Below are positions 1 through 34,415 of a stretch of 34,415 bases of DNA, in pieces (position 1 is the first letter of the stretch; every line of letters starts with the position of its first letter). A program made the position numbers and the translations under genes. This stretch comes from Lachnospiraceae bacterium (GTDB lineage: Bacteria > Bacillota > Clostridia > Lachnospirales > Lachnospiraceae), in contig SVFE01000026.1 of NCBI GenBank assembly GCA_015057055.1, forward strand, positions 1-34,415, given 5' to 3'. Under the pieces are notes generated by a model that made no database searches, had not been told where the DNA came from, and saw nothing but the letters and a program-made list of their open reading frames with translations.

Positions 1-2363
1 CCGTCCGTGATAAACTCTATTTTACGCACCGGAATATCCGTTTTAGGTTCAAGCAACTCATTTTCCGTAACCGGATGACGAACTACGCGTTCGCAGGCCT
101 CTGCCTTCAAATGCAGCGTCTGCGGGGGGAGTCCCGGCGAAGAAACCGTAAGCAGAATATCTCCTGCATAATCCTTCGCACCGATGATTGCCAGCAATTT
201 CCCGGAAAATAACCGCCTGGAATTTCCTTTGTACTGCTCAAAGTCAGTGGAGTCACCGTTATCCAGTCCCACAAGACGTCCTGCGCCGGTTACGCTTACA
301 TTCACCCGGTTATTGGCATTGGCCACAAAACGGTCCTTTTCATCCAATCCGTCAATCGTTACAAATATCAAATCATCGCCATCCGCCTTTAAGATTTCCT
401 TATCCGGCGTGAGGGAAAAATGAGTCACATCTCCAAAGGAACACCGGTAGTCTCTGGCAATTTCCTTCCCCTTCTCGTCATAAGCCACCGCAAGGAGTTC
501 TCCGGGAGCATAAGAAAGTACAATATCCATGGTCAGTTCCCGGCCCTTCTCATGATCAATCTCCTTTTCCCCAACAAGTACACCGCCACGAAACAGCGCC
601 ACTTTCGGCGCATTAGAGGTAACCCGCACATCCACCGGCTGTCCCGGCGAAAAATCCCAATAGGGATAGAGGTGAACCATCGGTGCTGTTTTATAATCCG
701 TCCACTCGCTCCTAAAAATATAAGCGCTGTCCTTAGCAAAACCTGCGGTATCAAATTGTCCGAAATAGCTGTTTTTGGTTTCATACGGCGTAGATTCGCC
801 GATATAATCAAACCCTGTCCAGACAAACTGTCCGGCGCAGTACGTGGCATCCCGGTCCGGAATAATGCACCATTCCGTTGTTTTGGCCGCCCATCCGGTA
901 GCGCTGTTTCCAAGGGCCGAACACTGCTCATCGTCATCCGCCAGAACCGACTGGGCCAGCGGAAAATGGTAAATGCCCCGGCTCTGAATTACCGAAGAGG
1001 TTTCGCTTCCGTATATCATCCAATCCGGATGCGTCCTGTGATGCTCCTCATAGAGACGCTCCCCATAATTATATCCTGCCAGTTTTACAACGTCCGCACA
1101 TTTTTGTGCATTTTCCCATTCCATATAATTTGACCCCAGGGTTACATAGCCGTTTCCGCGAGGATCATGTTTTCGAACCAAATCATATAACTGTTTCGTC
1201 ACAGTAAGCCCGCGGTCGCTGACGTGAGTATCATAGATTTCATTTCCGATACTCCAGCCTATCAGGGACGGGTGATTCCGGTCTCTTCGCACCCAGGATG
1301 CCACATCTTTTTCAACCCAGGAAGGAAAAAAACGGGCATAATCATACTCTGTTTTGGGAAGTTCCCACATGTCAAACCCTTCCGACAAAACCAAAAATCC
1401 CATTTCATCGCACAGTTCCATAAATTCTTTTGCCGGCATATTATGGGAGGTACGAAAAGCATTAATACCCATCTCTTTGAGTAAGGTAAACTTACGCCGA
1501 AGCGCATGGACATTAAAGGCCGCTCCCAGTGCACCCAAATCATGATGTTCGCAGGCACCGTGAAGTTTCACGTGCCGTTCATTTAAGAAAAATCCCTTGT
1601 CCGGGGTAAATTTTATCTTCCGAAAACCAAATCTGTTTTCCTCCCGGTCAATGACTTTTCCGTTGCGCTTAAGTTCGGATACCAGCGTATAGCAATGAGG
1701 CGTTTCCAAATCCCAAAGACAGGGATTTTCCACGTATAAAATATCTTCTGTAGTAGCTTGCCTTATTTTTTCTTCCGAAGACGCAACTTTTTTCTCACCA
1801 AAATAAATCGTATGTGCTAAAGAATCCGGCCATTCCCCCCGCGCTTTTCCGTCCTTTGAAAGAACAATTTCTGCCGAAACCTTTACATGCCCTGCAGGAT
1901 CCGCCGTAATGTAAATTCCGTCGCTTACCAGATGACTGTCCGGATACTCCTTCCACCATACGTTTCGAAATATTCCCGCTCCGGAATACCATCTGGAATT
2001 GGGCGCCGCATAATCCACTCGAACCGTAATCCGATTTTCACCCTCGATAAGGAAATCCGTAATATCAAATTCAAATGCCGAATAACCGTATTTCCATTCG
2101 CCGACCTCTTTTCCGCCCACATACACGCGGCAGTCCATATACACGCCATCAAAACGAATTGCCGCTCGCATTCCTTCTTTTTTCTCATACCAAAAAGACT
2201 TCCGATACCACCCGGTAGAAGTCTCATACAAATGATTTACATCATAAATTAACCAGTCATGGGGAACATCGATTTTACACCAGTCTCCCGCATTTTCATA
2301 ACTGCACCCCAAAGCGCTCTTACTAAATTCCCAACCGTCACAAAACAAAGTCTTCCGGCTCAT
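1..2363 (-). CDS. Glycoside hydrolase family 2 enzyme (beta-galactosidase-like), C-terminus outside window
   Basis: The frame is open for about 787 codons from an ATG at 2363 to the window edge, so the C-terminus is missing. The layout is that of GH2: an N-terminal jelly-roll sugar-binding domain (about residues 1-170), an immunoglobulin-like domain, then a TIM barrel. The putative acid/base is Glu375 in SIGNEIYD and the nucleophile is Glu454 in YGSETSS; the 79-residue separation is normal for the family. The C-terminal beta domains contain GRLVGLDNGD, usual in GH2 beta-galactosidases. No signal peptide is seen, so it probably acts in the cytoplasm on imported oligosaccharides. The start overlaps the upstream stop codon as TAATG, with AAGGAG 9 bases before it, which indicates translational coupling. 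Beta-galactosidase is the likeliest activity, but beta-glucuronidase or another GH2 specificity cannot be excluded. Confidence 0.9.
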   Translation of the reverse strand, partial: MSRKTLFCDGWEFSKSALGCSYENAGDWCKIDVPHDWLIYDVNHLYETSTGWYRKSFWYEKKEGMRAAIRFDGVYMDCRVYVGGKEVGEWKYGYSAFEFDITDFLIEGENRITVRVDYAAPNSRWYSGAGIFRNVWWKEYPDSHLVSDGIYITADPAGHVKVSAEIVLSKDGKARGEWPDSLAHTIYFGEKKVASSEEKIRQATTEDILYVENPCLWDLETPHCYTLVSELKRNGKVIDREENRFGFRKIKFTPDKGFFLNERHVKLHGACEHHDLGALGAAFNVHALRRKFTLLKEMGINAFRTSHNMPAKEFMELCDEMGFLVLSEGFDMWELPKTEYDYARFFPSWVEKDVASWVRRDRNHPSLIGWSIGNEIYDTHVSDRGLTVTKQLYDLVRKHDPRGNGYVTLGSNYMEWENAQKCADVVKLAGYNYGERLYEEHHRTHPDWMIYGSETSSVIQSRGIYHFPLAQSVLADDDEQCSALGNSATGWAAKTTEWCIIPDRDATYCAGQFVWTGFDYIGESTPYETKNSYFGQFDTAGFAKDSAYIFRSEWTDYKTAPMVHLYPYWDFSPGQPVDVRVTSNAPKVALFRGGVLVGEKEIDHEKGRELTMDIVLSYAPGELLAVAYDEKGKEIARDYRCSFGDVTHFSLTPDKEILKADGDDLIFVTIDGLDEKDRFVANANNRVNVSVTGAGRLVGLDNGDSTDFEQYKGNSRRLFSGKLLAIIGAKDYAGDILLTVSSPGLPPQTLHLKAEACERVVRHPVTENELLEPKTDIPVRKIEFITD

Positions 2364-3451
2364 TACTTCAGACTCCTTAGATATTTTTTCTGCTCCTTTG
2401 TAATCCGGTAACTTTCCACCGCCTTCTGTATGGTTTTAGCATGAACCCAGGGCGATAGAACACGGTTCTCCAGATAAGGAATTGTCGCTTCGTATTGCTT
2501 GGCCAGTGCCGTAGCAAAATACCAAGCTACCATCATTTTAATATAATACTCTTCCCGCGATACCTTCGCAATCATTAAAAGCTGCGCTTCGCGGAAATCT
2601 TCATCCAAAAAATACTTCATGAAGATACCGATGCCGAAACGGACTTTAAATTCTTCTTCGGAATCCATCCACTTGACCGCCAACGATTCCAAATCCGCTT
2701 TGTTTTTCTTCAGCGCCTTCGGCGACATCATATCACAAGTTGCCCAATTGTCCACATAGGGCAAAAACTGTTCCAACGCTGCGACGCAGGCATTATATTC
2801 TTTGATTTCTTCAATCAAAAAGCCGTGCAGATTATTTTCTTCATAATAGTGGTGCGGCAACTGTGACATAAAGAGTTCTTTACCGCCGCTTCGGGAAAAT
2901 TCTTTGGCAAACTTTCGAAGCAAGGGAGTCCGGATGCCGATAACCCGCTCCTTCTCCACCGTAGGCATCAGACGGCTGTGAAAATCTCGATATGCCGCAT
3001 CCTGCATGGAAAAAAGTTTTAACGACAGCCACTTGGTCCGTATTACGGGAAGGGCTTCTTCCGGCTCAGTAATATGTGCTACGGCAGTCTCAATGGGGCA
3101 GTTTCCCGTATTATCCCGATTTCGTATTCCTTCCACCAGTTCTCCGTAGGAAACCACAATCCCGTTGTCTTTCAGTACTTCATATGCACTTTGACTGATT
3201 ACTTCAGCATATAGTTCTTTCACTTCCAAAAGCACATACAAAAAAGCCGCACCTTTTCCCACCACCTTATCCGCCGCAGAAAAACCGCGAATGGAAGGCC
3301 CGTTATCAAGCTGCTCTAAAAGCGGCAAAACCCCACGCTTTTTGCCGGTGATAATTTTATCCCCATCGCAAAAAACGCAGGTGTTGTCGTCTGTTTTTAA
3401 TATTTGTTTGGCTCTTTCCAGATTAACTGATATTTTCATAGACTTAACCAT
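2363..3451 (-). CDS. DUF1893 domain fused to AlkD-like DNA alkylation repair protein
   Basis: The protein has 362 residues and two domains. Residues 5-135 match DUF1893, a cytidine-deaminase-fold family of unknown function: GRGVLPLL-like segment, ADKVVGKGAA, YAEVISQSA and NRDNTGNCPIE. Residues 140-362 match the HEAT-like-repeat DNA alkylation repair family (AlkD, COG4912). Trp236 and Asp240 in NWATCD, Arg271, and Trp310 in VAWYFA sit with spacings close to the Trp109/Asp113/Arg148/Trp187 active site of Bacillus cereus AlkD, so base-excision glycosylase activity on cationic alkylated bases such as 7-methylguanine or 3-methyladenine is plausible. The first 8 bases overlap the end of the ECF gene and its stop overlaps the GH2 start, placing it inside the operon. 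The role of the DUF1893 half is not known. Both domain calls are secure; repair activity is inferred. Confidence 0.88.
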   Translation of the reverse strand: MVKSMKISVNLERAKQILKTDDNTCVFCDGDKIITGKKRGVLPLLEQLDNGPSIRGFSAADKVVGKGAAFLYVLLEVKELYAEVISQSAYEVLKDNGIVVSYGELVEGIRNRDNTGNCPIETAVAHITEPEEALPVIRTKWLSLKLFSMQDAAYRDFHSRLMPTVEKERVIGIRTPLLRKFAKEFSRSGGKELFMSQLPHHYYEENNLHGFLIEEIKEYNACVAALEQFLPYVDNWATCDMMSPKALKKNKADLESLAVKWMDSEEEFKVRFGIGIFMKYFLDEDFREAQLLMIAKVSREEYYIKMMVAWYFATALAKQYEATIPYLENRVLSPWVHAKTIQKAVESYRITKEQKKYLRSLK

Positions 3452-3980
3452 TGATTTTCCGTTCTATCCGCGGAATCAGCCATAACTGAAGCGCCATTCC
3501 CGGAAGCCCCATGGCAAGACTCGTAAGAATCACAAAGGGGTGCAAACTATTGGAAAATACCAAAAAAGCAACGGCAATCGCCAAGGCCTTGATTCCTCTT
3601 CCTCCAACCTGGGCAAGAAAAACAAATAACGTTCTGTTGCCTTTCTTTTCTGCAAGCACACCGCTTAATACACCGTAGGAAGCCAATTCAATTACCATAA
3701 AAGGAAGCATAGCCGCGGAAGGCATGCCGGTCAAAAGGAAACTGATCAGGGGTGATGCCGCTCCGGCAATTCCTCCGGCCATAGGTCCAGCCAAAATCCC
3801 AAGCAAAAGTACCGGAAAATGCATGGGCAAAAAGACTTCCCCTGCCACAGAGCCGATTCCAAGGACTGCTCCTATTCCGTGAAATACCTGGGGCAAAGCC
3901 ACCGCCAAAACAACCGTTAACGCGGTTAGTACCGCTCTTCTTTTACTGTTTAAGTTGCTACGTGCCAATAACGCTGTCAT
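3444..3980 (-). CDS. ECF transporter S component (substrate-binding membrane subunit)
   Basis: This is a 178-residue, very hydrophobic protein with about five to six membrane segments. Its motif order is typical of ECF-family S components: LPMHFPVLLLGILAGP, then GAASPLISFLLTGMP, then ELASYGVLSGVLAEKKGN. S components bind a vitamin or other micronutrient and work with a shared EcfA-A'-T energizing module; none is encoded in this window, so it probably uses a module encoded elsewhere. The start is well supported by AGGAGG 8 bases before ATG. It lies 13 bases after the aldo/keto reductase gene and overlaps the next gene by 8 bases. Substrate cannot be told from the sequence. Confidence 0.82.
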   Translation of the reverse strand: MTALLARSNLNSKRRAVLTALTVVLAVALPQVFHGIGAVLGIGSVAGEVFLPMHFPVLLLGILAGPMAGGIAGAASPLISFLLTGMPSAAMLPFMVIELASYGVLSGVLAEKKGNRTLFVFLAQVGGRGIKALAIAVAFLVFSNSLHPFVILTSLAMGLPGMALQLWLIPRIERKING

Positions 3981-3993
3981 AAAAATTCCTCCT

Positions 3994-5124
3994 TTATCCT
4001 AATTTTGCATTAAAATCCGTCATCGCTTCCGAAATCTTTATCTGCTGAGGGCAGACAGCTTCGCAGCTTCTGCATCCGATGCAGGCCGAAGGCAATTTCT
4101 CCGCCGGCATGGCAGAAAGAGCCATCGGGGCAATGAATCCGCCGCCGGTGAGATAATGCTCATTGTACAGACCGATTAATGTGGGAATATCCAATTCTTT
4201 CGGACATTTTGCAGTACAATATCGGCAGGATGTACAGGGTAATGCATTCGCAGCAATTTTCTCATCCGCAAATTTCATAAGAAGCGCCATCTCTTCCTCA
4301 TTTAAAGGCTTCGATTCTTCATACGTCTTCAGGTTATCCGTAACCTGTTCATCATTTGACATACCGGATAAAGTCACAACGACCTGGGGAATGCTCTGGA
4401 GGAAACGGAAAGACCATGCAGCAATACTTTCCTCCGGGCGAAGATTCTTCAGTTGTTTTTCTTCCTCTTCTTTCAAGGAAGCAAGGCTACCGCCCCGGAC
4501 CGGTTCCATAACCCATACGGGTATATTATATTCTTCCAGTAATTTTACTTTTTCCTTGGCACTTTGGAACTTCCAGTCCAGCCAATTAAGCTGAATCTGC
4601 CCAAACTCCATGTCCTTACCGTAAGCATCCAAAAAGCGCTTCATCGTGCCGTAATCACCATGGGCAGAGAATCCAAGATGTTTGATTCGTCCGTTCTTTT
4701 TCTGCTCCATAAGGTAATCGTATATTCCAAATGCAGGATTCAGATAGTCGTCAATATTGGATTCGCACACATTGTGAAAAAGATAAAAATCAAAATATTC
4801 CACTTGACATTTTTCTAACTGTTTTTCGAAAATTTCTTTCACCTTCGGCATATTGGAGTTGTCATACCCGGGAAATTTGGATGCCAGATAAAAACTGTCT
4901 CTTGGGTATTTCTTTAGCATTTTACCCGTCACAATCTCCGACTGGCCTGCATGATACCCCCAAGCCGTATCATAATAATTAATGCCGTTATCCATGGCGC
5001 GGGCAAACATCTTGGAAACCCTTGCTTCATCGATGTTGGCGTCTTCTCCGTTAATCGTCGGAAAGCGCATACACCCCATCCCGAGAGCAGATAACTTTTT
5101 TCCTTGAAACTCATTATAAATCAT
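3994..5124 (-). CDS. Aldo/keto reductase with C-terminal 2[4Fe-4S] ferredoxin domain
   Basis: 376 residues. The N-terminal 280 or so residues form an AKR barrel, with the expected catalytic tetrad Asp52, Tyr57 (DTAWGY), Lys83 (ASKF) and His117 (LFHNVC). The last 80 residues carry two cysteine clusters, CTSCRYCTAKCP and CIGCRSCEAVCP, each able to ligate a [4Fe-4S] cluster. This architecture is common in anaerobic clostridia and is annotated as 'aldo/keto reductase, 4Fe-4S'; it probably couples ferredoxin-type electrons to reduction of a carbonyl substrate in the cytoplasm. The start codon overlaps the stop of the MATE gene as ATGA. Substrate unknown. Confidence 0.9.
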   Translation of the reverse strand: MIYNEFQGKKLSALGMGCMRFPTINGEDANIDEARVSKMFARAMDNGINYYDTAWGYHAGQSEIVTGKMLKKYPRDSFYLASKFPGYDNSNMPKVKEIFEKQLEKCQVEYFDFYLFHNVCESNIDDYLNPAFGIYDYLMEQKKNGRIKHLGFSAHGDYGTMKRFLDAYGKDMEFGQIQLNWLDWKFQSAKEKVKLLEEYNIPVWVMEPVRGGSLASLKEEEEKQLKNLRPEESIAAWSFRFLQSIPQVVVTLSGMSNDEQVTDNLKTYEESKPLNEEEMALLMKFADEKIAANALPCTSCRYCTAKCPKELDIPTLIGLYNEHYLTGGGFIAPMALSAMPAEKLPSACIGCRSCEAVCPQQIKISEAMTDFNAKLG

Positions 5125-6482
5125 ACCTTCTCCTCCGTTTCTTTTGTTATATTTTTAACCCATTTATATTTCATATAGTGAATATATACCGCCGGTATTT
5201 TGACAAATTCATCCAGCGTCAAAATCGCCGCCACCACAAGCACCGGGAGTTTCCAGACAAAAGCAGCCAAAAGTCCCAGAGGAACCACCACCACCCAAAG
5301 GGTAATGACATCGCAAATCATACCGAACTTGGTATCTCCTCCCGCCGGAAAGATTCCGGATATAATCGTCGAATTCAAAGAATTACCGATAATGTAATAA
5401 GCCGCAAAAAACATCATATACTTCAAATAATGTTCTGCACCGGGTTGCAGATCTATCACATGTAAAACCAGGGGCGTCAGGGCAAGAATAACCAGTCCGG
5501 AGCCGATTCCGATCCAAATGGAAAACCGCACAAAGCTTCCCCCCGCCTTTTTGGCCTGTTCCAGTTCACCTCTTCCCAGCATTCCTCCGAGGATAATGCC
5601 CACACCAGCGGCAATCCCCCAGCAAAGACTGGCAATCATACTGCGCACAATATTGGCAATGGAATTGGCCGCCGTGGCATCGTTTCCAAGATGCCCCATA
5701 ATCACCGAATACATGGTGACACCACCGCCCCAGCCAAGCTGGTTAATCAGAAGCGGCAGGGTATAACGCCAATAGTCCCGGTGAATTTCATTGTTCTTAA
5801 ATTGCAGCATCAATTTTATACGAAGAGGCGGGCACATTTTACGAAGAACCACAACCAGCACACAAATACACTCAAATACTCTGGATAGCACCGTTGCCAG
5901 GGCCGCACCCGCAATTCCCATTTCCGGGAAAATTCCGATTCCGAATATAAGCACTGCATTTAAAATAATGTTTACTACCACGGCAAGGGAACCGATAAGG
6001 GAACTAAGTTTCGCCCGATCACATACCTTCATGATGCCGTAGAACACCTGCGAAAAACCGGTAAGTACAAAGGACAGAGATACCACCCGCAGGTAATTTG
6101 CCCCGTACGCAATCAAGACTTCGTTTTTGGTGAAAATCCACATGATTTTTTCCGGGATAATTGCCGTCGCTAGCGTAAAAATAAGCCCTACCAAAAGTGC
6201 ATAACGCATGGTAATGGCAAGAACTTCTTCCGTTGTCTCAGCATCTCCTTTGCCCCAATACTGCGCCGCCATAACATTGCACCCAAACACAAATGCGCCG
6301 TAAAATAAACTAAATACAAAAGCGACCTGCCCTGCCAGAGAAGATGCCGAAAGTGCATCCTGTGTCAAAAACGCCAGCATAAACGCATCGCTGGCCGACA
6401 CCAAAGAAGACATTAAATATTGAAACGCAATGGGCGTTACCACACTAAATAATACTTTATATAAATCTTTTTTATTTTTCAC
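5121..6482 (-). CDS. MATE family efflux transporter
   Basis: About 453 residues with twelve predicted membrane helices arranged as two homologous halves, as in MATE (NorM/DinF-like) Na+- or H+-coupled multidrug exporters. Typical segments include the N-terminal TPIAFQYLMSSL helix followed by SASDAFMLAFL, and INQLGWGGGVTMYSVIMG at the start of the second half. Two starts are possible. An upstream ATG at 6503 has no Shine-Dalgarno sequence, whereas the in-frame GTG at 6482 (Val8 of the longer form) has GAGGG 7 bases upstream, so I chose the GTG. First gene of the operon MATE-AKR-ECF-DUF1893/AlkD-GH2; its stop overlaps the next start by 4 bases. Exported compound unknown. Confidence 0.85.
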   Translation of the reverse strand: MKNKKDLYKVLFSVVTPIAFQYLMSSLVSASDAFMLAFLTQDALSASSLAGQVAFVFSLFYGAFVFGCNVMAAQYWGKGDAETTEEVLAITMRYALLVGLIFTLATAIIPEKIMWIFTKNEVLIAYGANYLRVVSLSFVLTGFSQVFYGIMKVCDRAKLSSLIGSLAVVVNIILNAVLIFGIGIFPEMGIAGAALATVLSRVFECICVLVVVLRKMCPPLRIKLMLQFKNNEIHRDYWRYTLPLLINQLGWGGGVTMYSVIMGHLGNDATAANSIANIVRSMIASLCWGIAAGVGIILGGMLGRGELEQAKKAGGSFVRFSIWIGIGSGLVILALTPLVLHVIDLQPGAEHYLKYMMFFAAYYIIGNSLNSTIISGIFPAGGDTKFGMICDVITLWVVVVPLGLLAAFVWKLPVLVVAAILTLDEFVKIPAVYIHYMKYKWVKNITKETEEKV

Positions 6483-6558
6483 GTCATTACCCTCGTTTGC
6501 CATTGATTTAAAAGCATTTCACACTTTTGGGTTTAATTCTAGTCGGATTTTCCGAGTC

Positions 6559-6654
6559 ATTATATCAAAACTTCGATATTTTTATCAAAATTCAGACTTT
6601 TTGTTTCTGCCAAACTCCTACAAGACTCCCTCCGGTCCAAATTTTATTATACCA
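6559..6654 (-). promoter_or_regulatory. Candidate extended -10 promoters for the MATE operon
   Basis: The stretch from 6504 to about 6670 has no gene. On the minus strand it contains two extended -10 boxes of form TGNTATAAT: TGGTATAAT at 6654-6646 and TGATATAAT at 6567-6559. No good -35 was found for either, which is tolerable for extended -10 promoters. Which one is used cannot be decided from sequence; the distal one would give a leader of over 130 bases. Confidence 0.45.
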
Positions 6655-6673
6655 TAGATTAAAAGAATTTAAA

Positions 6674-6704
6674 AAAAACATAGGCTAAAATGGCCTATGT
6701 TTTT
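6674..6704. terminator. Rho-independent terminator after the DUF47 gene, symmetrical
   Basis: The arms ACATAGGC (6678-6685) and GCCTATGT (6693-6700) form a perfect 8-bp stem with a 7-base loop. An A-run lies on the left and a T-run on the right, so the minus-strand transcript ends in a U-tract. It sits just past the DUF47 stop codon at 6710 and separates that operon from the MATE operon. Confidence 0.85.
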
Positions 6705-6709
6705 CTGCT

Positions 6710-7330
6710 TTATGTATTTTTTATCATTACCTGCTCAATTACGTCTGATGCATGTTCACAAAGGTCGCAACAGTTTTCCAAGCCTTCGTATACCTTTTTT
6801 TGTCCGATTAACGTTTTATCATCCGCATCGGAGCCAAACAATTCATATATAGCATCCACGTAAATCCGGTCCGCCTCGATTTCAATATCGTTTACTTTCA
6901 CCAATAAATCGTGCAGGGAATCTCTTTTTTTGAAGTTCTTCAATTCTGCCGCCGCTTCGTTTAATGCACGTACACAGCGGTTGACAACTCCTGCAATTTC
7001 CTTCGTCTTAGGAGAAATCTCCTTGATATGATACATGTAGATATCCAAAATTACCTCATCCAATGCATCCGTAATATCATCGATAATCTGCACCAGATGA
7101 AGGATATCCTCCTGGTCAATGGGGGTTATAAATTCAATCGACAACTTTCGAAGGATATCATGATGAATTTCATCTGCCCGGTTTTCGATTTCATGCATCT
7201 GGGAACGGTAGTTTTCAATGCATCCCTTATCAAATTTTCCCAGAATTTCCTCCAAAAGATTTGCCGCTTCCACGCAGCACTCCGTCTGGTTTTGAATCAA
7301 TGCAAAATAGTCATTATTTTTCTTTTTCAT
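6710..7330 (-). CDS. DUF47 family (PhoU-like) Pit-accessory protein
   Basis: Roughly 206 residues, almost entirely alpha-helical, of the DUF47/YkaA family related to PhoU. Recognisable segments are the N-terminal FALIQNQTECCVEAANLLEE, then RADEIHHDILRKL, TPIDQEDILHLVQIIDDITD and the C-terminal LYEGLENCCDLCEHASDVIE-like pattern. Members are nearly always next to a Pit-type phosphate transporter, as here (gene 7347-8396), and are thought to modulate Pi uptake; the two genes are separated by a few bases. Start choice: the ATG at 7342 has no ribosome site, but the ATG at 7330 has GGAG 6 bases upstream, so I start there. Cytoplasmic; a metal-binding role like PhoU is possible. Confidence 0.88.
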   Translation of the reverse strand: MKKKNNDYFALIQNQTECCVEAANLLEEILGKFDKGCIENYRSQMHEIENRADEIHHDILRKLSIEFITPIDQEDILHLVQIIDDITDALDEVILDIYMYHIKEISPKTKEIAGVVNRCVRALNEAAAELKNFKKRDSLHDLLVKVNDIEIEADRIYVDAIYELFGSDADDKTLIGQKKVYEGLENCCDLCEHASDVIEQVMIKNT

Positions 7331-7346
7331 ACTTATCTCCATTCTT

Positions 7347-8396
7347 TTATGTAAAAATCAACAAAAAAAGTTTTGCCATTCCATATCCTAAAAGGCCGCA
7401 TCCGGGAAAGGTAAATACCCAGGTGAGCACCAATTCTTTTACGACGCTCCAATTAACATTACTCATTCTGCGGGCAGCACCAACACCCATAATGGCAGTA
7501 GTTTTTGTATGAGTGGTACTGACCGGAATACCGGTTACCGAAGAAAGAAGCAGGCAAAGGGTTGCCGATAAATCTGCAGCAAATCCCTGGTAAGGCTTTA
7601 ATTTCACCATATCCATTCCCACCGACTTAATAATTCGATATCCTCCGATGGAAGTTCCCAGCCCCATGACAGCGGAACAAAGAATCATCAGCCATACCGG
7701 CACCGCAAATTGTTCTGCACCGGCCTGTCCGTTCGCCATGGCTGCCCCCAGTAAAAAGATAGCAATGAACTTTTGTCCGTCCTGAGCGCCATGCATAAAT
7801 GCCATGGCCGCTGCACCTCCTACCTGGGCTCCGGAAAAGAATCGTTCCGACTTCATGCGGTTTTGCCCGCGGAAAAGAAATACTAATATTTTTGAACAAA
7901 CAAATCCAACCGCAAAGCCAAGAATTGTAGAAAGCAAAATGCCGTATAACACCTTAATCCATTCTGCACCGTTAATGCCGTCAAAACTGTTTTGAATCGC
8001 TACAGCTGCCCCGCTGATTCCGGCAATCAAAGCGTGGCTTTCGCTGGTAGGAATCCCAAAATACCATGCCGCCGTTGCCCAGATTACAATCGCTGCCATG
8101 GCTGCGCAAAGCGCAATCAGCGCCAAGCGGGAATCTCCTCCGAAATCCACCATGTTATAGATCGTAAATGCTACGGATGCATTAAGGGAGGTCATTACAA
8201 AAACACCAAGGAAATTGAAAATTGCTGCCATAATGATTGCTTTTCTCACAGAAATTGCTCGGGTAGATACGCAGGTCGCGATTGCATTCGGCGCATCAGT
8301 CCAGCCGTTCACCAGAATGACCCCCAGTATCAAAATCGACGAAACAAGTAGCATGGGGTTTGTTACCATTTGATTTATAAATTCAACTATACTCAT
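7347..8396 (-). CDS. Pit family inorganic phosphate transporter
   Basis: 349 residues, about ten membrane helices with the inverted duplicated signature of the PiT family. The first copy has GWTDAPNAIATCVSTRA and GIPTSESHALIAGISGAA; the second has FMHGAQDGQK and GIPVSTTHTKTTAIMGVGAARR. PiT proteins are low-affinity, cation-coupled (H+ or Na+) phosphate or metal-phosphate symporters in the cytoplasmic membrane. It lies 29 bases downstream of the decarboxylase beta-subunit gene and directly before DUF47, so all three are probably transcribed together under the leader RNA at 9580-9716. Its coupling ion is not deducible here. Confidence 0.93.
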   Translation of the reverse strand: MSIVEFINQMVTNPMLLVSSILILGVILVNGWTDAPNAIATCVSTRAISVRKAIIMAAIFNFLGVFVMTSLNASVAFTIYNMVDFGGDSRLALIALCAAMAAIVIWATAAWYFGIPTSESHALIAGISGAAVAIQNSFDGINGAEWIKVLYGILLSTILGFAVGFVCSKILVFLFRGQNRMKSERFFSGAQVGGAAAMAFMHGAQDGQKFIAIFLLGAAMANGQAGAEQFAVPVWLMILCSAVMGLGTSIGGYRIIKSVGMDMVKLKPYQGFAADLSATLCLLLSSVTGIPVSTTHTKTTAIMGVGAARRMSNVNWSVVKELVLTWVFTFPGCGLLGYGMAKLFLLIFT

Positions 8397-8425
8397 AATC
8401 TGCGTCGGAACCTTCTTTCGTAGTA

Positions 8426-9535
8426 TTAAAACAATCCCAATAAAATACCGCCGATAATCGCCGAGGCAACCTGGCCGGAAACATTTGCGCCAACCGCCTG
8501 CATAATGATTATATTACCGGGGTTTTCATCGCTGGCCATTTTTTGTACCACGCGGGAAGCCATGGGAAATGCAGAGATTCCGGCCGCTCCAACCATGGGA
8601 TTGAATTTTTCCTTCCGAAACAGGTTAATGATTTTTACTGCCAGCACACCGCCGACAGTATCAAAAATAAACGCTACTAAACCAATCAACATGATAAACA
8701 AGGTCTCAACCTGAAGAAATTTATCTGCAGTCATGCTAAAGGAAATTGTAATTCCAAGTAACAGTGTAATCAGATTAGTTAATACATCCTGCGCTGTTTT
8801 GGACAAGGAATTGAGAACACCGCACTCTCTAATCAGGTTACCGAACATCAAAAATCCAACCAGTGAAATGGACATGGGTGCTACAAATCCCGCAAAAATC
8901 GTCACAACAATAGGGAAAATTATTTTCGCAGTTTTGGAAATCTTTTTCCCTTTATGAATAGGCATTGTAAGTTGCCGCTCTTTTTGGGTGGTGATTACTC
9001 GGATTGTGGTAGGCATAATAATGGGTACCAGTGCCATGTAGGAATAGGCTACCACTGCAATCGGTCCCATATAATTCGATTTCAAAATTTGAGACATCAG
9101 GATTGCCGTTGGGCCGTCAGCCGCACCGATTATACCGATAGAAAAAGCATCTGCCACGTTAAATCCCATAAGAAGCGCAAGACCGATTGCCACAAAGATT
9201 CCAAGATGTGCTGCAAAACCATACAAAGCAAGAATCGGTCTCTGAAGAAGGGGCTCAAAATCAATCATTGCCCCAATCCCGATAAAAAGCAGGATGGGAA
9301 ATGCTTCCGAAGCTTCGATTCCCACTTCGTATAACCATTGTATAATACCGTGTATTTCTCCGATTCCCTCCATGTTTTGGTTCAAAACACCGGTATTCGG
9401 AAGATTCACCAGAATCGCACCAAACCCCATCGGGAGCAGTAAATTCGGCTCATATTCCTTCTTTACCGCCAGGTAAATGAGCGCAAATCCAATCAACCAC
9501 ATAACAACCATTTTCACTACTTCAATCAGTTCCAT
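8426..9535 (-). CDS. Sodium-translocating decarboxylase beta subunit (OadB/GcdB/MmdB family), orphan
   Basis: 369 residues with about nine to eleven membrane helices. The family signature is clear: IGIGAMIDFEPLL, then GIIGAADGPTAILMSQIL around Asp140, the equivalent of the aspartate needed for Na+ translocation in Klebsiella OadB, then SYMALVPIIMPTTIRV and the C-terminal AAGISAFPMASRVVQK. In the complete enzyme this subunit pumps Na+ out while decarboxylating carboxybiotin made by the alpha subunit. No alpha, gamma or biotin carrier gene is present in the window; the neighbours are a phosphate transporter and DUF47. It may pair with subunits encoded elsewhere or act as a stand-alone cation transporter. 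Start supported by GAAAGGAG 9 bases upstream. Confidence 0.92.
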   Translation of the reverse strand: MELIEVVKMVVMWLIGFALIYLAVKKEYEPNLLLPMGFGAILVNLPNTGVLNQNMEGIGEIHGIIQWLYEVGIEASEAFPILLFIGIGAMIDFEPLLQRPILALYGFAAHLGIFVAIGLALLMGFNVADAFSIGIIGAADGPTAILMSQILKSNYMGPIAVVAYSYMALVPIIMPTTIRVITTQKERQLTMPIHKGKKISKTAKIIFPIVVTIFAGFVAPMSISLVGFLMFGNLIRECGVLNSLSKTAQDVLTNLITLLLGITISFSMTADKFLQVETLFIMLIGLVAFIFDTVGGVLAVKIINLFRKEKFNPMVGAAGISAFPMASRVVQKMASDENPGNIIIMQAVGANVSGQVASAIIGGILLGLF

Positions 9536-9579
9536 TCAAATAGTCTCCTTTCTTTTTTGAGCATCCTTTTGTATGTAGT

Positions 9580-9630
9580 AAAAAATAAAAAAAGACTTTT
9601 GATGCATATAAAAATATGCATCAAAAGTCT
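9580..9630 (-). terminator. Intrinsic terminator in the oadB leader (expression platform)
   Basis: On the minus strand AGACTTTTGATGCATA (9630-9615) pairs perfectly with TATGCATCAAAAGTCT (9608-9593), a 16-bp stem closed by a 6-base loop. It is followed by a run of seven Ts, an A and more Ts down to 9580. It lies 45 bases before the oadB start, so it would stop transcription before the gene. Its 5' arm contains the 3' strand of helix P1 of the upstream aptamer, so the two structures exclude each other. Confidence 0.92.
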
Positions 9631-9716
9631 GGTACCCAAAATTGGTATGTGCCACCAATTTGAACCCACTGTCCAAACGCGATTGTTGACGACACATCAA
9701 AACTACTCCCTCTTGA
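9621..9716 (-). promoter_or_regulatory. Candidate riboswitch aptamer, yybP-ykoY-like (Mn2+-type) fold
   Basis: The leader between promoter and terminator folds into a compact aptamer. P1 is TCAAGAG (9716-9710) with CTTTTGA (9627-9621). P2 is ATGTGTC (9697-9691) with GGCACAT (9653-9647). The conserved-looking joins are GGGAGTAG after the P1 5' strand, GTCGTCAACAATCG with the GTC closing P2, and a small ACCAA/TTGGGT hairpin before ACCAGAC. As I recall it, the manganese-sensing yybP-ykoY family has the same order: GGGGAGUAG, GUCGUCAA within P2, a GGC-N4 return strand, a small hairpin and AAGACCUUU closing P1. The match is by eye; a different ion-sensing class such as a Na+ riboswitch would also make sense before a sodium-pump gene. 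Ligand binding would stabilise P1 and prevent the terminator, predicting an ON switch. Confidence 0.6.
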
Positions 9717-9729
9717 TTATTACGCTTTG

Positions 9730-9758
9730 ATTATATAAATCACGGAAAAAATTGTCAA
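9730..9758 (-). promoter_or_regulatory. Sigma-A promoter of the oadB-pit-DUF47 operon
   Basis: On the minus strand the perfect -35 TTGACA (9758-9753) is followed by a 17-base spacer and a perfect -10 TATAAT (9735-9730). The expected transcription start, about 9723, lies a few bases before the aptamer at 9716, so nearly the whole leader is the regulatory RNA. Confidence 0.9.
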
Positions 9759-9791
9759 TATAATTCTCTCGTCTGTATTCGACAATTTTTT
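9746..9791. repeat. 11-bp inverted repeat spanning the oadB -35 box
   Basis: AAAAAATTGTC (9746-9756) and GACAATTTTTT (9781-9791) are perfect inverse copies 24 bases apart, and the left arm covers part of the -35 element. It could be the terminator of the upstream gene ending at 9837, because the minus-strand arm ends in six Ts, or an operator for the oadB promoter. The remaining bases to 9836 show nothing else. Confidence 0.5.
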
Positions 9792-9836
9792 CATCTGTTG
9801 AAATATTTTCAAATTAGAGAATCCTTAAACTGTGCC

Positions 9837-10748
9837 TTACTTCTTCTTAATTTCGGACGTTATTGCATCGATTCTTTTCTTTAATTCAGCTTCATCTTGT
9901 ATTTTTCTTTTCTTTTCGATAGCCTCATTCAAGCACATCTTTATCAGCTGTTCTAAAACGGGAAAATATTGCATACATTCTTCTTCACTTAATTCATGTA
10001 TACCTTTACTTATAATTCCGTAGGCACCTTTATTATCTGTCAGTGATTTTGGTAAATAATCCGCCAACAGCTTGATTTTTTCTTCAACTCGTCTTTGATG
10101 ATTATTCTCATCCAATTCAAATTGTTCTTCTGTTACCGCTCCCACCGCTATCGCTTCTTGAAGGCCATCTAAAATTATCTTTTCTACAATACGTCTTAAA
10201 TATACATACGAACCAATGCCAACATTACTACTATACAAACCTATGGCACGTTTCAATTCTTTGTAATATCCTTCTCCCAATTCTTTTTTGTACACCTCTG
10301 CTTGAGGAATATCTATATCTGCATATGACGGATATTGTCCAATTTTCCGAATGTACCCGTCTTCAATAAATAGTATGTATGTTAAACTATGTGATTCATC
10401 CTTACTACAGAAATATTTCAAAGTCACTAAACCATTATCTTTCAGAAACTGTTCAAACCTTTCCTGTTCTTCCCTTTGTTTCTGTGCCGCCAAGCTTTCA
10501 CGTAATTGCCTGTTCTCCTCTTCATCCCCATATTCCGCAAATACATTCATCCTTACACGCTTGTTTTCTTGTGGTAATTTAATTTTATTAGTCACTGCTG
10601 AAAAGATTCTTTTCTCTTTACACTTACTACAATATACGTCTATTTTTATCTTACCTGACAACAGATTTATTAAATCAGTAAAATCCTCATATCCTATTTT
10701 TTGTTTATCATATAGACCATAATCGACCAGAAATTTTTCGCATTCCAT
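9837..10748 (-). CDS. Unrecognised protein with zinc-ribbon-like cysteines and helical, possibly HEPN/DUF4145-like, C-terminal half
   Basis: 303 residues, no signal peptide or membrane segment. The N-terminal part has CSKCKEKR and a lone Cys in KYFCSKDESH, which could form a split zinc site. A charged coiled-coil-prone stretch (EENRQLRESLAAQKQREEQE) lies near residues 75-95. The C-terminal half is helical, with SYVYLRRIVEKIILDGL followed by KIKLLADYLP and a Gly/His segment (KGIHELSEEEC), reminiscent of DUF4145/HEPN-like proteins in which 'RRxxE' and a late helix are conserved; the RxxxxH RNase motif of active HEPN nucleases is not evident. It ends the accessory island with the PIN-like and ImmA/IrrE genes and shares their low GC. 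Ribosome site AAGGAGGG precedes the ATG. I cannot assign a function. Confidence 0.8.
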   Translation of the reverse strand: MECEKFLVDYGLYDKQKIGYEDFTDLINLLSGKIKIDVYCSKCKEKRIFSAVTNKIKLPQENKRVRMNVFAEYGDEEENRQLRESLAAQKQREEQERFEQFLKDNGLVTLKYFCSKDESHSLTYILFIEDGYIRKIGQYPSYADIDIPQAEVYKKELGEGYYKELKRAIGLYSSNVGIGSYVYLRRIVEKIILDGLQEAIAVGAVTEEQFELDENNHQRRVEEKIKLLADYLPKSLTDNKGAYGIISKGIHELSEEECMQYFPVLEQLIKMCLNEAIEKKRKIQDEAELKKRIDAITSEIKKK

Positions 10749-10770
10749 TTTTTATCCCTCCTTACCTTAA

Positions 10771-10810
10771 AAGCCTCACCAGACAAATTTCACTCTATCC
10801 AATGAGGCTT
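10771..10810 (-). terminator. Possible terminator or attenuator between the PIN-like gene and the next gene
   Basis: AAGCCTCA (minus 10810-10803) can pair with TGAGGCTT (10778-10771), an 8-bp stem around a 24-base loop, followed by TTAAGG. The short T-run makes it a weak terminator. No promoter was seen between it and the downstream start, so it may give partial read-through. Confidence 0.4.
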
Positions 10811-10841
10811 ATAAACTTCGTTACATTATGTACCTTAAATC

Positions 10842-11357
10842 TTAAATCTTAATTCCTAACTTTCTCATCATATAATACAGATTATTCGTCCTAACCCCGA
10901 AGGCTTTTGCCACATCTGGTATCTTGGCATTTCTATTCGGATTTTTCGGACTCAAACCACCTGATGGTACTTCTGCTGTAATGATTGTATAATCGTTTAC
11001 CGCAGCTGCCGCAATCAACCAAGGGTCTGCAATATGCTCAGGCGCCCAAGCTTGTAAAGCCTGTTCCTTATATAAGCCACAACTCTGCACATACTGCAAA
11101 ACATCCTGATATTTACTAATAATCTCTGGCGTAACATGGTTACAGATTTCAAATCCTGTCTGCTTTCCTACCCAATCAGCCAAATCATCTTCACCTTTAT
11201 CAATCTCAGCCTTTACCATATCAAGCAACACCAGTCTTCCTGACTCAGTACGTTTCGATAGTTCGTCCCAATAGGTTGGTATCAAATCAAAAGCATAATA
11301 CTGTCTGTATGGTGCCATAAAGGAGTTGGAATCAATCAAAAACTTTTCTTCTACCAT
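10842..11357 (-). CDS. DUF4411 family PIN-like protein
   Basis: 171 residues. The N-terminus FLIDSNSFM resembles the PIN-domain first strand with an acidic Asp9; further acidic residues that could bind metal are Glu51 (VKAEIDKGE) and Asp111 (IADPWLIAAAA), followed by the strand YTIITAE. This set and the order match DUF4411, a PIN-like family usually found directly next to an ImmA/IrrE metallopeptidase gene, as here, where the genes overlap by 7 bases. PIN proteins are mostly metal-dependent RNases, so this is the probable toxin or effector of the pair. The last residues LYYMMRKLGIKI form the helical tail. Function as a nuclease is inferred, not shown. Confidence 0.85.
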   Translation of the reverse strand: MVEEKFLIDSNSFMAPYRQYYAFDLIPTYWDELSKRTESGRLVLLDMVKAEIDKGEDDLADWVGKQTGFEICNHVTPEIISKYQDVLQYVQSCGLYKEQALQAWAPEHIADPWLIAAAAVNDYTIITAEVPSGGLSPKNPNRNAKIPDVAKAFGVRTNNLYYMMRKLGIKI

Positions 11358-12520
11358 TCCACACCTCCAAGACGCTGCACTACATCAGAAAATGTCTTGC
11401 GGCTTGTATTTGTCAGACGATATGCTTCTGTATAAGAAGTTCTACCCATATTGATGCTTTCACATAATGCTCTTACAAAGCATCCGTCTAAACGAGAACC
11501 CATGGTATTATAATAATTACCACCAGAACTCTCTTTGTTCTCTTTCATCTGATTGTAATTGTCGATTGCAGTCTGTACTACTTGCTGATAGACATCCTGC
11601 TTTATCTTCTTACAATCCATCGCTTTTCTTGCAATAACAATCTCACCACAACGGAAATACTTCGCTAGCTCTGTAATGGTTGCATACACATCCATATCAA
11701 TATCGCTAGCATTCCATTTATTCAAGAATATACTCTTTGGTACAATTAACTCTCCAGCTACTGCATTACACATTACTTCCGTAGCACTCACACCATCCAC
11801 ACGATTTCGTCTGTCATTAAACAAATCATCTTCGCCAATCCAAATATGAGCCACTTCATGTAATAGAGAGAATAACTTAGCACCATTAGAATCTGCTGTA
11901 TTAATAAATATAAGCGGAGCCCATTCATCTACCATAGCAAACGCTCTGAACTCATTTACATCCAATGCACGATGTGTATTCTTTCCTACCACACCGCTCA
12001 TCATCACAACTACCCCACATTCTTCCAGCGTTCCTCTGATGTAGCTGAAAGCTTCTCTAGGGTCCTTACATTTCTCGTACCAAGTATCTTCTAAGTCTAA
12101 ATCCTTGCGAATTCTATCAACGATAACACTGGCATCCTTAACACCCTTCATACAACCAACAACAGGTAACACATCAAAACCTAGCTCCTGTCTGTAATCC
12201 TTCATCCAGTCCTGAACACTTTCCATTTCATGAATTGTATCAATCAGATTACGACTTGGATTAGCAAGCTGAATACTATCCACAGTACGATATTCCAATA
12301 ATTCAATCTGTTCTACTGGTGGTGTCTGCAAGAAGAAATATCCCAATGGAATATTGGCTTTCTTACTAAACTCCTCTATTTGATTAAAGGTCGGAGTCTT
12401 AGTACCATTAAGCCACTGTGTTATATGATTCATCAATTTATCGCCAAGTTTTTCTTCTTGTGTTTGACTCAAAGCCCAGCTAATTATTTCTGGCTGAATA
12501 TTCACATTCACTGCTGGCAT
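11351..12520 (-). CDS. ImmA/IrrE family metallopeptidase with XRE-like N-terminal region
   Basis: 389 residues from the chosen start. The N-terminal region (VNVNIQPEIISWALSQT, then ITQWLNGTKTPTFNQIEEFS) is a degenerate helix-turn-helix of the XRE type, followed by a segment ending GYFFLQTPPVE, typical of COG2856 proteins. The zinc protease motif HEVAH is at residues 221-225 (His221, Glu222, His225), with GE seven residues on. Such proteins cleave or bind partner repressors or toxins; paired with DUF4411 it is probably the regulatory or antitoxin half. Start choice: the first in-frame ATG (12538) overlaps its own ribosome site, while AAGGAGG lies 7 bases before the ATG at 12520, giving the family-typical start MPAVNVN. 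It overlaps the PIN-like gene by 7 bases. Confidence 0.9.
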   Translation of the reverse strand: MPAVNVNIQPEIISWALSQTQEEKLGDKLMNHITQWLNGTKTPTFNQIEEFSKKANIPLGYFFLQTPPVEQIELLEYRTVDSIQLANPSRNLIDTIHEMESVQDWMKDYRQELGFDVLPVVGCMKGVKDASVIVDRIRKDLDLEDTWYEKCKDPREAFSYIRGTLEECGVVVMMSGVVGKNTHRALDVNEFRAFAMVDEWAPLIFINTADSNGAKLFSLLHEVAHIWIGEDDLFNDRRNRVDGVSATEVMCNAVAGELIVPKSIFLNKWNASDIDMDVYATITELAKYFRCGEIVIARKAMDCKKIKQDVYQQVVQTAIDNYNQMKENKESSGGNYYNTMGSRLDGCFVRALCESINMGRTSYTEAYRLTNTSRKTFSDVVQRLGGVEW

Positions 12521-12556
12521 AGCACTACCTCCTTCCAATCAAACTTTTCTAATGTA

Positions 12557-12565
12557 ATTATATCA
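12557..12565 (-). promoter_or_regulatory. Extended -10 promoter for the ImmA-DUF4411 pair
   Basis: The minus strand has TGATATAAT at 12565-12557, an extended -10 about 37 bases before the chosen start at 12520. No convincing -35 is seen at the usual distance. It lies just downstream of the terminator at 12594-12633, so the pair is transcriptionally separated from ppdK. Confidence 0.6.
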
Positions 12566-12593
12566 AAAAAAATCAGTTTTGCACCATCTTTCT

Positions 12594-12633
12594 CAAAAAA
12601 ATCCCACTACCTACATTTCTATAGATAGTGGGA
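12594..12633 (-). terminator. Intrinsic terminator downstream of ppdK
   Basis: TCCCACTA (minus 12633-12626) pairs with TAGTGGGA (12609-12602), an 8-bp stem with a 16-base loop, followed by TTTTTTT (12600-12594). It is over 130 bases past the ppdK stop, with a short orphan reading frame in between. Confidence 0.85.
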
Positions 12634-12641
12634 CGAAAATC

Positions 12642-12772
12642 TTATATCAGCATACAAACCTCAACTTCAATGTCATTCCATTGATTATGCCGTAGGTATG
12701 CACCATAACTTTTTCTATATTCTTTTGCTTTCTCAAAGTCCAGCTTTACACTAAACAAATAGCATTCGCCTA
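12642..12772 (-). pseudogene. Orphan C-terminal coding remnant between ppdK and its terminator
   Basis: After the ppdK stop codon a different frame stays open for about 43 codons to a TAA at 12642-12644. It reads GECYLFSVKLDFEKAKEY, then RKSYGAYLRHNQWND, then IEVEVCMLI, which has normal protein-like composition and the island's AT-rich codons. There is no ATG start or ribosome site, and the frame runs back into ppdK, so it looks like the tail of a gene whose body was lost when the island formed. It could also be chance open sequence. I do not recognise the family. Confidence 0.35.
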
Positions 12773-15397
12773 CTTTTGAGCAATTGCTGCCTGTGCTGCC
12801 GCAAGTCTTGCAATGGGCACTCTAAACGGTGAGCAGGATACATAATCAAGACCAATCTTGTGGCAGAATTCTACGGAAGTAGGATCTCCGCCGTGTTCTC
12901 CACAGATACCTACGTGAAGCGCACTATTTACCGGCTTACCTAAATCGATTGCCATTTCCATCAGCTTACCTACACCGCTCTGGTCCAATCTTGAGAAGGG
13001 ATCGTTTTCAAAAATCTTAGCGTTATAGTATGCCTCTAAGAATTTACCGGAGTCATCACGGGAGAATCCGTAAGTCATCTGGGTCAAATCGTTTGTACCA
13101 AAGCAGAAGAAATCAGCTTCTTTTGCGATGGAATCTGCGGTAAGGGCCGCTCTTGGAATTTCAATCATGGTACCAACTTCGTATTCCAAATTGGAGCCTG
13201 CTGCTGCAATTTCTTTGTCAGCAGTTTCTACTACAAATTTCTTAACGAAAACAAATTCCTTGGTATCGCCAATCAACGGAATCATAATTTCCGGTTTTAC
13301 TTTCCAATCCGGATGTTTCTTCTGCACTGCAATTGCTGCACGGATCACTGCCGTTGTCTGCATCTTGGCAATTTCAGGATAAGTAACCGCAAGACGAACA
13401 CCACGGTGCCCCATCATCGGGTTAAACTCGTGAAGAGAGCTGGTTACAGCCTTAATCTCATCTACGGTCTTGCCTTTTGCTCCGGCCAATTTTTCAATGT
13501 CTGCTTCCTCCGTAGGAACAAATTCGTGAAGAGGCGGGTCTAAGAAACGGATGGTAACCGGATTTCCTTCCAACGCTTCGTATAAGTTTTCAAAGTCGTC
13601 CTGCTGCATGGGAAGAATCTTTGCAAGTGCTTCTTCTCTTTCTTCCTGGGTATCGGAACAAATCATTTCACGGAATGCTTCGATACGACTCTCTTCAAAG
13701 AACATGTGCTCAGTACGACATAAGCCGATACCTTCTGCGCCAAGTTCTCTTGCCTTCTGTGCATCCTTAGGAGTATCTGCATTGGTACGAACCTTCAGTT
13801 TTCTGAATTCATCCGCCCATGCCATAATTCTTCCGAATTCGCCGCCGATGGTTGCATCTACGGTAGGAATAATTCCGTCATAAATCTTTCCGGTAGAACC
13901 GTCGATAGAGATGCAATCTCCTTCGGTATAGGTCTTTCCGGCCAATACAAACTTCTTGTTTGCTTCGTCCATATTGATTTCGGAACATCCGGATACACAA
14001 CAGGTTCCCATACCACGGGCAACAACGGCTGCATGGCTGGTCATACCGCCGCGTACGGTAAGAATACCCTGGGCTGCCTTCATACCTTCAATATCTTCCG
14101 GTGATGTTTCCAAACGAACAAGAACTACCTTTTCTCCTCTTGCATGCCATGCTTTTGCATCCTCTGCGGAGAATACAATCTTACCGCAAGCTGCTCCGGG
14201 AGAAGCTGCAAGGGCACTTGCAATGGGAGTTGCAGCCTTCAGTGCTGCCATATCAAACTGAGGATGAAGAAGGGTATCTAAGTTACGAGGGTCAATCATA
14301 AGAACGGCCTTCTCCGGTGTAATCATACCTTCATCTACCAAATCACAGGCAATCTTAAGCGCAGCCTGTGCGGTTCTCTTACCGTTACGGGTCTGAAGCA
14401 TATAGAGCTTCTTATCTTCAATGGTAAACTCCATATCCTGCATATCGCGGTAATGGTTTTCCAATTTTTCACAAATGCCTACGAACTGTTCATACACTTC
14501 CGGCATAACTTCTTTTAACTGGTCAATCTTCTGCGGCGTACGTACACCGGCAACAACATCCTCACCCTGGGCATTCATCAGGAACTCACCCATGAGTTTC
14601 TTTTCGCCGGTAGCCGGATCTCTGGTAAATGCAACACCGGTACCGGAGGTATCACCCATGTTACCGAATGCCATCATCTGTACGTTAACTGCAGTTCCCC
14701 AAGAATAGGGGATATCGTTGTCACGACGATATACATTTGCTCTGGGGTTGTCCCAAGAACGGAATACCGCCTTGATTGCTTCCATAAGCTGTTCCTTCGG
14801 ATCGGTAGGGAAGTCCTTGCCAATCTTATCCTTGTATTCTGCCTTGAACTGATTTGCCAGTTCTTTCAAGTCGTCTGCAGTAAGTTCTACGTCCTGCGTA
14901 ACGCCTTTCTTTTCTTTCATTTCATCAATCAATTCTTCAAAATATTTCTTGCCGACTTCCATAACTACGTCGGAGAACATCTGAATAAATCTACGGTAGC
15001 AGTCCCAAGCCCATCTGGGATTTCCGGATTTTGCTGCCAAAACTTCAACTACCTCTTCGTTCAAACCAAGATTAAGAATTGTATCCATCATACCGGGCAT
15101 GGATGCTCTTGCACCGGAACGAACCGAAACAAGAAGGGGATTTTCCTTATCACCGAATTTCTTTCCGGTAATCTCCTCCATCTTGATAATGTGCTCCATG
15201 ATCTGATTCTGGATTTCTTCGTTAATCTGTTTTCCGTCCTCGTAATACTGTGTACAGGCATCTGTAATAATGGTAAAACCCTGAGGCACAGGAAGACCAA
15301 GGTTGGTCATCTCTGCAAGATTCGCACCCTTTCCACCGAGAATCTCTCTCATCTTAGCGTCACCTTCGCTAAATAAATAGACCCATTTTTTTGCCAT
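12770..15397 (-). CDS. ppdK: Pyruvate,phosphate dikinase
   Basis: 875 residues, the full length of bacterial PPDK. The N-terminal ATP-grasp domain begins MAKKWVYLFSEGDA and GGKGANLAEMTNLGLPVPQG, with SVRSGARASMPGMMDTILNL. The swivelling phosphohistidine domain has GGMTSHAAVVARGMG, where the His is the phosphorylated residue. The C-terminal PEP/pyruvate TIM barrel includes GLCRTEHMFFEE, GHRGVRLAVTYPE, and the catalytic Cys in HVGICGEHGGDP. The enzyme interconverts ATP + Pi + pyruvate with AMP + PPi + PEP in the cytoplasm; in anaerobic clostridia it commonly works with PPi-dependent glycolysis. Monocistronic: its own promoter region with dyads lies upstream, and a terminator lies at 12594-12633. 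Ribosome site AAGGAGAG precedes the ATG. Confidence 0.98.
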   Translation of the reverse strand: MAKKWVYLFSEGDAKMREILGGKGANLAEMTNLGLPVPQGFTIITDACTQYYEDGKQINEEIQNQIMEHIIKMEEITGKKFGDKENPLLVSVRSGARASMPGMMDTILNLGLNEEVVEVLAAKSGNPRWAWDCYRRFIQMFSDVVMEVGKKYFEELIDEMKEKKGVTQDVELTADDLKELANQFKAEYKDKIGKDFPTDPKEQLMEAIKAVFRSWDNPRANVYRRDNDIPYSWGTAVNVQMMAFGNMGDTSGTGVAFTRDPATGEKKLMGEFLMNAQGEDVVAGVRTPQKIDQLKEVMPEVYEQFVGICEKLENHYRDMQDMEFTIEDKKLYMLQTRNGKRTAQAALKIACDLVDEGMITPEKAVLMIDPRNLDTLLHPQFDMAALKAATPIASALAASPGAACGKIVFSAEDAKAWHARGEKVVLVRLETSPEDIEGMKAAQGILTVRGGMTSHAAVVARGMGTCCVSGCSEINMDEANKKFVLAGKTYTEGDCISIDGSTGKIYDGIIPTVDATIGGEFGRIMAWADEFRKLKVRTNADTPKDAQKARELGAEGIGLCRTEHMFFEESRIEAFREMICSDTQEEREEALAKILPMQQDDFENLYEALEGNPVTIRFLDPPLHEFVPTEEADIEKLAGAKGKTVDEIKAVTSSLHEFNPMMGHRGVRLAVTYPEIAKMQTTAVIRAAIAVQKKHPDWKVKPEIMIPLIGDTKEFVFVKKFVVETADKEIAAAGSNLEYEVGTMIEIPRAALTADSIAKEADFFCFGTNDLTQMTYGFSRDDSGKFLEAYYNAKIFENDPFSRLDQSGVGKLMEMAIDLGKPVNSALHVGICGEHGGDPTSVEFCHKIGLDYVSCSPFRVPIARLAAAQAAIAQK

Positions 15398-15434
15398 TTT
15401 TCTCTCTCCTTGCTTAAGTATTCTTTTTATTGCA

Positions 15435-15490
15435 TTGTGAATATTTTATCACAATCCAAAACATTTTGCACCCTTTTTTATGCAAAATGT
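15435..15490. promoter_or_regulatory. Two dyads in the ppdK promoter region
   Basis: The gap 15398-15564 holds no gene. It has TTGTGA-N8-TCACAA at 15435-15454, overlapping the extended -10 TGATAAAAT on the minus strand. It also has a 10-bp inverted repeat, ACATTTTGCA (15461-15470) with TGCAAAATGT (15481-15490), a further 6 bases upstream. The first resembles CRP- or Rex-type operators, but those have a 6-base spacer, not 8. They look like operator sites for a regulator of ppdK. Confidence 0.55.
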
Positions 15491-15564
15491 AAAATTTTGT
15501 AAATATTATGTAAATTCAATCCTTTCTCTCGTACAAAATGAACCTTTTCCTCAGCAAAACACGA

Positions 15565-15592
15565 AAAAGCCACGGCACAGGCCATGGCTTTT
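15565..15592 (-). terminator. Intrinsic terminator of glyS
   Basis: AAAAGCCATGGC (minus 15592-15581) pairs with GCCGTGGCTTTT (15576-15565), a 12-bp stem with one G-U pair and a 4-base loop, followed by a further T. It begins 7 bases past the glyS stop codon. The wobble pairs only in the minus-strand RNA, fitting a glyS terminator. Confidence 0.9.
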
Positions 15593-15598
15593 CTATGA

Positions 15599-16987
15599 TT
15601 AAAATGTAAATTTATCTGCAAAAAAGGCATCCAATTCGTCGATTTTCACGCGTACCTGTTCCATGGAATCACGGAATCTTACCGTTACACACTGGTCTTC
15701 TTCCGAATCAAAGTCATAGGTTACGCAGAACGGCGTACCGATTTCGTCCTGACGACGATATCTCTTACCGATAGCACCTCTGTCATCGAATTCACAGTTG
15801 TACTTCTTGGAAAGCTGTGCAAATACTTTCTCTGCACCTTCATTTAACTTCTTGGACAAAGGAAGTACACCAATCTTAACCGGCGCAAGTACGGGATGGA
15901 AACGCAGAACGGTTCTCATATCGCCCTCTCCCAAATCTTCTTCATCGTAAGCTGCACAAAGGAATGCCAAAACCACGCGGTCTGCACCCAAAGAAGGTTC
16001 TACAACGTAAGGAATGTATTTCTCATTCTTTGTCTCATCAAAGTAACTCATATCCTGCTTGGAAACTTCCATGTGCTGCTTTAAGTCATAGTCGGTTCTG
16101 TCCGCAATACCCCAAAGTTCGCCCCAGCCAAACGGGAACTTAAACTCGATATCGGTAGTTCCTTTGGAATAGAAGCAAAGTTCCTCCGGAGAATGGTCTC
16201 TTGCACGCATTTCTTCCTCTTTGATACCAAGGGATTTAAGCCAATCAATACAGAACTGTCTCCAGTACTGGAACCATTCCAAATCCGTGCCGGGCTCGCA
16301 GAAGAATTCCAGTTCCATCTGTTCGAATTCTCTGGTACGGAAGGTAAATTTACCGGGTGTCACTTCATTACGGAAGGATTTCCCAATCTGTCCGATACCG
16401 AAAGGAATTTTCTTACGAGAGGTTCTCTGAACATTTTTAAAGTTAACAAAGATACCCTGGGCAGTTTCCGGTCTCAAATATACGGTGCTCTTTGCATCTT
16501 CGGTTACACCCTGGAAGGTTTTGAACATCAGGTTGAACTGTCTGATATCCGTAAAATTATGCTTTCCGCAGGTAGGACAAGGAATGCCCTGTTCTTTAAT
16601 AAATGCACTCATTTCTTCCATGCTCCACGCATCTACGGAAGTTTCCAATGTAATTCCTTTTTCTTTTGCATAGTCTTCAATTACGTTATCCGCACGGAAA
16701 CGTTCATGACATTCGCGGCAATCCATCAATGGATCGGAAAAGCCGCCAAGATGTCCGGAAGCCACCCATGTCTGAGGATTCATCAAAATAGCACAGTCTA
16801 CACCTACGTTATAGGGATTTTCCTGCACGAATTTCTGCCACCATGCTCTTTTTACATTATTTTTTAATTCGACGCCAAGGTTACCGTAATCCCATGTATT
16901 GGCAAGTCCGCCATAGATTTCGGAACCCGGATAAACGAATCCGCGACCCTTTGCAAGAGCCTCAATTTTGTCCATTGTCTTTTCCAT
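15599..16987 (-). CDS. glyS: Glycyl-tRNA synthetase (homodimeric, class II)
   Basis: 462 residues, the length of the single-chain alpha2 type. Class II features: motif 1 region with [20 protein letters not shown], motif 2 with [22 protein letters not shown], and motif 3 with [13 protein letters not shown]. Glycine/tRNA-site stretches [16 protein letters not shown] and the C-terminal anticodon-binding domain ([13 protein letters not shown] onward) are intact. [11 protein letters not shown] and CPTCGKHNF suggest a zinc-binding insertion. It charges tRNA-Gly in the cytoplasm. GGAGG 6 bases before the ATG fixes the start. No T-box leader is visible in the 104-base upstream gap, so regulation is probably not by a tRNA-sensing leader. 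Confidence 0.98.
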
Positions 16988-17018
16988 TGTATGCCTCCAT
17001 ACTGCATTATTTATGTAA

Positions 17019-17042
17019 ATAAGGGGACTTGCCCCGTTATTC
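17019..17042 (-). terminator. Possible weak terminator between the lipoprotein gene and glyS
   Basis: On the minus strand AATAAC-GGGG (17042-17033) and CCCCTTATT (17027-17019) form a stem with one bulged C around a short loop, followed by TACATAA rather than a true T-run. It may only reduce read-through into glyS. Confidence 0.35.
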
Positions 17043-17091
17043 CCGCCGCAAAATATCGGTTAAAATCAACGCTGAAATTTCCGCCGTAATA

Positions 17092-17676
17092 CTAATAAAT
17101 GATAAAATAGCATCCGCTTCCCGTAGCACTTACCGTATATGCATCCAGCATCACCATGCCCTGGGAATAATACTTAATCTTATCCGGACACTGCACATCC
17201 ATTACACCGGATAAAATGAATACCCGGCTCTCTCCCATGTTTTGCAGTTCGTTCTTTCCGATGGTGGTCCCTTCATTACCAACAACATTTAAGGAGCGGT
17301 TCAAATCATATCCCGCATTGTAGGCTTCCTGCAAGGTTCCGCAAAAAACCACCTCCGGCATATAATCATTGAAGGATTGCACGTCTGCAAATTCCAGTTC
17401 CAGGGTCAAAAGTCCGTTTTCTAAATGGTGCTCACCAACCCCGATGGCATTCGCTCCGCGTCCTGCATTATACTGCGAAACTTCGGAGTTAACCATCTCC
17501 ATCAGTTCGGTTTCGTTATAATAACTTTCCGTAAAATCTTCCATCAATGTAACGGAAAGCGTCTGATCATCATTCACTATAATATAACTCTGGTTGAACA
17601 TGGTATCGGCCTTACCGCATGCTGCGATAAGCAAAACCATTACCAGGCCAAGCAGAAGAATTCTTCCTTTACACAT
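17092..17676 (-). CDS. Putative lipoprotein of unknown function
   Basis: 194 residues. The N-terminus MCKGRILLLGLVMVLLIAAC is a lipoprotein signal peptide with lipobox I-A-A-C, so Cys20 would be lipidated and the mature protein anchored outside the membrane. The rest is mostly beta, with segments YIIVNDDQTLSVTLMEDF and LENGLLTLELEFADVQSF. It recalls small clostridial lipoproteins of unknown role near era/recO. Expressed from its own promoter at the end of recO (17712-17740). No catalytic motif seen. Confidence 0.88.
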   Translation of the reverse strand: MCKGRILLLGLVMVLLIAACGKADTMFNQSYIIVNDDQTLSVTLMEDFTESYYNETELMEMVNSEVSQYNAGRGANAIGVGEHHLENGLLTLELEFADVQSFNDYMPEVVFCGTLQEAYNAGYDLNRSLNVVGNEGTTIGKNELQNMGESRVFILSGVMDVQCPDKIKYYSQGMVMLDAYTVSATGSGCYFIIY

Positions 17677-17711
17677 TCTCTTCCAAGCCTTTCCAACGAA
17701 ATACTATTGAC

Positions 17712-17740
17712 ATTATAGCGAAGAGACTTTCACTTTGCAA
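17712..17740 (-). promoter_or_regulatory. Promoter of the lipoprotein gene, inside the end of recO
   Basis: TTGCAA (minus 17740-17735), a 17-base spacer, then TATAAT (17717-17712). The -35 lies in the last codons of recO, whose stop is at 17730. Confidence 0.75.
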
Positions 17741-18380
17741 GCACCGAAAGCATTTCCTCGCTTTTAAATGTATGATTCCACAAAATCCGCTTCTCTTCTT
17801 CGCAAATCTCCAGCAATTCCGCCAGTACCGATTCCGAAAGAGAAAACGAAAATAATTTTTCTATCGTTTGATGATAAATATAATCCACTGCATATTTGGC
17901 TGCTTCCGAATAGGAATCCTTTACAATCCCCCGGTATTCACCAAGCAGTGCCATGGTTTTTAATTCAAAAACCGCACGTACCAGTCGATTGTCATAAGCC
18001 TCATGAAGCAGGGCCCGAAGGGACTGGTACAACAGCTTTAACATTTCTTTTTCATCATTGTTTTCCCTGGTATGGTACTCCATCACCTCAAGGAAATACA
18101 TTCCGTACATTGCCGCTTCAAAATTATCCCCAAAGTCCTTGAAGTAATTTTGGATGTTGGCATCCGTGAGCGTATAGGAACTCCGTCCGGGATAAAATTT
18201 GAATTGTCCGAAGCAAAACAAATCCGTGCAAGCCATCAGCCGGTTCGTCTGTCGCCTTGCCCCCTTGGCAAAGGCAGAAATCTTTCCGTAATCTTTGGTC
18301 AAAACGACAATACGCCTATCGTATTCCCCGATAGGCTCCGTCCGCAGTATGATTCCCAAAGTCTGAATGTTCTCCTGCAT
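17730..18380 (-). CDS. recO: DNA repair protein RecO
   Basis: 216 residues. The N-terminal OB-fold reads TLGIILRTEPIGEYDRRIV, then LTKDYGKISAFAKGARR, the classic RecO start; then LFCFGQFKFYPGRSSYTLTD, and a helical C-terminal half. RecO loads RecA with RecR during gap repair. The open frame extends to 18590, but the residues before MQENIQTLG are unrelated to RecO; GGGGAG is 9 bases before the ATG at 18380, so I start there. It overlaps yqzL by 65 bases. It is a little shorter than usual and lacks the four-Cys zinc finger found in many Gram-positive RecO proteins. Confidence 0.93.
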   Translation of the reverse strand: MQENIQTLGIILRTEPIGEYDRRIVVLTKDYGKISAFAKGARRQTNRLMACTDLFCFGQFKFYPGRSSYTLTDANIQNYFKDFGDNFEAAMYGMYFLEVMEYHTRENNDEKEMLKLLYQSLRALLHEAYDNRLVRAVFELKTMALLGEYRGIVKDSYSEAAKYAVDYIYHQTIEKLFSFSLSESVLAELLEICEEEKRILWNHTFKSEEMLSVLAK

Positions 18381-18519
18381 GCTTCGCAGCTCCCCGGCTG
18401 CTCTCCTCCTTTTTGGTTTCGTCTCCTTGAACCTTTCGCCCGATTGCTCCGGCATATAAAAGGTAATCTTCAACGCTTCCTGTAGTAATAAATTGTTCCC
18501 AATATTCGTCTTTATCCAT
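18316..18519 (-). CDS. yqzL: YqzL-like small protein
   Basis: 67 residues. The N-terminus DEYWEQFITTGSVEDYLLYA matches the YqzL family pattern (W-x-x-F-x-x-TG-S-x-x-x-YLLY), and its position between era and recO is the usual one. The charged tail beyond residue 35 is longer than in Bacillus YqzL and overlaps recO in another frame. The start at 18519 has AAGGTGG 8 bases upstream; the ATG 12 bases earlier is too close to it. Function unknown. Confidence 0.75.
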   Translation of the reverse strand: MDKDEYWEQFITTGSVEDYLLYAGAIGRKVQGDETKKEESSRGAAKHAGEHSDFGNHTADGAYRGIR

Positions 18520-18616
18520 AAACCATACCACCTTGCATACTCTTTATCTATAGAATTTGCAAAGGGTATGGTTTCTATTCGCCAAAACAACCGGCAGTTT
18601 TTGTAAAATATTTTTT

Positions 18617-19537
18617 CTAATTTTCGTCCTTATTATAGCCAAAGTTTTTGATTAAAAAGTCACTGTCGCGCCAATCTTTCTTAACTTTAACCCATAGTTT
18701 TAGATTCACCTTGCACTCCAGCATATCCTCCATTTCAGGTCGAGCTTTGCTTCCGATCTGTTTGAGCATCTCCCCGCCCTTTCCGATGATGATTCCCTTA
18801 TGGGAATCTTTTTCACAAATTATGGTGGCATCAATGTCATAAATACCGGATTTTCCCTTGCCGCTCCCTTTCCTGTACTTCATGGAGTCAATGACAACCG
18901 CAATACCGTGGGGAATCTCCTTCTCCAGGCTTCGCAAGGCTTTTTCCCGAATCAGTTCTGCCACAATCTGTCTCTGGGGCTGGTCCGTCACCGTATCTTC
19001 ATCAAAAAAGTAAGGTCCGTAGGGCAAATATTTGAAGATGCTGTCCAGCAAATCCTCCACATTTTCCCCTTTAAATGCACTCACCGGAATAATCTCCGCA
19101 AAATCCATTTCCTTACGGTAGGCATCCATATAAAGAAGTAAATCCGGCTTGTTAATCGTATCAATTTTGTTAATCACCAAAATAACCGGTACCTTTACAT
19201 TTTTCAACTGTTCAATGATGTTTTTATCCCCTTCCCCGATGTAGTCGGAAGGCTCCACCAACCAGAGAATGACATCCACTTCTTTTAAGGACTGTTTTGC
19301 CACATTTACCATATAATTTCCCAGTTTGTTTTTTGCCTTATGCATACCGGGCGTATCCACAAACACAATCTGACCTCTTTCGTCGGTAAACACCGTCTGA
19401 ATGCGGTTTCTCGTCGTCTGGGGTTTCTTGGATGTAATGGCAATTTTTTGTCCTATAATTTGGTTCATTAAAGTGGATTTTCCTACATTCGGACGTCCGA
19501 TGATTGCAGCAAATCCGGATTTATTCTGCTGATTCAT
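18617..19537 (-). CDS. era: GTPase Era
   Basis: 306 residues. G1 is GRPNVGKST at residues 14-22, G2 around TTRNRIQTVFT, G3 DTPGMH, G4 NKIDTINKP and G5 VSAFKGE. The C-terminal KH domain has GIIIGKGGEMLKQIGS. Era binds the 3' end of 16S rRNA in 30S subunit assembly, in the cytoplasm. The start codon lies 17 bases inside the end of the DUF4349 gene, with GAGGA 6 bases upstream, so the two are translationally linked; yqzL and recO follow. Confidence 0.98.
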   Translation of the reverse strand: MNQQNKSGFAAIIGRPNVGKSTLMNQIIGQKIAITSKKPQTTRNRIQTVFTDERGQIVFVDTPGMHKAKNKLGNYMVNVAKQSLKEVDVILWLVEPSDYIGEGDKNIIEQLKNVKVPVILVINKIDTINKPDLLLYMDAYRKEMDFAEIIPVSAFKGENVEDLLDSIFKYLPYGPYFFDEDTVTDQPQRQIVAELIREKALRSLEKEIPHGIAVVIDSMKYRKGSGKGKSGIYDIDATIICEKDSHKGIIIGKGGEMLKQIGSKARPEMEDMLECKVNLKLWVKVKKDWRDSDFLIKNFGYNKDEN

Positions 19538-20552
19538 TTTTTTCCTCTGCTTTCACTTCTTGTGTTTTGTATTCTACATTATATATTTTTTTCTTTTCTT
19601 CCGCTTTTCTGTCCACTGCTTTAATGATGCCGCGGATGATAAGGAAGAAAATAAGGATTACAACAGCAACTACCAGCAAATACGGAATGGCAATTACAAA
19701 ATTGATTCCGAAATTGCAAAGGCCGATGCCGACTTTTTCCAAGCTGTTCAGGAAACCTTCTCCCATTCTCTGCCATGCGGATTTTTCTTCTTCCTGCACA
19801 ACCGTATACACAACCACTTCTTCCACGCTCAAATAGATGGTGCTGTAGCTGATTGCATTATCAAAGGTGCGAAGCTGGGATTCCATGGATTCGATACTGC
19901 ACTGTACTTCAGAAAGTCTGGTTTCAATTGCAAGAATCGTTTCGATATCGCCGGCCTGTTCAAGCATTTCCAGCAAACGGTCCTGTTCCGTCATCAAAAC
20001 TGCCTTTCTGCTTTCCAAATCTACGTAAGTCAGTGTTACATCATCCACCTGACGGCTTCGGTAAGTTACATTACTTTGTTCTGATACCAGCCCCGTAAAT
20101 TCATCCAGGTATTCCTCAGGCACACGAATCACATAGTCTGCCGCCCGAAGTTCGGTATACATTTCATACACGGTGGAATTTTCCACATAACCACCCACTT
20201 CGGTTACACGACTCTCCAAATTGCTGATAAATTCATCAAAATTTTCCGTCTCTGCCGAAATATGCATGGTGGTAATCAGTTTGCGGTCGCTGTTTTCTGC
20301 CTGCGTCCCTTCCGCACTGCCGCTTTCCGCCATAGGCGCTTCATCCACCATGGATTCTTCCGTTACCTCGGTAGCACCGTCATACATGTAAAAATCATCC
20401 TGTGCATACGAAGAACCCGTACCGTTGACGTATTCCTGCGGAATGCTTTCTACCGCTGCGCTGTCGGATGAACTTCCGCAACCGGCAAACATTGCCATGC
20501 AAAGCACCAGCATCATTATCACACTAACAAAATTCCATTTTTTCTTTTTCAT
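19521..20552 (-). CDS. DUF4349 domain lipoprotein with C-terminal membrane helix
   Basis: 343 residues. A signal peptide ends at lipobox F-A-G-C (Cys25), followed by a low-complexity acidic linker to about residue 85. DUF4349 covers about 88-310: RKLITTMHISAETENFDEF, GGYVENSTVYEM, YVIRVPEEYLDEF, DVTLTYVDLESR, then a coiled-coil (about 185-220) and a membrane helix near residues 280-305. A basic cytoplasmic tail follows. DUF4349 proteins are envelope proteins of unknown role. It lies 30 bases after the M16C protease gene and overlaps era. Confidence 0.9.
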   Translation of the reverse strand: MKKKKWNFVSVIMMLVLCMAMFAGCGSSSDSAAVESIPQEYVNGTGSSYAQDDFYMYDGATEVTEESMVDEAPMAESGSAEGTQAENSDRKLITTMHISAETENFDEFISNLESRVTEVGGYVENSTVYEMYTELRAADYVIRVPEEYLDEFTGLVSEQSNVTYRSRQVDDVTLTYVDLESRKAVLMTEQDRLLEMLEQAGDIETILAIETRLSEVQCSIESMESQLRTFDNAISYSTIYLSVEEVVVYTVVQEEEKSAWQRMGEGFLNSLEKVGIGLCNFGINFVIAIPYLLVVAVVILIFFLIIRGIIKAVDRKAEEKKKIYNVEYKTQEVKAEEKNESAE

Positions 20553-20565
20553 ACGTATCCTCCCT

Positions 20566-20581
20566 AAAGCGTTATCGCTTT
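20566..20581 (-). other. Small hairpin between the M16C and DUF4349 genes
   Basis: AAAGCG and CGCTTT form a 6-bp stem with a 4-base loop immediately after the M16C stop. There is no T-run, so it is more likely an mRNA-processing or partial pausing element than a terminator; AGGGAGG for DUF4349 follows at once. Confidence 0.4.
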
Positions 20582-20582
20582 T

Positions 20583-23504
20583 CTAATTTCCGGGAAACAA
20601 CGGGATAACCGATGCAAACAGTTCCTTCTCACCTTTAATCTTATCTTCATTACCTACCGTACAGAAACACTCATCACTCATGAAAGCCTCAACATATTTC
20701 GCCAGTTCACGGATATCCTTTGCATCTGCGCCCAGAACTTCATCCCGCTCTTTTTGCAGAATTGCTTCCGTAATACCGGATAAATATGCAGACAAGGATC
20801 TTGCTCCCTTTCCGGAAGGTGTTAAAGGCACATCCATATCACTGATGGTACCGATAATATACTTTGTCATTTCCTCTTCCTGTGCTGCAAAGTTTTTGAC
20901 AAAATCAGCTGCGTTTTCAAATACCTGCACGGTTTTGGAAAGATTCGGGTCGCGGTACGATACGAAAAAAGCATCCCCGCAGCGACTGTATCCGCTCATG
21001 CATCCGTAAGCACCGCCCTTGACACGTACCTGGGTCCACAAATATTCATAGCCCATAATGGTTTTTAAAATGCGAAGCGTTCCGGTATAGGGCAATCCTT
21101 TTTTCATAAAATTGCCGGCGCGGCATACATACTGCACTTGTCCGGAGGTGGTGAGTCCCTCGTTTTTCTTAACCGGAACCACCCTGCTTTTCTTCATTTC
21201 CACCGGTGTGTCATAGAGTTTCCCAAAAAGTCCCTCCATTTCCTTTTCTACCAGTCCGTAGCCTTCTTCCGTAGCCGTAATGTCAATGAAAAGATTTTCT
21301 TTTCGGAATAGATACGAAACAAGTTCCTGCATTTTATGGATAATTTCATCTTTTTTTTCTGCAAAATTCTTTTCTGCATCCGCAAGGAATTCATAATAGC
21401 CGATACCGGAGCATAAATCCAGCATTGCGCCGTATTCCGAATAATAAGACTGCGCCCTTCCGAGAGCCGTAGAATGCCCTGCCGACAAAAGTTTGGCCTG
21501 AACCCTGGATTTTAATTCGCTGATAACCTCTTTCATACGCTTTTCATCGGTAAAATCCGAAGTAAAAAGAATTTCCTTCATTAAATCCAACGCCTTGGTT
21601 ATTTCACTGTAAAGAACTTTCCCCTTCAGCATAAATGCAGAACGGAAGGCGTCGGTTTTGCCTTCCTGTTGAAAATAAATCGTGGAAGGCGAAATACCGC
21701 CGGTGTATTTATTTACTTCATAGCCTAACTGCTCATAGGTATAATGCTCCGTGCCGAACGCATTAAAGAAATTCTTCAACAAACTGACATAGGGGTAATA
21801 TTCCTGAGACAAATCATCCATAAAAAACAATAATTTCACATAGGCAATTTCATTGGTAAATACATTGTGAAAAAGCGCGGGAACATCTTTAATTTTCCGT
21901 TCTTCGTTAATTAAGGGCTGCACGGTTTTTCCGATATCTTCGCGCCGAAGTCTGGGAATGCATTTTAAAACCTCCTCCGAATCCGGGGTTTCCTGATATT
22001 CCCACAACTCCTTTGTGGTTCGGATAATTTCCTTAATCTCCTCCTGCGTGAGGGAATTACGATATGCGGCAAGTTTTTCCGCAAACGCTTTGTCTTTTTT
22101 CGTTGTCAGACCTTTCTTCGGAAGTACCGTGACAATGGTTTTATGATTGTTATCCAAAAAGTATTTTTGTAACAAATTTTCGTAATAATCGGAATGAATT
22201 CGTTCCTTCAATACCGCAAATGAATCATTGGCTTCAATATGCATAAAGGGCTGTGATGCATCATAAAGCCAGCTGTCAAACATCTGCAGTCCAAGGATAA
22301 GCCCCCTTGGCGTACTTCCAAAATCTGACTCCCGATAACGGAATTCCAGCGAATTCAATCCTGCCAGAAGGGCATTTTTATCAATTCCTTCCCGAATCAT
22401 TTTCTCAATCTGCTTCTCGATAACGGATACGAATTCTGCTTTCTGCTCCTTGTTGGCATTTTTGGCTACAATGCTGTAGTAGGGCTGGAAAATACCGTTT
22501 TCGTAGGTGCTGTATACCTCCGTACCGATTCCGGCATCAATCAGTGCCTGCTTTACCGGAGCTCCCTGGGCATCCACCAGGGCATAGTCCAAAACCTGAA
22601 ATGCCAGATACAACTCTTTGTCCAGGCTGGTACCGATTACTGCATTATAGGAAAGATAGGTATTGTCCGCCTCCTCTTCCTCTTCGGAAATAGGATATTC
22701 TTTTACCAAATCCATCGGTCTGTCAAATGCCTTCTGCTCGCCCGGCATGGAGTCTACCGTAATGGAATCAAAAAGAGACAGATAATTTTCATCCATCCAG
22801 GCAAGACGCTCCGCCATATCTCCGTCACCGTAAAGATAAATGTAGGAATTGGACGGATGATAATAGTTTTTATGAAAAGCAAGAAAATCCTCATATGTCA
22901 GGTCCGGAATCGCCTCCGGTGCTCCGCCGGACTCCACGCCATACGCCGTGTCCGGATAAAGGGAATTAAAGATTTCCCTCTCCAATACATCATCCGGTGA
23001 GGAAAATGCCCCTTTCATTTCATTGTAAACCACGCCGTTTACGGTAAGTTCATCTGCATCATTCTCCAGTTCATAATGCCACCCTTCCTGGAGGAAGATA
23101 TTTTTTACATCATAAATTCGCGGAAAAAATACCGCATCCAGATAAACATGCATTAAATTCTGGAAGTCCGATGCGTTGCAACTTGCCACAGGATATACGG
23201 TTTTATCCGGATAGGTCATGGCATTTAAAAAGGTATTTAAGGAGCCTTTTACCAGTTCTACAAAAGGGTCTTTTGCAGGAAAATTTTTGGAACCGCACAA
23301 AACGGAATGCTCCAAAATATGTGCCACGCCCGTACTGTCCCCCGGCGGTGTCCGAAAGCCGATATAAAACACCTTATTATCATCATCATTTTCCAACACA
23401 ACAACCTTCGCTCCCGACTTTTTGTGACGAAGCAAGATACCGTTGGAATTCAAGTCCTCTATATTTTTTTCCTGTAAAACCTCGTATGCGTCCAAATGTC
23501 TCAT
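20583..23504 (-). CDS. M16C family zinc metallopeptidase (PreP/falcilysin-like)
   Basis: 973 residues, a single-chain pair of M16 halves. The inverted zinc motif HILEH is at residues 62-66 (His62, Glu65, His66), preceded by GFRTPPGDSTGVA; the distal zinc ligand is probably in VYNEMKGAFSSP. The M16C-associated domain occupies about 460-720 and the second, non-catalytic half follows, with RVKGGAYGCMSGYSRCGDAF, the conserved RxxGGAYG segment. These enzymes degrade peptides up to some tens of residues inside a closed chamber. No signal peptide, so cytoplasmic. Part of the block that leads to DUF4349 and era. The spacing between Shine-Dalgarno and start is unusual (see the hairpin at 23515-23536). 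Confidence 0.95.
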   Translation of the reverse strand: MRHLDAYEVLQEKNIEDLNSNGILLRHKKSGAKVVVLENDDDNKVFYIGFRTPPGDSTGVAHILEHSVLCGSKNFPAKDPFVELVKGSLNTFLNAMTYPDKTVYPVASCNASDFQNLMHVYLDAVFFPRIYDVKNIFLQEGWHYELENDADELTVNGVVYNEMKGAFSSPDDVLEREIFNSLYPDTAYGVESGGAPEAIPDLTYEDFLAFHKNYYHPSNSYIYLYGDGDMAERLAWMDENYLSLFDSITVDSMPGEQKAFDRPMDLVKEYPISEEEEEADNTYLSYNAVIGTSLDKELYLAFQVLDYALVDAQGAPVKQALIDAGIGTEVYSTYENGIFQPYYSIVAKNANKEQKAEFVSVIEKQIEKMIREGIDKNALLAGLNSLEFRYRESDFGSTPRGLILGLQMFDSWLYDASQPFMHIEANDSFAVLKERIHSDYYENLLQKYFLDNNHKTIVTVLPKKGLTTKKDKAFAEKLAAYRNSLTQEEIKEIIRTTKELWEYQETPDSEEVLKCIPRLRREDIGKTVQPLINEERKIKDVPALFHNVFTNEIAYVKLLFFMDDLSQEYYPYVSLLKNFFNAFGTEHYTYEQLGYEVNKYTGGISPSTIYFQQEGKTDAFRSAFMLKGKVLYSEITKALDLMKEILFTSDFTDEKRMKEVISELKSRVQAKLLSAGHSTALGRAQSYYSEYGAMLDLCSGIGYYEFLADAEKNFAEKKDEIIHKMQELVSYLFRKENLFIDITATEEGYGLVEKEMEGLFGKLYDTPVEMKKSRVVPVKKNEGLTTSGQVQYVCRAGNFMKKGLPYTGTLRILKTIMGYEYLWTQVRVKGGAYGCMSGYSRCGDAFFVSYRDPNLSKTVQVFENAADFVKNFAAQEEEMTKYIIGTISDMDVPLTPSGKGARSLSAYLSGITEAILQKERDEVLGADAKDIRELAKYVEAFMSDECFCTVGNEDKIKGEKELFASVIPLFPGN

Positions 23505-23514
23505 AAATTGCAGC

Positions 23515-23536
23515 GGCCGGTCCCGGCCTCTCCTTT
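23515..23536 (-). promoter_or_regulatory. Shine-Dalgarno and GC-rich hairpin before the M16C start
   Basis: AAAGGAG lies at 23536-23530, 25 bases before the ATG at 23504, too far for normal initiation. Between them GGCCGG (23528-23523) pairs with CCGGCC (23520-23515). Folding of this hairpin would shorten the effective spacing. Confidence 0.5.
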
Positions 23537-23549
23537 CTTCTCTAAAATA

Positions 23550-23939
23550 CTAAACAGAAAACGCCATAAGCGCCAGATTGGAAAAACTGATTTCATAAAT
23601 CATATTTTCCTCTTTCCAGTTCTTTTGTACGTAAGAAACAAATTCCTCTGCCTTCATTTGCTTGGCGGTAAATCCGCCCTTATCTTTCGCTTCATAAAAA
23701 CGTATTTTGACTTTTAACTGCTTATAAATATCATAGGTCAGACTTTTCGTATCCATATGAAGAAAATGCTCCGCGATGGTAATCGTGGGCAAAATCTCCC
23801 GCAAAAAATAGATTTTAATGATGCTTTGAAATTTAAACGGCACCCGGTCCTCCGCCAGCAAGTCCTCATAGGAAAATCTTGCCCCCAACTGGGTGGAGGA
23901 TACATCCTGCATCACATATTTGTAATCGTTTTCATTCAT
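23550..23939 (-). CDS. Small conserved-looking protein of unknown function
   Basis: About 129 residues, soluble, mixed alpha/beta. Visible segments are VMQDVSSTQLGARFSYEDLL, KIYFLREILPTITIAEHFL and NMIYEISFSNLALMAFSV. The upstream stop and first ATG touch as TAAATG, and AGGAG lies 9 bases before the second ATG at 23939, which I prefer; starting at 23945 adds two residues. It sits between the sigma-like gene and the M16C protease. I do not recognise the family. Confidence 0.75.
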   Translation of the reverse strand: MNENDYKYVMQDVSSTQLGARFSYEDLLAEDRVPFKFQSIIKIYFLREILPTITIAEHFLHMDTKSLTYDIYKQLKVKIRFYEAKDKGGFTAKQMKAEEFVSYVQKNWKEENMIYEISFSNLALMAFSV

Positions 23940-23945
23940 TTTCAT

Positions 23946-24689
23946 TTACTCCTGTGTTTCTTCGTCTGTAATATATTCCTTGCATTCTTCCGTAAGCCGC
24001 ATCGCCTCACGGATTTTTTTCGCAGAAACTCCCGACTCCGCCGCCAATTCCTTTACCGTTACCTTACGAAGCAATTCTTCCGACAATTCCTTTGCACTGC
24101 GGATTACGGTCTCTACAATCGAAAGGGCTTTCTCATCCGTTTTATCCGCATCTGCTTCGGTGCCAACATACTCTTCCATAGCATTCATAATCATTTTTAC
24201 AATCAAGGCATCCGCATCCTCCGGCGTTTCAACGCAGCCCAGCATTTCAACCGAAAGTGCCAGAGCAACATTCCCTTCCCCGATAAGATCCGCAAGCGTT
24301 GCCCCTTGCCCGGTATACAATTTTGCAATGTCGACTACTCCGGGAAGATAGGCCTTAATCAACGCTTCCTTGGCCTGCCGGTCTCCTGCAATAGCACCCA
24401 TGGACAAAACCCGTTTTTTATCTTCATCGGGAACTTCCATATCCTGCAGTTCTTCCATGTAAAAGCGAAGATAACCGTTTTCTTCATCCGTCAAAATATC
24501 CGAATCCTCCAGCGGTGCATCCAGTCCGATATTTACCTTCCGAAGATACTCTGCCACAAGGTCGCTCTGCTCTTTATCCAGCTCCGAAAACTCCTCCGAA
24601 AGCTGTTCTTTTGTTATATATCCGCCCTGCAAAGCCCCCAGTTCCCTGATTTCTCCAAGCTTTGCCGCAAATTCCTTTTCATTCATCAT
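23946..24689 (-). CDS. Degenerate sigma-70-like protein lacking regions 2.4 and 4
   Basis: 247 residues, acidic. Residues 23-56 (GGYITKEQLSEEFSELDKEQ onward) look like sigma region 1.1. Residues 104-142 match regions 2.1-2.2: KEALIKAYLPGVVDIAKLYT, then LADLIGEGNVALALSV, the core-binding helix of primary sigma factors. Residues 208-235 (KVTVKELAAESGVSAKKI) resemble region 3. The aromatic -10 recognition helix (2.3-2.4) and region 4 are not recognisable. It could still bind RNA polymerase or act as an anti-sigma-like decoy. It lies 9 bases after the rhomboid-like gene. Alternative: a protein with a fortuitously sigma-like helix; the combination of three regions argues against it. Confidence 0.78.
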   Translation of the reverse strand: MMNEKEFAAKLGEIRELGALQGGYITKEQLSEEFSELDKEQSDLVAEYLRKVNIGLDAPLEDSDILTDEENGYLRFYMEELQDMEVPDEDKKRVLSMGAIAGDRQAKEALIKAYLPGVVDIAKLYTGQGATLADLIGEGNVALALSVEMLGCVETPEDADALIVKMIMNAMEEYVGTEADADKTDEKALSIVETVIRSAKELSEELLRKVTVKELAAESGVSAKKIREAMRLTEECKEYITDEETQE

Positions 24690-24698
24690 ATTTTCATC

Positions 24699-25640
24699 CT
24701 ACTCCCTCGTAAAATGCTTATGGGTAAACAAATGCTCCTGGCAGTATTCGTAATTACCGTCGCATTTCGAGCAAAAACGAAATTCCAGGTTCGGGCTGTC
24801 CTCATCCGTACGCCCGCAAATCGCACATCGATGCTTTGCAATACGCATCTTCGGCTGGGTTGTTTTTCTCTCAAAATCCCGTTGCCGGCGTTTTTGCCGC
24901 ATGGAAACACGCCCGTTCTTCGTGGAAAAGAAAAATACAATAAAGTTCAAAACGGAGGCCCCAACAATTAACAAAGCAATCGCCACAGGCATACCGCCGT
25001 TTATCATATAGAATACATCGGTGATAATTAAAATACCGTATAAGATTGATAACACCTTCATTTTTATCGGGATAATAAACATAAAGAGCACCTGCATATC
25101 GGGATAGGTGCAGGCATACGCCAGCAAAAGCGTCATGTTGATGTAATAGGTTGTAAAATAGCTGGAAAAATAAAGGTAATAGTAACTTCCTCCGTAAATC
25201 CATGCACATTCCCGGCCGCCAAAACTAATCGCCATTTTCGCATTCAAAACTTCAATGACTTCTTTTTCAAACAATTCTGAATAGCCGTATACGCCAAACG
25301 CTCCCAGAATGGTAAATAAAATACCGGAAAAAATATAATAATTAAAATAGAATGTTCCCCAGGTCTGTTCCAGCGTCATACCGATGGAATAATAAAAATA
25401 AAACATAACCAGTGTAAAAAACAGGTTAGAGCTTTCCGGCGGAATCAAAATCCAAGTCACCAGCCGCCATACCTGTCCATGCAAAATGGCATAGGGGTTT
25501 AAGGCCAGCGCATAGGTAATTCCCGGATTTACCATCTGTAAAAAATAACCTATGGCGTAGCAAATAATCAGTATCATGGGAAGGCGCCGGATGGCATATT
25601 TCCCCCATTTCTGCTCCATATTGTTCAGCATTTTGTTCAT
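24699..25640 (-). CDS. Rhomboid-like membrane protein without catalytic serine, C-terminal zinc ribbon
   Basis: About 313 residues. Membrane helices run from residue 17 to about 235, with rhomboid-like GQVWRLVTWILIPPESSNLF and YFYYSIGMTLEQTWG, corresponding to the first and second conserved rhomboid segments. The catalytic GxSG and the His of the last helix are absent, so it is probably a pseudoprotease of the iRhom/Der1 kind. The cytoplasmic tail has CAICGRTDE and FCSKCDGNYEYCQEH, a zinc ribbon. The frame is open to 25715, but the ATG at 25640 has AAAGGA 10 bases upstream and fits better. First gene of the long block down to recO. Confidence 0.8.
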   Translation of the reverse strand: MNKMLNNMEQKWGKYAIRRLPMILIICYAIGYFLQMVNPGITYALALNPYAILHGQVWRLVTWILIPPESSNLFFTLVMFYFYYSIGMTLEQTWGTFYFNYYIFSGILFTILGAFGVYGYSELFEKEVIEVLNAKMAISFGGRECAWIYGGSYYYLYFSSYFTTYYINMTLLLAYACTYPDMQVLFMFIIPIKMKVLSILYGILIITDVFYMINGGMPVAIALLIVGASVLNFIVFFFSTKNGRVSMRQKRRQRDFERKTTQPKMRIAKHRCAICGRTDEDSPNLEFRFCSKCDGNYEYCQEHLFTHKHFTRE

Positions 25641-25693
25641 TTCATCTATTTCCTTTCTACGAAACGTAGTCTTGCACTCACATAATCTGTTAT

Positions 25694-25722
25694 ATTTTAT
25701 CATTCCCTTTTTCAAATGTAAA
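25694..25722 (-). promoter_or_regulatory. Promoter of the rhomboid-like gene block
   Basis: TTTACA (minus 25722-25717), a 17-base spacer ending TGA, then TAAAAT (25699-25694). It is part of a divergent pair with the promoter at 25766-25794. Confidence 0.65.
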
Positions 25723-25765
25723 CATAACCCTTTGTGAGTTTATTGTTAAATTCCTACATAATTCG

Positions 25766-25794
25766 TTGCGAAAAACGTCATTTGGTCGTATAAT
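25766..25794 (+). promoter_or_regulatory. Promoter of the activase gene
   Basis: TTGCGA (25766-25771), a 17-base spacer and a perfect TATAAT (25789-25794), about 47 bases before the ATG at 25841. Confidence 0.8.
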
Positions 25795-25840
25795 ATAAAA
25801 TTGTGTATATTATGAAAAAAGACAGAAAGTGAGTTTTTAC

Positions 25841-28800
25841 ATGTCCGAGAAATTATATCGCTTGGGAATCGACATCGGTTCTACAACGGTGAAAATCGCA
25901 ATTATTGACAAAGAAAACAACTTACAGTTTTCCGACTACGAGCGCCATTATGCCAATATCCGGGAAACCTTGAAAAGCTTATTGGAGAAAGCCTACGCTT
26001 CCATGGGAAATGTTACTCTTCTCCCCATGATTACAGGCTCCGGCGGCCTTACACTGGCCAAACATCTGGAAGTTCCCTTTGTTCAGGAAGTGCTTTCCGT
26101 AAGTACCGCATTGGAAACCATTGCCCCGCTTACGGATGTTGCCATTGAGCTTGGAGGCGAGGATGCTAAAATCATATATTTTGAAGGCGGTAACGTAGAA
26201 CAGCGAATGAATGGTATCTGCGCAGGCGGTACCGGTTCTTTCATTGACCAGATGGCTTCCCTTCTGCAAACGGACGCCACCGGGCTTAATGAATACGCCA
26301 AAGATTATAAATCCCTCTACACCATTGCAGCCAGATGCGGTGTGTTTGCAAAATCCGACATTCAGCCTTTAATCAATGACGGTGCAACCAAAGAAGATTT
26401 GTCTGCATCCATTTTCCAGGCCGTGGTTAATCAGACCATCAGCGGTCTTGCCTGCGGAAAACCGATTCGCGGGCACGTTGCCTTCCTGGGCGGTCCGCTG
26501 CACTTTTTATCCGAATTGAAAACCGCTTTCATCCGCACCTTAAAGCTGGACGAAGAACATATTATTGATACCGATAACTCTCACCTGTTTGCAGCCATCG
26601 GTTCTGCATTAAATGCCAAAAAAGAAAATGCGGTAACCACGGAAAATTCCAAGGAAATCACATTGGAAGAAATGGTTGCGAAATTAAACAGTGACATTCA
26701 TATGGAATTTGAGGTAGAACGTTTGGATCCTCTCTTCGCAAACGAAGCCGAATATGATGCCTTCAAAGCACGTCACGACTCCCACTGCGTGGAAACAGGG
26801 GATTTGGCCGACTATCGGGGTAATTGTTTCCTTGGTATTGACGCCGGAAGCACCACGACCAAAGTCGCCCTTGTAGCCGAAGACGGAAAACTTTTGTATT
26901 CCTTCTACAGCAACAACAACGGTAGTCCCTTAGAGACCGCCATGAAATCAATCAAGGAAATCTATTCTTTGCTTCCGGAAGGGGCGAAAATTGTACGTTC
27001 CTGTTCTACCGGTTACGGCGAAGCCCTGATGAAGGCTGCCTTTCTTTTGGACGACGGTCAGGTAGAAACCGTTGCCCACTACTATGCTGCCGCATTCTTT
27101 GACCCTGCCGTGGATTGTATTCTGGACATCGGCGGCCAGGACATGAAATGTATTAAAATTAAAAACCAGACCGTAGACAGTGTTCAATTAAACGAAGCCT
27201 GCTCCTCCGGTTGCGGTTCTTTCATTGAAACCTTTGCAAAATCCTTAAACTATTCCGTGCAGGATTTTGCCGGTGCGGCGCTTTTTGCAGAGCATCCCAT
27301 TGACCTTGGTACACGTTGTACCGTATTTATGAACTCCAAGGTAAAGCAGGCCCAAAAGGAAGGCGCTTCCGTTGCAGATATTTCAGCCGGTCTTGCTTAT
27401 TCCGTAATTAAAAATGCTTTATTTAAAGTTATCAAAGTATCGGATGCTTCTGAACTTGGAAAACGTATTGTTGTACAGGGCGGTACCTTTTACAACGATG
27501 CGGTACTTCGCAGTTTCGAAAAAATCGCCGGTTGCGAGGCAATCCGCCCGGATATTGCCGGTATTATGGGTGCCTTCGGAGCGGCTCTCGTAGCACGTGA
27601 AAACTACGAAGAGGGCTATGAAACAGCCATGTTAAATCTTGACCAGTTAAATGAATTGGAATTTACAACCTCCATGGCAAAGTGCCGGGGATGTACCAAC
27701 AATTGTCGTCTGACCATCAATAAATTCTCCGGTGGAAGACAGTACATATCCGGAAACCGCTGTGAACGCGGTTTGGGAAAACAGAAGAACGAAAACAATA
27801 TTCCAAACCTCTTTGACTACAAATTAAAGCGTATTTTCGGTTATGAACCTTTGCCCTCCGACAAAGCTGTTCGGGGTAAAGTCGGTATTCCCCGCGTGCT
27901 GAATATGTACGAAAACTATCCGTTCTGGTTCACATTTTTTAACGAATTGGAATATGAGGTTGTTCTCTCACCCCTTTCCAATCGTAAAATTTATGAACTT
28001 GGTATTGAGTCCATTCCCAGTGAATCCGAATGTTATCCGGCGAAGCTGGCTCACGGACATGTGCAGTGGTTAATTAATGAAAAGGTTGATTTTATCTTCT
28101 ATCCCTCACTTTTCTATGAGCGAAATGAAGTTCCCGAAGCCAACAACCACTACAACTGCCCCATTGTCACCTCCTATTCAGAAAACATAAAAAACAATGT
28201 GGAAGAAATCGGACGGGGCGAAGTCGTATTCCGTAATCCCTTTATGTCCTTCCGGGGTATCGACACCATTATGCCGGTATTAGTTGACGAATTTAGTGAA
28301 ATTCCTTCCAAACTGGTGGCAGCTGCGGTAGAAAAAGCTTGGGCTGAACAGGAAAAGGCTCATCTTGATATTCAAAAGAAGGGTGAAGAGGTCATCGCTT
28401 ATATTACGAAAAACCGTATGCGCGGTATTGTTTTGGCCGGTCGTCCTTACCACATCGACCCGGAAATCAACCACGGTATTCCGGAACTGATTACTTCCTA
28501 CGGCGTAGCGGTTCTGACCGAAGATTCCGTTTCCCACCTGGCGAAACCGGAACGTCCGTTGATCGTTTCCGACCAGTGGATGTATCATTCCCGTCTCTAC
28601 GCAGCGGCAAGTTACGTGAAACTTCGGGATGATATCGATTTAATTCAGCTCAACTCCTTCGGTTGCGGTCTGGATGCGGTAACCACCGATCAGGTCAATG
28701 ACATTTTGACAGGTTCAGATAAAATCTACACCTGCCTTAAAATTGATGAAGTAAATAACTTAGGCGCAGCAAGAATTCGAATCCGTTCTCTCTTTGCTGC

Positions 28801-30109
28801 CATTGACGTTCGGGAAAAGAAGAAACAATCCAGAACCATCCGTCCTTCCAATATTACCAGGGTAGAATTTACGGAAGAAATGAAGAAGAATTATACGATT
28901 CTCTGTCCGCAGATGTCACCGATTCATTTTGACTTGATGGAACCTGCCTTCCGTAGTTGCGGATACAACTTAAAGGTTTTGACCAACGATAACCGTCATT
29001 CGGTGGATGTGGGCTTAAAATATGTAAATAACGATGCCTGCTATCCCTCTCTTTGTGTTGTGGGACAGCTTATGGAGGCAATCTTGTCCGGCGAATATGA
29101 TACGGACCATTTAGCCGTTATTATGACGCAGACCGGCGGTGGTTGTCGCGCCACAAACTACGTCGGCTTCATTCGACGCGCCCTGGAAAAAGCCGGTTAC
29201 GGACACATCCCGGTTATTTCCTTAAACCTTGGCGGAATTGAAACCAACTCCGGGTTTAAAATTGATCTTACACTGCTTACAAGGCTACTTTATGCAGCTT
29301 TATTTGGTGATATTTTCATGCGCTGCGTATACCGCATGCGTCCTTATGAGCTCACCAAGGGTAGCGTGGAAGAAGTACATCAAAAATGGATTGTAAAATG
29401 TAATGAGTTTATTAATAAAAAACACCATAATTTCTTTACTTATCAGAAAATGTGCCGTCAAATTATCCGTGATTTTGATGCCATTCCGATTTCCGATGTA
29501 AAGAAACCCAGAGTTGGTGTCGTTGGAGAAATTTTGGTTAAATTTGCACCGGCGGCCAATAACTACCTTGTGGATTTGCTGGAAAGCGAAGGGGCGGAAG
29601 CCGTTGTTCCTGATTTGGTAGATTTCATGTATTACTGTTTCTACAATCAGATTTACAAAGCAAAGCAATTCGGCACCAGCAAGAAAACCGCATTCGTCAG
29701 CAAATTGGGCATTACCGGTATGAACTTTGTCCGCTCCGCTTCTGCCAAAGAATTAAAGAAAAGCAAACACTTTGATCCGCCTGCAGATATCTATGATTTG
29801 GTGAAGTATGCTCAGGAAATCGTTTCCATCGGTAATCAGACCGGAGAAGGTTGGTTCCTGACCGGCGAAATGCTGGAACTTATTCATTCCGGCACACCGA
29901 ACATTGTTTGTACACAGCCCTTTGCTTGTCTGCCCAACCATGTTGTCGGTAAGGGTGTTATCAAAACCTTACGAAAAAAATACCCTATGTCCAACATCGT
30001 TGCCATAGACTACGATCCCGGTGCCAGCGAAGTAAATCAGCTCAACCGTATTAAGTTGATGCTTTCTACGGCATATAAGAACCTGGAAAAGCAAAATAGC
30101 GAGAATTAA
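25841..30109 (+). CDS. Giant acyl-CoA dehydratase activase fusion (tandem BcrA/BadF ATPase domains plus DUF2229 and dehydratase-like domains)
   Basis: 1422 residues. Two activator-type ASKHA ATPase domains: the first starts [10 protein letters not shown] (residues 9-18), with [4Fe-4S] ligand cysteines Cys127 (ICAGGTGSF) and Cys166 (ARCGVF), the same numbers as in Acidaminococcus HgdC. The second starts [10 protein letters not shown] (about 332), with its own cysteines in [10 protein letters not shown] and [16 protein letters not shown] cluster follows at 615-622, then a DUF2229-like region ([19 protein letters not shown]), and a C-terminal part related to the 2-hydroxyacyl-CoA dehydratase D component with [11 protein letters not shown]. 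Such proteins use ATP to drive an electron to a very low potential, but the substrate is not known for this fused type. The GTG at 25829 is possible; the ATG at 25841 fits the family start. Monocistronic. Confidence 0.93.
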
Positions 30110-30121
30110 TTTTTTACCAAC

Positions 30122-30152
30122 AATAAAAGGACGCATCCGGCGTCCTTTTATT
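30122..30152. terminator. Bidirectional terminator between convergent genes
   Basis: AATAAAAGGACGC (30122-30134) and GCGTCCTTTTATT (30140-30152) are perfect 13-bp inverse arms with a 5-base loop. A-rich and T-rich ends serve both strands, fitting the activase and the minus-strand gene ending at 30197. Confidence 0.92.
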
Positions 30153-30196
30153 TGTTTATTCATAATCCATATTGCACACTTCACTCAACATCTCTT

Positions 30197-30556
30197 TTAT
30201 TCGTTATACATTTTTTTCGCAGCCTCAATCTCTGCCTGCTTTTTCTCTTCGTCTTCCATCGCTTCTCGCATAAGACGCTCATATATTTCATTGGCTTCCC
30301 GGGTTTTCACTTCCGCCATGGCCGATTCATATGCATCATCATATTTTCCGTCCTGCACAATCTTTCTGGCCCAGGCTCGCTCCTCCTCGCTTAGCTGAGA
30401 AACAGCAATCCCTTCTGCTTCATTCGCATCTGTGTCTGCTTCGTCTCCGGAAAAAATTTCTTGCCCTTCCGGCTCCTCCATTTTTACATTCCACCATTTA
30501 ATTAAATTCGAATGCATATGTTCATCACGGCGAATTCTATCTAACTTATCACTCAT
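30197..30556 (-). CDS. Small acidic protein of unknown function
   Basis: 119 residues, strongly charged, helical. It begins MSDKLDRIRRDEHMHSNLIK and has a middle acidic linker (FSGDEADTDANEAEG) and a coiled-coil-prone C-terminus with EEERAWARKIVQDGKYDDAY and EKKQAEIEAAKKMY. No signal peptide. Likely cotranscribed with the gene at 30581, 24 bases upstream. Family not recognised. Confidence 0.72.
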   Translation of the reverse strand: MSDKLDRIRRDEHMHSNLIKWWNVKMEEPEGQEIFSGDEADTDANEAEGIAVSQLSEEERAWARKIVQDGKYDDAYESAMAEVKTREANEIYERLMREAMEDEEKKQAEIEAAKKMYNE

Positions 30557-30580
30557 AAATTAACCCCTGCTTCAAAATTC

Positions 30581-30859
30581 TTACAATTTATTCGTTCCTA
30601 GCTGTTCCTGCATCTCATCAAGCCAGTTCCAAGCCTCAACCAGCCCATCCTCTGTCAGGGCAAACTCCTTGAAAATTTTCTTTTCTTCCGGCGTCTTATC
30701 AAAGGCATAGGGTTCTTCCCATGCACAGGCCAAAAGACTTTCGTCCTCTTCCGTTTTCTTTTTTTCCAACATATAACGCATCCCGGCAAAGCTCCCGGTA
30801 AATCGTTCTTTCTTTATGTAATTTAAACTGGGCTTATATAACATATCCTGTTGTATCAT
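30581..30859 (-). CDS. Small protein of unknown function
   Basis: 92 residues, soluble. Segments FTGSFAGMRYMLEKKK and AWEEPYAFDKTPEEKK are followed by an amphipathic helix, GLVEAWNWLDEMQEQ. GAGGAAA lies upstream of the ATG at a rather long 12 bases. It forms a pair with the gene at 30197. No function can be assigned. Confidence 0.72.
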   Translation of the reverse strand: MIQQDMLYKPSLNYIKKERFTGSFAGMRYMLEKKKTEEDESLLACAWEEPYAFDKTPEEKKIFKEFALTEDGLVEAWNWLDEMQEQLGTNKL

Positions 30860-30890
30860 TTCTGCTTGTTTCCTCTTATCCTACGCTTAA

Positions 30891-30926
30891 AAAATCACAT
30901 CGACAAAAATCTGCCGATGTGATTTT
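30891..30926 (-). terminator. Terminator of the chemotaxis receptor gene
   Basis: AAAATCACATCG (minus 30926-30915) pairs with CGATGTGATTTT (30902-30891), 12 bp, with a 12-base loop. TT follows the stem, extending the T-run on the minus strand. It is 37 bases past the receptor stop at 30963. Confidence 0.9.
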
Positions 30927-30962
30927 CCAGACATTTCCTTAACAATCATCACCAAACGATGG

Positions 30963-32663
30963 TTAATTCAATTTAAACATGCTCACCTTATCGCTTAAGC
31001 TATCCGATATGTTTCGAAGTTCTTCGCATTGTCCGTTGATTTCATCCATAAATCCTGCAATGCAGGTGATGGATGCAGAGGTTTCTTCCGTACTTGCAGC
31101 ATTTTCTTCTGCAACCGCAGACAAGCTGCCAACCACATCAATAACCTTAACACTGGAATCATCCATTTCCGCAGTATGTTCTGCAATTTCATTAATACCG
31201 CTCATAGAAACTTCAATTCCACTTGTAACCGCTTCAAATACACGGTTTGTCTTAGATACGTTATCATCCTGATGTTTCATGATTTCCATAACCTTGGAAA
31301 TAATTTCCATTTCACGTTCAGAATCTTCAATAACGCGGTTAACGATTTCTGCAATACGTTCTGTAGAATCGCTGGTCTGAGTAGAAAGCGACTGGATTTC
31401 GGATGCAACAACCGCAAAACCTCTTCCGGCTTCTCCTGCTCTTGCAGCTTCAATACTTGCATTCAATGACAGAAGGCTTGTCTGATCTGCAATGGAAGCA
31501 ATCAAGTTAGTTGCTTCTCTGATGTTTGCAACAGACTGATTGGTCATCTTCGCCTGTTCATAAATTTCATTGATGGAACGAACAGTCTCATTATTGGTAT
31601 ATACAAGTTCCTGAAGCGTTTCAATCGCTGCATTACCGGCATTACGCATCTGCATTGCCGTACTGTTCAATTCTTCAACCTTTTCATTTGCATTTTCAAT
31701 CTGTGCAACAATGTTATGAATATTCTCTGCTGCATCTTCCGTATTCTTAGCCTGACTGGTTACACCGGTTGCAATTTCTCCCATTGCGGCTTCTACCTGT
31801 TCAATGCTGACACCGGTATCACTGGTCTTATTAAACAATACTTCAATAATAGAATTAATCTTGTCCGTTTGATTGGTAATTTCCGCAATTGTTTCCGTCA
31901 AAGCATCCACAATATTACATGCAGCCTGGGAAATGGACCCGATTTCATCTTCCTGTCTTGCATAACGTTCCAAACGACTGCTTTTTGAAATGTTTAAGTT
32001 CGCCAGCTGAGAAAGTTCCTCGGCAACAACCGAAAGCGGTTTGAGTAATTTATTTGCTACCAAAAATCCAATCAACGTCACTGCCGCAAACGCAAGCAAG
32101 CTGTATCCTGTCTGCTTCATAATCAGTGTATCAACACCGGAATGTGCATCTGCTTCATCCAGGGAAACCACTAAAAGCGTCTCTCCGTCTGCAGCCAAAT
32201 AGTAAGCCGCATACTTTTCAACGCCCTGATAATCGTAGTGAACTACGCCGGGTTCCAAATCTTCTCCGGCCTGCAACTGTGCAACAAGTTCCTGAACAGC
32301 TACATTTTCCACCGGCTGACCGATTTTTTCCGTGGTAGGATGATACATCATCTCACCTTCGCTGTTGACTGCATAAGCATAGGCACTATCCAAGCCTTCC
32401 ATAATGAAATCTTTCATATATAACTTGATATCGCTGGTGCTTAAAACTTCCACATCGCCCTCTTCCACATGGGCATCCAGCATCATACCATAGGCTTCCA
32501 CAATGGTTAAAAGATTGGTTTTCTGAAGCTCCATAATCTCTTTATCCGCAGCAATCGAAACCGTCAAAATATTAACGCCGCTGCACAAAAGAGCAATCGC
32601 AACAACCATCAAAACAATTTTAAAACGCAATGTTTTTCCTGCTTTTGTTTTTTTTGTCTTCAT
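30963..32663 (-). CDS. Methyl-accepting chemotaxis protein
   Basis: 566 residues. A first membrane helix at about 15-37, an extracellular Cache-like ligand domain (about 40-180, with [16 protein letters not shown]), a second helix (about 186-206), a HAMP linker, and the cytoplasmic coiled-coil signalling domain. The hairpin tip [20 protein letters not shown] contacts CheA/CheW. Glu/Gln-rich heptads are potential methylation sites. No che genes are near, so it works with a chemotaxis system encoded elsewhere. Ligand unknown. GGAGG precedes the ATG; the upstream gap 32664-32849 contains a palindrome but no gene. Confidence 0.95.
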
Positions 32664-32770
32664 ATTTCTGCCTCCGTTACTACATTTGCATTATTGTATC
32701 ATTTTTTTACTCAAAAGAAAAGATTTTTGTGAATATTTTCATAATTTTTCTTCACGCCCAAAGCATTCAC

Positions 32771-32787
32771 TTGTGCATTATGCACAA
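32771..32787. repeat. 17-bp palindrome upstream of the chemotaxis receptor
   Basis: TTGTGCAT-T-ATGCACAA is a perfect dyad with 8-bp arms. A related imperfect copy, CTGTGCATACACAA, lies at about 32827-32840, roughly five helical turns away. The rest of the gap has a possible -10 TACAAT at 32698-32693 on the minus strand and no clear -35. Confidence 0.6.
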
Positions 32788-32849
32788 ATCGTCCCACGGC
32801 CAATTACTATAATATCCACAAAACCCCTGTGCATACACAAACATAATCT

Positions 32850-33755
32850 CTACCACTCGTAAGGCGTTTCCTGGTATACGTAATAATTTAGCCAATTGCT
32901 ATACAAATTATTGCTGTGGGAGCGCCACTGCAAATTGGGCTTCTTAGACGGATCATCCCCCGGATAATAATTCAGCGGTACATGAATGGGCAAATTCTTA
33001 CCCAAATCACGCTTATACTCCGTATCCAAGGTATAGCGGTCGTATTCCGGGTGTCCCATAAGAAAAATCTGCTTGCCGTTATTAGCCATGCAAAGAAGCA
33101 CTCCGGCCTCCTCCGATTCTGCCAGTACACGCAACTGTTCACAGTTATGAATGGCATCCCGGTCTACCGTTGTATGACGACTGTGGGGCGCCAGAAAATA
33201 GTCATCAAAGCCGCGCACAAGAGGAATCTTCCGATTTGCCACCTTATGCTCATAAATTCCGAAAAGTTTTTCCGGCAAAAGACATTTATCCAAGCCGTAA
33301 TGATAGTAAAGTCCGGCTTGCGCTCCCCAGCAAATATGAAGCGTGGAAGTAACATTTGTCTTGGTCCACTCCATGATTTGACTGATTTCTTCCCAATAAT
33401 CCACCTCTTCAAAGGCCATCTGTTCTACCGGTGCTCCGGTAATAATCATTCCGTCAAATTTCTTTTCTTTCACATCATCAAACACGGAATAAAAACGATT
33501 CAAATGATTTACGGACGTATTTAATGATTTGTGGCTTTGCACCATCAAAAACGTCACATCTACCTGCAGCGGTGTATTGGAAAGCGCACGAAGCAGTTGC
33601 AGTTCCGTATCCTGCTTGATGGGCATTAAATTCAAAATGCACACCTGCAGCGGCCGGATATCCTGGTGCATTGCCCTGGCGTCATCCATAACAAATATAT
33701 TTTCGTATTCCAGTTGCTCCTTCGCCGGGAGATCGGACTGAATTTTAATCGGCAT
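32850..33755 (-). CDS. metA: Homoserine O-acyltransferase, MetA family (predicted acetyltransferase)
   Basis: 301 residues, the full family length. The catalytic Cys142 is in [10 protein letters not shown], and His and Glu of the triad are in MGHPEYDRY. Residue 111 is Glu (ITGAPVE). In the family Gly111 goes with succinyl-CoA and Glu111 with acetyl-CoA, so this is probably homoserine O-acetyltransferase (MetAA), making O-acetylhomoserine for methionine synthesis. No other met genes in the window. GGGAGG 7 bases before the ATG supports the start. It lies 14 bases after ligA and may be cotranscribed; no SAM riboswitch is seen. Confidence 0.95.
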
Positions 33756-33769
33756 TTTTATACCTCCCT

Positions 33770-34415
33770 TTATTCTTTCATATATTTTTCAAGGAACTCA
33801 TCCTCGCTTAAAATCGGAATCCCAAGTTCTTTTGCTTTTTTATTTTTGGAAGAGGAACTTTCCGTATCATTGTTAATCAGACACTCCGTATTTTTGCTGA
33901 CACTTCCGGCTACTTTTCCGCCAAGGGCTTCAATCTCCGCCTTTAAATCATTTCGGCTGGCATAATGAATCAAACTTCCCGTCACCACAAAAGTTTTTCC
34001 TTCCAAGGGCTGTGCACCCATGGGCGGTGCCTCATCAAACGTTAACTCCTTTGCTAATTTTTGCAACAAATCACGATTCTTTTCATCCTGCATATAATTG
34101 CAAAAACCGCCGGCTATCACATCACCGATTCCTTCAATCTGACTGACCTGCATCGCCTCCGAGTCCATCAGTTTTTCCAAAGAATATCCGTAAAATTTGC
34201 ATAACAGTTTGGATGTAGCCAATCCCACATTGGCAATACCCAATGCATTGATAAATGACGGAAGCGCACAGTTTCTGGTCTTATTGATACTTTCCATGAG
34301 ATTAACATAGGATTTTTCGCCGAATCCTTCCATGGAAACAATCTCATTCCGATAACGCTCCAAATGATAAATATCGGAAAAATCATGAATAAACCCTTTG
34401 GCGATAAATTTCTCC
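33770..34415 (-). CDS. ligA: NAD-dependent DNA ligase LigA, C-terminal part
   Basis: Only the last 214 or so residues are in the window; the gene runs off the right edge. The reading frame is open to the edge ([18 protein letters not shown] leads into the HhH region). Visible are the helix-hairpin-helix domain ([43 protein letters not shown]) and a C-terminal BRCT domain ([45 protein letters not shown]). LigA seals nicks in replication and repair. The missing part would hold the adenylation domain and OB fold. Confidence 0.96.

Follow-up and report, generated by a model that had tools for sequence, protein, structure and literature searches.

The closest described system to the leader reported here is the Mn2+-sensing yybP-ykoY riboswitch (Rfam family RF00080). 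Work on the L. lactis representative describes a transcriptional switch in which Mn2+ stabilises helix P1.1, the 3′ segment of which otherwise enters a terminator, so that binding of the ion leads to read-through (PMC11087558). The Mn2+ ion sits between loops L1 and L3, where its ligands are five phosphoryl oxygens and the N7 of an invariable adenosine, A41 in the UCA41 of L. lactis (PMC6754395). A regulon study that predates knowledge of the ligand names transporters as the products of many yybP-ykoY genes (PMC3766115). Contrary to the L. lactis work, a review on C. difficile classes the family as OFF switches (PMC11477304); the ON direction used here follows the L. lactis work.

The window analysed is a stretch of 34,415 nt from a Lachnospiraceae bacterium (contig SVFE01000026.1). 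On its minus strand, a structured leader precedes a gene of the OadB family, whose members are Na+-pump subunits. The original prediction, made from this sequence alone, compared the leader with the yybP-ykoY class and left room for a variant class, an unusual regulon member or a Na+-type sensor.

Anatomy and conservation of the leader

The leader starts from a TTGACA-N17-TATAAT promoter, which stands as predicted on the minus strand and is the sole exact TTGACA-N16–18-TATAAT match on either strand of the window (0.02 expected; present in 2 of 100 shuffles). From this promoter (9758–9730) runs a leader of about 135 nt, which closes with a 17-bp terminator (9630–9593) and is followed by oadB. 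Its features and those of the operon are listed below, with compensatory pairs counted in two alignments, A1 (seven sequences) and A2 (55 model matches), both described after the list.

9730–9758, minus strand: promoter, exact match; TTGACA (9758–9753), 17-nt spacer, TATAAT (9735–9730)
9710–9716, minus strand: 5′ strand of P1, the switch helix or antiterminator; compensatory pairs 2 of 7 in A1, 5 of 7 in A2
9703–9710, minus strand: L1, GGGAGUAG, conserved join, invariant in A1
9690–9697, minus strand: 5′ strand of the long helix (called P2 in the original prediction); compensatory pairs 6 of 8 in A1, 8 of 8 in A2
9684–9690, minus strand: L3, GUCAACA, of which UCAACA is invariant in A1
9658–9678, minus strand: P3 hairpin (9678–9671/9665–9658); of three modelled pairs, two compensatory in A1 and three in A2
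9647–9654, minus strand: 3′ strand of the long helix, preceded by a conserved UGG (9657–9655)
9635–9646, minus strand: P4 hairpin (9646–9643/9638–9635); compensatory pairs 4 of 4 in A2, none in A1
9621–9630, minus strand: AGAC join (9630–9627) and 3′ strand of P1 (9627–9621), common to the terminator
9586–9630, minus strand: intrinsic terminator, 17-bp stem (9630–9614/9609–9593), loop of 4, T run
8426–9535, minus strand: orphan OadB (369 aa; Pfam OAD_beta), from a group that lacks decarboxylase neighbours
7347–8396, minus strand: Pit-type phosphate transporter, second gene (Pfam PHO4)
6710–7342, minus strand: DUF47/PhoU_div protein, third gene (Pfam)

Both long-range helices of the original prediction, P1 (9716–9710/9627–9621) and the long helix (9697–9691/9653–9647), are present and covary, the latter extending to 8 bp (9697–9690/9654–9647), and P3 and P4 are helices beyond those it had named. 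The terminator does reuse the 3′ strand of P1 as proposed, with a stem of 17 bp rather than 16 bp. Because strand 9627–9621 is common to both, P1 and the terminator are mutually exclusive; judged from the sequence and predicted folds, P1 thus has the family feature of a switch helix that competes with a terminator. The single-sequence fold is much more stable than that of shuffled sequences (z-score of −5.78), mostly owing to the terminator, and P1 is not formed in it. Of 122 relatives, 115 have a predicted terminator built on the 3′ strand of P1, compared with 10 of 122 shuffled-tail controls.

The leader is real and conserved. An exact pattern search of 60 relatives matched the window alone. 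A BLASTN search of 150 genomes of the family (E≤1) gave some match in 114 genomes, most of which were dropped as terminator or A/T-rich sequence, as judged by the query range. Seven further loci were read, of which six were kept (L005, L006, L008, L009, L015 and L022) and one dropped (L016). The six homologues carry GGGAGTAG together with the join motifs, and with the window RNA they form alignment A1. Unguided RNAalifold on A1 recovers the P1, long and P3 helices together with three of the four P4 pairs; two further helices that it proposes (columns 14–16/94–96 and 32–34/70–72) were left out, their columns being nearly invariant and beyond the reach of covariation. For the structure listed above, 94.7% of cells in A1 are paired and two-sided changes are seen at 10 of 22 pairs, a degree of covariation matched by none of 500 shuffles, and versions slid along the alignment pair at 31 to 43%.

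The window RNA and its six close relatives served to build a covariance model, R1, which at E≤0.01 has matches in 46 of the 392 genomes searched in the order. Within the genus, the window's own element is the single match among 35 genomes, a scarcity that suggests horizontal gain or many losses. In alignment A2 (55 R1 matches, 52 of them distinct), which is fitted to R1, covariation extends to 20 of 22 pairs, a level that none of 500 shuffles attains, and 95.7% of cells are paired. A pattern scan of the contigs yielded at least 118 stretches, from which 80 loci were taken: 74 are full R1 matches, one was cut off (L196, dropped) and five are not matches. The 55 R1 matches and 74 scan matches, less six duplicates, make 123 unique R1 elements; as L1 and L3 were fixed by design in the scan, it is uninformative on the conservation of these two joins.

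Relation to the RF00080 family

Standard models do not recover the leader. Rfam at gathering score gives no match for it in the window; no Mn2+, Na+ or Li+ family occurs among the 66 matches of a scan of 9540–9760 at E≤10; and a whole-genome search with RF00080 at E≤10 has no match at this element, which does not reach the family's gathering score of 45 bits (its relative L041, in genome G082, scores 9.2 bits). Rfam at gathering score likewise finds no RF00080 in sets of 7, 20 and 20 relatives' loci, nor does a low-threshold scan (E≤0.5) of nine relatives with and without a P2 hairpin. Low-threshold matches to microRNAs, rli33 and other families were discarded as terminator hairpin or A/T-rich sequence. 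The original prediction named the absence of both a model match and covariation as an outcome that would speak against it: an Rfam match is indeed absent, and covariation is instead strong.

The link between the window and RF00080 runs through R1 and intermediates. Among 30 loci called by RF00080 at E≤1e-4, five of which exceed the family cut-off, R1 matches 16 in the same place at E≤0.01 and is absent or above 0.01 in 14. The R1 alignment with one of these, L244 (RF00080 score of 56.5 bits), retains GGGAGUAG, GUCAACA, CUGG and CGAGAC. The window RNA carries, by position in the alignment, both the conserved L1 and an L3 with the metal-binding adenosine, and its long helix is the counterpart of P3.1 in yybP-ykoY.

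Crystal structures of the Mn2+ riboswitch show a four-way junction that includes a P2 hairpin, which the window leader lacks: the stretch from GTAG to L3 is at most 18 nt there and in 115 of 123 relatives. By spacing, 8 of the 123 R1 elements have a longer stretch able to hold P2. By eye, P2 is also missing from some RF00080 matches above the cut-off, namely L244 and L247 (45.2 bits). The compact form thus already lies inside the RF00080 family, and the idea that the P2-less form is a wholly new architecture was rejected. Taken together, these results give good support to the view that the window leader belongs to a compact, P2-less branch related to the Mn2+ riboswitch and missed by the current Rfam model. 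The suggestion of a yybP-ykoY variant is borne out by the recovery of RF00080-called loci with R1 and by the genes of the relatives, which include Mn2+/Ca2+ exporter families.

Downstream genes and the orphan OadB group

Gene families were assigned by BLAST clusters from the two ORFs that come first downstream in the same orientation, with Pfam names on representatives (E1-E2_ATPase, Na_Ca_ex, GDT1, Mntp and OAD_beta); the radical SAM and Kup clusters carry presumptive names. Five families account for the genes downstream of 110 of the 123 R1 elements: P-type ATPase (62), CaCA (21), OadB (12), GDT1/UPF0016 (12) and MntP (3). The remainder precede radical SAM (4), Kup (2) or other genes (7). 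The 52 elements found without the motif pattern are distributed over P-type ATPase (30), CaCA (8), OadB (6), radical SAM (4), Kup (2), MntP (1) and other (1). The association with Mn2+ exporters (MntP 3, GDT1 12 and P-type ATPase 62 of 123) holds at the level of the branch and does not extend to the window gene itself. The leader is in this sense the unusual regulon member that had been envisaged, its target being an orphan oadB and its relatives mostly preceding divalent-ion exporters.

P2-less members share GGGAGUAG and CAACA across transporter classes, although all GDT1 and P2-less MntP members are scan matches and the pattern fixes L1 and L3 in 74 elements. Other L3 letters occur in Kup members, in some CaCA members and in two P-type members with P2. 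In L139 and L149, L3 reads AUCAACAU, and TGCAACAT is a spurious first match that falls in the linker. The possibility of an altered metal site in OadB-linked RNAs was considered and gave no sign, in a set where 74 elements come from the scan that fixes L1 and L3. Three elements that match R1 and R2 (a second model, described below), L086, L087 and L089, have an L3 that reads AUCAUUAC and possibly an unusual specificity; they lie upstream of a Kup-like protein, presumably a potassium transporter. A sub-branch with GGGAGUAGC (L111, L113, L114 and L119) precedes a gene that we take to be radical SAM-like, together with a VTT-domain gene.

Pfam bears out the predicted order of oadB-like, pit and DUF47 genes in the window (OAD_beta, PHO4 and DUF47/PhoU_div), with intergenic gaps of 29 nt between oadB and pit and 4 nt between pit and DUF47. 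Pit and DUF47 lie beside OadB in the window only, 1 of 30 loci of its group. We know of no Mn2+ role for OadB, Pit or DUF47. Upstream of the leader, at 10842–12538, the window holds adjacent DUF4411 and IrrE/M78-like genes, perhaps, at a guess, a mobile or toxin–antitoxin-like pair.

Across 295 genomes of the order, the OadB matches listed separate into two groups by identity to the window protein (at least 58% and at most 50%). The best 30 loci of the first, termed clade A and including the window, and 20 of the second, termed canonical, were fetched; identity to the window OadB is 57–69% within the group and 41–48% for the canonical loci fetched. In a midpoint-rooted FastTree phylogeny the clade-A node has a support of 0.312, so that monophyly is not firm. 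An OadB reading frame is present in 29 of the 30 clade-A loci, L296 having an in-frame stop. Within the roughly 1.5 kb covered in these 29 loci, where the gene before OadB is visible in 28 and the gene after it in 29, no neighbour shares a cluster with the OadA-like and biotin-carrier genes found beside canonical OadB. At canonical loci (19 and L274; L324 was dropped for a placeholder of 100 bases), by contrast, an OadA-like gene lies directly downstream in 18 of 20 and a biotin carrier directly upstream in 15 of 20, the biotin carrier being named by eye and one OadA-like representative matching Pfam PYC_OADA and HMGL-like.

Residue D140 is kept in all 40 clade-A or RNA-linked sequences and all 20 canonical ones; one clade sequence is truncated, and the other 39 as well as the 20 canonical ones all retain N312, G316, S321 and R328 (window numbering). 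These we take to be the Na+-site residues, and their retention argues for a continued capacity of the OadB of this group to move ions. The absence of a neighbouring decarboxylase makes secondary transport the likely activity of clade-A OadB. The idea that it replaces MntP is not supported: MntP is about as frequent in clade-A genomes (22 of 30, the window's own included) as overall (219 of 295).

Several loci of the group have their own surroundings. At L277–L281 and L289, where clade-A OadB lacks this leader, the next two genes belong to a single cluster, represented by a chromate transporter. At L122, L123, L181 and L203, riboswitch-linked OadB has a CNNM/CBS-type gene directly before it. 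In L163, a Lachnospiraceae metagenome-assembled genome from sheep rectum, an OadB 90% identical to that of the window has a window-like leader and is followed by a 167-aa ORF, not pit.

The motif GGGAGTA[AG] occurs within 450 nt upstream of OadB in 16 of 30 clade-A loci, compared with none of 20 canonical loci, for 15 of which a biotin-carrier gene precedes oadB and the operon promoter may lie beyond the 450 nt searched; 14 of the 30 clade-A loci are without such a leader. Fifteen of the 16 leaders are of a form with the P2 hairpin and not of the window form. Their alignment, A3, shows covariation at 12 of 14 predicted pairs, four of the 14 lying in P2, and its consensus fold holds P2 and the long helix, not P1. 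Model R2, built from these 15 leaders of other OadB genes only, matches 23 of the 30 RF00080-called loci at E≤0.01 and scores 15.3 bits (E of 0.76) on the window RNA. At E≤0.01 it has matches in 118 of 295 genomes; at least 25 of those listed have an MntP match in the same orientation 147–299 nt downstream, an arrangement also seen in sequence at L351, L353 and L355. R2 finds nothing upstream of OadB at the 20 canonical loci, a chance-level match in L322 (E of 0.78) lying at a gene end, nor at the 14 motif-less clade-A loci. The P2-form leaders and the window form thus place the clade-A OadB group under two distinct Mn2+-type leader forms. The 12 OadB genes of the R1 set were found via the RNA and are separate from the 16 of 30, except for the window. 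The genome of the window holds a second element (G000:C99:16711-16804, locus L356; R2 E of 7.6e-6), upstream of an ABC transporter ATPase that is presumably MacB/LolD-like.

Many relatives of the Mn2+ riboswitch in the order therefore escape the current Rfam model: R1 matches 46 of 392 and R2 118 of 295 genomes, and RF00080 scores above its cut-off in 5 of the 149 genomes searched in the phylum, the three counts coming from different genome sets and thresholds.

Proposed mechanism, alternatives and comparison with known systems

By analogy, the A of UCA in the window L3 aligns with the Mn2+-binding A41 of L. lactis, and the window L1, GGGAGUAG, corresponds to a yybP-ykoY loop that forms part of the metal site (PMC6754395). 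Since the window RNA has both loops, the aligned adenosine and a P1/terminator overlap as in L. lactis, we infer an ON switch for Mn2+, in which P1 probably prevents the terminator. In the ligand-free state, the weak, A/U-rich P1 would lose its 3′ strand to the 17-bp terminator and transcription would stop; with ligand, L1 would dock on L3 (GUCAACA) around the metal and hold P1, so that the terminator would be blocked and oadB, pit and DUF47 transcribed. OadB, with its ion-translocation residues kept and no decarboxylase neighbours, would then most likely serve in cation efflux, probably of Mn2+. With fair assurance, then, we read the locus as a compact, Mn2+-type transcriptional ON riboswitch ahead of an orphan OadB with a probable part in cation efflux.

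The same fold and switch might instead be tuned, in the branch or in its OadB-linked members, to Ca2+, Mg2+, Fe2+, Co2+ or another ion. The CaCA transporters and P-type ATPases linked to R1 may move Ca2+, 4 of 11 OadB loci picked up via the RNA have a CNNM gene directly before OadB, and a review of orphan riboswitches anticipates that certain yybP variants respond to divalent ions other than Mn2+ (PMC7266159). RNAs with the L1/L3 motif of the window precede MntP and GDT1 genes, which argues against such a shift, although the two P2-less MntP and 12 GDT1 members come from the scan that fixes the motif, and so show it to occur with Mn2+ exporters rather than to be independent of the gene; on balance this alternative appears unlikely. 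A plain attenuator, or a terminator of the upstream gene with no ligand gating, would fit the fold z-score, most of which the strong terminator explains by itself, but is very improbable given that the leader has its own promoter and conserved joins, that P1, the long helix, P3 and P4 covary, and that five transporter families follow in 110 of 123 cases. Barely credible is a Na+ or Li+ riboswitch for a sodium-pump gene, which the Na+-pump subunit family of OadB would suit: no Na+ or Li+ family appears in the cmscan at E≤10, the relatives precede mostly divalent-ion exporters, including Mn2+/Ca2+ families, and none of the 20 canonical OadB loci has the GGGAGTA[AG] leader. The Na+-I riboswitch (DUF1646 motif), also an ion-sensing leader, is indeed reported to occur occasionally before oxaloacetate decarboxylase genes, and differs in its two extended paired parts, P1 and P2, with conserved clusters at the P1 base and in the P2 loop (PMC9337991).

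A Mn2+-type leader before a lone sodium-pump subunit suggests that a pump-like protein takes part in metal-ion detoxification, and the leaders lead us to predict Mn2+ or another divalent ion as the OadB substrate. In a full-text search, with the two 2015 primary papers on the Mn2+ riboswitch outside its scope, no paper appeared to link orphan OadB or oxaloacetate decarboxylase to the Mn2+ riboswitch or to Mn2+ efflux; those returned concern the Na+ riboswitch, a Leuconostoc genome and rumen propionate. The findings suggest a functional hypothesis for orphan OadB, in which the membrane subunit of a sodium pump is reused for metal homeostasis. More tentatively, and with somewhat less than an even chance in our estimate, orphan OadB proteins may be unrecognised exporters of Mn2+ or other divalent ions, recruited from a sodium-pump subunit once the decarboxylase was lost, and placed under two structural forms of the Mn2+ riboswitch in several families of Clostridia.

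Compared with the OadB of oxaloacetate decarboxylase (PDB 6iva and 6iww), the window protein is homologous over residues 42–366 (E of 1.7e-81). It differs in its setting: canonical OadB has OadA-like and biotin-carrier flanks, and none of the neighbours covered in 29 clade-A loci belongs to those clusters. The leader differs from yybP-ykoY RNAs of RF00080 in being missed by that model at E≤10, in having no P2 hairpin and in preceding an orphan oadB. It shares with them L1 (GGGAGUAG), the UCAACA of L3, the AGAC join, a P1 switch helix whose 3′ strand is common to the terminator and, across its branch, the association with exporter genes.
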